Under the pieces are notes generated by a model. The model did not search any database and was not told the origin of the DNA. It saw nothing but the letters and a program-made list of their open reading frames with translations. Both the position numbers and the translations under genes were made by a program. This document shows positions 1-64,000 of a stretch of DNA of 64,000 nucleotides, in pieces; the first letter of the stretch is position 1; each line of letters begins with the position of its first letter. Source of the DNA: Nitzschia sp. DOCU1 (lineage: Eukaryota > Bacillariophyta > Bacillariophyceae > Bacillariales > Bacillariaceae); the NCBI GenBank assembly GCA_951394045.1, contig OX595986.1, positions 4,493,534 through 4,557,533 of the forward strand, in the 5' to 3' direction.

Positions 1-2091
1 CAACAACACATGATGGAGAGCGGTCAGACGCCTGCGGGGCCCCAGATCTTACTAGAAGATCATTCCGGCAATGGCACTCTCGTCAACCAGACCGTCCACT
101 TGCGCAAAGGGCATCAGAGACTGCTCCATAGTGGCGACGAGATTTGTCTCATCAATCCAGACACCTTGCGCAAACGCATACAGTCCAGTCGTCGCTTGCG
201 ACAAGTACTACAGCACTATTCGTATGTGCTAGTCTTGTCCAACAAACCCAAACGGCCTTGTGTCAATCCACGAGCCATGAACTATGTAGGAGCACAACAA
301 GCGTTGCCAGCAGGAGCAGCAGCATCCATCATGGACCGGGGTATTGCGTCCCCACGATCGGCACGGCGCATTGAGGCGCATTATGAACTTCGAGAAGTTC
401 TGGGAGATGGAACGTCGGGGCAAGTTCGTCGGGCGATTCATCGCCAGTCAGGAAAAGAATTTGCCGTCAAGGTCATTTCGTTGCGACGACAATTGGATTT
501 GACGTCGATGGAGCATGAAGTCAACATGATGCAATCCTTGGATCATCCGTATATTGTACAATTGGTTGATGTCTTTGTACATCCTGGCATTGCCATGTAT
601 TTAGTCATGGAGCTGGTAGCTGGGGGAGACTTATTTGACCGTATTGTGCAACAGGAACGATACACAGAAGTGGATGCGAGGCGAGTCATGAGGCGTCTCT
701 TGTCAGCGGTTCATTATCTTCATCAGACCAAGAATATTGTACACCGGGATTTGAAACCAGAGAATATTTTGTGCTCGTCCCCCACTCACGTCAAATTGGC
801 GGACTTTGGTCTCGCCAAGATTATTCATTCCGATGGACTCAAGACGTTTTGCGGAACACCGCAGTACTTTGCCCCGGAAGTCTTGCAACGACGCACAACA
901 GTAGCAGGTTCGGGGCGATATGGAAAGCCTGCCGATATTTGGTCTTTGGGTGTCATTTTGTACATCTTGTTGACGGGTCGACCGCCTTTTGAAGCAGCCT
1001 TGGATCCCCAGCTAGCGTTCGATGCCTTGGATTTTGAAGATCCTATTTGGAAGGACATGGAACAAGCCAAAGAACTTGTCCAGCAAATGCTTCGCTTGGA
1101 CCCCAAACGACGTATTACCGTGCGACAAGCTTGCGATCATCCTTGGATCAATATCGAAGACGGTGATACTCATGCTCATCCATTGGACGATCCTGCTGTA
1201 ACTGGCCGCAAACGTTTATTTCTGGAAGCCAAGAATTTTACTCCACCAGATCCAGAAGAAGGATCCAAGACGGCGGAAGGCTCGGAGGAAGACGATTCCA
1301 TTGTGTCAAAAGAGAGTCGGTTGTCCAAAGAAGACTTTGCAGCAGCTGCCACGTCCCACCAACGAGTGGAAAGCATCGACTTTGTCAATGTCAAGGTATT
1401 GGCAGAAGAGGCTGGAGAGCAAGGCTCGCCGTCCAAAATGTTAGAAGAACCATTGGCAGCCGAGAATCAAGAGGACAAGGAGGCCGATACGATGACTAGC
1501 CCCGATATTTCCCTGTCGGATCGTGTAGCTCGAGACTTGTCTGTGACACCGTCAGAGTGTGGAGAAGATGACCTTCCGCGATCACCACTGGCGGCGATGA
1601 ATCTCAATGAGCGTAGCAATCGTTTCCGTGATCACGTTTTGCGTCAACAACAACCAAACGACGACAATGGCAATACATCGCCCACTGGACGGGCTGCTCG
1701 CGATTCCAGCCAGGTTGCCGTGACTCCCACGGCATCCAATGTTCGGCCTACTGAGAAGTCTCTCGATGCTTCGGAATTTTGCAACGGTGAAGAGGAGGAA
1801 GACGATCCCATCCTTTCACAATTCAGTTCGGAACCTTCCAGCTTGGAGTCCTTTCCAGATAGTCCCGCCAAGGCTGAAGATACGGCTGCCCCGCAGCCCA
1901 AAGAGAAAACGTCAAAGGATTCTTCTGCCGCCGCAAGCAAAAAGAAGCGCAAACGCAAGAATGATGCGGAGGATGTAAAGGACAATGAAAACGACGACGA
2001 CAAGACCACGCATCGCAATCAGAAGCCAGCTATACAAAAGAAGCTGAGCGAATTTTTTGTTCCCAAAAAGGCCAAGTGCGAGATCAAGTAG
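1..2091 (+). CDS. FHA-domain Ser/Thr kinase, CHK2/RAD53-like, 5' truncated by window edge
   Basis: Probable DNA-damage checkpoint kinase. The frame is open to the window edge, so the true start lies upstream; residues are counted from the ATG at 10. Residues about 14-60 are the end of an FHA phosphothreonine-binding domain (SGNGTLVN). The kinase domain spans about 120-385: VAIK-type lysine K154, catalytic D247 in HRDLKPEN, D265 in DFG, then FAPE and a final DHPW motif. The remaining 300 residues are acidic and low complexity, with a basic nuclear-signal-like cluster (KKKRKRK) and, at the extreme C-terminus, QKKLSEFF (residues 676-683), a textbook PCNA-interacting (PIP) box followed by basic residues. 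FHA plus a CAMK-type kinase is the CHK2/RAD53/Cds1 arrangement; the terminal PIP box is not usual for that family. The gene converges on the LRR gene downstream. Confidence 0.85.
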   Translation, partial: QQHMMESGQTPAGPQILLEDHSGNGTLVNQTVHLRKGHQRLLHSGDEICLINPDTLRKRIQSSRRLRQVLQHYSYVLVLSNKPKRPCVNPRAMNYVGAQQALPAGAAASIMDRGIASPRSARRIEAHYELREVLGDGTSGQVRRAIHRQSGKEFAVKVISLRRQLDLTSMEHEVNMMQSLDHPYIVQLVDVFVHPGIAMYLVMELVAGGDLFDRIVQQERYTEVDARRVMRRLLSAVHYLHQTKNIVHRDLKPENILCSSPTHVKLADFGLAKIIHSDGLKTFCGTPQYFAPEVLQRRTTVAGSGRYGKPADIWSLGVILYILLTGRPPFEAALDPQLAFDALDFEDPIWKDMEQAKELVQQMLRLDPKRRITVRQACDHPWINIEDGDTHAHPLDDPAVTGRKRLFLEAKNFTPPDPEEGSKTAEGSEEDDSIVSKESRLSKEDFAAAATSHQRVESIDFVNVKVLAEEAGEQGSPSKMLEEPLAAENQEDKEADTMTSPDISLSDRVARDLSVTPSECGEDDLPRSPLAAMNLNERSNRFRDHVLRQQQPNDDNGNTSPTGRAARDSSQVAVTPTASNVRPTEKSLDASEFCNGEEEEDDPILSQFSSEPSSLESFPDSPAKAEDTAAPQPKEKTSKDSSAAASKKKRKRKNDAEDVKDNENDDDKTTHRNQKPAIQKKLSEFFVPKKAKCEIK

Positions 2092-2260
2092 TCATGTTCC
2101 ATTCTCAAAGGGAGCATTCCGTTGCAAGACCTTATGAAGCTACTCCTGACATTTAGTAATTCGTTTGGCGAGGTCGCCACCGAGTACAAGTAGCTAGCCA
2201 TAAAGCATCCAAGCATACCATAGCAGAAGTTTAGCAATGGATTAGTCATATTGTATTCCT

Positions 2261-3919
2261 CTATATAGCTTTTACCGGCTTCATCTTTGATGGGAGCCAG
2301 GACACTACAGTTGGATTGGTTCGCACCAAAAAGTAAAGACAACGAAGATCCTCGGACGCGGCAGCCTTCAAGGTCTGGAGCCAAAGCGGCGCGTTGTCTA
2401 GTTCGTCCAACAGTTGCCTTCGCCCCAATCTATTGAGGCGAATGAATGTGTTTATGTCGGAATGGGGCATTACAATATCCACCGTCGATGGCAGCCACAA
2501 ATGCTGCAGAGTGTAATTGTCCTGCACCAGCATATCTTCCAAGGCTTGATAGGCGACGTGTGTCAAATGGAGGTTCTTCGAGAGCTTTACTCGCTGTAGG
2601 GTAGTATTGGATTTTAACATTTCTGCAAACTCCACCACACTTTCATCGCGCAACTGGTTACCATGGAGATTGATCGACGTCAATGTGGAATTGCGTTTTA
2701 GAGCAAATGCCAGAGCCTTGCAGCCTTCGTCTTTGACCTTGTTGTCAGCCAAGTTCAATCGTTCCAACGTCGCATTGGTTTGTAATGACGCGGCGATCAC
2801 ATTGCAGGAAGCCTCGGTAATGAGCGTTTCGGCCAATGACAAAGATTTCAATGTTTCATTCCGTCCCAGTCCCGCTGCAATCATGGCCACGCCTTCGTCC
2901 CGCAGGGCATTTTGATTTAGTGTTAGGTTTTGCAGTGCCGATTCGCTGCTAGCAATCAAATGAGCAAAGCGTCGACTTGCATATAGTTCCAATCCATTAG
3001 CTGCCAAGTCCAATGTATGCAGGGTTTGATTGTTTGCCAACGCGGCCGCCATGGCGGAACCGCAATCGTCGGGGATCATGTTGTATCCCAGATACAATTC
3101 TTGCAACGTACTGTTCGATGTCAGCAAGTAGGCCAGCGCCATACCGCATTCAAAATTGAGTCCATTTTGTTCCAGTGCCAAGGATCGCAGTGTTGTGTTT
3201 TCTTCCAGGCTGACTAGAAGTTCGGGAAGGATGGGCCCCAAGCGGAGGCGTCGTAGCGACAACGACTGAATCGACTTGGAAGCAAATAGTTTAATGACGG
3301 ATTGCTGTGTCAGACGCTGATTGATCGGAGAATGAGATCGAATTGTCAATTCTTTCAAATTGGGTAGTGTCGTTAAAACACTAACTAGTGGATCCAAATC
3401 GAAAGAGTCTTCGACATCTTGTATCGCAAACGATTCCAAAGAATCCTTTAGAGCGTGCCGCAGAATTTTGAGAAACTCGATATATTCGGAATCTTTGGTG
3501 TTTCTTGGATTCCCCGATTTGCACAAAACGTTGTCTTTGAAATGAATACTTTGTAGAGTCAAGGATTTGAGCGCTCCTCGTGTCTTTTGCAAGGCGGCGT
3601 TCACTAAATCCATGTGCAGTCCAGCAAGCCCTGAGCTTCCGAGTCGAAATTGTTGCAAATTCGGCAAGGACCCCACTGCTTCGAACAATTCAAATTTCTC
3701 TTCCTTGGTCAGATCCTTCAGAAATCGTAGAATCATATTGACACTGGTAACAGTGTGATTGACTCGTAAGGCCGCGAGAAAGTCTCGAAATTCAGTACTG
3801 TCGTTTTGAAAATTATAGGAACGACTGCCATCGACATTTCGAAAGTCAATCTCGGTAAGGCTGGGATCGTTGTCGCGGATTCGCTGAATCAAGTACTCGA
3901 TACTTTGAAGAGATGTCAT
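2261..3919 (-). CDS. Leucine-rich-repeat protein of the ribonuclease-inhibitor (RNI/NLRC-like) type
   Basis: A 552-residue single-exon protein. From about residue 190 to 460 it is built of 27-29-residue repeats of the pattern LxxLxLxxNxIxxxGxxxLAxxL, the ribonuclease-inhibitor LRR subclass, which forms a curved binding scaffold. No NACHT, kinase or membrane segment is visible and no signal peptide is obvious, so it is probably an intracellular binding protein; the ligand cannot be inferred. The ATG at 3919 is the first in frame. The gene is divergent from the metacaspase (485 bp apart) and convergent with the kinase gene (169 bp). RNI-type LRR proteins form large families in diatoms and oomycetes, so orthology is uncertain. 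Confidence 0.75.
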   Translation of the reverse strand: MTSLQSIEYLIQRIRDNDPSLTEIDFRNVDGSRSYNFQNDSTEFRDFLAALRVNHTVTSVNMILRFLKDLTKEEKFELFEAVGSLPNLQQFRLGSSGLAGLHMDLVNAALQKTRGALKSLTLQSIHFKDNVLCKSGNPRNTKDSEYIEFLKILRHALKDSLESFAIQDVEDSFDLDPLVSVLTTLPNLKELTIRSHSPINQRLTQQSVIKLFASKSIQSLSLRRLRLGPILPELLVSLEENTTLRSLALEQNGLNFECGMALAYLLTSNSTLQELYLGYNMIPDDCGSAMAAALANNQTLHTLDLAANGLELYASRRFAHLIASSESALQNLTLNQNALRDEGVAMIAAGLGRNETLKSLSLAETLITEASCNVIAASLQTNATLERLNLADNKVKDEGCKALAFALKRNSTLTSINLHGNQLRDESVVEFAEMLKSNTTLQRVKLSKNLHLTHVAYQALEDMLVQDNYTLQHLWLPSTVDIVMPHSDINTFIRLNRLGRRQLLDELDNAPLWLQTLKAAASEDLRCLYFLVRTNPTVVSWLPSKMKPVKAI

Positions 3920-4404
3920 AGTGTCTGCTGGGATTGATTTTGAAATGCAGCCATGACAGGTAGATGAGCGTTGCTATTCAATAGAGACGGGAGTACTACC
4001 GAATATGAAATATAAGGCTCATTTCTTCCGCCGCCGTCTGTCAACCGTCAGGTTCCATTTTTGACCCGTTCGACTCATTGGATTCGAAGGTCAATCCCGG
4101 AAAACGCATGGCAGGATTCAAACCAACGGATATTGCGAGCGCGCCCATCCTCAACGGTTCGCTTGGTGTTCCTCTATCTATGGAAGCCTTCTTCCGACTT
4201 CGGACGATAGTAAATATGTGGAACAAAGCATACGTCCACCTTTGCTGCGATTTTAGTACTCTTTAGCAGCAGCATACCCGCATTGCGATGGGAATCCGGA
4301 GACCCGTTACGCAACATTCTTGAACGAAGGACTCTGCAAACATATCTTGATTTGAGACTCGATCGATTTCCCTGAACCAACTATACGACGACCAAAGCGT
4401 TACC
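3920..4404. promoter_or_regulatory. Divergent intergenic region, LRR gene / metacaspase
   Basis: The 485 bp between the two start codons must hold both promoters. I see no repeat, RNA gene or convincing TATA element. Confidence 0.5.
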
Positions 4405-5593
4405 ATGTCGCGTGCTGAAGCAATTGCAAAGACGATTCACGCCAAGTTTCACATGATCTCTGGCAGTGAAGACAAGCAAACGTCGGCCGATGTCGGTAAT
4501 GTTGGCACATTTCAATTACCTGATCCCGCAGGAAAGGCAGGAGGGGCCTGCACATCCACGTTGATTAAAGTGCTAACGGATAATCGCGGTGCAAAGATGA
4601 GCTGGATCGAATTGCTACGTCGCATGCGAACTGTCCTAAGAGAGAAAGGCTTCAGTCAAGTTCCTCAATTGAGCAGCAGCGAAATGCTGGACGTCAATGA
4701 TACATTCTATATCGTGCCTCCTGAGACGCGAGAAGCGAACGGGGCGAAACGAGCCATCTTGATTGGCATTAACTACACCGGCCAACAGGGTCAGCTTTCC
4801 GGCTGTCACAATGACGTGCACAACATTAAAAAATACTTGATTGAAAAGGAAGGATTCCTGGAGAAAGACATGCTGATTTTGATGGACGACAATAAAAGCC
4901 ACCAGCCAACTCGCAAGAACATCATGGACGCTTTTGCGCGAATCACACAATACAGCAAGGCGCATGATACAGTCTTTATTCATTATTCAGGACACGGAGG
5001 AAATGTCCGCGATACAAGTGGAGACGAGGAGGATGGGTACGATTTTGATCGTTCTGAAGGCAATCATCTTGTTCTCGTCCCCACACTAACGATTCATTGT
5101 TTCTTTCTTGTGTGCTTTCCAGATACGATGAAACTTTGATTCCTGGTATGGTTTTCTTTTTCCTCGAGTCTGCTAGCCCCACTTTGTTTCTTACTGTTTT
5201 CTTTCTCGTGATTTGTTTTAGTTGATTTCAAAAAGGCGGGACATATTCTAGACGATGAAATCTTTAATGTCGTGGTCAAGAAAATGCCAAAGGATGTTCA
5301 TGTCACGGTGTTGGTACGTTTATTGTTTGATTAAGCTCTCGATTGCCCTTTGCTGTTCGTTCCTCAAATCTTCCAATAATTGTTTGGACTCCTAGATGGA
5401 TTGCTGCCACAGTGGAACCGTCTTGGACTTGCCATACAATGTGATGGCTACGGAATCGCAGATGCACGACAATAGCTCTTTCAACATGAACCTCCTTGAT
5501 CCTAATGCCCTTATGTGCTGTGCCATGATTGCGCTTTGTTTTGGTCCCGAGTTGATGGACATTGTTGGTGGAATTTTCGGTGCACTTTTTTGA
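4405..5593 (+). CDS. Type III metacaspase (p10-like region N-terminal to p20), four exons
   Basis: Caspase-like cysteine protease, expected to cleave after Arg/Lys in a calcium-dependent way. Exons 4405-5036, 5123-5145, 5222-5313 and 5396-5593 join in frame with GT-AG introns to give 314 residues. Joining restores DGYDETLIPVDF across the first two introns and MDCCHSG at the start of exon 4. The p20 core has catalytic His197 (HYSGHG) and Cys253 (DCCHSG). The protein ends about 60 residues after the cysteine, so no p10 follows. Instead residues about 50-100 hold a p10-like stretch (SWIELLRRMR, then FSQVPQLSSS). This swapped order defines type III metacaspases, known from algae with secondary plastids. 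The C-terminal tail is hydrophobic. Exon 2 is only 23 bp. The gene is convergent with the TLDc gene. Confidence 0.88.
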
Positions 5594-5685
5594 TTGATAA
5601 CAGGATCAAATTTCTTACCACGGTTCATAATGTTGTGTCGGATACATGAAAGTTTAAATCCAGTAGTACCTTCTAATAGCGTTAA

Positions 5686-7260
5686 CTAAAACCTGATATT
5701 TCGTTGCAGAAAGGCTACATTGCATTCCATGATCTCTGCTTCTTCGACACTGAGACAGGGAGTCAAGGCCCAAACTTCCAAGTTAAGAATTTCAAATCTT
5801 GATCCATCGCTGTGTTTATCTGAAAGCGAAGGCGACCGAAAAGTTAGACAGGGGGACGACGTCCCCTCGAGCAAGCAATCGTCGTCAAAGGATATCGCGA
5901 AACCCCATTGATGCGACTCGATCATTTTACCTCCACCGAGCGCTTGCGAACAGGGACAGGATACACCACCTACTGCAAGCCGCACAGGATGGCTTTGACA
6001 GAGTTGGATCATTCGATTCTCAAACGAGTATCGAAAGATTTCAATGTCGCTCTCCTTCCTTGCTTGTTCCGCGATGGAGTCAGAAATTTCACCACGGTGA
6101 TGCCTCATTTTCCATACGAAGGACTCCACCGTTCCATAAAAGTTGGGATCAAAATGCCACGGTTCGGCCACAAATGCCCCGAAGACTTCTCCATCCACCG
6201 TTTCTATCGCCATGATCGAATATCTCGAACTTCGCACGTTATTCATAAAGGTTGACAACGACGCGCCATCACGAACTAGCGAGTACTTTAGCCAAAAGGC
6301 TTCACCTCGTTTGCACAGAGGGAGTGCCTCCTGCAACCGATGCATCAAGGGAGGCGAAAGCACATGAGGGGATGCTGCTTTGTCGTCCGCAGACGTCCCA
6401 AGAATGCTGAAGTCGAAATGAATCCCGGTGAAGTCTTCATCCACTCGTGCCCAAGGATCGTAGCTGCTGCCTCCTTCTGAACTAGTGGTAGTAATAGGAG
6501 ATTTGCATGGAAAAGTGTTGTAGTCATTTTCGTCGTTTTCTCCTTCTAACCACCCTTCTTCCTTGGCGGCTTGAACAGCCAACAGAGCAATCTCCTTCAT
6601 TTCTGCCGGAGTGCTCGTCCTTCTGTTGCACCGCTTTATTTCATCAAGCACATTGATGACTTCCCTGGTCACGAAGGCATCCCGCTTTTCCATCAAGCTT
6701 TGGACACGCCTATGGCCCATATGCTTGTTTAGATCTAAAATGATCTTGCTCGCCGTCTTGAACATTGCCACGTGTGTAGTGTTGTTGCGTTGGCGTATGC
6801 GAAGACTCGTTCGACGTGCTGCCGACCCAACCTTCGATGGTTCATCACTGCATCTAGTCCCAAGAGTTTTTGGTGTGTTTTGAGGAAATGTCTTTTGCAG
6901 TCGTTCTTGAGCAAACTGCACTTGGGCATCGTCACCCTGTTCCACGATACTTTCTAGAACCGTCTTTTCAATGGGTGCCAACGAATACGCCACTTGGTCG
7001 ATTTTCACCTGCAGCGACTCTCGTCGACTCAAAGCCATGAGTGCTGGGATCGAAGATGTCACATTATCTTCCTGCTTTGAACGAGATCCCCATGGACCAG
7101 TAGCATTATCAGGTCGACGAAAAATTGAAGAACGCTTATTTTCACGTTCTTGCAACCGATCGCTGCTGCTACTGCTACCAAGGCATACCAGCTTTTCAGG
7201 AAAGATCAGGCTTTCGTATTGTCCCACTTCCACAAAGTCAAATCGCTGAATAGAAGCCAT
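5686..7260 (-). CDS. TLDc-domain protein (OXR1/NCOA7-like)
   Basis: A 524-residue single-exon protein. Residues about 305-510 match the TLDc domain: LxxxLP, FWLKYSLVRDGASLSTF, a VFGAF strand, FYGTVESFVW, a Gly-rich AVGG segment, GFAISFDDDCLLEG, then CLTFRSPSL and LEVWAL. TLDc proteins of the OXR1/NCOA7 group are linked to oxidative-stress resistance and V-ATPase regulation. The first 300 residues are charged, contain no LysM or other domain I can name, and include a helical stretch at about 75-240. The ATG at 7260 is in frame. The 3' end is 92 bp from the metacaspase 3' end. A close functional match within the TLDc family cannot be assigned. Confidence 0.8.
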   Translation of the reverse strand: MASIQRFDFVEVGQYESLIFPEKLVCLGSSSSSDRLQERENKRSSIFRRPDNATGPWGSRSKQEDNVTSSIPALMALSRRESLQVKIDQVAYSLAPIEKTVLESIVEQGDDAQVQFAQERLQKTFPQNTPKTLGTRCSDEPSKVGSAARRTSLRIRQRNNTTHVAMFKTASKIILDLNKHMGHRRVQSLMEKRDAFVTREVINVLDEIKRCNRRTSTPAEMKEIALLAVQAAKEEGWLEGENDENDYNTFPCKSPITTTSSEGGSSYDPWARVDEDFTGIHFDFSILGTSADDKAASPHVLSPPLMHRLQEALPLCKRGEAFWLKYSLVRDGASLSTFMNNVRSSRYSIMAIETVDGEVFGAFVAEPWHFDPNFYGTVESFVWKMRHHRGEISDSIAEQARKESDIEIFRYSFENRMIQLCQSHPVRLAVGGVSCPCSQALGGGKMIESHQWGFAISFDDDCLLEGTSSPCLTFRSPSLSDKHSDGSRFEILNLEVWALTPCLSVEEAEIMECNVAFLQRNIRF

Positions 7261-7926
7261 TCTATTCAGTCGGGAGTCGACCTGGTTTGAATGAGGTTAA
7301 TGGTTCTGTTTGTGTCCAAAACTTGGAAACGTTCTTTCTTGTCCAAATTCAGGAGATTTGGGCGAACATCATCGCAAAGTGCCTACGCAAAAAAACTCCG
7401 AACCCAAAATTTGACCGTTTTGATTCCTCTATTCATTCGTGTAAAGTCCAGAGTCGAATCGGTCGGATGCCACTCTACAGATCGCAAATTAATCTCCCGG
7501 CAGCTCTGTACTCTACTACTAGATACCCGATAGGGTTAATAGGCGACCCTTAGTTGTAATAAGGTACTGACTGTCTGTGCACGAGGTAGCGAAAATGTGA
7601 CGACGATGAGGTAGTGTAGCAAATAGAGAAGTTGGAAGACTATGCGCTGATGGTGGCGGTTGTGAACTACAGACCGGATGAAGACGCTCTTTCCGTACAA
7701 GAAGATGCTTATAAGTACTAGCTAGCTATCATTGTACTCTGACTACCTGTGTCTGCATTGGATCGAAATTAAATCGGCTGTCAAGTTGCCGGAGTGCAAC
7801 TCGTACCATTATATTGAATTTTCCGACCCCATATCTGATCCCGTCCATTCAGTCCCAGGCCGGTCTACTAGCTCAAGAATCAACAGAGCGAACTGTATAA
7901 CGACACCAATTCCAAGCTAAATCGCA
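7261..7926. other. Intergenic, nothing recognised
   Basis: Between the TLDc start and the BolA stop. Short open frames at 7287-7553 show no family motif. No tRNA or repeat seen. Confidence 0.5.
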
Positions 7927-8423
7927 TTATCCATTTTTCTTAGGTAGACTACCATCGCCTCCTTTGCAGCTGGGCGACGGTGGTATCAAAGAATTATTTT
8001 CCCATTGCGATGGACTTTTGGCCACAATGCTGAGCGCGTGTACAGGACCTTCCAGCTCTTGTGATAGGGCATTATTAATCAAGCGATGCCTTTGTATTGG
8101 TGATTTCACACTTTCAAATTGAGGAGATACAACCACCACCTTGAAATGCGTCTCCGAATTTTTGGGGCTGCTGGACGGAAGTTTGCACAAGAAGTCAGAC
8201 GGAGACAAGAAATCTGATATGATCATAGATCGATGGCACAAACAACTTACACATTGTGCATATGAGATTCATTGATTACATCCAAATGCGTCGGCTGAAA
8301 AGCGGCCGTCAACTTTTCCTGGATTGCGGCGGCAACCGGAAAGGAGCTCATGGTCTGATGTTGCGAATGCTTGAGGGAAATTCTGCCAAATCGTCGCGCC
8401 GAGGAGAGGACAAAACCATTCAT
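7927..8423 (-). CDS. BolA-family protein, probably mitochondrial, two exons
   Basis: BolA proteins partner monothiol glutaredoxins in iron-sulfur cluster trafficking. Exons 8423-8251 and 8167-7927 (minus strand; intron 8168-8250, GTAAGT...CAG) join to 137 residues. Splicing restores the BolA signature: NESHMHNVPKNSETHFKV, then HRLINNAL and HALSIVAKSP. The region before the BolA core (SSARRFGRISLKHS) is Arg/Ser-rich without acidic residues, as in a mitochondrial presequence; a second Met (MSSFP) could give a cytosolic form. I chose the ATG at 8423 because the open frame further upstream starts only with TTG. The C-terminal extension of about 30 residues is low complexity. It shares a 380-bp divergent promoter region with the LON-domain gene. 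Confidence 0.87.
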
Positions 8424-8803
8424 GAGAGTTTCGACGACGACTCCAAATAGCGTACTGGACAAGATTGCTAGAAGAGATGCAGCAAACTAATGGTCGGCTC
8501 GGTTTTGTGTGGCATTCGTCATGGTGGAATGAACCCATGCGCTAAAAAACACGATCTTCTTCGACGAAACAAGGCATTTTGTGCGACATCTTCGATTCAA
8601 CCGCGCTGAGCGCATTGATGACTGACTCGACTGACTCATTCAATCGTGAAATCGCACACGGCGCCCAAAGATTCGCGAGCGACCATGACGATTCATTCCA
8701 CGGTTTTCGTTGCTCATCTTCCTTCCGTTTATTATCCCATGTCACAATCATCTACCCGAGTGAAAGAACCTTCAGCAAGAGCCATTAGAAAAGTACTCTG
8801 ATC
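8424..8803. promoter_or_regulatory. Divergent intergenic region, BolA / LON-domain gene
   Basis: A 380-bp head-to-head interval presumed to carry both promoters; no specific site recognised. Confidence 0.5.
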
Positions 8804-10015
8804 ATGTCTGCTCATGCCAAGAATCGGCAGCTGGTTAGAAGTCTGTATCGAAATCTGCTCAAATGGTGCCGAGAAACTCCGTCGAATCTTTCGCTGTCCC
8901 ACCTCGTCCATCCGGTCGACGGAACACTGATCAAAACCTCCGACGACCTTCGACAGTCAGTGCGAAGATCATTTCGCCGAGAGAACTCAGATGTAAAGCA
9001 AGATATTCGGAAAGCGTTGGATGGACTTCGGTTGCTTCATTCGTTGGATCGAAAAACGCTTCCACCACTCCATCATGATGCTGAAGAACAATATGGCGAG
9101 GTCGGCGATATATCCTCGACTTGTTCCTCTCCCAAGGATTGGGTGGACGCTGTTGAATGGCTACCACGGATGGATGAGATGAAGGATCAGCCCTACCAGC
9201 CATCAGATCTTCCACTCTTTCCTCTGTCGAGTCCGTTGATCCCAAACGGGGACAGTGACGACCAGCCTTTGCCACTTTATTCTTATATCAACGATGTTCC
9301 AGTGCATGGAATGGAAACGCCGTTGAGAATATTTGAACCGCGATACCGTGAACTATACAAAGATGTTTTGTCGAATGGTAGCAGAAGATTTGTGGTGCCC
9401 GTGGCACATCCTTACCATGCCGGTCGTTTCGCCAGGTATGGATGGCTCTATGAAATCATGCAGGTAGACGATGTTGCCGACCAAACGCGTGGACAAATAC
9501 ATTTAGTGGCCCATCATTTGGTGACTTTTCCTGTGCGCATCGACACGATAGTGAATCCCACCGACTGGACAACAAAGACAACGTACTTGCGAATTCAGGG
9601 AGAAGTGCTGGACGAAAAGCCCTTTGCAAGGCGTGAAGATTTGAACGAGATATCTGTCACCTTGCAGGAGCTCATGTCAAAACAGAAGCATTACGTTTTA
9701 GCGACAAGACTGTTCTCAGGACTTACCGAAGATGGCATTTGGGGACTAGCGTCAGTGTGGGTCAATTGGCTACAAATGGAGGCGCTAGAGTTGCAAGTGA
9801 AAATAGCGGCAGACATTAAGCTACAGACCGATAAAATGGGGACTGAGGTGGTGAACAGCCACATGATCCAGTCCATCCAAGCTCCGTTCCGGGAAGAACT
9901 GGAGTCGTTACTGACGGAGGCGTCGACGCTAGTACCCCTACTACTGCAAGAGTCGCCCAAAGAGCAATGCGAGCGTATGCACAATCGAATCAAATCCCGA
10001 CTGTTCCAAGAGTAG
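8804..10015 (+). CDS. LON substrate-binding (PUA-like) domain protein
   Basis: A 403-residue single-exon protein. Residues about 145-290 resemble the N-terminal domain of Lon proteases: LPLFPLSSPLIP, then TPLRIFEPRYRELY and repeated beta strands (RRFVVPV, GRFARYGWLYEI, IHLVAHHLVTFPVRI). No AAA+ or protease domain follows, so this is a stand-alone LON-domain protein, as found in plants (including plastid forms), cereblon and bacteria. The first 140 residues are basic and may contain targeting information but show no clear hydrophobic signal. The C-terminal 100 residues are predicted helical. Its role is unknown; substrate or ligand recognition is the usual inference for this domain. Confidence 0.75.
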   Translation: MSAHAKNRQLVRSLYRNLLKWCRETPSNLSLSHLVHPVDGTLIKTSDDLRQSVRRSFRRENSDVKQDIRKALDGLRLLHSLDRKTLPPLHHDAEEQYGEVGDISSTCSSPKDWVDAVEWLPRMDEMKDQPYQPSDLPLFPLSSPLIPNGDSDDQPLPLYSYINDVPVHGMETPLRIFEPRYRELYKDVLSNGSRRFVVPVAHPYHAGRFARYGWLYEIMQVDDVADQTRGQIHLVAHHLVTFPVRIDTIVNPTDWTTKTTYLRIQGEVLDEKPFARREDLNEISVTLQELMSKQKHYVLATRLFSGLTEDGIWGLASVWVNWLQMEALELQVKIAADIKLQTDKMGTEVVNSHMIQSIQAPFREELESLLTEASTLVPLLLQESPKEQCERMHNRIKSRLFQE

Positions 10016-10908
10016 TCAATTTAGAATATTGTTTGATAGTGAATGCAATCCATCCGTCGCAACTGGTCCTTGAGAAAACAAAAAGTCTGCAAACTTGCTT
10101 CGCAATCAGTAGTAAGGAACTGCAGTACCTGGTACTACGTACTACGAGGCCGTTACCGCGAGAAGATGATCATTCTTCCGATGCCAGTCAAAGAGACTGT
10201 GCGGACTTGAGGGCTGATGGTTTCGCGACTATTCTACCGGTAGAGTGCTGCAATATCTTCTGGTTCTACTAGTAGCAGCAAGTGCCGTCCGTAGCTATTC
10301 ATAGCCTCGCTGTTGCTGCGTGCAACTACCGAAATTCGGAGTTGCTGCACAAGAAGTCCTGGAGGTCATTCAATTCCCGTAGAATTCCAACTTCGTCATT
10401 CCTTCCAGGATACCTGGTATCTTCTTAGACATTTATTGCCCCACGAAGTACAGTCGAGTAGGTTGTTCTACTACTAGAGAGAGAGAGAGAGACATACAAG
10501 CCTTTCAAGCTCCGCCAATGACCAAAAAACGACGAAAAGATACGATGACCCACACCACACTGGCCGGCAATAAAAAGCGGCTTCGTTTTTACATACCGCA
10601 CGTTATGACGGTTGTAGGACCGGCCGGCGATCGTGCGTGGGATTCCGTGCTTTCTTCTCGACCGTCCTGGGTCGCTTGCTGCCGGTAGATGAGGGGTTTC
10701 AATTCAAGTGTACCGGTACTCTCGTTCCAGATAAAACAAGAAGGGCAAGCGCAACATCAAGGGGGTTGAAGGAATCAAATACACTGAAACTCTCTTCTTG
10801 TTGGAGATCGTCGTTGTCATCTATTTTGCATTTGAACTGGAAGGAAGGATCAGCTTTTGGCTATTTGTTGTGCTCATTTCTCTTTTGGCATTTGAACCAA
10901 GAACACTC
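10016..10908. other. Intergenic with (AG)n microsatellite
   Basis: Contains a short AG microsatellite at about 10476-10492 and the presumed promoter of the CEMIP-like gene. No other feature seen. Confidence 0.6.
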
Positions 10909-13836
10909 ATGAAAATGTTACTCCGAGTATTTTCGATGCGCTCCTTAGCATCAATAGCGTTATTACTCCTGTATTGCCACCATGCCAGTGAAGCTCGTCT
11001 ACGGGGAGCAACAGAGCCAGCTGAGAATGTCTTTCAGACTACGTTTGTTCAGCATCCAACTGGAACCTTTGAACCTCTAGAATGCAACGCGGGACTCGAG
11101 CAGGCGTTGTGTCAACCCTGGAGTTCAATGTTTGGCGCCGACGGCATCACGATTTTCAATCGACGAATTACTATTCCATGTGGACAGTGTGTGGAAATTG
11201 ACCGCAAAATATGGGGAAGGGACCTCGTCTTTTACAACGGCCTGGATATTCAAGGCAGACTGGTGTTTCCACCAAACTCCCATGTGAGGGTTAAAACATC
11301 GTCAATTCTGGTTCAAGGCGAACTTCACATGTTTTCGTCCAAGGCGATCAACGGGATTCCGGCTATTACAGTTACATGGATTGATCCTTTGGAAATCCCT
11401 CCGCGTCCAATCGCCTTTCGGCCGCCAATACAAAACAGAAGCATTCATCAATTTCCTTGTGGAGAGCATGACTATGAAGAATGTGAAATTGGTCAACGCC
11501 CCTTTGTTGTGGCTGGTGGAAAGGTGGTAATACAAGGACTGCCCTCTCCTGACATGCCCACGTGGGTGCCACTTCTTGATGTGGATGCTAGCAAGGAGGG
11601 GTGGCACGTTATGGATCACGAGTATCGGCGTTATCCAGAACCTGCAGTTCACCTGGGGTGTCCTGCCAATGGCGTCCTGATGCATCATGTATTTACAGAT
11701 GCACCGCCAAATTATATCAGTGGATCTTGGGGTGCTTTTACGGAGTGGACGGGAAAGTCGCTGAAGGTTACGCGGCGAAGCTATACAGATCATGGCTTGG
11801 TTGTCGATACCCGAGAGATTCGACAGTGTCTCTCTGCGACGACCACTTATCTGTTGACGGCCAAGGTTCGGCTGCCACGGGGAGAGGGGTTGACAAACTG
11901 TGCGACTACTGGAAAGGATTGCATGGTTCTCATGTCCAAGTCTCGAACGCCTAATGCCGAGGAACAACAGTCAAATCGATGGGTGGAAAACGAGTCGCAC
12001 CAAACGGAATATGGCAAGGATATTACCATTCATGCCTACATTGACTTTTTGAAAGATGAGATCGATGAGACAAACATCTACCAGATCTTTCATCTTCGGG
12101 GTCCCGGTCCAATCGAAGACATGGAGCTTCTCGAGTTCAAACTGGAAGTGCCGCCTCGAGAGGCTTTTGCCGCCCCAGAGGACGTTTGTACCCACTTGGT
12201 TCCCGGAAATGGCAAAGCCGACTTGTTTCCCTACTCGGCCTTTCCTTTCCGGACGAACACTGAATATGCCCAGATCCGCACCGCCACTGAAAATCAAAAT
12301 CAGTACTTCCAAATATCCGGTCGAGCATTTATTCTTCATGACAAGAAATCAATAGTGGACTCTGAATTGACTGAGCGAGGCATTACTTGGACCATACCTC
12401 CGTCGTGCGCCAAGGCCAAGGCTACTTACCGGTTTCGAGCCAAGGTTCGAGTTCATTCCGATAAGCCCGTTACGATTGAATGGAAGATTCGAGGATTCGA
12501 AGCCAGTCGGCCCGTGTACGGCCGCTTGGCTAGTTGCCCGCCTTCTCGGGGGGAGTGGGTGCAATGTAACGGAGGACTCATCACACTTCCCAACAACATT
12601 GTCCATTCTCATCAACTTGATGTCTTGGCTGAAACTCTGCATACTTTTGATGTCGACTCTGATGTCGACGACATTTCATTTGAATTGATGGAGGGTCCAG
12701 TCGACCGGCTTATCCTACCGAGAACGATAAAGCAAAACTGGGCCAAGGGGGCACACTTGCTGATCACGTCACCGTCTCCCGACTGGGATGCCTGGGAAAT
12801 TGTCCAAATAACGAGTATATCGGACCACGATGAAGACTCGGTCAAGGTGGAGATCAACCGTCCCATCCAATCCCCCGTCACTGCTAAGGAGAGCCGTCAC
12901 TACGCCACAGAAGTCGTACTTTTGTCCCGAAACATTCTTTTTGAACACGGCAGTCACTTTACCATCCTACACACTCCAGGTGTTACTCAGACTGTGGTGG
13001 GAGCCGACTTTGATGGGTGGGGCAGAGCTGGAATCCGCGATAGCTACCCCATCCATTTCGACAACTGCAAAGATTTGGATGGCACCGTGGTGGCAAAGAA
13101 TACCATTCGCAACTCGAGACAAAGGGGTATTGTCTTGCACGCCACTAACAAGGTGCGCGTGGAATCCAATGTCGCATTCAATATTACTGGACACTGTTAC
13201 GCACTGGACAGTGGATCGGAGCATGGGAACATTTTCCAAGAGAATATTGGCGTCTATACTCGCAAGGCAGAAGTTCTCATGCCGCAAATAGGCGTTAGCG
13301 GCAAGGAAACTGACGATGCACCAGCGACGTTTTGGATCACAAATCCAATGAATAGCTACACTGGCAATGTTGCTACGGGGTCCCAAGGGCATGGTTTCTC
13401 GTGGCAGCTTCGGGAAACACCTCGCGGTCCTCATGCCGAGGATGCTGAAGACGGCCCAATCAATGCTTTGGCCATGGGCAATTTTGAGAACAACGCAGTT
13501 CATGGCGTAGGTGCCAGTGCCGTAAGAGTGTCGCACTACCACCCCTTTTCGGAGGCCAAGATTGTAGGCTTGAAAGTCTATTGGAACGATGCCGATGCTG
13601 TTGAGGTTACCGATAGTGATGGAATATCCATCATCAACAGCATTTTCGACAAGCCGTTGGATCCTCCCACTGGAGTGTCAGTCAAGAATCCTTCTATCTT
13701 TGATGTGCGGGGTTGTAGCGACAATGACGAGGAGGCAGCAGCGATGAACGCGCTTGTTCAGGGCGAAGCACATGGGGCGATTGCAACGCCAAGCGCGCCT
13801 TCGGTCTTTGGATTGCAAGAATTTGAGTTCCAATAG
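10909..13836 (+). CDS. Secreted G8/beta-helix protein, CEMIP/TMEM2-like
   Basis: A 975-residue extracellular protein. I start at the ATG at 10909: the open frame extends to a TTG at 10798, but MKMLLRVFSMRSLAS is followed by a hydrophobic core and an ASEA|R signal-peptidase site. Residues about 70-170 resemble a G8 domain (ITIFNRRITIPCGQCVEI, then GRDLVFYNGLDIQGRLVF). Residues about 600-850 resemble the right-handed beta-helix of CEMIP/PKHD1L1: WAKGAHLLITSPSPDW, GRAGIRDSYPIHFDNC, RGIVLHATNKVRVESNVAF, then HCYALDSGSEHGNIFQEN. Animal members act on hyaluronan; in an alga the likely substrate is another cell-surface polysaccharide, but no activity can be proved here. Two Cys- and Trp-containing modules (about 290-400 and 460-610) look like carbohydrate-binding beta-sandwiches. 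It converges on MON1. Confidence 0.75.
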   Translation: MKMLLRVFSMRSLASIALLLLYCHHASEARLRGATEPAENVFQTTFVQHPTGTFEPLECNAGLEQALCQPWSSMFGADGITIFNRRITIPCGQCVEIDRKIWGRDLVFYNGLDIQGRLVFPPNSHVRVKTSSILVQGELHMFSSKAINGIPAITVTWIDPLEIPPRPIAFRPPIQNRSIHQFPCGEHDYEECEIGQRPFVVAGGKVVIQGLPSPDMPTWVPLLDVDASKEGWHVMDHEYRRYPEPAVHLGCPANGVLMHHVFTDAPPNYISGSWGAFTEWTGKSLKVTRRSYTDHGLVVDTREIRQCLSATTTYLLTAKVRLPRGEGLTNCATTGKDCMVLMSKSRTPNAEEQQSNRWVENESHQTEYGKDITIHAYIDFLKDEIDETNIYQIFHLRGPGPIEDMELLEFKLEVPPREAFAAPEDVCTHLVPGNGKADLFPYSAFPFRTNTEYAQIRTATENQNQYFQISGRAFILHDKKSIVDSELTERGITWTIPPSCAKAKATYRFRAKVRVHSDKPVTIEWKIRGFEASRPVYGRLASCPPSRGEWVQCNGGLITLPNNIVHSHQLDVLAETLHTFDVDSDVDDISFELMEGPVDRLILPRTIKQNWAKGAHLLITSPSPDWDAWEIVQITSISDHDEDSVKVEINRPIQSPVTAKESRHYATEVVLLSRNILFEHGSHFTILHTPGVTQTVVGADFDGWGRAGIRDSYPIHFDNCKDLDGTVVAKNTIRNSRQRGIVLHATNKVRVESNVAFNITGHCYALDSGSEHGNIFQENIGVYTRKAEVLMPQIGVSGKETDDAPATFWITNPMNSYTGNVATGSQGHGFSWQLRETPRGPHAEDAEDGPINALAMGNFENNAVHGVGASAVRVSHYHPFSEAKIVGLKVYWNDADAVEVTDSDGISIINSIFDKPLDPPTGVSVKNPSIFDVRGCSDNDEEAAAMNALVQGEAHGAIATPSAPSVFGLQEFEFQ

Positions 13837-14226
13837 CTCACCAGGATAGTGTAAACATCAGGTACTGAATCTTTTGGTCTTGGTCAGCGACAAGTTGTCT
13901 GCCAATAAATCCAATAATCATTTCGACCTAGAAGATATTAAAGAAGTAGAGCTAGTAATTCCAGAACTAGTCTATTGGCAATTGTAGCACCGGTAGGAGA
14001 CGACACTACGTAAGAGCCGATTCGTCCATTGGGGAATTGGCTCCGTTCACTTAGTGGTCGACTCCTTTCCTTTTCTCCTCAAGTTCCGAAGGGCCTGCCC
14101 TCTCTTTTGTCGGGCATCTTTGATGGCCCACTACAAGCGGTCTGTTGAGAATGATGGCAGTGTGCAAGATCAATGCCACATGATGATGATGCAGCGCGTT
14201 GATCGCACGGGATGTCTTCCCACAGA
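13837..14226. other. Convergent intergenic region, nothing recognised
   Basis: 390 bp between the stop codons of the CEMIP-like gene and MON1, presumably two 3' UTRs. Confidence 0.5.
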
Positions 14227-15933
14227 CTACTCCTTCCAAGTCAGCGGCGACGAGATAAATAGCTTCTTTTCATCGGCCATGAGGCGTCGCACTAGTTTGG
14301 TCCCCAAAGCTGCAGTTTGCTTGACAGGAATGACATTGGATGCGACCATGTAGAGTTCGAAATCTCGACCGTTCATTGCCAAGAAGATTTCTGTATCTTC
14401 AGCAATATATGTCACGCCATGAACATTGGGCGGCGATTCTAACAAGCCCATGGCTGGACAATCCTTGGCAATACCAGGGAATTGAGAAGTGTCCGAACGA
14501 TGCTTGTCCTGTGAAATCATGTCAAAGGCATCATGGCAAGATTCGGGAGTAGCCGATCCCAGGCGCAGCCGTAAACTGAGCTTTTGGTAGTAGGTCCATA
14601 GACGCCGTCGAGCAGCCGTCGTCGTGAAGGGATGAGGCATGGGGCTAGGACTGATGCACTGTGTCAAGTAGCCTTTGCCACCTCCCGCAATATGCCGAGT
14701 GTTCGATTTGACCGCTACATCCACCCGAAATAAGAAATGCAAAAGCAGAGACGAATCTTCGTCGTCCAAATATCGACTGGCAATGCTTTCAAACGTTGAC
14801 GAATCCAAACTAAGACGGATTTCCTGGAGTAGTGTACTGTAAACTCCTGTGTTCATTGTCCCCACGTGACCCCCACGTCTGTCCACAATGTCACTCGATA
14901 TTGTCACATAGTCGTCGTCATCAAATGATTCTTCCCTCGACCACACTACATCATTCCGCGTAGTATTAGTAGTAATTCCTTCCTCATCTGAAGGCGTAGA
15001 GGAGTTGGTAGTCACAGTCAACACAGAATCTGTCGTTGACGGAAAGCCAAGATTGGCTCGGATTTGCGCCGAGGCAGTGCGCAAGAGTTGGAATTGTTCC
15101 GTCGTACTCGTGGTGCTGATGAGTATCAAACACAATTTGGATTCCACGTCGAGGCAGTGCGTATAAGCATACAAAAATCCCGCCGAGTTAAATCGTGGCA
15201 AGCACATCGGAATCCAAAGTTCACTAGTGTAGAGACCTGGCTGCTTGGGTACAAAATTGAGAATCAAATGCAAGTCCGACGTTTTCAACTGATGCGGTCG
15301 AAAAGATGGTTGGATCAGCGTCACGAGTCTGTCTCCCAGAACCACCAGGGCAAAGGCCAGATTTTCCGTCTTGCTTCCTATGGATTGAATGGCGTGCGAT
15401 ATCTTGGTGCGAACTTTATGGGAAATCGTCAAGACGGACGGAACGCCGCCCACCAAAAAGGGCCCAGCATTGCCGTCCGGCCCCGTCTCGTCCAAGAGTC
15501 CATGCAGAACATTGTCCCCTGACGTAATGGTACTTCGCAAATCATAACCCGGATTATGGCGAAAGACAGTTTGCACTTGATCCGTCCAATTAAAGATAAG
15601 CTGCGCATACAAATACTCCAGTTGCAGCCGAGCAAAGGCTTCTGTCGTTTCCAGCATGATTCCCGTGGATATTGACACCAGCGTAATGCTTCCCACCGAC
15701 ATGAAGACGATGCACATATTGTCCGACTCGAGACATTGAATCTCCCCCAGATCCAAGGATGCATTGGTTGCTGTTCGAATCGCTTGCAGCAATCCACATT
15801 GACGAGCAATTTCTTGTTCCGATCCATGCCGCGCGAAAATCGGTTTGCCCGCCTCACTCATGATAATTACATTGTTGTGGCTATTGCTGGGTCCTTTGTC
15901 GTCCTTGCTGGACGAGGCAGAAACCACGCTCAT
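14227..15933 (-). CDS. MON1: Vacuolar fusion protein MON1 (SAND family)
   Basis: MON1 with CCZ1 is the exchange factor for Rab7 on late endosomes and vacuoles and recruits the HOPS tether. The 568-residue single-exon protein starts at the ATG at 15933. The first longin domain is recognisable by AGKPIFARHGSEQEIARQCG and LQAIRTATNA; later come LVVLGDRLVTLIQPS and PRFNSAGFLYAYTHCL, matching the second domain, and a C-terminal third domain with YLTQCISPSPMPH and TYYQKLSLRLRLGS. A Ser/Thr-rich acidic insertion (about residues 305-365) separates domains two and three. Length agrees with MON1 of other eukaryotes. CCZ1 is not in this window, but VPS16, a HOPS subunit, is 37 kb away. Confidence 0.9.
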   Translation of the reverse strand: MSVVSASSSKDDKGPSNSHNNVIIMSEAGKPIFARHGSEQEIARQCGLLQAIRTATNASLDLGEIQCLESDNMCIVFMSVGSITLVSISTGIMLETTEAFARLQLEYLYAQLIFNWTDQVQTVFRHNPGYDLRSTITSGDNVLHGLLDETGPDGNAGPFLVGGVPSVLTISHKVRTKISHAIQSIGSKTENLAFALVVLGDRLVTLIQPSFRPHQLKTSDLHLILNFVPKQPGLYTSELWIPMCLPRFNSAGFLYAYTHCLDVESKLCLILISTTSTTEQFQLLRTASAQIRANLGFPSTTDSVLTVTTNSSTPSDEEGITTNTTRNDVVWSREESFDDDDYVTISSDIVDRRGGHVGTMNTGVYSTLLQEIRLSLDSSTFESIASRYLDDEDSSLLLHFLFRVDVAVKSNTRHIAGGGKGYLTQCISPSPMPHPFTTTAARRRLWTYYQKLSLRLRLGSATPESCHDAFDMISQDKHRSDTSQFPGIAKDCPAMGLLESPPNVHGVTYIAEDTEIFLAMNGRDFELYMVASNVIPVKQTAALGTKLVRRLMADEKKLFISSPLTWKE

Positions 15934-16327
15934 TCTGATTGTTGTATTGGCATTCGTTTGCTAATCGAAAGACAAGAGAGACAGCGTCAATGTGGTCATT
16001 AATGGAACGATAGATGAGGTGAAATGGTGTTTTGCGTCGTACTGGTACGACTTCATGGACTCTTCGATATCATACGTACATATGTGGACTGGGTAAGTAT
16101 GGTCGGCTTTTGGCTGGAGCTTTTCGCCAAGAACTATCCACTTAACGTACTTATGATACATACATCAATACCAAAGCCCAGCTCGCGACAGATCTTTGTG
16201 TTGCAAGGAAAAAGCATTGATTGCGACGATGACGAAGCGAAATTGTACTCTAAAACCTTGCACAAGATCTCGTGTCAGTATTGATAACACTAGTATTAGA
16301 TCTTGCCCCGTTGAATCCCTGGACTCT
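15934..16327. promoter_or_regulatory. Divergent intergenic region, MON1 / desulfhydrase-like gene
   Basis: About 394 bp. The upper part may be coding if the PLP enzyme starts at the ATG at 16229. Confidence 0.45.
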
Positions 16328-17797
16328 ATGTACATGCCCCTCTTTGGTGTAAGCAAGTTATCGCCGCCCCTCTATCCTTCTCTGTCCAAACGATCCTGGT
16401 CTTCAACGCGTATCTTTCGCCGTCCATACTCGCTGGCGTCCGTGGCACTATCACTACTCATGGTAGCATCCACTTCGTCATCAGCCACCACTCGGGCGCT
16501 GTCAGTCGGACAGCCCTTGTCCAAGCGCTATGACTATGAACTTCCTACCTGGGCACAAGGCAAATTCAAAAATCCGCCAACAGCAGGTCGACTGCACATG
16601 GCCAATCTTCCGACGCCCTTGTACCGATGGAATTCGCCTCCTCTCGAGCACAACAACAACAACAAAGCGCCCAAATCAGCTTTATTCCAACGACTCGCTG
16701 ATTTGAATATTACCTTGTATATCAAACGGGACGATATGACTGGTGGGCTAGAAACTGGTGGCAACAAGATTCGCAAACTAGAATTTTTATTGGCGGACGC
16801 ATTGGATAAGGGCTATCAAAAGGTTGTAACCATTGGAGGTGAACAATCCAACCATTGTCGGGCCACTGCTGCGGCCTGTCGCATGGTGGGTTTGGAGCCG
16901 CATCTTATTTTGCGGACCACACGCGCCGATGACATTCAGCAAGCGCATAGTGAAGACCAGGGAGGATTGGGGTATACCGGAAATATCTTGTTTGATCGAA
17001 TGGTGGGAAGCTCGATTTATACTTGCACGCCTGGTGAATATGGCCGACTAGGATCCAAGGAACTCGTGAGCCGTGTCTGTGCTCATTTAGAAAGTTCTCC
17101 CGCTAATAGTGAAGCTCCGACAGTGTACCCGATTCCAGTGGGTGGATCCAATGGAATGGGGACGTGGGGGTACATTGAGGGCGTCGATGAACTCTTGGCG
17201 CAATGGAAGTCTATTGACACGCAGCCTTCCTTGGATCATGTCCTCTTTGCTTGTGGTAGTGGTGGAACGGCGGCAGGAATCACCTTGGGTATGGCCTTGG
17301 CAATGGAAAAGGAGACGGCCTCAGCTCCAACGGTGCATGCCATGGGTGTCTGCGATTCTCCCGACTACTTTTACGAATACGTGGCGGGTATCGCCGACGA
17401 AATGGGTCTTCAAGTCGATGGAGAAACAGAAGCGTTTATCCGAAAGCACATGGTCGCCCATCAGGGCAAAGGCTTGGGCTACGCGGTTAGTACTCCGGAA
17501 GAACTCGAGTTCATGTCGACGCTGGCTTTGGAGACTGGAGTTGTCTTGGATCCCGTGTACTCGGGGAAAGCTCTGTATCACTTCTTTAAATGTGTCTTGG
17601 AAGACGACAGCAAAGCGGAGCAATACCGTGGGACTAACATTCTCTTTTGGCATACGGGAGGGGCGCTGGGTATGTTTGACAAGGGCGGCGACCTGCTGTC
17701 TACAATGGCTCGCATTTCACCCGTCAATCGACTGGATATCTACGGCAAGGGTGGATCAAAGTCGATTGATATTAGCAAAGCTACAAATAACGCGTAA
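16328..17797 (+). CDS. D-cysteine desulfhydrase / ACC-deaminase-like PLP enzyme
   Basis: Fold-type II PLP enzyme of the tryptophan-synthase-beta superfamily, expected to release H2S, ammonia and pyruvate from D-cysteine or to deaminate a small amino acid such as ACC. Counting from the ATG at 16328 it has 489 residues. The frame continues upstream to a TTG, with another ATG at 16229, so the start is uncertain. The first 90 residues are basic, Ser-rich and hydrophobic, suggesting organelle targeting. Then come TPLYRWNSPP, IKRDDMTGGLETGGNKIRKL (PLP lysine in GNKxRKLEF), the GGEQSNHCRATAAACR loop, PVGGSNGMGTWGY, and the phosphate-binding CGSGGTAAG. These are the DcyD/ACC-deaminase hallmarks. Its 3' end is 70 bp from the AT-hook gene and it is divergent from MON1. 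Confidence 0.85.
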   Translation: MYMPLFGVSKLSPPLYPSLSKRSWSSTRIFRRPYSLASVALSLLMVASTSSSATTRALSVGQPLSKRYDYELPTWAQGKFKNPPTAGRLHMANLPTPLYRWNSPPLEHNNNNKAPKSALFQRLADLNITLYIKRDDMTGGLETGGNKIRKLEFLLADALDKGYQKVVTIGGEQSNHCRATAAACRMVGLEPHLILRTTRADDIQQAHSEDQGGLGYTGNILFDRMVGSSIYTCTPGEYGRLGSKELVSRVCAHLESSPANSEAPTVYPIPVGGSNGMGTWGYIEGVDELLAQWKSIDTQPSLDHVLFACGSGGTAAGITLGMALAMEKETASAPTVHAMGVCDSPDYFYEYVAGIADEMGLQVDGETEAFIRKHMVAHQGKGLGYAVSTPEELEFMSTLALETGVVLDPVYSGKALYHFFKCVLEDDSKAEQYRGTNILFWHTGGALGMFDKGGDLLSTMARISPVNRLDIYGKGGSKSIDISKATNNA

Positions 17798-17867
17798 ACA
17801 CACGAGACAAAACATTATCAATGCGTTGCTATTATCATGTTTACTCGTTGAATGACGGATGGGCATG

Positions 17868-19799
17868 CTATTTCTTCCCAAAGCTCTTTAGCAGATTTTC
17901 TTGCACCTCCAGTAACAGCTCGTTCCGAATTTCTTCTTCAGTAGCCGAACGATTTTCTTCCACTTTGGATTTCAGCGCCTTCAGCGTGAGTCCCATTTCC
18001 TGATAAATTTTCCCCATGGCATCGTACTGTTTTTCAAATTGCGCAATGAGTTGAGAAAGAGAATCTGTGGCTTTGGCGCTGCCGCCTCCATTCTTAGCAG
18101 CGGCCGTAGCAATGGAGCTGGAGACGACATTGTGGCTACCCGTGCTCTTTCGGCCTGGCTTTCGGGAGGGAGGATTGTAAGGCACCATGTCATCTTCATC
18201 GTCCTCCGAGTCGTCGTCGTTCTCCAGAGTTGAGATTTTAGTCGGAGCAGATGCTCTCTTTTTATTCTTTCTCACTGGAGCATTGTATGCTACCAAATCT
18301 GATTCATCATCCAACAAGGCATCGTCCTTCGATGCGTTGTCAGGGGCATCCTCTTTTGGAGCAGGAGGAGGATTCTTTCTGGGCCTTCCGCGCTTTCGCT
18401 TCGGTGGACTACTATTAGACCCATCGGCAGTACTGATAGCTCCCGAGGGATCGTAGGCGGCGGCCACAACATTCGGTACATCACCAGCAGAGGCGGAATC
18501 AATGGACTTTCGTTTCTTTCTCGCCGGTGCGGAAGGTTCGGGAAGATGAGTTTCCATCAATTTCAAACAAACTTTGATTTTCCCTCTCAATGACGAATCC
18601 ATCAAGGATGGATCGAAACCCAACGCCTTGTAGCCGGCAAAGGCGCGGGCAACGAAAATGGCACATTTGTAGCAGTCTCGTTTCCTCGTTGCGAATTGAA
18701 AGTTCCTGTGAGTGTTGAGAATCTGTTTCACCGGCGATGCATATGCATATCATTAGCACTCACAACCCTGCCACACATTCATGTTCAAGTTCCAAAACTT
18801 ACCTTGTGAAAATCGCCAGGAATTTTCAACTCTTTAATGGCCTCGTGAACAATGGTTGATACCTCAAAGTCCCTAGTCAAACCGGACAAAAGCAAATCTT
18901 GTGCCTTGGCAAAACGCTTCGATACTAGACACAAAATGAGAAGTTCCTTGGGTACATTTCCAAGTTGATTTCCTCGAATGTTACCATGCACCCACTCCTG
19001 AGAGTACACCATGCCCGACTTTTCAATCAAAGCTGTAGCAAACAAAAACATTACAGTGAGTTGGCACGTCCGACGACACTTTCTAGTAGATTCTCCTCGA
19101 CAAGATGCTTGTGTTGGACGCACCATTTGCTTTGACCAAGCACCATGAATTTTTGGGCCCAAAAATCCTGGTCGCATCGTCATTGACAGTTCTAAAGTCC
19201 TCGTCTCCCTTTCGTTCCCTCAAGACATGCTTGAGGCGTTCAAACAATTTCACTCCCTTTTCGGCATCTAGATTGTTTTCGTACGGTGACTTTTCAATGA
19301 CATCCATTGGCTCATGATCCGATCCCGACTCTTCGTCATCGTCCGTGTCTTCCAGAGGCTTCATTTTTTTCTTCTGTGGCTTGTCCACTTCCAAAGCTGG
19401 TAATCCACTCACGATTCTATGAGGTTTAGGTGGTTTGTTGGGAATCAATGGGCGTGACGCGACTGGAGGAGCCTTGTGTAGTTTCAATGGTGGAGGAGCT
19501 TCCGGAACCGAATTTGTCTTGATTTGAATTTTGCGAACGTGAGAGACTCGAATGACTTCGTCTTCTCCTCCCTGAGTCGGCGCTGGTGCTGGACTGGGTG
19601 CTACCTTGGGCTCGTCAAAATCTGGAACCACTCCTTGTTGCCCCGCGGCAGTTCCGACTAGCACTGCCGGACGAACTTTGGAGTCGGCACCACCGCCACC
19701 ACTCGAGGAGTCACTGCTCAACGTCGCAACTTCTTCGTCGTTTTGCGAACCCGAGGACACACTTTTAATTTCCGCTGTTTCTGGCCGATCGGTCGTCAT
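17868..19799 (-). CDS. AT-hook nuclear protein of an unrecognised family, three exons; paralog of 57240-58595
   Basis: Exons 19799-19124, 19032-18803 and 18722-17868 join in frame (introns 91 and 80 bp) to 586 residues. I do not recognise the family. Three conserved blocks are shared with the gene at 57240-58595: an SPYE...LFERLK block, a VKA...IEKSGM...RFAKAQ block and an ATRKRDCYKCAIFVARAF block; the C-terminal coiled coil is also similar. About residues 408-420 hold an AT-hook (KRKRGRPRKN), and basic stretches suggest nuclear import. The region before the core is acidic and Ser/Pro-rich. The start is uncertain: 19799 is the first in-frame ATG, but the frame is open to 19938, and the position aligning with the paralog's MAP start reads GTG GCC CCG. 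An upstream exon is possible; a copia LTR sits 422 bp upstream. Confidence 0.75.
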
Positions 19800-20214
19800 G
19801 GATGATGATATCACGGATGTTTGTTTGGCCTTGTCTGAATGATTACAAACAACAACGTTCGGGGCCACTGTTGTAGGAGTTGAACTGCTGGCACCAATTT
19901 TGGAAGAGGTCAGCGCTATAATGTCGCGAAGAAGAATTTAACAAGAGGGATCAAGAACTACAGTAACTTGCAGTAGTAGTTCAGGACTGGTCCACGCACA
20001 CACACAAGGAGAGTAATGTAACAAAGATGATGATGAAAAGTGATTTGACTGTAAAATACGAATGCCGGTAGGCCGCAACGGATGGAGGGAGACAAAACAC
20101 AACAAAGCGCCATCTCGCTCGTGCAGCATGCAACAAAAAGCGCGCCGTTGTTCGCCTTCGCTCCGATCGACTGGTCGGGGCGCTCGCTGGTCGGCGGCAG
20201 GCTCCAATGATTCC
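19800..20214. other. 5' flank of the AT-hook gene up to the copia element
   Basis: The AT-hook frame stays open on the minus strand to 19938 without an ATG, so a further 5' exon or a non-ATG start is possible. The rest shows nothing recognisable before the retrotransposon. Confidence 0.45.
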
Positions 20215-20220
20215 GAGGTC
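20215..20220. repeat. Target-site duplication GAGGTC, left copy
   Basis: GAGGTC directly before the left LTR; the same six bases follow the right LTR. Copia elements usually make 5-bp duplications, so six is slightly long, but a 5-bp reading does not match on both sides. Confidence 0.85.
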
Positions 20221-20534
20221 TGTTCGATTACGGCGATTCGAATGGATGGTTTGAAGACCATTCGTACGAGTCGACTAGTGACTCGAATCGACTGAGGCTC
20301 ACGACTCAGTACTACTCGCAGAACGACTAGGATCCGGAAGAAAGATAGTCTTGCGGAAGCGACAAGATCGTAAAGACTTCCATCAAGACTCAGACTAGCT
20401 TCCGCAAGATCAAGAAACGCACGATCGAAAGATCGCAAGATTAGAAAGTAGATGCTCAAACGAGCTCATAATACTAAGAACCAAACGTTCTAAAAGCAAG
20501 CCCATAACCTGTTTACGAACCGGTTATTTTAACA
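20221..20534 (+). repeat. 5' LTR of the copia element
   Basis: A 314-bp direct repeat of 27481-27794, starting TGTTCG and ending AACA. Only two mismatches are seen (20391 region A versus G, and the T/C four bases before the terminal AACA). It should contain the element promoter; no start site can be called. Confidence 0.95.
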
Positions 20535-21200
20535 CGCTTCCTCTGCGCTAACGCAAACAAATCAACATCCACCATGGCCAGTCGCTCAAACAACCGCCAG
20601 GCTCAAAGGCGAGTTCGAGTCGCAGCTCAAGGACAAGGAGCCCCTGCTCCAGCTGACCCCCCACCACCGCCGCCCGCGGTGAGACGCGGAGGAGTCGAAG
20701 AATCCAAGGAGTCGGAGGAGCCAAACGAGTCGGAAGAGACGAAGCAATCTGAGGAGTCGGACGTCGAAAACCCCCTCGACGAGGAAGTCATCGATGCGTG
20801 GGCTGGATTCAGCCTTACGCCGGGAACCTACCAACCGGCTAGGTTGCTCGACTACATCAAGAAGGAGGATTACTACCACTACAGGGAGGCAACGAAGAAA
20901 CTACAGGAAGAGCTCTACGATGCAAGCCCGGAAGGATTCCAGCAGTTCATGAAGTCGCTGGGTGAGCGAGCGAACGAGTACGGTTGGGATCGCAGTGACG
21001 GTATACTATGGATGAGACCCGGGTTGAACCAGAACCCCCTCAACATCCTCAAGGATTATGGTCAAGTCACGTTGGATCGAGTGAGGGACGTCGCTGAACT
21101 CTTTGTGACCACCAAGACGCGCAAGGCACAGGACGACAGGATGCTCTATGAGTGCCTCAGTAAGTCACTGAGCACAAGCGCGAAGGCGAAGGTGAATCAG

Positions 21201-22103
21201 TCCAGGTTTCCTGCAAACGCAAAAAGTGCGGACTTTGTGACAAAAACAGGTTATGAAGGCCTTCGCATCGCGGAATTCGCGAAAACTGGCATTTTACTTT
21301 GTGACAAAATGGTGGTTTCACCACCGTTTTGTGAGAAAGTCTCTTAGGTACAAATTTTACATACGCGATAGACTTTTTGCCTATTCGGGCCCAAAGATTA
21401 ACACCGCGCCCAAAAATTAGTAAGCCCCCCTTTGCAGCCTCATTGTCTCGCGAAAAAGCACGGCATTCGACTCAATGCGCATTTCGTGGCGACGGCGTCG
21501 TCACATATCCTTCCAGACGACAACTACCGATACTTCAACAGACAAAGAGAGAACGAAGAGGTATGCTGCCCTTCAGGTGGGGTCTTTCTCCTCTCTCTTT
21601 AGAAGAGAAAAGCTATACAAACTTTGCATGCACTCACGCGTTGTTAACCCACGTATTATGAAATCGCGTGTTACAGGTACGAGTGTTCTGAAATCGCGTC
21701 TTATTAAATTGCGTGTTAAAAGCCTCAGTGTTTCGAAACTACGAGTTAACTGTGATAGTGAATACTTAATTCGGAAGCGAACCTCTCGGCCAAATTACGA
21801 GATTCAGCGTCTAATGTGCAAATTTATCGAAGTTTCGTCTAATCAGGTTTTACGAAATCACGTATCACACGCCTCAGTGTTGCGAAACTTCTAGTTAAAG
21901 GTAATAAAAAATATTTAACGTCGGCGCCGGGTGGGGTGGGTCGATTCGGTCATCGCATGGGAAGGCCAAAACTGGCACGAGAAGTGCCGAATGCAGGAAG
22001 CATGCGCGGCAGCACTTTTTTTCGATGTGGTTTCTGCGGAGAAATCGATTTCTCCGCACAAACTTCCGCACTTTTTGCGTTTGCAGGAAACGCCTAGTAC
22101 CAG
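21201..22103. mobile_element. Nested palindrome-rich TIR element inside copia gag (limits approximate)
   Basis: Near-identical 27-bp inverted repeats lie at 21206-21232 (GTTTCCTGCAAACGCAAAAA...) and 22065-22091. The interior has no long open frame but several palindromes: a 12-bp stem at about 21305-21335, GCGGAATTCGCG-type sites near 21270, and a perfect 24-bp palindrome at 22035-22058. It also holds a degenerate internal direct repeat (CCTCAGTGTT.CGAAAC near 21725 and 21870). Exact ends are uncertain; removing 21201-22103 rejoins gag in frame and would leave CAG as a 3-bp duplication. It looks like a non-autonomous DNA transposon (MITE-like); superfamily unknown. Confidence 0.75.
22035..22058. 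repeat. Perfect 24-bp palindrome
   Basis: TGCGGAGAAATC followed by its exact reverse complement, with no spacer, just inside the right terminal inverted repeat of the nested element. It can form a cruciform or hairpin. Confidence 0.9.
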
Positions 22104-23065
22104 GACCTTTATATGTTCCAGAGAACCGAAGATGGGGCCCTTCTCCCGTCTGGTATTGTGTTCCTCAAGATTCTCATCAGAGAGTCATACTTGGACTCAA
22201 ACGCCACCACCGGCATGATCCGAACTAAGCTCTCGAACCTTGACGATTATATCACTCAAGTCGGAAACGACATCCTCAAGTTCAACGCATATGTCCAGAC
22301 GATGGTCGAGGGACTGAACGCACGTGGCGAGACGTCCAGTGACCTCTTATCTCATTTATTTAAGGGATATTCGGCGTGCTCGGACAGTGAGTTCGTTCGC
22401 TACATTGGCGATAAGCAAAGTGACTGGGAAGAAGGGAAGCCTATGACCCCCGAACTCTTAATGGACCTCGCAGCCACGAGGTACAAGATACGAAAAGATA
22501 AGGAGATCTGGGAAGCCCCGAACCCTGAGGTTGAACAAATCATGGCCATGCAGGCCAAGCTGAGCAAGATGCTTAAGAAGAACCGCGAAGGCGGGAACAA
22601 GAAGCCGAAGGCGAAGGAATCCCCGAATCCCATACTTAAGAAGAATGGGAAGTACTCATTGAAGAAGGATAAGCGCCCTAAGTGGCTCGCTGACAATGAA
22701 GATCCAAGAAGGACGAACTCAAGAAAGCTAAGCAGCACAATGGGAAGGATTGGTACTGGTGTGGCGTAACTACTGGCGGCAAATGTGATGGTCGCTGGCG
22801 CTGCCACAAGCCCTCCGAGTGCAAAGGCACTGCTAAGGACAAGAAGAGGTCCTCCAAGGGTGGCGACGACGACGGAGACAAACCGACCAAGAAGACCAAG
22901 ATCAATCCGAAAGCAATCACCATCAACGAGGCAAGAGCCAAGTTGGTAGGTAACTACAAGGATGATGGATACGACACGAGCGACTACGAATACGATGACG
23001 ATGAAACGTCCGAGTCTGCTGATGTCTGATGGGGACGGGTTGGGCTCTATGATGCATGGAACTGT

Positions 23066-26000
23066 ATGAAGGTACACGTAATGTATTTAACACGGATTAT
23101 TCTGTGTATACTCGTGACCTTATTCGTTATCATGTTGGGCCTAACCCCGACGACGCAAGACGCGACGGCAAGCCCAAGGCGTGGGTATGCGCATACCTAT
23201 GTACCAAAGGCACAAAGGTGGAATCGCCTACGGGCGATAAAAGTGTTACTTATAGCTATGCTCACCCAGTGGGGTCAGCGATGGACTCCATGGGAAACGA
23301 CATGGCATGAGTACAAGGCAAGACGTGCCAGGAGGAGGTGGCATCAACATGCGATCAAGGTAGCTACCTTACTAAGGGAAGAGCAGCCGACGAATGATAG
23401 CAAGACACAATGGTGGTGCCGACCACCTCCATGGCATGGATCAAGACAACTACATGTCGAACAAGTTCTCTCAGACACCAGGACGAATTCTGAGGGAGAA
23501 AGGATTCGAGTGAACGTGACGCATTTCGACACCGACGCTGAGTCGAGATCGATAGGAATCGACAATCGATGTAGTGCGTGCATATCGCACGACATAAACG
23601 ACTTCGATGGACCACTTCGAAAGGTCAACCGGGTGATCAAAGGATTCGGAGGACAAAATACCTATGAGGTGTACCAAGGAACAATAGTCTGGCATTGGTA
23701 CGATAACCACGGACAGATTCACAAATTCCGGATTCCGAATTCCTACTACGTACCGAAAGGACACGTTCGACTACTCAGTCCTCAGCACTGGGCACGGACG
23801 CAACTCGGTTCCAAGATCAAGCATGCGGCGGGTACTGGCGAGACTACTACGGCGACCAAATCTACTCTCTTTTGGAACAATGGCGCAAACCAACTTGACG
23901 TCATGATCAGCGAGAGGGACAACTGTGCCACCTTTTATTTGGCACCAGGCTTCAATAAGTTCGCGATATTCTGCCAAGAATGCAGGATTGACTATCACGA
24001 GTCGATTGAGTCCCCAATCCACGCATGCGACACTCAAGTCGTGAGTGACGACGAAGATGACGACATTGACGTCACCGAATCCCCAGACCGGACGACGGTC
24101 AGGCGCAAACCGAGCCTTTGGTCACGACTAACTGGATTACCAATTGGACGGCGACGCGCTCAGGAGGAGGCACGGGACGACACCGAGGCTCCTACTACTA
24201 CTAATTTCAATTTGAATGGACCTACGCGATCTGATACCAAACCACCAGTGGTAATCGAGGAGGAGGAGGATCGGCAGCCTACAACAGCGGCCTCTGAGTT
24301 ACTACGATACCACCACCGTTTTGGTCACGTCAGCTTCGCGAAACTTCAGAACATGGCTAAGCAAAATATCATCCCAAGGCGACTAGCCGAATGCCAAGTA
24401 CCAGCATGCAGTGCGTGTCTATTCGCCAAAGCTACAAGGCGACAGTGGCGCTCGAAGCGACGGCGAGATTGGACTTCTACGAATAATGCGACTGCACCGG
24501 GACAAGTCGTATCAGTCGACCAGCTTGTCTCGCCGGCACCGGGACTCATTGCGCAAATGACTGGAAGACTGACAACGAAGCGATACCGTTACGCAACGGT
24601 TTATGTCGACCAATACTCAGGACTGTCGTACGTTTACTTACAGAAGGCGGCCGACGCGGATGAAACAATAGCCGGTAAGAAGGCGTTTGAGGCATATGCA
24701 AGCCAATTTGGAGTGAAGGTGTTGGCATACCACGCGGATAACGGAATCTTCCGAGCCAATAAGTGGGTAGACGAATGCCGAGCAAATCGGCAGACGCTCA
24801 CCTTCGCGGGAGTCAACGCGCACCATTCGAATGGACTGGCGGAAAGACGCATACGGTCGCTGCAAGACCTAACGAGGTCGCAACTCATACACATGGACAG
24901 ACGATGGAGAATGCAGTCGACAGTGAATCTATGGCCCTACGCGTTACGTATGTCCTGCGATGCCATTAATGAGACGCCCAACTTAAAGCGAAGAGACGGG
25001 CTATCCCCACTGCAATTATTCTCAGGGTCATCGGTCCAAACCAACACTAAACACTGGATGCCATTCGGATGTCCGGTATATGTGTTGGAGAACGCCCTAC
25101 AGACAGGAAAAGGGATACACCATAAGTGGGAGTACCGATCGAAGGTAGGTATATACCTTGGTAGGTCACCATACCATGGAAGGAATGTGGCATTGGTACT
25201 GGATCGAATGACTGGACTAGTATCGCCGCAATTCCACGTGGCATTCGACCCAAGCTTTCGAACAGTAAGGGAAGACGAGTTCCACACCACCTGGCAACAG
25301 AAGGCCGGTTTCCTTGCAACGAAGAAGACGGCGCCATCGACAAAGAAGAAGCGCCCTTCATCAGAGTCTATATTCAGGAGAAACGAGGAACTACAAGAGC
25401 CAGAGGGAGCCCTAGCTAAGGAAACCTCTACTACAACGAGGCCAGCTAAGAGGCGTAAGACGTCGGATCCAGCTAGTGAAGCTGAAGTCCCTGCCACGAA
25501 CGAAGGGGCAGGGAATACTCGAGTACATGCCAATGATAGTCACTTGGCGACACAAGAAGACTCTTCAAGACCAGATCAGTCTGGCCGTCAGCCGGAACGA
25601 ACAACGACGGACAACGAACGGAATGCGACGTCGGACAACGGACAACCAGCGGACGAATCCCGAGCCGACGGGACCCAGCAGACTACTCCGACGCAGATCA
25701 TCGAAGCGATGATGGCTGAACTATCCATAGCCACTGCAGGGGATATACAAGGCGAAATATTTGTTCTACAGGCGATGTTTCCTAACTACGCAGGATCGCC
25801 GGAACTAGACCCACTCCAAGTTTTCAAGGCGACGGCGGATCCGGATACCATGTACCACCACCAGGCGATGAAGGAACCGGATGCGGCGCAATTCAAGAAA
25901 GCGATGCAGAAGGAATGGGACGATCAACTACAGAATGGAAACTTCACGGTCGTTCATCGATCGGAAGTTCGAGAGGGAGTACCAGTACTTCCTGCCGTGT

Positions 26001-27445
26001 GGCAAATGAAGCGCAAGCGTGACATTCGAACGAGACAAATCAAGAAGTACAAGGCACGACTCAACATCGATGGGTCACGGATGAAGTACGGACAGCATTA
26101 TGACCAGACATATGCCCCTGTCGCGAGCTGGAATTCCATTAGGACCTTATTGATACTTTCGGCGCTCCACAATTGGCACACGCGGCAGATCGACTACGTA
26201 CTAGCGTTTCCCCAAGCGCCCGTCGAGAGGGAGATCTACATGGAGATACCACGAGGATTCAGCATTCGAGAAGGGAACACCAAGGACTATGTATTGCGAC
26301 TACATAGGAACGTATATGGCCAAAAGCAATCGAGTCGTGTTTGGTATAAGTACCTTTCGGACATTCTCATCAACAAGGTGGGATTCAAACGATCCGAAGT
26401 AGACGAGTGCGTGTTCTATCGCGGCAACGTGATGTACGTACTTTACACCGACGATTCGATCCTTGCTGGACCCGACCTAGACGAGGTGAACAAGGCGATA
26501 GAAGACATCAAGCGCGCCAAACTCAACATCACGATCGAAGGCGATATCCAAGACTTTCTAGGCGTCAACATTGACAGGAAACCGGATGGATCGATTCATT
26601 TGACCCAACCTCATTTAATCGATCAAATCATGCAGGACCTCAAGATGCCGGAGAACACGGGTTCGCGAACGACACCAGCTGCATCATCAAAGTTATTGTC
26701 AAGACATTCCAAATCGGATGACTTTGACAACTCGTTCAATTATCGATCGGTCATCGGTAAGTTGAATTATCTCGAAAACGGTTCTCGACCAGACATTGCG
26801 TACATAACACATCAATGCGCGAGATTCTCCACCTGCCCTAAGAAGGAGCATGGAGAAGCGATTCGCTGGGTTGCACGCTATCTGAAGGGAACAAGGGATA
26901 AAGGCATGATTCTGAAACCTACGACAGAACGAGGGTTGGAAGTCTTTGTCGACGCAGATTTTGCAGGAAATTGGGACCAAGACGAAACGGATGATAGAGA
27001 CAAGGCGCGATCCAGGCATGGCTACCTAATTATGTATGCCGGATGTCCAATCCTCTGGAAATCGCAACTTCAAACAGAGGTAGCACTATCGAGCACGGAA
27101 AGCGAATACACGGGCATTTCCTACGCGCTACGAGACGCAATTCCAATCATCAGCCTATTTAAGGAAATGCTAAGCGAAGGCATACCAATCGACGCGACAG
27201 CAGCAAGGGTACATTGCAGGGTATTCGAGGACAATACTGGAGCATTGGAGATTGCGAAGGTAGCAAAGTTCCGACCAAGAACGAAGCACCTTAATTGCAG
27301 GCTACACCACTTCAGATCATACGTCGACAATGGCGAGATCTCAATCCACAAGATTGATACCTTGGAGCAACCAGCAGACCTGTTGACGAAGCCGCTAAAC
27401 GAAGACGCTGTCGCAAAGTTCCGAAAGATGATAATGGGATGGTAG
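23066..27445 (+). CDS. copia pol polyprotein (protease, integrase, reverse transcriptase, RNase H)
   Basis: A 1,459-residue open frame. After a protease region (FDTDAESRSIGIDN) come the integrase zinc finger (HHRFGH...CxxC), the integrase core with VDQ, ADNG and HHSNGLAERR carrying the D,D,E residues, then an acidic low-complexity linker. Reverse transcriptase follows (KARLNIDGS, TYAPVAS, QIDYVLAF, and YTDD at residues 1127-1130 where copia usually has YVDD), and RNase H (VDADFAGNW, SSTESEYTG, TKHLNCRLHHFR). The frame is the same as the gag zinc-knuckle frame and lies 36 bp after its stop. The first 25 residues are oddly hydrophobic, so the true start of the polyprotein may differ. Confidence 0.92.
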   Translation: MKVHVMYLTRIILCILVTLFVIMLGLTPTTQDATASPRRGYAHTYVPKAQRWNRLRAIKVLLIAMLTQWGQRWTPWETTWHEYKARRARRRWHQHAIKVATLLREEQPTNDSKTQWWCRPPPWHGSRQLHVEQVLSDTRTNSEGERIRVNVTHFDTDAESRSIGIDNRCSACISHDINDFDGPLRKVNRVIKGFGGQNTYEVYQGTIVWHWYDNHGQIHKFRIPNSYYVPKGHVRLLSPQHWARTQLGSKIKHAAGTGETTTATKSTLFWNNGANQLDVMISERDNCATFYLAPGFNKFAIFCQECRIDYHESIESPIHACDTQVVSDDEDDDIDVTESPDRTTVRRKPSLWSRLTGLPIGRRRAQEEARDDTEAPTTTNFNLNGPTRSDTKPPVVIEEEEDRQPTTAASELLRYHHRFGHVSFAKLQNMAKQNIIPRRLAECQVPACSACLFAKATRRQWRSKRRRDWTSTNNATAPGQVVSVDQLVSPAPGLIAQMTGRLTTKRYRYATVYVDQYSGLSYVYLQKAADADETIAGKKAFEAYASQFGVKVLAYHADNGIFRANKWVDECRANRQTLTFAGVNAHHSNGLAERRIRSLQDLTRSQLIHMDRRWRMQSTVNLWPYALRMSCDAINETPNLKRRDGLSPLQLFSGSSVQTNTKHWMPFGCPVYVLENALQTGKGIHHKWEYRSKVGIYLGRSPYHGRNVALVLDRMTGLVSPQFHVAFDPSFRTVREDEFHTTWQQKAGFLATKKTAPSTKKKRPSSESIFRRNEELQEPEGALAKETSTTTRPAKRRKTSDPASEAEVPATNEGAGNTRVHANDSHLATQEDSSRPDQSGRQPERTTTDNERNATSDNGQPADESRADGTQQTTPTQIIEAMMAELSIATAGDIQGEIFVLQAMFPNYAGSPELDPLQVFKATADPDTMYHHQAMKEPDAAQFKKAMQKEWDDQLQNGNFTVVHRSEVREGVPVLPAVWQMKRKRDIRTRQIKKYKARLNIDGSRMKYGQHYDQTYAPVASWNSIRTLLILSALHNWHTRQIDYVLAFPQAPVEREIYMEIPRGFSIREGNTKDYVLRLHRNVYGQKQSSRVWYKYLSDILINKVGFKRSEVDECVFYRGNVMYVLYTDDSILAGPDLDEVNKAIEDIKRAKLNITIEGDIQDFLGVNIDRKPDGSIHLTQPHLIDQIMQDLKMPENTGSRTTPAASSKLLSRHSKSDDFDNSFNYRSVIGKLNYLENGSRPDIAYITHQCARFSTCPKKEHGEAIRWVARYLKGTRDKGMILKPTTERGLEVFVDADFAGNWDQDETDDRDKARSRHGYLIMYAGCPILWKSQLQTEVALSSTESEYTGISYALRDAIPIISLFKEMLSEGIPIDATAARVHCRVFEDNTGALEIAKVAKFRPRTKHLNCRLHHFRSYVDNGEISIHKIDTLEQPADLLTKPLNEDAVAKFRKMIMGW

Positions 27446-27469
27446 GAGGCGACTCGACTCATGGCAATC

Positions 27470-27480
27470 AAAAGAGGGAG
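27470..27480 (+). promoter_or_regulatory. Polypurine tract of the copia element
   Basis: AAAAGAGGGAG immediately before the 3' LTR, the position and composition expected for priming plus-strand DNA synthesis. Confidence 0.8.
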
Positions 27481-27794
27481 TGTTCGATTACGGCGATTCG
27501 AATGGATGGTTTGAAGACCATTCGTACGAGTCGACTAGTGACTCGAATCGACTGAGGCTCACGACTCAGTACTACTCGCAGAACGACTAGGATCCGGAAG
27601 AAAGATAGTCTTGCGGAAGCGACAAGATCGTAAAGACTTCCGTCAAGACTCAGACTAGCTTCCGCAAGATCAAGAAACGCACGATCGAAAGATCGCAAGA
27701 TTAGAAAGTAGATGCTCAAACGAGCTCATAATACTAAGAACCAAACGTTCTAAAAGCAAGCCCATAACCTGTTTACGAACCGGTTATTTCAACA
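27481..27794 (+). repeat. 3' LTR of the copia element
   Basis: Partner of 20221-20534 (2 of 314 bases differ). Followed at 27795-27800 by the target repeat GAGGTC. Its end is 249 bp upstream of the DRG1 start codon, so it may contribute to that promoter region. Confidence 0.95.
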
Positions 27795-28043
27795 GAGGTC
27801 CCTTCTACGTTGATTATGGACCTCCCTCGCATACGTCATTCCTTCTTCGCTCTCGCTCGCTCGAGCGAATACTCGACCAAGACGATTGATGGTGTGACGG
27901 GAGACGGCAGACCGAGAGGATCTCGCGATGGAAATCGATGGACGATGACGATGGTGGGATGTGAATGCCCGCCCCGTTGTCATTCAAGCTTGTGATCCTT
28001 TGTCATTTCGTAGTATCCGTTTCTATTGTAGCGACTCGCCATC

Positions 28044-29259
28044 ATGTCTGACGCAGCTGGAATTCAAGCGAAAATCGATGAGTTGGAGGCCGAAATGGCC
28101 CGAACGCAAAAGAACAAGGCCACCAACTATCACTTGGGGACTCTCAAGGCCAAGATTGCCAAGCTCAAATCAGAGCTCATCAATGGGCCTGGAGGAAAGT
28201 CAGCGGGGACCAAGAACGCGGAGCGAGGATTTGATGTCTCGAAAAGTGGAGACACGCGCATTGGACTGGTCGGCTTTCCGTCCGTAGGCAAATCCACTTT
28301 GTTGACGTCGCTGACGGGAACTCGATCCGAAGCAGCGGCGTATGAGTTTACGACTTTGACGTGCATTCCAGGCACCATGAAGTACAAGGGCGCAAGGATT
28401 CAAGTACTGGATTTGCCAGGAATTATTGAAGGAGCCGCGGATGGACGTGGACGAGGACGGCAGGTAATTGGAACTGCCAAATCGTGCAATTTGATTCTCA
28501 TTGTCTTGGACAGTGGCAAGCCTGTCACGCACAAGAAGATTATTGAACAAGAACTTTACAACTTTAATATTCGAATCAATCAGCAACCGCCAGATGTCAA
28601 ATTTATCAAGAAAGACAAGGGAGGAATCGGCTACCAAGAAACAGTCATGCAGACCAAAGGAATGAACGCGGAAGTGGCTCGAGTGATCTGCAAAGAATAC
28701 AAGGTGTCTTGTGCAGAGATTATTATGCGAGAAGACGTTACAGTCGATCAATTTATTGACGTCCTTGAAGGGAATCGAACCTACATTCCTGTCTTGTACG
28801 TCTTTAATAAGATTGATTCGATCACCATTGAAGAATTGGATATTCTGGATCAACTGCCGGTGAGTTAGTTGTGTATTCTTTGGCTCGTAGTGTCGTTGTT
28901 TCATCTAACAATGGCAACTTTTCCTTTCTTTTGTCGCTGTGCAGAATTACGTCCCGATTTCGTCGCAACACAAGTGGAACATGGAGGGGCTCATGGAAGA
29001 AATTTGGACTCGATGCCACATGATTCGTATCTACACCAAACCACAGGGTCAAATGCCGGATTACGACGAGCCCGTGATTTTGCATTCCGAAAGTAATCCA
29101 ACGGTGGAAGAATTTTGTAATCGATTACACAGAGGTATCATGGCGGACTTTAACTTTGCCTGGGTATGGGGGCGGTCGGCCAAGCATCAGCCGCAACGTT
29201 GTGGAAAGGAACATCAGCTTTGTGACGAGGATATTGTACAAATCGTTAAGAAAGTGTAA
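28044..29259 (+). CDS. DRG1: Developmentally regulated GTP-binding protein 1 (DRG1), two exons
   Basis: OBG/DRG-class translational GTPase acting on ribosomes. Exons 28044-28859 and 28945-29259 (intron 28860-28944, GTGAGT...CAG, phase 0) give 376 residues, close to the usual length of about 367. Motifs in order: N-terminal helical domain, G1 [12 protein letters not shown]2-containing [12 protein letters not shown]3 [19 protein letters not shown], the inserted S5D2L-type region with KKDKGG, G4 NKID, and a C-terminal TGS domain starting at [13 protein letters not shown] and ending [16 protein letters not shown] and the KKDKGG stretch favour DRG1 over DRG2. The gene is tail to tail with eIF3e. 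Confidence 0.93.
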
Positions 29260-29298
29260 TGAATGTACCGCTATTACCTGCTCTGGTAATGTTGTAGG

Positions 29299-29562
29299 AC
29301 ATTTGTAGCAAACTGTAGACTACAGGGCTGGGCGTTCGCAACAAGAAATGGAGCTACAAGGTGGTGTACTATGTGGCATTCTAGTATTCAGTAATTCTAG
29401 TCTTCTCGAGCCGCCTTTTCTCTTTTCGACACATTTGTAGCAAACTGTAGACTACAAGGCTGGGCGTTCGCAACAAAAAATGGAGCTACGAGGTGGTGTA
29501 CTATGTGGCATTCTAGTATTCAGTAATTCTAGTCTTCTCGAGCCGCCTTTTCTCTCTTCGAC
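29299..29562. repeat. 132-bp tandem duplication covering the 3' end of the eIF3e gene
   Basis: Two adjacent copies, 29299-29430 and 29431-29562, differ at about four positions. The copy nearer the gene holds the functional last codons and stop of eIF3e. The outer copy carries a second version of the same last codons (KAARED-stop) that now lies in the 3' flank. Confidence 0.92.
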
Positions 29563-31138
29563 CGTTCCTTTCGGGCTTCATTCAATAAATTGTTCAAATT
29601 CTGTACCAACGTTGCGCTTCGAACGTTCAAGTCTCGTGTGCGTTCCATGACCTGCTCATATACATTCTGTACACTACCACCCATGACAACGCAACCTTCC
29701 TGTGAGTCAATCTTGGCATCCAAATCGGCATTTCGAATCAAATCCACAATCCAACGTTCCGCTTCATCTTGGTTCATGGCCAGCTTGGTACCCAGTGCAC
29801 TCAAATCAATCTTGTTGTGAATACGGCAGTAGTTCTCAAACACAAAGACTCGAGCTTCTTCCATGAAAAGCTTGGTTTGTCGGCACAAAAAGAAGTCTGA
29901 ATTCAATACTTTCTCGCATTCCTGAAGCTTGGTTTGCGCCGACTCGAAATCAAACTTGACGCAGAGACAATTGACAAACTCGACAATTGGATCTGTGTAG
30001 TCACAATCTTGCATGACATTGATGAGGGACTTCATAAGGCGGCGGGCTTCCGAGTTGGAACTGGCCGCAGCCTTTTTGGTGATGCGGCGCTTGCAGAGCA
30101 AGACGGCCGCTGTCAAGTATCGAAGCAAGTGGGGCGCATTGGTCGTAATAGCTTGCTTGTATCGTTCCGTGTGAAAGAGTTCCACTAGTTGCTCCAGTCC
30201 TCCCTTGGAAGAGTTGTTCCAGTAGACGAACAACGCCCAGTGTAGCAACCACGTCCGTTGCGACAGAGCTTTGAGCGCCGTCATCTTGTTGGAAGAGACC
30301 ATGCTTTCAATGGACGCTTTGACGGCATCCACCGCCACGCTGGCAGCAACCCAGTCTTCCACAAGAATATCGCAAGAAAGCTTTCCCCACAAGACTTGGA
30401 GCAATCCATCATTAACATACTTGAGATAGTAGATGGTGGGATTGCCAACATCTTCCTTCTTCTCGTCCTTCTTGTTGTTGCCACTGTACGCAAGCAATTC
30501 TTCATCTTCCGCGGTGCCCGCCTTGGATGCCGGCGGCTTGGCATACAACGAAATGTAACTTGCCAGCATGTTGCGAGCCGCTTGATAATCACCACAATCA
30601 AACTTGAACTTTGCCAGTTCTCGGTACGTTTCCACCATTTCTTTGGTGACATTTAACTCGGGAGTCCCGGCCAAGCCATCGACGCTCCACTTGCCACTAG
30701 CTTGCAATTTGTTCTAGAGGGAAAGAAACGAGAAGGCTGAGAAAACGGGGATTTTCCACGCAATATCTCGAGCAGATTCCAAATGTCATTTCTTACCTTT
30801 TCTTCTTCGTTGCTGCACAATTCATGCAAGGCTTTGCATCCCTTCTCGAGTTCTTCCAATCGCTGGTACACGCTGGTCTTTTGCTCTTGCATTTCCGCCG
30901 GAATCTCCATTTCCGGGTGCACCGTCTTGTAAATATCCATGGCATAGTCCACCATATGCGTCGGCCTCAACAAGGCCAAACGAGCTGTCGCTACATCCAG
31001 AGTGGAATAAGTCACGCTTCCCTCGGCAATGAGTCCGTCGACATACTCCAACAAGGGAAACATCATGTGACGATCCAAGTACGGAGAAATCTTGGACGTC
31101 AAGTCCCACTGCTCCAAGCCTTCTGTTGTTGCTGTCAT
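29529..31138 (-). CDS. EIF3E: Translation initiation factor eIF3 subunit e (INT6), two exons
   Basis: Subunit of the eIF3 scaffold that binds the 40S ribosome. Exons 31138-30797 and 30713-29529 (intron 30714-30796, GTAAGA...TAG, phase 0) give 508 residues; human eIF3e has 445, and the excess is largely charged linker. The N-terminus WDLTSKISPYLDRHMMFPLLEY is the eIF3e signature. A helical PCI region follows (YLTAAVLLCKRR, DPIVEFVNCL), with winged-helix features near the end (IHNKIDLSALGTKLAM, EAERWIVDLIRNA, DAKIDSQEGCVVMG). The C-terminus is a basic helix (ERSKREKAARED). It is convergent with DRG1 and divergent from the membrane-protein gene. Confidence 0.93.
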
Positions 31139-31584
31139 TGTTGTGTGATGATAATGCTAAGGGAATCCTTCGGTAGTAGTATCCAAAACCTTCTCAGCAA
31201 TGAATGATCGAGTGGTTGTCCGTGCTAGTGCTCTCGTCGCAACGAGTCTCATCGTTGTTGGATTGGTGTGGTGGTAAAAGCTCCTTCCTGGCCGCACAAA
31301 AGTCTCGTGGAGGGAGGGAATTGGGAATTCTGATTGGATGGAATTTTCGTATCACGAGTTCCCGTGGTTGAAAACGGCGGATCCAAACTCCACGTGTCAC
31401 TTTCATTCCTGCACACACAGAGAGTCGAATGGGTCGAAAGGTCGGAGAAGTTCTTCGAGACCCTTTTCAGTCGTCTCCCTTTCGATGACACGATGAGACG
31501 ATGTAGAGAGCGAGGGTATCGTATGGACTCTCTCATTGTTTACGAACAGAACGGCAATTGCAACACACAGTATCAAACATAACC
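31139..31584. promoter_or_regulatory. Divergent intergenic region, eIF3e / membrane protein
   Basis: 446 bp head to head; no motif called. Confidence 0.5.
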
Positions 31585-32484
31585 ATGTTTCGAAGACCGC
31601 AACGTCCTCCTCCACCCCGCCCTCCCGGCGCCCAGATCATCCTCCCTGACCCCGGCGATATCGGCCAGCTGATGGTCCGAGGCGCGAGGAATTTTGCTCG
31701 TCGACACAAGGTGATTACGGGAAGTTATATTCTAGGTCTCCTCGTCATTGTTCTGATTGGCGGCGGAACCAAGTTGACATATGATCAACGCCGCCAGTAC
31801 AATGAAATTATGAATACGATCGACTTGCAGGCAGAATATGACGCATCCCAAGACTTTTGGATGGCTAATCAAGCGTATCGGGCCAGCAAGGGCTGGTTCA
31901 CGTGTGACGGTTTGTGTCAACGTAACAAGCGACGCATGGAAGACGCCAAGTATCGACTCGACTTGATTCGACAAGAAGGTCAGGCACGCATGAGTGACGC
32001 CAAGAGCGTAGCCGGCCTCTTTAGTGAAATTGGAGTCGGTGAGGTGCAAGATAGTTTCTGGTCGTATTTCAATTCCGGCAAACAATTTGCCAAGCGACAA
32101 AGTATGTGGGATGCCATGTTTATGGGAATTCGAAGTATGGGACGAGATGAGAGTATGCTCGAGTATGGACTACGAGTATTGATGAATGTTCTTTTGAACT
32201 TTTCTATTGGACTGGTCATGGCTCTGGTCATGTTTGTCATTGGACTGTGGTCCATTGTCACGTCCTATCAGCCAAATCCTTTGGTGGCAATGATCTTTTT
32301 TATCATGGCGGCTTGTGCAGCCTTTGCCTTTGTGGCATCCTACCTGTTGGCGATTTATGGGGCGGCGGCAGGAGGCGTCTACGGACTATTGAAAGTTGCA
32401 GAAACCAATGCACGGGCGGCAAGAATTCAAGGCGGACGACCGCAACAACAACCCTACATGCACAATCGACCTCATTATCAATAG
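31585..32484 (+). CDS. Small multi-pass membrane protein, family not recognised
   Basis: A 299-residue protein from the ATG at 31585 (MFRRPQRPPPPRPP). The open frame extends a little further upstream only from a TTG. After a Pro/Arg-rich N-terminus there is one hydrophobic segment at about residues 47-66 (GSYILGLLVIVLIGGG), a soluble charged region (70-195) with one CDGLCQR pair of cysteines, and two or three hydrophobic segments at about 200-280 (NFSIGLVMALVMFVIGLW; MIFFIMAACAAFAFVASYLL). The C-terminal tail is Gln/His-rich. It shares a 446-bp divergent promoter region with eIF3e. I see no transporter or enzyme motif; it may be a conserved stramenopile membrane protein. Confidence 0.7.
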   Translation: MFRRPQRPPPPRPPGAQIILPDPGDIGQLMVRGARNFARRHKVITGSYILGLLVIVLIGGGTKLTYDQRRQYNEIMNTIDLQAEYDASQDFWMANQAYRASKGWFTCDGLCQRNKRRMEDAKYRLDLIRQEGQARMSDAKSVAGLFSEIGVGEVQDSFWSYFNSGKQFAKRQSMWDAMFMGIRSMGRDESMLEYGLRVLMNVLLNFSIGLVMALVMFVIGLWSIVTSYQPNPLVAMIFFIMAACAAFAFVASYLLAIYGAAAGGVYGLLKVAETNARAARIQGGRPQQQPYMHNRPHYQ

Positions 32485-32875
32485 TTTGTTTGGCATGCTA
32501 ATAGTAGAATAAGTATTGTAGCACCTCCAGTACATTGCCATTTGTGAGTGGTGGTTGTTTCACTACCTAGCAGGAGGACGAATAATACTGTGGTTGAATC
32601 ATGCTGCTTGGTTGTAGTTTCGTCCGAGAAGCATACCACGCGGAAAGAACCCCGCCTGCTAGCTTTGAACTTGCCGCTCATTGTTGACAAGAATTCATCA
32701 AATCGAATAAATTAATACAGCACTTACACAGAATACAACACAATATTATACAACAGGCTCCGCACCGAAGGTGCATGCCCGCTTCTGCCTTCTCGCGATT
32801 CCATGTGTTCTAGAGACATTCCCCTTGTCATGTATGATGATACATCAACGCTGCTATAACCAACTACCAGTACTC
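32485..32875. other. Convergent intergenic region, nothing recognised
   Basis: 391 bp between the membrane-protein and hydrolase stop codons. Confidence 0.5.
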
Positions 32876-33958
32876 TCAGAGTTCATGAAATTCGGAGCCG
32901 AATAGTTTTGTGGGGAGTGATCGGCCCTTGCGAACTGGTGATGACTTTTCCTTGCCGGCAGCAGCCTCTTCTTTAACCTTGTCTTCGATCTTGAAGGATT
33001 CCGGTAGTGATCGTGACTGGCCTCGAAGAGAGTCAATGATTTCCTTAGCCCAGGTCTCTGGTTCTCCAACAATCGACCCCATGACTTTTGCCAAGTTACC
33101 AGGCTCGGCCAAAATGCTGTTGTGATCGGCCCCTTCGATAGTTACCAAACTTGCCGTACAATTCCGATCATTCATTTGGTTAACAAGTTCCGAGACAGAC
33201 TTTTCCAGTACAAGGTGATCTTTGGAACCGTGATAGACAATTACTGGACTTCTCAGGTTGGATGGGATATAAACTTCTTCCTTGGACAGAGCTAGACTCA
33301 CCATCTGCTCATTCCCAGCGTTGCCTTGCAATGTAGCATACGACGATACTATTTTTGCAGCTTGGAATTGGAGGTGGTGAGGATTAGACCACCCAACAAG
33401 ATTGATAGTTCCAAGAGAAAGCTTGCTGAGCACGCGGGGTATTATGGAATGTCGAAAGACTTCTGGGAGGGTTTGCGCCAATGATATCCATTGAGGATGC
33501 AACTCTTCTTCCGTTTCATTGAAATATATCCAGGGGCTCAACAGAACTGTCCGTACTATTCTCTCCTTGAAAGCTCTATCCGACAGCAATGCCAAAACAT
33601 GTAAACCACCCAATGAATGCCCCAACAACCGTACTTTCGAAAAGTTTCCAAGCACTTTGTCACAAAACTGAGACATGTCTTCGGCCCACCCAGAAAGCGT
33701 TCTATTTTCTTGATACGTCGACTCTCCAATACCAGGATAGTCAACGGCCAAGACGCGAAGATTATTCTGAAGCGCTGCTTGATGTGCAAACATAATGGCG
33801 ACGCTGGAAGTCATTAGGCCAAAGCAAAATAGAACAGGCATTCCTGATTCGATGTTACCGCACTCGCTGTAGGACAGTGTTCGACCATCTTTTAATTTGA
33901 TCTTCTTCTTGGTATACCTCGGGTTTTCGATCAGCTTTTTCAGGCGGTCTATGTTCAT
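32876..33958 (-). CDS. Alpha/beta hydrolase
   Basis: A 360-residue single-exon protein from the ATG at 33958 (MNIDRLKKLIENPRY); the open frame continues four codons upstream to a TTG. It has the alpha/beta-hydrolase fold order: PVLFCFG oxyanion strand, AVDYPGIGES, nucleophile elbow GHSLGG with Ser115, then VYHGSKDHLV (Asp247) and GADHNSI (His279), completing the triad. No signal peptide is visible. Substrate cannot be assigned: family members include esterases, lipases and epoxide hydrolases. The last 45 residues are charged and probably disordered. It is convergent with the membrane-protein gene and followed on its 5' side by a 2.4-kb stretch without genes. Confidence 0.85.
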   Translation of the reverse strand: MNIDRLKKLIENPRYTKKKIKLKDGRTLSYSECGNIESGMPVLFCFGLMTSSVAIMFAHQAALQNNLRVLAVDYPGIGESTYQENRTLSGWAEDMSQFCDKVLGNFSKVRLLGHSLGGLHVLALLSDRAFKERIVRTVLLSPWIYFNETEEELHPQWISLAQTLPEVFRHSIIPRVLSKLSLGTINLVGWSNPHHLQFQAAKIVSSYATLQGNAGNEQMVSLALSKEEVYIPSNLRSPVIVYHGSKDHLVLEKSVSELVNQMNDRNCTASLVTIEGADHNSILAEPGNLAKVMGSIVGEPETWAKEIIDSLRGQSRSLPESFKIEDKVKEEAAAGKEKSSPVRKGRSLPTKLFGSEFHEL

Positions 33959-36383
33959 GGTGTCCAATTCTCGGACAGCGATGGCAGAGGGAATAATTCA
34001 GATATCGGCACTTGTTATTCGCGACGCTACGAAAGTGGATGATCCCTGAAGACGACAATCAGTGCTGATGATTGGCACGTATTGGATACACAGCGGGGGC
34101 TGTTTTCTAGTGGAGACCCCTTGAATGGGTAGTCACTTTGTTGCTGCTGTTTGTTTCATTAGGAACCCTGCCCAGCACTTGGCCTGGCTACCAGAGACAA
34201 GATTTATTTGCGCAAGTTTCCGCTAACGCGAGAAGAAGGTTATGTGAAACAACGCCTGGCTTGCTTGCTTGGATGAGACGGGGGAACCTAACATAGATTC
34301 TGTTTTCTATAAGATTGTATATTTTTCACATGTCAAATTTAACGGGCATGCATTTAGAGTATATTCGAAAGCGACCATTTTTGTTGGTTCAGCCGACTGT
34401 ATCATTTATTTCAACTTATACAATGTGGTATATCGATATAAAAGGGATCTTTTGTGCCGAAGAACCGCAATGGGTTCGGTGTGATGGTATGATATGGATG
34501 GTATGCATACGATATACTCTTAGTACGTACCTAACCTTTTATGATTATAGACATCTATCTCGCTATATCTTACAACTTTGCATGATGGACAACGCTACCG
34601 TAGCAGCGGAAATATGTATATCGATTGATTTGATGTAGTGCATTTAAGATGACGACGTATGTTGTCGTTATGTTATTTTCCGGTAGGACAACCTTAGGGC
34701 CCTAAGCATCATTGTTGTTGCTCAGTCGCAGTTTGCAAGGAGTCGGAAGTCTAAATGAGAAAATGAGCTGCGTGGTCGACAAGTGCGAAGTTCCCATTTG
34801 CTTGGAAAACGTCGGACATCAATTCCTAGTCGTCGGTCCTCCAATGTCCCATTCAAATAAGTGCAGGATCGAGCGATTCAAATGAAAACCTGGTAGCCTA
34901 CGAATATTGACAATTGAACCAAAAGTCTTGCGAGTCCTTGCAGTGTATCCAATGCATTCTCATTCCTATGTGATTCCCTTGTCGTCCTGTATTGTACCGA
35001 TTCTCGTTGTCCATTCACGGCATAAGAATGGCGAGGGGCTTCGCCAGCAACAAGGAGTCTTGAATCACGCAAATATAATTTTGATCCAAAACGGCGACAC
35101 TACAAATATGATCAGTGGGATTCAATGCAACGATGCCACAACGCAAGGCTACGCCACCCGCTGCGGCGATGCCCTTCGGATCTGGACGCGATGAACCATC
35201 GCGAAATGCTCGGAGGAAGTGGGAACGTTGCACTTCTCTGTGGGTCGATCGTCGTCGACAAGGGAGCTTGGAATTATAGTCGATTTCATCTTCCTCATTG
35301 TTGTTCGACGACCAATGCGCAGTCGCTGATCGCATTGACGATGGTAGTCGATATTAGTACTGTCCGAACCAAACTGGAACGAGATTTCGACATTTCTGTC
35401 TCGGCTGACCTGTCGGACAGAATCGTGCCGGAAGGTAGTGGCGCCGTCAAGCAACGTACATGGGAAAATACCACGAGGCCACGGCACTAAACAGAAAGAA
35501 GAATCCTGGGCATGCATGTTCTATCCTTGCGAACGGCGGGTTACCGCCCCCTGCCATGATACAAGGGGGTCGGCGGTCTCGTATTGCTGTCGTCGTTGTC
35601 GTCGTATATTATCATAACTTGAATTGTAGTTGATACCACAGCCGCATCGCTCATGGCACCCCACCCACCACCGCCCGCCAATTTTTGTAATTTCGTCATC
35701 TTGCAGCCAAGAGTTGTGAATAGAGGCGTGTATTCCTAGCTTGTACTGTACTGCCCAACAAGAACATCAACGACAGCAACGAAAAGGCACTTGCTGCAGC
35801 CTTATTGCGCAACGTGGAACACGCAGTCCGTTTGGATTTGGTTTGTTTAGCAGTAGTGCTTGTCAGGGACGAAAGAACTTCTGCCACCGAAAGATATCCA
35901 ATTAACCTCTCGCACCACGATATCTTCACTCACACCATCGTTTTCCGGGGTGCTCCATAATACGGCGTTGCAGAGGAGGCAAACAATCTGGACTGGGATG
36001 TGTCGTTGGCTTGGGCCCGCCGCCTATGATTACCGAAGAATCATCACCTTGCTTCGTTGTTTCGTCTCTCTCCGTCTTGCCGCAGATTCGTGCACTCCGA
36101 ACCTTTTCAACGCACCCAGTCTCATTTTTGGTCCCAAACGGATGGGAAGGCGCACCTAACATATGGTTAATTAAATAATGGTTTCATGTCCTGAACGTGT
36201 CGTCTTCAGAAAAGCCCCCCCCCCCCCCCCCCCTCCAAAAAAATAAGCCATATGGTAAAGGAAATAGAAAACAGCGTAGGGGTTGAGTTCAGAACACCCA
36301 CTACTGTATTTGGTCGGAAACCACCAATCGCATTTTCATAGTGAACTTCTCGCAATCCATCAAATGAAGCATTTTGCAACACT
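33959..36383. other. 2.4-kb gene-poor interval
   Basis: The longest stretch without a supported gene. Short open frames (for example 34315-34638 and 35125-35490) show no domain. A run of 19 C lies at 36215-36233, followed shortly by a 7-A run. I see no tRNA or repeat pair. Confidence 0.55.
36215..36233 (+). repeat. Homopolymer of 19 C
   Basis: An uninterrupted C run about 150 bp upstream of the silaffin-like start codon. Such runs are prone to length error in sequencing and to real length change. Confidence 0.9.
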
Positions 36384-39300
36384 ATGATGATGGCGTGCAG
36401 ATACTTTCAGATATTATTCTACGTCTCTGCAGTAGCACTATGGGGCATCGTGGCTTCTGGCGAACAGGAAGCCGTTGTTGTGGAGGTTGATGGTACAGTT
36501 TCGCGGCAATCTTTGGGAAGAAGGAGTTCGTCCCTTTTGCCTCAGAAGCCACAGAAGCTAATCCAACAAGTGCCCTACCTTGAGCGACAACTTTCCAGTG
36601 AATCTCATGGAAGAAGTCAGTATGAGGAGTACTCGCCATACGAGGCATATTATCCCAGAGGGAGCGGCAAGGGATCGGGAAAAGGAGGCAGGGGACGAGA
36701 ATCCAGGAGCGAATCAAGCGATGGTTCTGGCAAAGGAAGAGGGTCGAAGAATAAATCACAAAACAGTTCCGGGAAAGGAAAAGGCTCGAGGAGTAAATCA
36801 AGTAAATCGGAATCTGATAAGGGACGGCACTCCAGTTCACAAGATCACGATGACGAAGACGAAGAAGAGGGTGGGATTCCGTTGCGATTATTGCTCCTGG
36901 ATGGGACATGTTTGAAAGGTGCGTTTGCAGGGTAGGGACGCGATTCGATTATCAAACTCTCTATCTCATTTATGCGTAGTCATGAACGATGATGTCGGTC
37001 GTGATTTTGAGGTTCCTGGATATTCAAGAGTTCCTGTCAAAGGGGGCAAAGCAATCGATAGGGGGGACCTTTCTTCAAAGAGTAGCAAGTCTTCTAAAAG
37101 TGACAGCTACTCGGGAAAAGGAAAGGGTAAAGGTGATTCAAGAAGTCGAGGGGGTTCTGGGAAAGGGCACGGGCGCGATTTAAGTAGTGGCAGTTACTCG
37201 GGAAAAGGAAAGGGTAAAGGTGATTCAAGAAGTCGAGGGGGTTCTGGGAAAGGGCACGGGCACGATTCAAGTAGTGGCAGATCGGGAAGTTCAAAATCTG
37301 GAAAGGGTAGTTACGAGATTCAACGGGAACCGGATTTCTTTGTCATTTGTCGCAACGAAACTGCTGTTGATGACTTCTGTGCTCAAAACCCAACAGCCCT
37401 CCCTGTAGGGATGCCAACTGATCCAACCGAATCACCAGCTCCATCTTTACAGCCTTCGCTATCTGATATACCTTCTATGACTCCGACTGTAAGCGCGGCA
37501 CCCTCTATTTCTCATGCACCAACCAGAGAGACACCTAGCCCATCTGCATCTCCTACCGAACAGCCGAGTGCAATTCCTTCAGATGGACCGAGCCTTACAC
37601 CTACACAGTCTCCCGAGCCCACTGTTCCACCCACTCCGCTTGCATCTGCATCACCAACTCTTTCACTTGAACCTACTGACAATCCGACAGGGTTGCCAAC
37701 GTCGTCTCCCAGTGCGGCCCCCACTGAGCAGTCACGATGCGTTGTTCGGTCCAATTTAGGATTCTGTGACAGTCGAATCATAACCACTCCACCTGACGAA
37801 AAGTGCGACTGCTATAACTTCTGTGGTGAAGTTTATGTCGGTAAGTGAAGTGATGTTGAAACAGTGCAATTCGACAATCGCTCTCTCATTCGATACATTT
37901 AAGGCTGTTGTGATTTTGATAAACAGTGTGATATTGACTGTGTTGGTTTTCTGATTGCCGGATGCGTACAACCAGAATTTCCGACCAATGCTCCATCTGC
38001 AACACCAACTTGGGCGCCAACCATAACGCCGCTTCCTTCTATGAGGTACGTCTACCGGACATAGACTTGCGAATACCAAAGAATACATCTTCTCACCGTT
38101 TTTCGACTATTTTGGCAGTGACAACCCGACTCCCTTCCCAACAATCAGTAGTGAGCCGTCAATTAGCTTTGCACCTACTACTATCGACCAACGAACTCCT
38201 TTTCCAACAGCCACTCTACGCCCAACAGAGCCACAATGCATTGTTGCTGTGAACACTGAGCTGTGTGACGAAGTCACCCAAGGTGTTGAGCCGATTGAAG
38301 GCTGTGATTGCTACAACTTTTGTAACGGAGCGTATAATGGGTGCTGCCAATTCTTTCAAGGCGAACAATGTAAGTGGATCCAGTGGCATTTGGAAAATGG
38401 TTCAAATGGGAGTTTATGCTTAACCATATCCATGTGGGCTGGTTTTCTTGATAACAGGCAAACAAGACTGCTTCGGACAAGTGGTTTCGGGTTGTCCCAT
38501 CGAAGTCAAGTATCCAACAGTATCCCCAGCGCCCACGGTCACAATAGAACCAAGCGAAAACCCAACATCCAGCGCTATGCCAACGTCTACCGTATCCCCA
38601 TCTACAAGTCCTAGCGGCTCGCAGCAGCCCACTTATAGCGTTCGTCCGAGTTTTGCACCATCATTATCGCCAACAATCGGTCCGTCAATCACATGGACGC
38701 CGACTCACAGTCCCACGCTTCCATTGCCATCGCCATCCCCAAGTCTCTCGCCACATCCTTCCGGGAAGCCGACAATTACCCCTCAGCCTTCGATCAGCGC
38801 AGAACCTTCGGACTCTCCGTCCGTCTCAAGCGCACCATCTGTAAGTTCCGCCCCGAGTTCAGAGCCATCAGTCGCTCCTACCCCAGGCCCGACAGTGACT
38901 CCCCGTCCCACACGCGAAGGCGAGAGCGCCGGCGATCCATCCTTGTGCATACCCGTTGCAGCTAGAACTACCGATGGTGCATCCGCAGATTCAATGGCAA
39001 ATCCTTCTAGTGGTGGCATGCTCCCAGCATTGGCCATGGGGGCAGTTTTGGTATCAATGGCCTTTTATGTGGGACGACGACAAGGAGAATCGCATTCCAA
39101 TCGAAGTACATTATCCTACGACAAGCTTGAGATGGAGCTGATGTATTTGGAGGAGCAACGGAAATGGGCTGTTGAAGAGAAGAACTGGAAGGAAGCCAAA
39201 CATTTGGAGCAAATCATCCAACGCAAGAAGCAAGACTTGGACGCGCGGAGCGAGGCTGTTGGTCTACTGGAACGTTCCGATGAAGCTTGGAGTTTGAAGA

Positions 39301-39857
39301 AAATGAAGACGCAGATGAAGTTTTTGGAATTGGAACACGAAAGTCTAGTACGCAAGGTTGACTTGCGTGAAGATGTCATCAAGTCTCTTAGGGAAGAGGG
39401 GGATCTCAAGCAAGTCAAGATTGACATGCTGGAAAATATGCTTCGAACGCTACAGCAGGATAAGGATGCTGAAGTGGGAGGAGTCCGGGAAGCAAAGGAT
39501 GCTACGCCCATTATGGCAAAAATAGTTGAAGAAATCGAAGATACTGCGGGACTTTGTCTTATGCTTCCATCAAACCCTGAGAAGCCCAATATGGAATCAC
39601 CGTTCTTCGGAATGGAGCCAGACGTGGACAGAACAAAGGATATGACTTTTGAAATCAATGGCAAGCAAGCGATGTGGATTGGGCCAACGGACGAAAATGG
39701 AGTCCCCCATGGCACTGGAAGTGTGGAGTTTGCCAATAAGGACGTCTATGTTGGAAGCGTCGTACACGGGAAACTCGATGGTCGGGGTACGATGTTTGTT
39801 CACGGGGGCGGGATCGTCCGAGGTGTGTTCAAAGAAAATGAATATGTTGGCCGTTAA
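36384..39857 (+). CDS. Secreted-pathway membrane protein with silaffin-like, Cys-rich, PT-rich, coiled-coil and MORN parts; five exons
   Basis: Exons 36384-36918, 36980-37840, 37904-38045, 38119-38369 and 38458-39857 join in frame to 1,062 residues. A signal peptide (1-25) is followed by an RQL site (68-70) of the RXL processing type, then Lys/Ser/Gly-rich sequence (93-150 and 208-288) with KSSKSSK at 212-218 and two 29-residue repeats. Two Cys-rich modules follow (both with CDCYNFC), separated and followed by long Pro/Thr/Ser-rich mucin-like stretches. A transmembrane segment lies at 784-802, then a coiled coil (about 820-955) and MORN-like repeats (1000-1060). The RXL site and KxxK clusters recall silaffins and silicalemma proteins; a role in the silica deposition vesicle or cell wall is an inference. 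A short upstream ORF (36364-36387) overlaps the start codon. Confidence 0.8.
37105..37278 (+). repeat. In-frame 87-bp tandem repeat (29 residues x 2)
   Basis: Units 37105-37191 and 37192-37278 differ at three bases. Each encodes a Ser-Tyr-Ser-Gly-Lys-Gly-rich unit with GKGKGKGDSRSRGGSGKG. It lies inside exon 2 of the silaffin-like gene. Confidence 0.95.
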
Positions 39858-40367
39858 AAGTGCCAATGTGATGCTCTATACTTTCATAAGGCAACAGTAA
39901 CAGATCGTCCTTCAAGACTTGCGGGGAAACAAGATCTTAGCAAGATTCAGGGAACAACAATGTGCAACTGGAATCGGAGGACGGGAAACAAGATCTTGAG
40001 CAAGAGTCGGGGAACAATATGCAGCTGAAATCGGTGGAATTCCTGGGGGTAGGAGTAACTAGTTTCAGTAAAACTTAGCTCGTGCTTGTTTCACAGCGTT
40101 TGTGTTTCTTTTGGTTCTTTGTACGCATCTACTGCGAGTAGTAGAGTAGGCGCTCTGCTATAACTTGTTAGGTGGGAGAATGTAGTTTCTCGCCATTGTG
40201 TACTCGAACTATGTAGGCGATCAATTCTCACGTTGCCATGGAGTTCGGTCTCAGTAGTCGTCTCGCGAAAAGCCCAAACGCCGGATTAAGATAGAAAGAA
40301 GACAAACGAGAAGTCAACTCTTGCGGCACCATCGTCGACGATCCAAGGACGACGAGGAAGCCACGAC
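39858..40367. other. 3' flank of the silaffin-like gene, with a local duplication
   Basis: Contains an imperfect repeat of GGGAAACAAGATCTT(A/G)AGCAAGA(T/G)TC(A/G)GGGAACAA near 39924 and 39982. No gene seen before the TIR transposon at 40373. Confidence 0.55.
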
Positions 40368-40689
40368 GATTTTAGCGGTTCCAAACCCCGTGTAAACGTC
40401 TCATTTTCGTACCAAGCCAGACGGTACAAAAATGACCCATCCGAACCACGAAACGACCGACGATTTCGTGGCGAATTTAGTCAAGCACATGCCGTCACAG
40501 ACGATACAACACGAGGGACAAAAACAACACCGTGACAATCAACCAATTGCTATGAGCAATGACGCCGTTGTCACAGCAATCCACCAGCATGACACAACGA
40601 TTGAGAGAAACACAGTACTAACGTCGACGACTACCGGTACGATGCTACCGTGGTGGAGCGCCCCTTGACGGAGGATGTACCTGTTGTGC

Positions 40690-41185
40690 GGTATTCGCTT
40701 TGCACATCAAGAAATTCAACACATATCCATGACGACCTTGTGCGATACCGGTGATGTCTTGTCGATTCCAGCCATGCAAATATTCAAGAAAAAGACATGA
40801 ATGAACGCATGCACACTACGCCCTACTGTACTTTCATGCTGAAAAGATTGCCGAAATGGCATGGGATTTGGTATGGGATGTGATGCTGTGTGCAAGAGTT
40901 ATGATATTGATTCGATTGAAGAAGCCTTTGTGCCAGCAGGAACGGGATGGCACAAACCGGAAGATCTGATGTGACGAGAGGCTTTGTTGGATGAAGTGGA
41001 GAAGAAAGGATTGTTTGGTATGGAAGTAGTCGAGGTCAGTTCTCCCTATGATCATGTCGATATTACATCGCTCAAGGCCTTGTGGATTGCTTATTGTCGA
41101 TGCCTTGCCAGGTGCCATGGTAGTTCATGGAACTATGGGCACGCACAAGATCATTATCGACAAGGCGGTTGTTCCATTCTAAGTA
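40690..41185 (+). pseudogene. Arginase/agmatinase (ureohydrolase) gene fragment inside transposon copy 1
   Basis: Translation in shifted frames gives ureohydrolase pieces. One is GIRFAHQEIQ...LCDTGDV near 40690-40800. The other, after a gap where the metal-binding GGDHS/DAHxD region should be, is SYDIDSIEEAFVPAGTGW, then a TGA inside the usual T-R-E segment (LM-stop-REAL, near 40971), then GMEVVEVSSPYDHVDITSLKAL up to about 41090 and a possible tail to 41185. Arginase-family enzymes carry a SxDxDxxxPxxxPGTG motif of this kind. The internal deletion, stop and frame changes show it is not functional. Confidence 0.78.
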
Positions 41186-41441
41186 GTACTACAGAGGGAA
41201 ACTAATCAAGTAATACATGAGTTGAAATTCATTCGCAAGTAGACCCTTTGTTACAATACTAATAGTGGTTTTGTTGAAATTGAAGCGACAAAGATCGTGG
41301 CGCTTTCTTCGCTATTACTATCACACATCGTTATAGTGCCTCTGGTGGCATCCATACTCCATTGAGTTTTGGCAGCCGACCGACGGTGGCGCACAACGTG
41401 CCGCATTGTTCGAATGTCACCATTTCTTTCTCAAAAATGAA

Positions 41442-41516
41442 TATCTCCGTTATCTTTTTTGCATAAGCCTCTATCAAAAGTATTCAAAGCTCTGTGCCAA
41501 AAAGATAACTGAGATA
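41442..41516. repeat. Long hairpin (23-bp arms) near the right end of transposon copy 1
   Basis: Arms 41442-41464 and 41494-41516 pair over 23 positions with two mismatches plus a wobble, around a 29-nt loop. The homologous hairpin in copy 2 is at 47892-47966. Arm sequences differ between copies but pairing is kept. Confidence 0.88.
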
Positions 41517-41777
41517 CAATGTTTGGATGAAGTAATGATCTATAGAATGGTGTCCATGGTCGGACCGAGATTTCGTTTCCGTGATAGCATCGAGCGAAAA
41601 CATCATCGCGCCCAAAAAATGATTCCAAGTTTGACTAATTTGATTGCAATTATTCATGATTCAAAAGTTAATCCCGGACGCGAGACGTTTACGCGCACTT
41701 TGGAACCGCTAGATTTGAATCTTACTTTTCGGACGATCAATATAATTTGTCTCTTGCATCCACGACGAGTTGTTACC

Positions 41778-43301
41778 ATGAGCAATACAAATAGTGGACT
41801 CCAAACGCCGCCTCAGTCACCGCCGACTTCCGGTCGTCCCGTGGTGGATACCGGTCACATTCGCCGTGCCAGTCTTCAATTGTCTCCCTCCTGGGACAAG
41901 CAAACGCAGTCTTGTCGTCATCTCGGAGACTTGGACGACGAGGACGTCATTAAGATTGCATTCTTTCCACTGGACCAGTTGCCCAAGACTCCAGAACTAA
42001 GAAAGCAAATTGTGGATGTGGAATCATCGGCCGATGATTGGTCGACTGCCTCGATTACGGATTCGATTTACAGCTACAACACCGCGGATGGAATCTGGTC
42101 CGATGTCCCCATGGGACCTCCAGATGCCATTTTGGGCATTGCACAAGCCTTTCGTCAATGCGAAGATCCTCGCAAAGTCAATGTTTGTGTAGGCGCCTAT
42201 CGCGATGACAATGGAATGCCGTACGTCTTGCCATCGGTGCGGGCTGCCGAAAAGATTCTGTGGGAAAACATGGAGTCCAAAGAATATCTTCCCATTGAAG
42301 GCGACAAGGACTTTCTTCTGTGTGCCATGAAGTTCGCCTATGGCAAGGACATGGACATTGAAAATCACGTAGCAGCAGTGCAAACGTTGAGCGGCACGGG
42401 CGCTTGTGCAGTCGGCGGTCGCTTTTTGGCAGAATTTTGGCCGGGACGTCCCATTTATGTGCCAGATCCTACGTGGGGAAATCATATTGCTATTTTCAAG
42501 ACATGCGGTTTAGACTGCCGCAAATATCGATATTATGATCGCAAGAATAGCAAGCTGGATTTGGAGGGCATGTTGGAAGATTTGTCCAGAGCCCGCGACG
42601 GCTCTATCATTCTGATGCATGCCTGCGCCCACAATCCCACTGGGTGTGACCCCACCATGGAAGAATGGAAGGAAATTATCAGTGTCATTAGCAACAAGAG
42701 TCATATCGCCTTTTTTGATGCGGCGTACCTGGGATTTGCGTCGGGAGATGCGGAACAAGACGCACAAGCCTTTCGCTATGCTGTCAGTCAACACGTTCCG
42801 ATACTCCTTGCACAATCCTTTGCCAAGAATTTTGGATTGTATGGAGAGCGAGTGGGGTCCTTGTCTGTGGTATGTGGGAATGCGGCACAGAGGGAACGAA
42901 TTCTGAGCGAACTGCGTTGTATTATTCGACCCATGTATTCGTCTCCACCGCGGCATGGCAGCTCCATTGTCAAGACCGTCTTGAGCAATCCAGCATTGCA
43001 ACTACAATATTATGAAGAGTGTGCGGGTATGGCGGTTCGGATTCAAAAGATGCGCGTCAAGCTGGTCAAGGCGTTGGCGACGGCAGGAAGCACCCATGAT
43101 TGGTCCCATATCAGTACCCAGATTGGAATGTTTGCCTTTACCGGACTGGATGAAGACATGTGCAAGAGATTGACGGCAGAGTTCTCCATCTTTTTGACCA
43201 CCAACGGACGCATTAGTATGGCTGGGCTCAACGATTCGAACCTTGAATATGTCGCATCAGCCATGCATGCCGTATCGGAAGGGAAAAGCATTGGAGCATG
43301 A
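41778..43301 (+). CDS. Aspartate aminotransferase (class I) with N-terminal extension
   Basis: PLP enzyme converting aspartate and 2-oxoglutarate to oxaloacetate and glutamate. From the ATG at 41778 it has 507 residues. The catalytic body starts near residue 105 (SDVPMGPPDAILGIAQAF) and has KVNVCVGAYRDDNG, YLPIEGDKDF, TLSGTGACAVGG, DPTWGNH, CAHNPTGCDP, FFDAAYLGFASG, the PLP-lysine motif QSFAKNFGLYGERVG (Lys350) and the C-terminal GMFAFTGL and RISMAGLN. The extra ~100 N-terminal residues are Pro/Ser-rich, then acidic, with no clear plastid or mitochondrial signal. The frame is open upstream into the transposon, but the TSD and TIR there argue that this is 5' flank. It converges on the Sec23-like gene (103 bp). 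Confidence 0.9.
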   Translation: MSNTNSGLQTPPQSPPTSGRPVVDTGHIRRASLQLSPSWDKQTQSCRHLGDLDDEDVIKIAFFPLDQLPKTPELRKQIVDVESSADDWSTASITDSIYSYNTADGIWSDVPMGPPDAILGIAQAFRQCEDPRKVNVCVGAYRDDNGMPYVLPSVRAAEKILWENMESKEYLPIEGDKDFLLCAMKFAYGKDMDIENHVAAVQTLSGTGACAVGGRFLAEFWPGRPIYVPDPTWGNHIAIFKTCGLDCRKYRYYDRKNSKLDLEGMLEDLSRARDGSIILMHACAHNPTGCDPTMEEWKEIISVISNKSHIAFFDAAYLGFASGDAEQDAQAFRYAVSQHVPILLAQSFAKNFGLYGERVGSLSVVCGNAAQRERILSELRCIIRPMYSSPPRHGSSIVKTVLSNPALQLQYYEECAGMAVRIQKMRVKLVKALATAGSTHDWSHISTQIGMFAFTGLDEDMCKRLTAEFSIFLTTNGRISMAGLNDSNLEYVASAMHAVSEGKSIGA

Positions 43302-43404
43302 TCTTTCACCTAATACATTCCACAACTAGTCTAGAACAAAGGCATACAATACATCATACCCTGGTACCCTATTATTAGAATATATACTCCTCTTTGATCT
43401 GCAA

Positions 43405-46400
43405 CTACTCGCAAAGAGACACGCCGTCGTCTCGACTCGCATGAGTGGCACTGGACACACTCCAGAACCATTTGCGGAAACTTGCATCCGACGCTGCATC
43501 GTAAAATCTGAATCGGGAACGCAAACTTTCCAGAGCGGCCGGCGACAAAGTGGAAAGCTGGGGGAAATTGGCCAGCTGCTGATCGGGAGAATCGGCATGG
43601 GAGGGTGCGAGACGAGTGGTGAATCGACGGCTCATAGAGTCGCCATCAAATAACATGTGAATTTCGGGCATTGGGAAACGATCCTTGGCCTTGTCTTTGA
43701 GATACTTTTTGAACTTCTCGCGGACAGAATCAAACGGATTCGACTCGGTACACGCTTTGCCAGACCAAACAAATTGGACATCGTGCTGGTCGCAGGCAAT
43801 AATGGACTATCGAAGGAAAATGATAGAAAATGGAATGCAAGGCGTGAGACCTTTTTGCTCGATCCAAACACCTGCAAAGTCGTATTGCAGCATTAACTAC
43901 TTACCGCATCCCAAAGTGCCATAGTTTCAGCTGGAAATGGATGCATCGCTCCCATACTCGACGCACTTCGGACCTTCTCGAGATTGCCTGTACTCCAGAG
44001 TTTGGGTGCCATCATACCGACACAATCCTCCAATGGAAAGCGTAGAAAGAGATGCCGCATTTCGGCGCGGTCGTCCATTGATCGCATGGGGCCAGGGCTG
44101 ATAAGAGCACCCCGACGCAAGTGATATAAACGCTTCAAGCCTTCCGAAAGTTGTGGCGGAAACGCAAAGTCCAACGAGGACGGAGACGAAGAGTCTTTCT
44201 TCTCTTCTCGTCCACTCTCCAAATCCAATTTTCTGGTGTTTTCTTCGAGCCCCAACAACCGAAACGCACCGGAAATACGCTGAACCGTACAATCCAAGTC
44301 GAGCTGACTATCATAGGCCAGCTGCAACCACAAAAAATTCGTGGAGAAGATAAAACAAGCGCAAAGACAAACGTCAGAAGAAGAAAAATAACGCTGAGTC
44401 GGGCGAGTCCCCTACCGGCAACAGCTCGTCTTCCTCTGAGCGCCAAACTCGCTTCAACGTACCTGCTCCAACGTTTCGGTATCCCCTGCCACAATCTTGT
44501 CCTTGATGTCCTCTGTTTCTTCTCTTCCGTGCAGCGATCGGTACACTGCTCCCTTGGCCAGGAGCACGGAGACGACATCGTTGTCGACGTTCTTGACGTA
44601 ATCGCTGACAGACTCGGCAACCTCAAAACGATGAGTGCATACACGAGTAATCAGGCTCTTGCCATCTCTGGAAATATACCGAACAGTTGTTTGGAAAAAG
44701 GCATACTCATCATCTTCTGGAATCATGCTTTCGTTGACTTGGAACATGACGGACATGGTTGCCAAGGGGTCAAAGCGGGCTAATCGTATTCTCGTCAAGG
44801 ACAAATCCAGAGCTTCGACAGAGGGGAGTTTGTTGGTCGCTATATCCTTGCTGGCAGCCAATTTGGATCCTTCGGCAAAAGCAGCACGTTCGTTGCGCAT
44901 CAAACGCGACGATCCATCCTTGAACGATGATGAATCGACGAGTTCTCCAGGTCCCACCAAATGGGTCGCCGCGATAAAACTATCGGTTCGAATATCAACA
45001 ATACATCCGATCGGACTCTTCCCTTGGCTATCATCATCCTTAGGGCCAGCTTTGCGACTAAAGAATCGTGCCAAACCCGTCTTGGGCTGCTCCACTTCGA
45101 CCCCCTTGCCAACAGGAATTTCACTAGTGGTGCGAGACACGTACGTATATTTCAAGCAATAGGTCAAATTGTGCACCAAATGCGGCGAATCAAAAGTGGA
45201 ATGTGGCAAGACGTATCCTCCACTGGGGTCCACCAAGGCTTGATATGCCGGTAGACCCAGTTCCATGGCCCCTGCACAAAAGACGTCAACGGCGATTCCA
45301 GCTTCTATGCCCAAGTTAGCCAATGCCTCGTAATATTCAATCGCCTTTGACATTTGACTCTTATCGACCACATCGTGTTTCGACTTTTTGTTCTTTGGAG
45401 TCTTTTTCGGCAGCGGGCTGGGCAATTCCGCGCCTTCTTCTTCGGCCACAACACTGCCCTCCCCAATGTTGGGGCATCCGTTAGTAAACAACAATAGCCG
45501 CGACGTTCGGCTTTCTTGAACACTAGCCAAGTCCATGGCACACTTCAAGGCTTCGCCGGTACAGCGGCGTTGTGACTTGGTAGCTTTGACGGCCGTGCGC
45601 TTCTGAATCCAAGGCGATTCCTTTGGTAGCTCCACAACAACAGGCTTTCCCTGTTGCTGAAGTTGCTCCTGACGCTGGCGTGCTTCCTTTTTCTGACGCA
45701 AGATTTCCATTCGCGAGACAGAAGATTTGGATGATGCATCTACTGAAACTCCAAAGACAGCCGACAAGCATTGCGACAAGGACTCCAAATCCGCCTTGGA
45801 AGTAATAGTCTGGAAATAAGCTCGCGATTCCATAGCTTTTTCCCTGGCCTCGTCGTCATCGTCAGCAGTATAAATATCAGCACTGGCTACTCCAGCAATG
45901 CCTAATTGATACAGGGCCACGGTCTGATCAAAGACCACTAGCCCTAGTTGAATCTTGGGGTGGGGAGCCTCGTCATCACTCGTTCCTTTGGAGTCCAAAA
46001 GACCAGGCAACACTTGCTCCACTGCCTTGACAATGCCCTTGGCATCAGCAGGGTCTAGATTGGCATCTACCACTAAAATCACACTGCAGACATCTTCTTC
46101 GTTGGGCGGCAGTGGCAGTGGCTGATGGTACTCCACCATGTTGGACGCCAAGGCCGGTGTGAGCAAACCGCCCGCCCCTAGCAAACGCTTGGGCAAAACG
46201 TTTTCCGCCCCACACAACGAACACGTCCAAATGCCAGTACTGTACTTGACTTCCACATGTGGGTTCAAATACGTCAAGCATGTCAAGCACAAGACTGGCG
46301 GCAACGACGACGTGGGGCATTCAATGACTGGGATCGTATTGGATTTGGCCGACGCCGCTGCCTCTGCGGCAGCACCGGCCTCTCCGTCGCTCTTTCGCTT

Positions 46401-46601
46401 GGGAATCTCGGCCAGAGGCGTCCACACAAATCCAAAGGGCAGCTCACAGGAATTCTCAAGCCCAGGCCCCGGGGGGCATTTTCGGGAGGTGAACGTGGGG
46501 CCCTCATCGGTGCGCTCCCGACGAGCCATGGTGGCGGAAGGCTTGGGGGGAGGTGGGGGAGGTTCCGGCGCCGGCGTGGAGTAGCCAAACAACCAGGACA
46601 T
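43405..46601 (-). CDS. Sec23-like COPII coat protein, three exons
   Basis: COPII inner-coat subunit and Sar1 GTPase activator by family. Exons 46601-44463, 44321-43905 and 43806-43405 (introns 141 and 98 bp, both phase 0) give 985 residues. The zinc finger is C105xxC108...C127xxC130 (LNPHVEVKY...WTCSLCG). The trunk follows (VILVVDANLDPADAKGIVKAVEQVL, LGLVVFDQTVALYQLG, TGEALKCAMDLA, LLLFTNGCPNIGEG), then the beta-sandwich, helical part (RMRNER-like, LRLARFDPLA) and a gelsolin-like C-terminal domain (VQFVWSG...PMPEIHMLFDGDSMSRR). It is longer than usual Sec23 (about 770) through charged insertions near 300-400. I chose the ATG at 46601 (MSWLFGYS) because the longer frame starts with TTG. Confidence 0.85.
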
Positions 46602-47730
46602 GGTGGAAACGTTCGTCTCAGGGGTCTTATTGAAGTGATGCAACTATGCTGGCCCGTTGGGATGTACAGAGGAGAGTCCTAACAAGTGAATGGCATTGTC
46701 GGTCTTTGTGGTCATTGCACACAAAGCTGTTGGTGGTAGCAATCGGTGCAGATTTCTCTGTTGGAGGGTGGCTGGGCGGGTGCGCGGCAGGACGACCGAC
46801 GCGCTCCTGTGGTCGCATGAATGAATCTAGTAGCGGTTCCAATCCCCGTGTAAACGTCTCATTTTCGTACCAAGCCAGACGGTACAAAAATGACCCATCC
46901 GAACCACGAAACGAACGACGATATCGTGGCGAATTTAGTCAAGACATGATGGGTCACCGACAACACAACACGAGGGACATAATAAACAACACCAACGAGG
47001 CAATCAACCGCTTCCATTATAATTACTTTTCGACACGGAAGTCCACATTCCCTCGAACTCGGTGCATGGAAGATAGAAGAGTGAACTTCTCCCGGGAAGG
47101 CGCTTTCGGAACCTCTTCAAATCGAGGTCCTTCGTGAGTTTAAGAGAGCAATCACTATGGACGCGTGCGGATACAAGGCTTGGCATGCATGGGTCCTGCT
47201 AAATTTTAGACTTGCTCTACAGATGGACGAGTGCGAAGACAACCCATCAGTCTTGGGACAAAAAGATGGAGCGCTTCCCGTTTGATGATGAAGTTCTCGC
47301 ACCACACCCTGCAAAATATCAAGCTTGGAGGATCGCAACGTCGTCACAACCTCTGCTTCTTCGTCTACCAAAATATTGCGGATCGTGGTTGGACCGTCAC
47401 TGGCTTCTAGCAGTAATGACGGAGGGCGGAGCAGCCAAGACGCCGGCTTGTTCCTGCTAATGCTGCTTCTGTCAGTCGGCGTTTGATTGGCGGCATGGAG
47501 AAAAAGCGAGCATGAGGAGTCCATGGCGTCCAATGCTGCTGCCAATCCAAGCGTGCCAATTGATTCAGATGGTGGTCGCTGCAGCGTCTTGAACGAGTCC
47601 ATCACCGAGGGACATGACCAAGACGCCGACGACGATACTGCCGGGGGCGGTCACGTCTTGTTACCCGAAAGCGTCAATCATCTTCGATCTGTTCCGGTTC
47701 GTCGTCCGAACGAAACGGCCATATGTAATT

Positions 47731-47798
47731 AATTCGTCTAGTACTAATAGATTAGAGATGTGTAATTCGTCTATAGTACTAATAGATTAGAGATGTGT
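47731..47798. repeat. Two-copy ~34-bp tandem repeat
   Basis: AATTCGTCTAGTACTAATAG... at 47731-47763 and again, with a 2-bp insertion, at 47764-47798. It directly abuts the point where similarity to the other transposon copy resumes (47799). Confidence 0.9.
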
Positions 47799-47891
47799 CA
47801 TCCATACTCCATTGAATTTTGGCAGCCGACCGACGGCGGTGCACAATGCGCCGCATTGTTCGAATGTCACCATTTCTTTCTCAAAAATGAA

Positions 47892-47966
47892 TATCTCAGA
47901 ACTCTTTTTTGCATAAGCCTCTATCAATAGTATTCAAAGCTCGGTGCGAAAAAGAGTTCTGAGATA
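47892..47966. repeat. Long hairpin (23-bp arms) near the right end of transposon copy 2
   Basis: Arms 47892-47914 and 47944-47966 pair over all 23 positions with two G-T wobbles. It is homologous to 41442-41516; three base pairs are changed on both sides and one mismatch of copy 1 is repaired. Confidence 0.9.
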
Positions 47967-48341
47967 CAATGCTTGGATGAAGTAATGATCTATAGAATGG
48001 TGTCCATGGTCGGACCGAGATTTCGTTTCCGTGATAGCATCGAGCGAAAACATCATCGCGCCCAAAAAATGATTCCAAGTTTGACTAATTTGATTGCAAT
48101 TATTCATGATTAAAAAGTTAATCCCGGACGCGAGACGTTTACGCGCACTTTGGAACCGCTAGAATCGTACGTTTGTCGTCCGTGTGTGACGATGCGTGGG
48201 TGCCACGTGGAAGATAGACAACTTCGTCGCGAGAAAAGTCCATCTCATTTTGATCATCATCGATCATCCTCTCTCCTGCACTTGGTGAAGCATTCCAACT
48301 AGGTAGTTGCTCCCGGCTTGTTCTAAACGACATGATATTCA

Positions 48342-49274
48342 ATGGCTAATAATAATAATCAAGGCGTAACGTCCAAGGCGCCGCCATTACTGGAAGAGCA
48401 GGATGTGGTAGTCATAGAAGAGGACTGGTCGCAGATCATGACGTCGGATCCTTCGGCATTTGCGGAACATGAAACGCAACGCTTTGAATTACCGGGTGGA
48501 ACGACTATCCAGATCGCATCGACGGCATCCTTATCGCCATTGGATATGATGGATTTGAGTAATGGGACGCACGATGCTACGGGACACAGGATTTGGATGG
48601 GTGCGAAACTCTGGATCCATGCATTACCAGCACTGCGCACCTACTTTGACGCAGGGAGAAATACGTGTCGATGCCTCGAGCTGGGAAGTGGAACGGGCCT
48701 TGCTGGTATCGCCACTTTTCAATTTTATCGACAAACAATACCCATTGAGCTTGTTTTGACGGATAGTTCCGAGTCTGCTCTCGAACTCTGTCGCCTCAAC
48801 TGCCGACAAAATGGAATGGACGAGGAGTGTAGTAAGATCAACGTGCAACCTTTGAAATGGGGATCGGCGTTGCCCTTCTTTACTTCAAATAAGTTCGATA
48901 TTGTCATGGCTACTGATGTTATATATGACATTGACGCCTGGTTACCGTTGCTTGAAACAGTCATGGCCGTTCTGGAATGCAGAGGATACTTGCTAGTGTC
49001 GCACGTGCCTCGAGCTGCGTTGCCACACCAGGAGGAGGAAAGAATTCAAGATGCTACGCCGACTTATCAGTCCCATCATAGAACCTTGGAGGCGTACTTG
49101 ATCGAGAAGGCTACCGACATGGGCTTGACTTGGAAGACGACGTTCCTTCCCAAGGATCTAGATTCATTTCTGGGACAAAAGGACATGCAGAATGCGGGAG
49201 CCGCTATTCTCGTCTTCCAGCGTGGCCCAGGAGATGAAGAGAATGTTCCTTTTGCGATTAGGGACACAGTTTGA
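48342..49274 (+). CDS. METTL21/KMT-type protein methyltransferase (Methyltransf_16 family)
   Basis: A 310-residue SAM-dependent methyltransferase, likely modifying a lysine of a protein. Before the catalytic core stands the usual GAKLWIHALPAL (the family's 'G..vWps...L' lead). Motif I is LELGSGTGLAG, motif post-I VLTDSSESALELC with NCRQNG, and the DxxY-type motif FDIVMATDVIYD, followed by a YLLVSHVPR strand. The D-V-I-Y motif is the lysine-methyltransferase signature in this group. The substrate cannot be read from sequence. ATG at 48342. It lies 176 bp after the second TIR transposon and converges on DGAT2. Confidence 0.82.
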   Translation: MANNNNQGVTSKAPPLLEEQDVVVIEEDWSQIMTSDPSAFAEHETQRFELPGGTTIQIASTASLSPLDMMDLSNGTHDATGHRIWMGAKLWIHALPALRTYFDAGRNTCRCLELGSGTGLAGIATFQFYRQTIPIELVLTDSSESALELCRLNCRQNGMDEECSKINVQPLKWGSALPFFTSNKFDIVMATDVIYDIDAWLPLLETVMAVLECRGYLLVSHVPRAALPHQEEERIQDATPTYQSHHRTLEAYLIEKATDMGLTWKTTFLPKDLDSFLGQKDMQNAGAAILVFQRGPGDEENVPFAIRDTV

Positions 49275-49679
49275 ATGATAAGTGGGTCCTCTACTGGATA
49301 AACTTTCAAGCGTCGGGGGAGGGCTCTCAGGCATGTTACCCGAAACCATGTTCAAGAAGGGTGAGAGCGAGCCACTGATTGCAATTGTCCAAAGAGAAGA
49401 ACGAGCCCTTGTGTTATTGGCGCAACCGCGGAAAACGACGAGTTGGCAGCAAGGGGGAAACGCACGAAAGGTCTCGACTACCGAAAGTGCTCTCGGGGCA
49501 GTCAAAAGTCGAGTAACGGGATCTCGTGCACCGCTACACGAAGCTGACTGCGCCATTAATCTGGGCTCGGAGAATACTGGTTCGAACAGGAGTAGCTAGC
49601 TAGGTTGCATCGTTTCTCGTACGATACATAACATATTATTGCTCCGAACAAAATACGTTCTAGTCCTACTATTATTTCA

Positions 49680-49970
49680 AATCGGTTCTTGGCGACGCTT
49701 CCGTTTTGCGTATCATATTTTTCTTCGCAAACAGTGGTCCCGCACTCTTGTGCTTGAATTGGCTGATCACTCTCGTCTTCTTCAGCAGGCTCAGCTTATT
49801 TGCCTTGGCGTCATCGTCATACTTTGGATCGCTACCGATTGGGTCGGTTCTCGGCGATGCTTCCTTTTGCGCATCATGTACATCACTCTTTACTTTGTCG
49901 TCAGGTTCGGCTTGTTCGCTTCATCGTCGTACTTTGGATTGCAATCAATTGGGTGGATACATCTCCTCGG
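49680..49970. repeat. Degenerate tandem repeat; possible coding remnant on the minus strand
   Basis: Two to three diverged units carry GACGCTTCCGTTTTGCGTATCAT / GATGCTTCCTTTTGCGCATCAT and TCATCGTCATACTTTGGATCG / TCATCGTCGTACTTTGGATTG. On the minus strand one frame (about 49895-49676) reads some 70 codons with repeated EASPRTD and DPKYDD elements, but frames shift between units and no start or exon is clear. Confidence 0.55.
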
Positions 49971-50433
49971 AAACTTGAATCATATACCGAAAGGCCACGG
50001 GCAAGAACGAACGAACTTTGCTTCCCCGTCTCCTAACCCCGTGTATTCTCCTCGTGGTGCAAAAGAATAGACATTACCAAGATCCAGCGTGGTATACAAT
50101 AGAGGGGCCATGATGTTATTGCCCGAGATACCGTACAGTCGACTAATCCAAGGTCAGCTGGACCACAGCAACATGGCCGTTCCTTGTTCCAAAGGAATGC
50201 GAGAGACGGATACCGGTCGGGCGCCCAATAATCGACAGGATCGACGGTAGCCCGCAATGGACTATTGAACATCCCTGTTATCTCATGGTCCCCTTCTTTA
50301 ACTTGCACAAGTTGAGATTGCGCCGGTGCAAAGAAAAAGCCAGCCGTAATGAGCGGGGATGGTACCGGATCGGTGCCTGGATGCATCAATCGGCCCCGTA
50401 TACGGCTATGCTTCGTATTTCCCCCGGGCGCGT
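49971..50433. other. Intergenic, no supported gene
   Basis: A minus-strand open frame (50033-50389) lacks an ATG start and a domain. It could be an exon linked to the repeat at 49680-49970 but I cannot support that. Confidence 0.4.
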
Positions 50434-51579
50434 CTATCGAATGATTAGCTCCGTTTCTTTTGAAGCATGTTGCGCATGTAACTTTCGAACTGCTTCCATG
50501 TACTTGGCATGGTATTCCTTGACCAAATCTTCGCTGGGTTTTCCGCCGGGGGCTCCAGGTTTCGGTGTGGGAATCGGTTCGCCAACGACAACCTTAATTG
50601 GAACAAGGTGCGGCAGGGGAGTGAACCACCGGCCATGAAAGATCGGCAACGCCACACCAAAATTCTTTTGAAGCCATAGCCGCGGCTTCAACAGAAACGA
50701 ATAGGTAGTATAGGCTTCATTGGTTCCAATGCCCAAGACCGGAACTAAACTTGCGCCATGGCTCAACGCCAATCGCACGAATCCCTTTCGTTGCTTCAGA
50801 ACATATATATCCTTGCCCGAAGTTGTCAGGAGGGATTCTTCTTCGCCACCGATGCAGACAAAAATAGATTGCCCGGCTGCTAGGGCTTTGCTGGCCACTG
50901 ATCGAGAGGCGTCAATATATCCCATCCATAGAAAGAGCTCGCGTACCACCGGAATCTTGAAGATGACCGTCGCGGCCAATCCCGTCAATTGAAGGCCAGC
51001 GACATTTGGAAAAAGTTTGGCAAACTCATTGCACGGATTGCTCAGTTCCATAAGACAAATACAATGAATGCCATGAGGATGGCAACCAAAGACGTAACCG
51101 GGATCGTCATCGCCCGTTGGAAGCTTGGCGTCTTTGGCCCACGGAATGCAGGTTATGTAGTTCTCCATGTAGTTCTTAACGGCCCAAAAGAAAGACGTCG
51201 AAGCACGTTCAAAGGCATTCGTAGGAGGCACTGCGCCCGAGTTTTCGACAATCTTGTGCGTTTGGTCGAAAATCAGGATTTGGATGACATATAGGGCGAA
51301 AAATGGAGCCACAATCCACGCCATGAAGAATGGCATTGTGCATATTCCTGTGACCTCCAAGAAGGCTCCCACCGTGCCAAAAAAGGCAATCAAGATAAAA
51401 GGCAGGACACCGAAAAATGCCGAGGCAACCAATACGGAAGCAGTCGGCTCGAGCTGAGGTGCAACCGACGAGAGAATAATGTGCAGAAGAGCCGTGACGA
51501 ATTGGACAGGAAAGAACATCATTCGCGAAAGGAGCGGCACTCGCCGTGGCGTTGTCTTGTCTTTGGGTTTCGGACTCAT
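50434..51579 (-). CDS. DGAT2: Diacylglycerol O-acyltransferase type 2 (DGAT2)
   Basis: ER enzyme making triacylglycerol from diacylglycerol and acyl-CoA. The 381-residue single-exon protein has an ATG at 51579. Two hydrophobic segments at about residues 45-70 and 75-105 form the membrane hairpin. The signature HPHG is at 167-170 (YVFGCHPHGIHC). RKGFVRLALSHGASLVPV and FGVALPIFHGRWFTPLP follow, with the C-terminal VVVGEPIPTP...YHAKYMEAVRKLH, as in DGAT2/MOGAT enzymes. Diatoms carry several DGAT2 isoforms and which one this is cannot be said. It is divergent from the lumen-protein gene (437 bp). Confidence 0.92.
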   Translation of the reverse strand: MSPKPKDKTTPRRVPLLSRMMFFPVQFVTALLHIILSSVAPQLEPTASVLVASAFFGVLPFILIAFFGTVGAFLEVTGICTMPFFMAWIVAPFFALYVIQILIFDQTHKIVENSGAVPPTNAFERASTSFFWAVKNYMENYITCIPWAKDAKLPTGDDDPGYVFGCHPHGIHCICLMELSNPCNEFAKLFPNVAGLQLTGLAATVIFKIPVVRELFLWMGYIDASRSVASKALAAGQSIFVCIGGEEESLLTTSGKDIYVLKQRKGFVRLALSHGASLVPVLGIGTNEAYTTYSFLLKPRLWLQKNFGVALPIFHGRWFTPLPHLVPIKVVVGEPIPTPKPGAPGGKPSEDLVKEYHAKYMEAVRKLHAQHASKETELIIR

Positions 51580-52016
51580 GGTAATTGCTTTTATGATTGC
51601 TGCGTTCTCATTGACACTATCGACAGCTGGTGCTGCAATGGCTACTAGTATCGTAGACGTACTGTACGATACGACTTGTTGCGGGTCGGATGGGAATCAT
51701 CCCATCGTTGCGTATTGCGTGGCGGGAAATTTTCGGAAAGATGAGACTGCATTGGCTGACATGCGCGAATCTGGAGATCGACGGGCGCGACTTGCCTTGA
51801 ATTTCATACAATGCTTCATTTCTTGCTGGCGCGTAGACAACATTCGCAAAAATGCAGACGTCATTCGTCTCCTTCCACACAGAGGAAGATCGCGGGCTCT
51901 GCTGCTGCTATGCGTTTGCAAGATTCCCCTTCTTGATCTTTTGAAGCCTCTACCAGAATGGGGACTCGCAACAATCCTTCATTATAGCGATCCACCAACA
52001 AACTATTCGTTACACA
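51580..52016. promoter_or_regulatory. Divergent intergenic region, DGAT2 / lumen protein
   Basis: 437 bp head to head; no motif called. Confidence 0.5.
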
Positions 52017-52781
52017 ATGCGTCGTTCCAAACGAATATCTCATATCGCAGGCTTTTCTAGCTGCATTCTGTCGATACTAGTGATTTTAGCGCCGTTGAGG
52101 ACAGCTGCCTGGTCGTCTCACTCCTGGCCGTCAAGGAATCAAGCGTCAGGGACATGTGACCCGATGAATATCGCTGGCCGAAGGGAATGGCTTCAACAGC
52201 AGGCAATCAACGCACTTTTTATCGGGACCGTTTTTGGTGGGAGGCCTCAAGAGGCATTGGCTGCGGCTGCCACACCTACACCCGCCGAACTGGAAAAGTT
52301 GCGACGTGGTCATTCGAGAGTAAAGTATCTTTTGGACCACTGGGACGATGAGACACAGGTGTGCGGAAAAATTGTGATGAGCGACGCCGAACGCCGCCAA
52401 GTCATACGAACGGAAGGAGCAGGAAGTGCTGGGTGCGAAAAGACTCCACTCAATGTGCAGAACTTCTTAGGATACAAATCCACTGAGGATCCATTGTATA
52501 GGGCCGATAAGCTGATGGTTCGAGCCGCACCTTTGGTGGATCCGGATGATTTTGAGAACTACTTGGATGTAGTGGAAAAGTACAAAGACAAGGCGGACAA
52601 CTCGGCGATGATGGCATATACCTCCTCCTGGGGCGAAGCGAATCCTAACGGAGGAAAGGAGGTCATTGATGAGTATTTGGAGCGGACCAAACTCGACGTG
52701 ATGGATTCAGAACGATACCTACGACAAATCTTGGGATATCTCAAGTTGGAGCCGTTGCCCGCAAGTAAGAATCCAAAGTAG
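52017..52781 (+). CDS. Thylakoid-lumen protein with bipartite plastid plus Tat-type targeting; function unknown
   Basis: A 254-residue protein. Residues 1-31 are an ER signal peptide (basic start, then CILSILVILAPL) ending RTA|AW; an aromatic at the cut matches the ASAF-type signal that takes diatom proteins across the outer plastid membranes. A transit stretch follows, then R55-R56 (GRREWLQQQ), a hydrophobic core and ALAAAA near 80-85, a twin-arginine lumenal signal. The mature part (about 170 residues) is helical, with conserved-looking LRRGHSRVKYLLDHWDDET, CGKIVMS and a second Cys, DPLYRADKLMVRAAP and a final RYLRQILGYL. I do not recognise the family; a photosystem assembly or accessory role is only an inference from location. 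Confidence 0.78.
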   Translation: MRRSKRISHIAGFSSCILSILVILAPLRTAAWSSHSWPSRNQASGTCDPMNIAGRREWLQQQAINALFIGTVFGGRPQEALAAAATPTPAELEKLRRGHSRVKYLLDHWDDETQVCGKIVMSDAERRQVIRTEGAGSAGCEKTPLNVQNFLGYKSTEDPLYRADKLMVRAAPLVDPDDFENYLDVVEKYKDKADNSAMMAYTSSWGEANPNGGKEVIDEYLERTKLDVMDSERYLRQILGYLKLEPLPASKNPK

Positions 52782-52963
52782 AGAACGTCGAATTAAAAAA
52801 ACCGCCAATCGAACGGGTATAGAAGATCAGCAAGGAAGGAAACAAAATACATCGATCAAAAAAGACCTTATCGGCAGCGACGAGACGCCTCGTCCCAACG
52901 GTGCCCGTTCCCTGCATCGGATTTCACGCTACGAGATCATAGGATGTAATGCTAGAAATGAAA

Positions 52964-55900
52964 TTAAGCTAGACGGGCCAACATTTGATCAGCTTGCATT
53001 TGCAACTCGGGGCTGCCACATCGGGACTTCACGTCAATGATGCGGCGTTCATCCTTGAGCTTGAATGCCTCCTCAAGAGCTCTTTTCCAGATCCCAGCTT
53101 CGCAGAATAAACTGAACCGCTCCTCTGGGACGACGACTCGATCAATGTACTTTAAAACTTCGGCCGAACTTCGACCGCCCTGAATCGCTGCCCGCGCAAA
53201 TGGTTTGAAACCGATCGGCGGCTTGGCCTTGGAATCAGCAAGCTTGGTCAGATTATTCCACTGACCAGTCTCGGCAAAGGCGCGAACCTTCGTATGCCAG
53301 TGCATCTTTTCGGGAACTCGAAACTTCTTTGCTACCTTTTCTGCATCTGTCAACAGTCGATTTGCTTCCCGCTCATTCATGGCGGCATACCGCAATATCG
53401 AAGCAATCGTCGCCGTCACGGACGATGACTCAGGGGCAACCTCCGCGGCCCCATACTTCGTCCTGAGGACCTCTTGATCCTTCAACAGCTCCAAGTAGTC
53501 ATCGGTGCAAGTCTTATAAAAGTTTGTCTCCTTGCCCATCGCAAATACTTTGGATGCCTCCTGAAAGAAAAAGAAGAAACGCGAAACGGATAGAATGAGC
53601 GTTACGTTTGTGCGATGATAAAAGTAAATTGGACAAATCCTTGCCACGTACCGCCAGGATGCCGATCTTCTCACGAAAATCACCATGTTCGCCCACTGCC
53701 TTTCGAGCCACCGTTACTCCAGCACTTGTAAACTTTTGAGCGCGCAGCTGCAAGTTAATGACATTCTTCATATCTGGCATGGTTGCCATGTATCGCCGCA
53801 AAGTATTGTAAGCCTCCGGCGTGAACTTGGAAACCACAGACGATTGAAAAATTTGATTAGCCTTTGCAAGATCCGGCGTCGTCGACATGCAATACTTTTG
53901 GTATTCCATGACAGTGTAGAAAATATAGTCGGCGTCCCTGCGTTGTACACGAGATGAATGTAAGATGTTTGCGAGCGAAAACGAACAGATGAAAATCCAC
54001 ACGTACCTAGCAGTCGTCGCCACAGCCACCGCATCGGCATAAGATCCGGTAGAAATCAATGCGGGAACCTTGTCTGCAACACTGGTCTCTAGCATGAGCA
54101 GCAGATTTGCCACACCCGGCCGTCCAGCCTTGTTGGCCGCCATGGCAACGGCGGCATAGGCACCACGGTTCATGACCGAAGAGGCACCTTGGCTGCCCGT
54201 ACTTTCGTTCGACGAGTCCTCATGAATAATTTGGATGGCACCCTGAGCCGTGTCTGCATCAGATCGGTCTTTTGCGGCGGCTACAAATGCTGCTGCTTTG
54301 GACGCTCGAGCGTAGAGTTGTACCGACTTGGGCAGCGATAGATATTTGCTGACGGAGGCGGCCAACGCTGGCTTCTTTACGGCGATCAACCGAGCAATGA
54401 TTCCAGTAGACGAAATCGCGTCGTACTGGGCCGAGGTCACCACCAGCCCAACTTCTGGATTTCGAAGGGAGTTCAAGATGCGGAGCTTCCGAGCGGTCGC
54501 TACGAACTTGCGAGTCGTGCTCGATGGCATTGTCATTGTGCCGTCGACGTCGTCATCATGCAGCTTGCCCCCCATAATCATTCTGTTCTCTTTGCGGTCA
54601 TCCTTGAATGAGAAATGCATCCCAAAAGAAGCTGCCCGAAGGAGCCTCTTTTGTGTCAGTATATCAAACTCTTTGGCGGCAGCATCAGCGCAACCCTCAA
54701 TCGCTTCGGTTAGCATGCCAGTCTTTGTAATTGCGCGAGCCGCTTCATCGGATGCCGTGGAACCACTCTCGAAAGCATCTGAAGCATCCAACAACATAGC
54801 CGAAGGTTCAATCGATCCAATGCGCAGTAAGAGCGCCGTTGCAGGTGGCACACGCTGTAAAATTTCGACCGAAACATCAGTAATCACGCGGCAACAGTCG
54901 ATTTCGGGGATCAAGTATAAGTTCCCTTGGTTTTCGTACGGGAATCGCAGCCAGTCACCATAGGGTCCCACCATGAGTACGCCCAGATTCTTCCAATGCA
55001 ACACCACACTATCGAGGAAAGGAAATTGTAAGAACACCTGTGTCCAACGATACTTTCAAAGACGCACCAACTCCTGGAACTTACCTGTCTTCTCCACACC
55101 ATTTCATTTCTAGTGGGGGTTGCGAGCTTCCTTCGGATGTATCAAAGTCTAGAACCTTGGTCTCGAATGTCGTTGAGATCACTGTAAGCATGGATGATTC
55201 AGTGAAGCAGGCCAAGAAACGCCCATTGGGAGCAAAACTCATCTCGACAATAGGCGCCGAGATTCGGGCTCGACAATCGAGGTCCTTGATCTCGGCCGTT
55301 GAAGAATTCACAACTACCACAGAATTGTCCGATGTGGCCAAGAAGACTTCGGGGTGACGGCAGGCCGTTCGCGTGCGGGGCAACACGGCAATTGCGGCAT
55401 AGGAAAAGAAGTGCTCGCTGGATAAGGAAGAAATCCCCAGCTGGTGAGACCTGATAACACAAGTTCAGAAATAGACAGTGGAAACGCGTTGTCTTTCTTA
55501 CCTAGCAAAGGCTGCGGTAGGAAGATAGGTCACCAGACCGCAAAAAGGCGGCATGGTCTCCCCTTTACCTCCTCCGAACGCCTCGGTAGACGCCAGAACC
55601 GAGTTGGTGGGTAAAATGCGGCGCGCCGACATGTGAGCAGTGGAAAAGTAAGCAGGATCATCGTGCTCATCCAAAAATTCGACAATTGCTGCATGCTTCG
55701 AAGTCGACAACACAGCAGCCCCCCCTTCGAAGATGCATGCTTGATACAGTTCCGTTCCCTTGCCTTCTCCTCGAGGCAAAATATGAAAAGGTGGAAGCAA
55801 AGCCTCTCCTTTCAGATCGTACGCTAAGCATAGTGAATCTCTTAGGACGACCACCAAAATGGTTCGATCGGTAAATCCGATCTCCATGATATCCGAGGGG

Positions 55901-56505
55901 GTATACTTTCGCTCCATTCCCGGCAAGGGGAATTCGATCTTGGCCAAAGGTTTGCCAGCATTGGTCAGAATTCGAATTTCCGTTTGACTAAACCAGGTGG
56001 TCTCTCCCACAATGGGTAATGTAACAGCGGCAATAGGTCCTCCATAAGGACACCCCACGACCTTGGTGATCGTGGATGTATTCAAAAGTTCTCTCAATTC
56101 TCTCGCATTTAGCATTTCAGGATGCCGTTGCAGTGCTGCTTTGGGAAAGGCCGACAACCCGTAATTCAACACATCGTTTGCGGTATTCGCAATCGCATCT
56201 TCTCCTCCCCACCTGACATTAGAGTACACAGGAACTCTTCGATACGGCAAGTCTCCTAAATATTGCCACGATGCTTCGACAGGAGCTCCCGCCGGAACTC
56301 CCATGGGGTCGTCCATCGTCGTTGTTTCATCTCCTTCCTCGTCGTCATCGCCATCCATATCAGTTGAAAAAGGATTAATTCCCGGCAAGGATGGAGGAGC
56401 TGGATCGTCATCAAAGGGATTGACCCCACCCCCAGCAACACGCAAAGAAGTGTCCGTGGGTCCGGCTTCGAACGAACTGTCAAACGGATTGCTTGCTTGT
56501 GTCAT
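52964..56505 (-). CDS. VPS16: VPS16, HOPS/CORVET tethering subunit, five exons
   Basis: Exons 56505-55502, 55450-55085, 55008-54007, 53937-53652 and 53560-52964 join in frame (introns 51, 76, 69 and 91 bp) to 1,084 residues. Splices restore AFAR|SHQLG, WCGED|SVVLHW, VATTAR|DADYIF and GILA|EASKVF. The N-terminal beta-propeller has WQYLGDLPYRRVPVYSNVRW, GCPYGGPIAAVTLP and WCGEDSVVLHWKNLGVLMVGPYGDW; the C-terminal helical solenoid has HWHTKVRAFAETGQWNNL, KPPIGFKPFA and EERFSLFCEAGIWKRALEEA, all VPS16 features. It is longer than the usual ~840 residues, partly from an acidic N-terminal extension with three NPF motifs (residues 6-8, 29-31, 44-46). The ATG at 56505 is the first in frame; 80 codons upstream start with GTG. 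The third intron is 69 bp without in-frame stop. Confidence 0.92.
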
Positions 56506-57239
56506 ATTGCGGAGTGGCGCAATTGGAACGTCTGGCGCTATCGCAAAGGAAGCTTTGCCTCGATTTGAGTAACAACGGTAAACCACAGCGAGATCAACCT
56601 TCTAGAGAGATAGCACCTTTGGGCTGGATGCCGGTGGTGTTGTGTACCGGTATGTGTTACTATCTTGCACCCCGAAAATGATGATGGCCATGGTCGAGAG
56701 ACTTGAATTTAAGAAGGGAAAGGGGGAGAGAGGGCCCCACGTTTTAAAAGGGGAGAAACGATCAACTCGATTCAACTTGTAGCTACCGTACCTGATACTT
56801 GCTCTCTACTTCGTCCACGACTGCTTCGGCCATCACGGCTCGAACGCAAATATCTTCGCTGCTTGTTTAGTATTACCACCCCGACTTAATATTATGCATC
56901 ATAGCTGTGGCGTAACATAGCAGTAATCATTCGCGACAGCACTAATGTCGGACCATTTGCGGACACGGTGGTGTATTTTGGCTCGAATAGATGACATTTG
57001 AAAGCCCGAACCGTGTACTAAATTACAAATATAATGTGGACTCAATCACAATAACATCAACTCCCAAGAAGCATTCCCCTAAAAATTGCCATGCTGCATG
57101 ATAACATGATCAAGGCGAAGGATTCATTCTAGTATTCTGCAGGCGACCTGACAATATTCATATATTATCAGATTGTCGAGAACAAGTAATAGAATAACTC
57201 GACGGCGCAAGCCACCCATCCATCGCAGTAGTGCAATCA
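56506..57239. other. Intergenic, nothing recognised
   Basis: 5' flank of VPS16 and 3' flank of the AT-hook-family paralog. No repeat or RNA gene seen. Confidence 0.5.
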
Positions 57240-58595
57240 CTACTTTTGTTTCCTGCTAGCTGACCCTTTCACCCCATTCATTCGACGACTCCTGATGCTA
57301 CTGCTGCTGCTTGTCCTTCTGGCTCGCCTCGAAGGAGATCCTTGCTCCATTTCTAATTCTTCCATAATTTCCCGACGGATCCGATCACGTTCAATCTGCA
57401 CCTGTTCCTGCAAACGCCGCATGGTCTTACCTAGCCGCTTATATTGTAACTCGGCAATGGCTAGCAATTCTTCACATGACTTTGTAGCTCCGACAGCCGG
57501 AAGAGTACTAGCCCTGGAAACCCTGGACCTGACCGACGTAGCCTCACGGATCGAGAAACTAGTATCTTGAATGTTGGCATGTGGCGCTGGCTCATTGCTG
57601 ATACTGGACGGTGTCGATCGGCCTGACGAGGGCAGCTCCACCTTTCGTCGTTTACGCGAGGATTCTTCGGGTGCTTCTCTGTTCAGCGGACTGGAGACCT
57701 TTCCTCGGAAAGAAGGCTTTGTACTTTGTTCCTCTTGCTCTTCCAAGTCGTCTTGTCGTTCTCTTTCCGCCATGATCTCTTCGAGACGCTTGGGATGAAC
57801 CTTGACGTGCTCATTCAAGATCTCCAAGCATTGTTGGACTTTGGCAAAAAGTCCGGGTTCTTCACTTTCCAGATCAAAAGAGTCTTGTCCTGGAGGTTGC
57901 AAAACCTTGCAGCACCGATATACGCGTGCCACGAAAATGAGGCACTTGAAACACTCACGCTTTCGACTGGCAAAGTGCAACGTCGGTTCGTTGCATTGTA
58001 GTCTAGGTTCGTCCAAATTCCATTCCTTGAGAGCGTCAAAGAAAATTTGTGTAACACCAATACTGTTTACCACAGTGCCCAAAACAGCATCTGCTGCTCT
58101 TGCGAATCTTTGTTCTTGCAATAGCAACAGGAACATGGGCTTGGCAATCCATCCGCATTTTTCATTCCGAATCTTACATTGCTTGTGTTCGAGCCAGGGA
58201 GGACTAAAGAGAATGCCTGATTTGGCAATGATATAGTATGCCTTGACGACACTGTCCGCCAGAACTTCCCCGAACAGAGCGATCGTTTCTTCCTGCACTG
58301 TTAGCCGCGGCAAACCATCCAAATCTTGTACTTCACCCTGAAGTTCTTCTTTGGAAAGTAAGAGCATCTTGAGGCGGTCAAAGAGGGATTCTCCCACCTC
58401 TGCAGACTGCGAGCCTTCGTAAGGCGATTTAGTGATCTCGTTCATAGCACCGAGTTCATGAAACTTCCAGTGTGACGTCCCCGAAGTCTTTGTAGCTGTA
58501 GCAACGGGAGAGGAAGAATCAGTGTCGTCGTCATCGGTGGGGGCAGCGGCCACTACCGGACTGGTATGGGAAACTTTCGCAGAAGATGGCGCCAT
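57240..58595 (-). CDS. Protein of an unrecognised nuclear-type family; single-exon paralog of 17868-19799
   Basis: A 451-residue protein from the ATG at 58595 (MAPSSAKVSH); the frame is open further only to a TTG. It shares three blocks with the AT-hook gene: SPYE...SLFDRLKMLLLSKEE, VVKAYYIIAKSGILFSPPWL...RFARAAD, and FASRKRECFKCLIFVARVY, plus a C-terminal coiled coil (LQYKRLGKTMRRLQEQ, ending in an Arg/Ser-rich basic tail). It lacks the AT-hook but has KRRKVE- and RRMNG-type basic clusters. The shared CxKC pair sits in a basic region (RKRxCxKC). It has no introns where the paralog has two. Function unknown; the Ser-rich basic ends suggest a nuclear protein. Confidence 0.75.
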   Translation of the reverse strand: MAPSSAKVSHTSPVVAAAPTDDDDTDSSSPVATATKTSGTSHWKFHELGAMNEITKSPYEGSQSAEVGESLFDRLKMLLLSKEELQGEVQDLDGLPRLTVQEETIALFGEVLADSVVKAYYIIAKSGILFSPPWLEHKQCKIRNEKCGWIAKPMFLLLLQEQRFARAADAVLGTVVNSIGVTQIFFDALKEWNLDEPRLQCNEPTLHFASRKRECFKCLIFVARVYRCCKVLQPPGQDSFDLESEEPGLFAKVQQCLEILNEHVKVHPKRLEEIMAERERQDDLEEQEEQSTKPSFRGKVSSPLNREAPEESSRKRRKVELPSSGRSTPSSISNEPAPHANIQDTSFSIREATSVRSRVSRASTLPAVGATKSCEELLAIAELQYKRLGKTMRRLQEQVQIERDRIRREIMEELEMEQGSPSRRARRTSSSSSIRSRRMNGVKGSASRKQK

Positions 58596-59242
58596 GACGC
58601 TTTGATTCCTTCTAGTTTTTCCCCACCTGGTTCCCCAGAAGGAGAATATACTTGAATGTACCCGGGGCGGGGTGGGAGTTTTTTGCTGGCGGTTGATGTT
58701 CGCAATGATCAAGTTTCGAGAGGATGCTGCTGGGTTAATCCCTCGACTACAACCTGCTCTAAAAGATGATCACCAGAGGCACAAACGCAAGGCTCGAATC
58801 AAAAGAAAGCCCAAGAGCGATCCTGTGGCTCTCTACTAGAGATAGAAGCTGACGAAAAGACAATCAACCTATTCAATTGTCAGTGGCAATGACACTGGGT
58901 CTCTGTTAACATCGCTTCATCTCTTGCGTTTTGTTGGCTGCGGCGTTCAAAAAGTTCCAGATGGACCGCATGTAGAATTACTACCAAAGGTCTACGAAGC
59001 GAGCACTCCGGTCTTCCCCCCACATGTCGACGTGCCGGCTCGTGGTGTGACAATGATGGATGAACGCACGCACAGACAGGCGGACCTCGTGACTCATTCC
59101 ATTCGTCAATTCGTGTTGAGTGTCCTTCTGCAAAAATCGAAAAAGTCATTCTCATCGATCGTCATCCATGCCGCCATGTTGATAAATGAAGCGTTGATGT
59201 CAAATACCATTGCAACAGTGATGTGATATCGACTGTGACTCG
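58596..59242. promoter_or_regulatory. Divergent intergenic region, unknown-family gene / sulfotransferase-like gene
   Basis: 647 bp head to head. A plus-strand open frame at 58924-59226 begins with TTG and has no domain. Confidence 0.45.
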
Positions 59243-60580
59243 ATGCCTCAAGCGTCTTCTGCCAACAATCTCATTCGATTGGCTCTGATTGTTAGCGTGT
59301 TCCTCGCCGTCACATTTTCGATTCAATCGGCCCAGCTGTCAGAGTCACTGGAGGGGTGGACGTTGTCATCGACACTCCAGGATGAGCCTGACGGTGCCTT
59401 TGGAGTTTTCAGTACGAATCATTCAAACGCCACGCATTTTCAGTTCTGCAAAACCCCAACATGTTGGCAGTCACTGGCAAAGTCTCTTGGACTGGTGCGG
59501 GCCTTTCCTGATCGACACGATCAAGAGTGGCTAGTGCTTGCCGGCAAGTCGAGTGAGCCTCTGATTGACCTTGAGCACAATCGAACCTACTCCAATGCTG
59601 GAATTCTTTATGTCAAGAATTTCAAGGCAGCTAGCAGTACAGCGGCTGGAGTGGCACTGCGACTGGCACATCGATTGCCAGCCGTCGTTGCCGGCAACAA
59701 CCATACCACTGCCTGGGTCCGCTTTCATCATACTCCTGGATGGACCTATCGGGATCGACATCCCAACAAATCGTTTTTATTTACTTCCATTCGTGATCCG
59801 GCGCGACGGGCGTTGTCGAGAATCTTTTACACGCAAATTTCGCAGGATGAAAGGGATCCCAACAATGATGAGTTCATGCTCTCGTGTTTGAGGGACACGG
59901 ACGCGCAATTTGGAAGTGTTCGTCACACGGGAGGAGGCTATCAAGTTTGGTATACATCCATGGAGGGAGATCAATTGCCGCGATCGTGGGGTGCCAAGCG
60001 ACCAACCACTGTCCAGAAGCGGCCTGTGGTGGAAGACGCAGTTCGAAAGATACTCGAGTCTTACGATTTTCTAATGATCGCCGAACGGTTGGACGAAAGT
60101 GTCGTGGTCATGGCCCTCTTGATGAATGTTAGTTTAGATGATGTCTTGGTGCAAAATGCAAAAGATAGCAGTGCCAACGCGTGGTATTATTTCAAGCGAG
60201 GCAAAATCGAGCTTTGCCGAAAACCGGTCCAAGTGGTGCAGTCTCCAGCTGTACGCGAACATTTACAAGCTGATGAATGGATAGCAAAAAATTACGGAGA
60301 TTATCTTTTGCAGGCAGCGGCACATTTGAGCTTGGATGCTACAATCCAGCGACTGGGACCGGAGCGGGTGAACCGGGCCCTACAAGCGTACAGGATGCTT
60401 CAGGATCAAGTCGGCCAAGCTTGTCGGAATCAAACTACCTATCACTGCTCTGCGGATGGAACACCTCAGCGAGCCCTGAGCAGAAGCAACTGTTACAGTG
60501 ACGACAGTGGGTGTGGATATCCTTGCATTGACGCTTTTCTGACAAGATTGCCAACGCCAAGGACACAGAGGATCTTTTGA
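59243..60580 (+). CDS. Golgi-type sulfotransferase-like type II membrane protein
   Basis: A 445-residue protein. After a short cytosolic tail a hydrophobic anchor (residues about 11-30, LIRLALIVSVFLAVTFSI) is followed by a lumenal domain, the type II Golgi enzyme layout. Two PAPS-binding features are visible: YVKNFKAASSTAAGVALRLA, resembling the 5'-phosphosulfate loop (K..xSST), and LFTSIRDPARRALSRIFYT, resembling the 3'-phosphate strand (RDPxxRxxSxY). The Cys-rich C-terminus (CRNQTTYHC, CYSDDSGCGYPC) probably forms disulfides. The acceptor is likely a cell-surface glycan but is not identifiable. It faces the second sulfotransferase-like gene tail to tail, 85 bp apart. Confidence 0.75.
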   Translation: MPQASSANNLIRLALIVSVFLAVTFSIQSAQLSESLEGWTLSSTLQDEPDGAFGVFSTNHSNATHFQFCKTPTCWQSLAKSLGLVRAFPDRHDQEWLVLAGKSSEPLIDLEHNRTYSNAGILYVKNFKAASSTAAGVALRLAHRLPAVVAGNNHTTAWVRFHHTPGWTYRDRHPNKSFLFTSIRDPARRALSRIFYTQISQDERDPNNDEFMLSCLRDTDAQFGSVRHTGGGYQVWYTSMEGDQLPRSWGAKRPTTVQKRPVVEDAVRKILESYDFLMIAERLDESVVVMALLMNVSLDDVLVQNAKDSSANAWYYFKRGKIELCRKPVQVVQSPAVREHLQADEWIAKNYGDYLLQAAAHLSLDATIQRLGPERVNRALQAYRMLQDQVGQACRNQTTYHCSADGTPQRALSRSNCYSDDSGCGYPCIDAFLTRLPTPRTQRIF

Positions 60581-60665
60581 AAGACATTCAGAGTCCGTCC
60601 CTCACCCTACCCGCACAAACAGCACCAATCTCCATCTTGGCGTGATACTGCGGATCTTTCCATTA

Positions 60666-61895
60666 TTACCTTGAATGTACTTCACAAGCGATGCTACTCA
60701 GACTATCGGGACCAAGCGCCGCCTTGACATCGACCCAGTTGGCAATGCGTTCACTGCATGGAGTATCGCCATGCGTTTTATTGTGAGTTCGAAGCTGCCC
60801 GCTCTTGTTGATGGGAGAAGATTCGCGTAGTCTCTTGACGGAAAGATTCGACCTGACGCCCAAAAAGGCAAAGACACTCTTCCAGTACCGATTGCCAACG
60901 ACAGGATCTTGCAAGTGTTCATAGTAGACTCGTTGATACATCAAGGGCAACGGCGCGGCAAAGCCAAGAGTTCGAAAGAGCTCTTGTGACAGCTCATCTC
61001 TTGTATGCACCCATTCGGCTGCGAGCTCAGGGTCCAGTTCGAGTGGCGTTTCCAATCCTTTGGCCAGATTGTTTGAATGAAACTCCCAGTTTCCTTGATA
61101 CAGCCTTTCGGGCACTTCGGACTGGTAGTTTAGAAAGGAAGCTATAGCGCTAGCTCGGGTGACATGAAGAATAAAAGCCGAGTCTCGAATACAGGCCAAA
61201 TAACTGGCGAAATCTTCATAAAACTCGGGCGGGATTTGTTCAATATTGATTTTGGTACCAAGCAAATGCCTCACTCGTGGCCGCTTCCCGTAGGCGTTGT
61301 CGTAGAGAGCATTGAGCCAGTTGTGAAACGTACAATTTTCATGGTTCCTCAATAACAACTCATTGTTGTTACAAATGTTATTGCTGAATGCAAATAGAGC
61401 TTCTCCCCCGATCATTTCAATGTCTGGATGTTGACCTAATGTGTCATACGTGTAGGTAGATCCACCTCGGCTTTCGCCAATAAGAAAGAGTAGACGCCTC
61501 GACTTGTGATTGTGGCGACTCAAAAACTCCTCAAACTGACCACATGAATGAGGGATCCGAGATTGCAAGGGTTGTCGATCCTTTCGCCGCTTGGGAAGCA
61601 TGGGGAAACGAGCCACATATTCTCGAAATGGAGTACATAATGCGCTGTGGAAAAGGCAAGTCACGTGATGGCCTTCATGGATGATCCATACAATCGCGAA
61701 TAACAAAAGAATACAGCAGACAGCACATCCACTCCCACAGTAGACAACGCGCCGAAGGATTAGGAAGAAGAAGTCCTCCCGTCCCCGCTTAGTCGCAGGC
61801 GAATGAGATTTGTCATCCGCATCGGATCCAACCAATGCTGCGAGTTCTTCTCGAGCATCTTGTTCAAGATCAACTGCCAATTTTCTCCTCTGCAT
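60666..61895 (-). CDS. Sulfotransferase-like type II membrane protein
   Basis: A 409-residue protein with the ATG at 61895. The cytosolic N-terminus is acidic; a hydrophobic, Cys-rich anchor lies at about residues 49-72 (VVYCGSGCAVCCILLLFAIVW). The lumenal domain opens with LLFLIGESRGGSTYTYDTLG, a good 5'-phosphosulfate-binding loop (GxSRSGST-like), followed by HPDIEMIGGEALFAF. Later come the FILHVTRASAIASFLNYQ region (3'-phosphate-binding strand, R..d...S) and a C-terminal helix with YEHLQDP. It is only distantly similar to the convergent neighbour at 59243, so the pair is probably not a recent tandem duplication. Acceptor unknown. Confidence 0.75.
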   Translation of the reverse strand: MQRRKLAVDLEQDAREELAALVGSDADDKSHSPATKRGREDFFFLILRRVVYCGSGCAVCCILLLFAIVWIIHEGHHVTCLFHSALCTPFREYVARFPMLPKRRKDRQPLQSRIPHSCGQFEEFLSRHNHKSRRLLFLIGESRGGSTYTYDTLGQHPDIEMIGGEALFAFSNNICNNNELLLRNHENCTFHNWLNALYDNAYGKRPRVRHLLGTKINIEQIPPEFYEDFASYLACIRDSAFILHVTRASAIASFLNYQSEVPERLYQGNWEFHSNNLAKGLETPLELDPELAAEWVHTRDELSQELFRTLGFAAPLPLMYQRVYYEHLQDPVVGNRYWKSVFAFLGVRSNLSVKRLRESSPINKSGQLRTHNKTHGDTPCSERIANWVDVKAALGPDSLSSIACEVHSR

Positions 61896-62560
61896 CTTGA
61901 CCCTTGATCCTTTGAGTTCCCCGTGGTGTGACCAGTATCATGGTGGGAGCAATAGAATGCGATGGAGGCAAGGGGCCATGGTATGGTCCCTTTGGCTTTG
62001 GCTCTCTGTTTTGTCCATCAAGCGTTCCGAGTGTGGATGTGGATCTCGGTAAGATCGTTTTGGTCGATGTGGTCCATTTTTAGGTAGAGGCTAAGGATAC
62101 ATACATATCATATATTACTAATAGAGGTACGCCCAGGTTGAAGGTTCATACCTTCAATTTGTCCGAAGGAGAGGAGCTAATTTCATCCGGCAAGACGCCG
62201 TCTGTCACAGCGGCAGTCGCAGTCCACGACCAGCAAGAGAAAAGCCGCCCATCACATGATGCCACGGCGCGGGCGATGACAAAATGGGAGCCATCAAGAA
62301 AGCTTTCCTTTTATCAATCCAGCACTAGAGTGACTGTTCTCTGTGTTCATCACCATTGAACCCCAACCAGCAGTGCCCATACTCCGTTCTTCCTTTCAAG
62401 ACCAGAGCAAAGATCTTCCATTTTTGATCCACTCTACGAATTGTCCGTTCTCTAGCCAGATTCCTTGTTACTGCTATTCTCCTGAGAAGCCATCCCCATA
62501 AAACGAAATTAAGCGGAGCTCTTGCTGGTTGCCTGCTCGGGGGTTACAATTGAATGCAGG
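61896..62560. promoter_or_regulatory. Divergent intergenic region, sulfotransferase-like gene / GDNPS-domain gene
   Basis: 665 bp head to head; no motif called. Confidence 0.45.
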
Positions 62561-63850
62561 ATGTTGGAAACACAAGACTTAATAGAGCCATCCTCGATCT
62601 CTACTTCGACCTCTTCATCGTCAGCAGAAAAGCGCTCGGTTCGATTTCAGCTGATTGAGTTGATTGAGATTGCTATTGTACTTGGAGACAATCCTTCGCT
62701 TTCCACCGGAGGACCTCCGATGTCTCTGGGGTGGGACCCGGTTCGTAGGTCCGAATTTGATTTGGACCACTATGAGAAATACAGACCGAAACGTAAAGAA
62801 ACGAGGAGAGAATTGATAATATCTGGCAAGAAGAGAACAAAATTGTAAGTTGTAATGAGCACACAATGGGAAGGCTACACCAGGATAAGGATCAGAATCT
62901 CACACTCTTGCTGCGCCAGCTTTTTGCGATGTGGATATTCATTGCCGGAGATTGAGGAGGCCGCAGCCATTTCGTTAAATTATCGAAAGCAAATGACAAT
63001 AACTAAACTCATGGATCCCCCGATTGTGATGAAGGACAAAGTCAAGAATCGATTTGCTAGTTGCCATGAAACAGAAGCACCAACGCAGAGACAGAGAATA
63101 TCCAGAAGAAATTCAAATGAGCCGCTTGTTATGCCACGGAGAGAGCCGGATTACGATCATATCTACCCTTCGAGTTTATCTAGGCAACAACAAAATCTAT
63201 CTGGCGACGCGATGAATCCAGCGAGGTTACGAATGCAGCGGAGATTGTCGAACTTTGAACCTAACAACGGGTTGGTAAGGAAATTGTCGAATGAAAAATT
63301 GGTCGCTCCGACGCGGACGATATCTCCAAAAAAGAAACGATTTGAACGACGGAATTCACCGACGGCTGAACTAGAGCCCCCAACTTCGCCCATTGCAGCC
63401 ATGGGTTTGCTGCCTGCCGACGGAGAAGAGGCTCCGCTAAGGCTTCCGTCGCGACAAATATCTCCCAACAGTATGGGGAGAATGTTGAGGCGTCACCATT
63501 CAGCACCGCTTGTCGCATTCCAGGGGTTAAGAATCCCGGTTCGTACCACGTCACCGAACCCAAACGCAATGTCGCCGAATCCGTTATCGCCTCAGAAGGA
63601 AGCAAAACTCAGCAAGCGATTCCAAAAAGAGTCACTCTTGGATTTGGAAACTCCTCTCGTTTCAATTGGCAGTAAAAACCACGCCCCTTCCTTCCCCGCT
63701 CGATCGACTACTCCTTCCCCGCCACCTTCGCCCCCACCAGCAGAACGGCCTGGCCGATCGCCCTCAAGCGCATCACCGTTAAAGCCACGTCGACGACTGT
63801 CGCCTCCAGTTGAGCTTCAGACGGAAGTGACCCCAAACAGAAGATGCTAG
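62561..63850 (+). CDS. Diatom-type GDNPS-domain protein of unknown function, two exons
   Basis: Exons 62561-62844 and 62920-63850 (intron 62845-62919, GTAAGT...CAG, phase 2) give 404 residues. Exon 1 ends and exon 2 begins inside one conserved module: VRFQLIELIEIAIVLGDNPS, GGPPMSLGWDP, HYEKYRPKRKETRRELI and GYSLPEIEEAAAISLNYRKQ. This arrangement (VRF, GDNPS, GPP-L-W, YE..R..R, GYS..EI) is one I associate with many uncharacterised diatom proteins. The remaining 280 residues are Ser/Pro/Arg-rich, disordered, with repeated RR(L/N)S and SP motifs that look like phosphorylation sites and a final PPPSPPP tract. I start at the ATG at 62561 (MLETQDL); the longer frame begins with TTG. Confidence 0.72.
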
Positions 63851-64000
63851 TAAATACTCGGGAGTACGATTGAATGACGGTAGTAGCTACCTTTCTTATG
63901 GCTGAAATAGCGAAGAATAGTACATTGATGAGTTACTACTGTACTCCAGACTAGAGTACTGCTTTTGCTATTACGTCGCTCTATCTCCTTTTAACACAGC

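Follow-up and report, generated by a model that had tools for sequence, protein, structure and literature searches.

The two elements w1 and w2, lying in a window of 64,000 nucleotides (the whole stretch of DNA analysed) from the diatom Nitzschia sp. DOCU1, are very probably Pack-type DNA transposons, non-autonomous members of a single hAT-like family. Both have terminal inverted repeats (TIRs) and target duplications without a transposase of their own, and the full explanation includes a long relative elsewhere in the genome, e11, as the candidate mobiliser, and interiors that hold fragments of host genes.

Two elements of one family

The features of w1 are as follows.

40368..40372, no strand: left target duplication GATTT, same as 41712..41716
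40373..41711, plus: w1 (1339 bp, group A), of which e6 on C3 is an exact duplicate
40373..40402, plus: left TIR, 30 bp
40373..40544, plus: left end common to copies of other interior groups (1-172 against w2, 89%)
40540..41336, plus: interior A; same limits in two other repeat groups
40876..41097, plus: fragment of an agmatinase gene (arginase family), interrupted by a single stop; C2:4534409-4534630, 36.3 bits, cut-off 22
41345..41711, plus: shared right end; transposase-like leader and first codons (gene on minus strand, ATG 41423-41421)
41442..41516, minus: leader hairpin
41682..41711, minus: right TIR, 30 bp
41712..41716, no strand: right target duplication GATTT

The features of w2 are as follows.

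46823..46827, no strand: left target duplication GAATC, then extra TAG (46828-46830)
46831..48161, plus: w2, group B, 1331 bp; closest copy e1 on C1, 98.5% identity
46831..46860, plus: left TIR, 30 bp
46831..47009, plus: left end common to copies of other interior groups
47055..47278, plus: host TOR kinase gene piece (FAT domain), shorter than its parent by 91 bp of open frame; parent C1:1550323-1550629
47280..47491, minus: second-locus piece; parent C11:448471-448677
47520..47722, plus: second C1 piece, lacking 39 bp; parent C1:1548250-1548491
47739..47801, plus: 28-bp direct repeat, two copies, adjoining the right end
47795..48161, plus: shared right end; transposase-like leader and first codons (gene on minus strand, ATG 47873-47871)
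47892..47966, minus: leader hairpin
48132..48161, minus: right TIR, 30 bp
48162..48166, no strand: right target duplication GAATC

The first-pass annotation had described two TIR elements with common ends, unrelated centres and separate 5-bp duplications, and this description was confirmed with one correction. The paired TIRs are 87% complementary in w1 and 83% in w2, and each pair is accompanied by its own duplication; the GAATC of w2 stands, although on the left it does not touch the TIR, since the TAG intervenes. The ends are similar over 172/179 bp on the left (89%) and 367 bp on the right (95%), a similarity search between the shared ends was empty, and the lengths differ little (1339 and 1331 bp). 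The statement that no transposase frame is present holds for w1 and w2 themselves; however, the right end that they share corresponds to the start of the transposase-like gene in e11, with its leader and first codons.

The further TIR pairs that had been predicted are present in the genome, whose silicon-transporter genes also mark the host as a diatom. A search of the 52-Mb genome with the TIR pattern (up to 3 mismatches) gave 43 matches; whereas the reversed control gave none. In all, 21 elements with paired TIRs were recognised, representing 20 independent insertions, because e7 and e10 have matching 300-bp flanks and were counted as one. Exact 5-bp target duplications were found in 18 of the 20, GANTC at both sides of 15, and the core ANT at every site; the TIR starts with TAGCG in 21/21 paired copies. 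The two remaining duplications, of e5 and e11, agree at 4/5 positions and differ only at the outermost base. Fully matching 5-bp duplications at non-GANTC sites occur in w1 (GATTT), e6 (AATTC) and e7 (GACTA). The pattern of TIRs and duplications at paired ends exceeds chance, given the 43 matches against none and the 18/20 exact duplications. Segmental duplication was rejected, and w1 and w2 are not parts of one larger duplication, since among the paired copies the 300-bp flanks are similar for e7/e10 only. Moreover, w1 and e6 show 100% identity along all 1339 bp, yet each has its own flanks and its own duplication, which suggests recent movement.

The long copy e11 and the superfamily

A transposase-bearing copy had been proposed as a check, and the candidate is e11 (3,774 bp), which has the family ends and one uninterrupted frame of 1,095 codons. 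This frame probably encodes the transposase that moves the family. The protein layout is D371, D440, C473-x2-H476, R551-W552 and E829. The residues D371, D440 and C473-x2-H476 and the stretch LITRWWT are identical in e11, L087 and P0001; E829-R830 is identical in e11 and L087, and P0001 is unaligned there. A leader hairpin, both arms of which show changes, lies 18 nt upstream of the transposase start. To the left, e11 is flanked by transposase gene sequence of another copy, and its duplication may therefore be rearranged.

Profile searches linked none of these proteins to hAT. The e11 protein matched no Pfam family (E up to 1) and nothing significant in the PDB (best E 1.3); L087, P0001 and the e11 halves gave no hAT-related Pfam match (E up to 10), and P0001 and L087 no NCBIfam match. 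Word-limited protein searches returned one relative, P0001 (7982, 7312 and 7993 candidates scored, with 0, 1 and 0 further relatives). Among 35 pattern matches in viral contigs there was no relative, and the structure model of P0001 alone had a pLDDT of 37.7. As the Pfam, PDB and first protein searches were all negative, the role of e11 and its kinship to hAT rest on the order of motifs.

This order, together with the ends, supports a hAT-like family, with an anatomy that fits hAT better than MULE. According to passages of one source, hAT TIRs begin with (T/C)A(A/G)NG and hAT duplications measure 4-8 bp (PMC6027215); TAGCG follows this rule in every paired copy, and the 5-bp duplication falls in the range. 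The first-pass remark that 5 bp does not obviously fit hAT is corrected, the group hAT5 itself having 5 bp. The key residues of hAT (D, D, R-W, E and CxxH) are all found in e11, and they were paired with those of Hermes (D180, D248, R318, W319 and E572) from their succession and the distances between them rather than from an alignment with a hAT protein. The two D residues are 69 apart in e11, compared with 68 in Hermes and 67 in Kat1 according to one passage, another passage of the same paper giving D328 instead of D377; R551-W552 are adjacent, as R318-W319 are in Hermes. The hAT membership is nevertheless unproven, because the profile matches failed for e11, its halves, L087 and P0001.

An undescribed DDE superfamily with GANTC targets, sharing with others only the general D-D-CxxH-W-E order common to several superfamilies, is possible without being probable. 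The negative profile results and the single relative recovered speak for such a superfamily, and CxxH and W are described as common to MULE and hAT in the consulted part of PMC5225508; whereas the TIR start, the duplication length, the D-D spacing and the adjacent R-W all point back to hAT.

Other assignments fit less well. Mutator-like elements have target duplications of about 8-11 bp, against 5 bp here. The Pack-type part of the earlier Pack-MULE-like description stands on the ends, interiors, duplications and e11, whereas the MULE part does not, the anatomy being nearer to hAT. A CACTA assignment was rejected on the TIR start, TAGCGG instead of CACTA; the length of the duplication does not by itself exclude it, as CACTA elements with 5-nt duplications are reported in PMC8903248. 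PIF/Harbinger elements have a 3-bp duplication, TTA/TAA, according to the same paper (PMC8903248), and were rejected since w1, e6 and e7 agree over 5 bp at non-GANTC sites. A related reading, very unlikely, takes the duplication as 3 bp (ANT) and the TIR as one base longer (CTAGCGG...CCGCTAG), towards PIF/Harbinger-like or ANT-type elements: the invariant ANT and the mismatch of e5 and e11 at the outermost base only are as it predicts, but w1, e6 and e7 would need coincident end mutations, and the e11 duplication may be rearranged.

Origin of the interiors

The interiors of the hAT-like family differ group by group (A, B and C). Comparison with host genes, another check that had been proposed, identified agmatinase, with its host gene on C7, in A and TOR kinase in B; B also matches a C11 locus, and identities to host loci are 77-95%.

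Group A consists of w1 and five other copies, and the Arginase family is above its cut-off (22) in 6/6 copies (28-37 bits). The host agmatinase gene (C7:3366478-3367296) is an open frame of 361 codons with 0 stops. Interior A also occurs outside the family, in three copies at 84% (w1 168-964) and three at 73% (174-964/965), and searches using the family ends did not retrieve these six repeats. The three at 84% are at C6:1839643-1840412, C15:1274183-1274952 and C6:908618-909387. The agmatinase piece of group A probably came second-hand, via another repeat already carrying it. The limits of interior A coincide in the six outside repeats, an observation that counts against the best explanation.

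Group B consists of w2 and seven other copies, and its interior combines the TOR kinase piece, the C1 downstream piece and, in inverted orientation, sequence of another locus. The host TOR gene on C1 lies in a frame of 3019 codons. Identity to the parents is 90-95% for the C1 stretches and 91% for the C11 stretch; the sole fully open frame of the latter, as fetched, has 83 codons and lies on the strand of the minus-strand piece of w2. The second C1 piece has its parent on the same strand as the TOR piece, 1.8 kb downstream; it is not claimed as part of the TOR gene, because its open frame is in a phase other than the FAT frame. Judged by these matches, the pieces of group B stem from two or more places. 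For both interiors, single-piece Pfam scores are just under the curated cut-offs (20.3 against 22; 19.9 against 24.2). Chance gene matches are unlikely, given the Arginase scores in six copies and the DNA matches of 90-95%. Intron-free (RNA-mediated) capture, suggested by the stretches missing relative to the parents, was rejected; these stretches are deletions, because the 91 and 39 bp lie in open C1 frames and the C7 gene is open across the gaps.

Other copies are of different origin. Of the four copies in group C, three (e15, e13 and e5) derive by deletion from an element like e11 and contain no captured genes. What e2/e7 carry is part of a transposase related to that of e11 (34%), not a host gene, and in e2 and e7/e10 the shared right end is reduced to the last ~165 bp. 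A 178-bp insert in e8/e9 resembled TFIIB by eye; it was unsupported by Pfam and PDB.

Filler DNA is common after gap repair, and with such deletion derivatives in the family the elements might be taken as ordinary Ds-like ones, with internal deletions, unrelated filler and no true gene capture. This is very unlikely, as the interiors of both groups, A and B, have matches to named host genes and to host loci at 77-95%, and B mixes forward and inverted fragments of two or more loci. Under gene capture by the hAT-like family, the presumed transposase of e11 would bind the TIRs and subterminal ends, excise the element and place it into GANTC sites, cutting the target with a stagger of 5 bp. Foreign DNA might fill the excision gaps, or the junctions where neighbouring insertions fuse, and the interior would therefore be replaced while the ends are kept; the leader hairpin may dampen translation of the transposase.

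Known systems and significance

Pack-type gene shuffling is known from plants, and in the consulted parts of PMC8903248 the plant Pack-hAT elements are likewise non-autonomous, with TIRs, duplications, conserved ends and pieces of host genes. Local neighbours in the same orientation are also described there, as with w1 and w2; however, the plant Pack-hAT duplication is 8 bp, whereas the present family is in a diatom, has 5 bp (mostly GANTC) and a transposase unseen by Pfam. The Repbase group hAT5 shares the 5-bp duplication and, by the general rule, the hAT-type TIR start; it is grouped with animal hATs, no GANTC preference is stated in the passages available, and the likeness is by description only (PMC12730594). 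A fungal hAT that captured and amplified histone H3 is a non-plant case of hAT gene capture (PMC6710886, in part); it involves one gene in hundreds of copies, RIP-inactivated save the original, whereas here different interiors share one set of ends. Maize Ac/Ds, with one autonomous element, deletion derivatives and ends-only derivatives, resembles the present family, but here the interiors include assigned host genes and the target site differs (PMC3260210, in part). Among the papers listed in searches of openly licensed literature (titles and starts of abstracts), no report of Pack-type elements or gene capture in diatoms was found.

A broader reading can be offered tentatively: a new, unnamed DDE clade (hAT-like layout, GANTC, 5-bp stagger), diverse in the diatom, might swap interiors between families with different ends, and its expression might be tuned by the leader hairpin with co-changing arms. 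The transposase family of e11 was missed by the profile libraries tried, and its short palindromic target may suit insertion tools. As it combines a candidate autonomous element with a defined target site and open parent genes, this diatom family could serve as a model for the entry of DNA between transposon ends, and it allows testing whether gap repair swaps interiors.

Genome-wide family and target sites

The first-pass annotation had placed two transposons with shared terminal inverted repeats (TIRs, start TAGCG) in the window, and both pairs were recovered at the reported places:

w1, 40373-41711, 1339 bp; TIRs 40373-40402 and 41682-41711 (30 bp each)
w2, 46831-48161, 1331 bp; TIRs 46831-46860 and 48132-48161 (30 bp each)

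Their left ends share 89% identity (172/179 bp aligned) and their right ends 95% across 367 bp; in the stretch that separates these two blocks, the comparison detected no similarity. The proposed duplications, GATTT (w1) and GAATC (w2), are present, but three additional bases (TAG) precede the left TIR of w2. Both elements have the same orientation, and the 5.1 kb separating them holds two genes. Both are near gene starts (intervals 41711-41778, 46601-46831 and 48161-48342): as read from the window sequence, an aminotransferase gene starts at 41778, 66 bp past the end of w1, and w2 is flanked on one side by a Sec23/24-like gene that starts at 46601 on the minus strand and on the other by a methyltransferase-like gene starting at 48342.

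The host genome (52,080,636 bases, 63 contigs) has 18 matches to the silicon-transporter family (best 604 bits), which mark it as a diatom; one of 14 control genomes had a match, with a score under the cut-off. Allowing up to 3 mismatches, the TIR pattern gave 43 matches versus 0 for the reversed control, and a looser pattern gave 52 versus 1. Further TIR pairs with 5-bp duplications, the check proposed for a mobile family, do exist. The 21 paired elements represent 20 independent insertions, e7 and e10 being counted once because they have common flanks. Four more right ends (r14, r17, r24, r36) have no paired left end, and shorter fragments are also present. All family counts are lower bounds, since only the best candidates were scored. 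The copies were sorted by interior:

Group A: w1, e6, e12, e16, e18, e20
Group B: w2, e1, e8, e9, e19, e21, e22, e23
Group C: e11, e15, e13, e5

Large inserts are present in e9 (6.9 kb, C12:782466-789395) and in e15 on C12 (about 8.3 kb). The copies e2 and e7/e10 match the family over part of the left end and, on the right, over roughly the final 165 bp; they also contain a stretch which, in e2, corresponds to the N-terminal portion of a related transposase (34% to residues 9-226).

The elements insert with a 5-bp duplication, exact in 18 of the 20 insertions and agreeing at 4 of 5 bases in the other two (e5, e11), when e2 and e16, which have tandem right ends, are scored from the outer one and the extra TAG of w2 is omitted. 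GANTC stands on both sides in 15 insertions and on at least one side in 17, and ANT on both sides in all 20; the background frequency of GANTC is 0.49% of positions in the sequence examined. The three fully matching non-GANTC sites (w1, e6, e7) agree across all five bases, which argues for a 5-bp duplication rather than a 3-bp ANT one. The flanks are also biased, with A at -7 in 14/20 and C at -6 in 12/20. Excerpts of the literature on GANTC target sites describe ciliate elements with a GANTC junction and an ANT duplication; a 5-bp GANTC duplication was not found in them.

Tandem right ends occur in two copies:

e2, C2:2761600-2761735
e16, C16:919440-919530

Nested insertion, with a copy placed in the end of a second one, would fit this arrangement. 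The inner right end of e2 is followed by GATTC, which is also the site found 54 bp inward of the normal right end; e2 might have arisen by insertion of a copy into another and subsequent loss of the middle part. Moreover, e11 adjoins pieces of a second, oppositely oriented copy (C5:2054932-2066324), whose transposase-gene sequence forms the left flank of e11.

Host gene pieces in the interiors

The interiors hold pieces of host genes, and deletion derivatives are present. In group A, an open stretch of 76 residues from w1 just missed the Pfam Arginase cut-off of 22 (20.3 bits, E 4e-4); in the PDB it matched agmatinases (E 0.004), followed by antibody chains (0.026 and weaker). In an Arginase search of the genome, all six group-A copies scored above the cut-off, with 28 to 37 bits and a single internal TGA per copy. 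Three copies that are not part of the family passed it as well, at 26 bits and with two stops apiece. Long stop-free matches lie at two loci:

C7:3366478-3367296, 257 bits
C2:3551778-3552632, 219 bits

The w1 DNA matches the C7 agmatinase gene in three pieces (77, 91 and 80%). Because that gene is a single open frame there (361 codons), the stretches absent from w1 are deletions, and introns are ruled out as their cause. Six other repeats also carry interior A:

84% repeats, aligned to w1 168-964: C6:1839643-1840412, C15:1274183-1274952, C6:908618-909387
73% repeats, aligned to w1 174-964/965: C11:2139253-2140055, C6:1549374-1550179, C8:2314702-2315504

Both groups end at about the same points on either side of interior A, and neither the family ends nor the TIRs recovered any of the six when used as queries. 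The simplest reading of these alignments is that the agmatinase piece was first taken by another repeat, from which this family would have acquired interior A.

In group B, an open piece of 66 residues matches Pfam FAT (E 5e-4, 19.9 bits; cut-off 24.2) and, in the PDB, mTOR (E 4.5e-4). The parent loci are:

C1:1550323-1550629, first C1 parent, 92 and 95%
C1:1548250-1548491, second C1 parent, 90 and 93%
C11:448471-448677, 91%, placed between the two C1 pieces in the element

The first C1 parent has an open translation (mTOR match, E 3e-8) inside an open frame of 3019 codons that has FAT matches. The second is on the same strand as the first, 1.8 kb further downstream, and the 281 bases fetched are open, in a phase other than that of the FAT frame; this piece may therefore come from a later exon or from a different gene. 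For the C11 parent, a frame stays open throughout the 251 bases fetched; it lies on the opposite strand from the TOR piece. The group-B interior lacks 91 bp of the first C1 parent and 39 bp of the second, and an additional 178 bp is present in e8 and e9. The remaining genome matches of interior B belong to copies of group B or to fragments, and two of them adjoin e7 and e10.

Candidate transposase and leader hairpin

One copy combines an intact frame with the same family ends:

e11, C5:2062551-2066324, 3774 bp, one open frame, read from the right end inwards

The frame has 1,095 codons from ATG. Its protein matched no Pfam family at E values up to 1, and it had no significant PDB match and no hit in the first protein search. 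In its own genome it has at least 44 matches (42 of 70 candidates scored), many being pieces of its transposon family; the relatives among the matches listed share 31-34% over 490-620 residues. A two-sequence profile of e11 and its relative L087 (partial sequence) picked out a single protein from 7312 candidates, the 727-aa P0001 (E 5e-99). All three share QxDG (D371), DSGAGTPES (D440), SCxxHD (C473, H476) and LITRWWT (R551, W552); E829-R830 is common to e11 and L087, in a region where P0001 does not align.

According to published excerpts, the key residues of the Hermes hAT transposase are D180, D248, R318, W319 and E572, and hAT elements have TIRs beginning (T/C)A(A/G)NG and duplications of 4-8 bp (PMC6027215); groups with 5-bp duplications are recorded as hAT5 (PMC12730594). 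Kat1 is described with D310, D377 (elsewhere in the paper D328), CxxH and W576 (PMC4763223). Residue order and spacing in e11 fit, with a D-D spacing of 69 versus 68 in Hermes, and the predicted protein is therefore termed hAT-like. It was not assigned to hAT, because the profile comparisons brought no match and because MULEs also have CxxH and W (PMC5225508). Diverged TIR matches with 3 mismatches (C1:5638924-5638953 and C1:5641803-5641832) adjoin a distant transposase relative (26%) present there in two copies (C1:5637686-5638597 and 5640565-5641476), probably a sister family.

A hairpin lies just before the transposase start in 24 of the 27 right ends examined; e2, e7 and e10 lack that part. 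Its window copies are:

w1, 41442-41516
w2, 47892-47966

It has a 22-bp stem and a 31-nt loop, and the e11 copy ends 18 nt upstream of the ATG. Among 22 equal-length copies, pairing is perfect in three, with one mismatch or G-U in seven, two in eleven and four in one. The 5' arm has four main versions, and several copies are changed on both arms. In 16 distinct rows, 94.0% of cells are paired versus 89.4 in shuffles (0/500 as high) and 17 cells are changed on both sides versus 6.8 (0/500), counts inflated by the relatedness of the copies; pairs with a double change (4) and further pair types (6) did not exceed the shuffles (141/500 and 349/500). Across the whole stem diversity is 0.10, compared with 0.04 elsewhere; it reaches 0.26 in 14 core columns of the stem that were chosen after seeing the variation. 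Either the structure is selected, or one arm has been copied onto the other.

Possible exchange of ends and proposed mechanism

The nearest right end came from a different interior group in 8 of 18 copies, by identity differences that are small, often one to three points (e2 and e7 were omitted from the right-end count, and e10 from both ends). For example, e12 (group A) and e15 (group C) share 98.6% at the right ends and 98.2% at the left. The histories of interiors and ends are thus partly separate, as expected under interior replacement or end conversion. The e11 protein would move the elements by cut-and-paste, and the interior might be replaced through faulty gap repair or fusion of neighbouring insertions. 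Fusion is the preferred model for plant Pack-TYPE elements (PMC8903248); w1 and w2 are themselves neighbours with a common orientation, separated by 5.1 kb.
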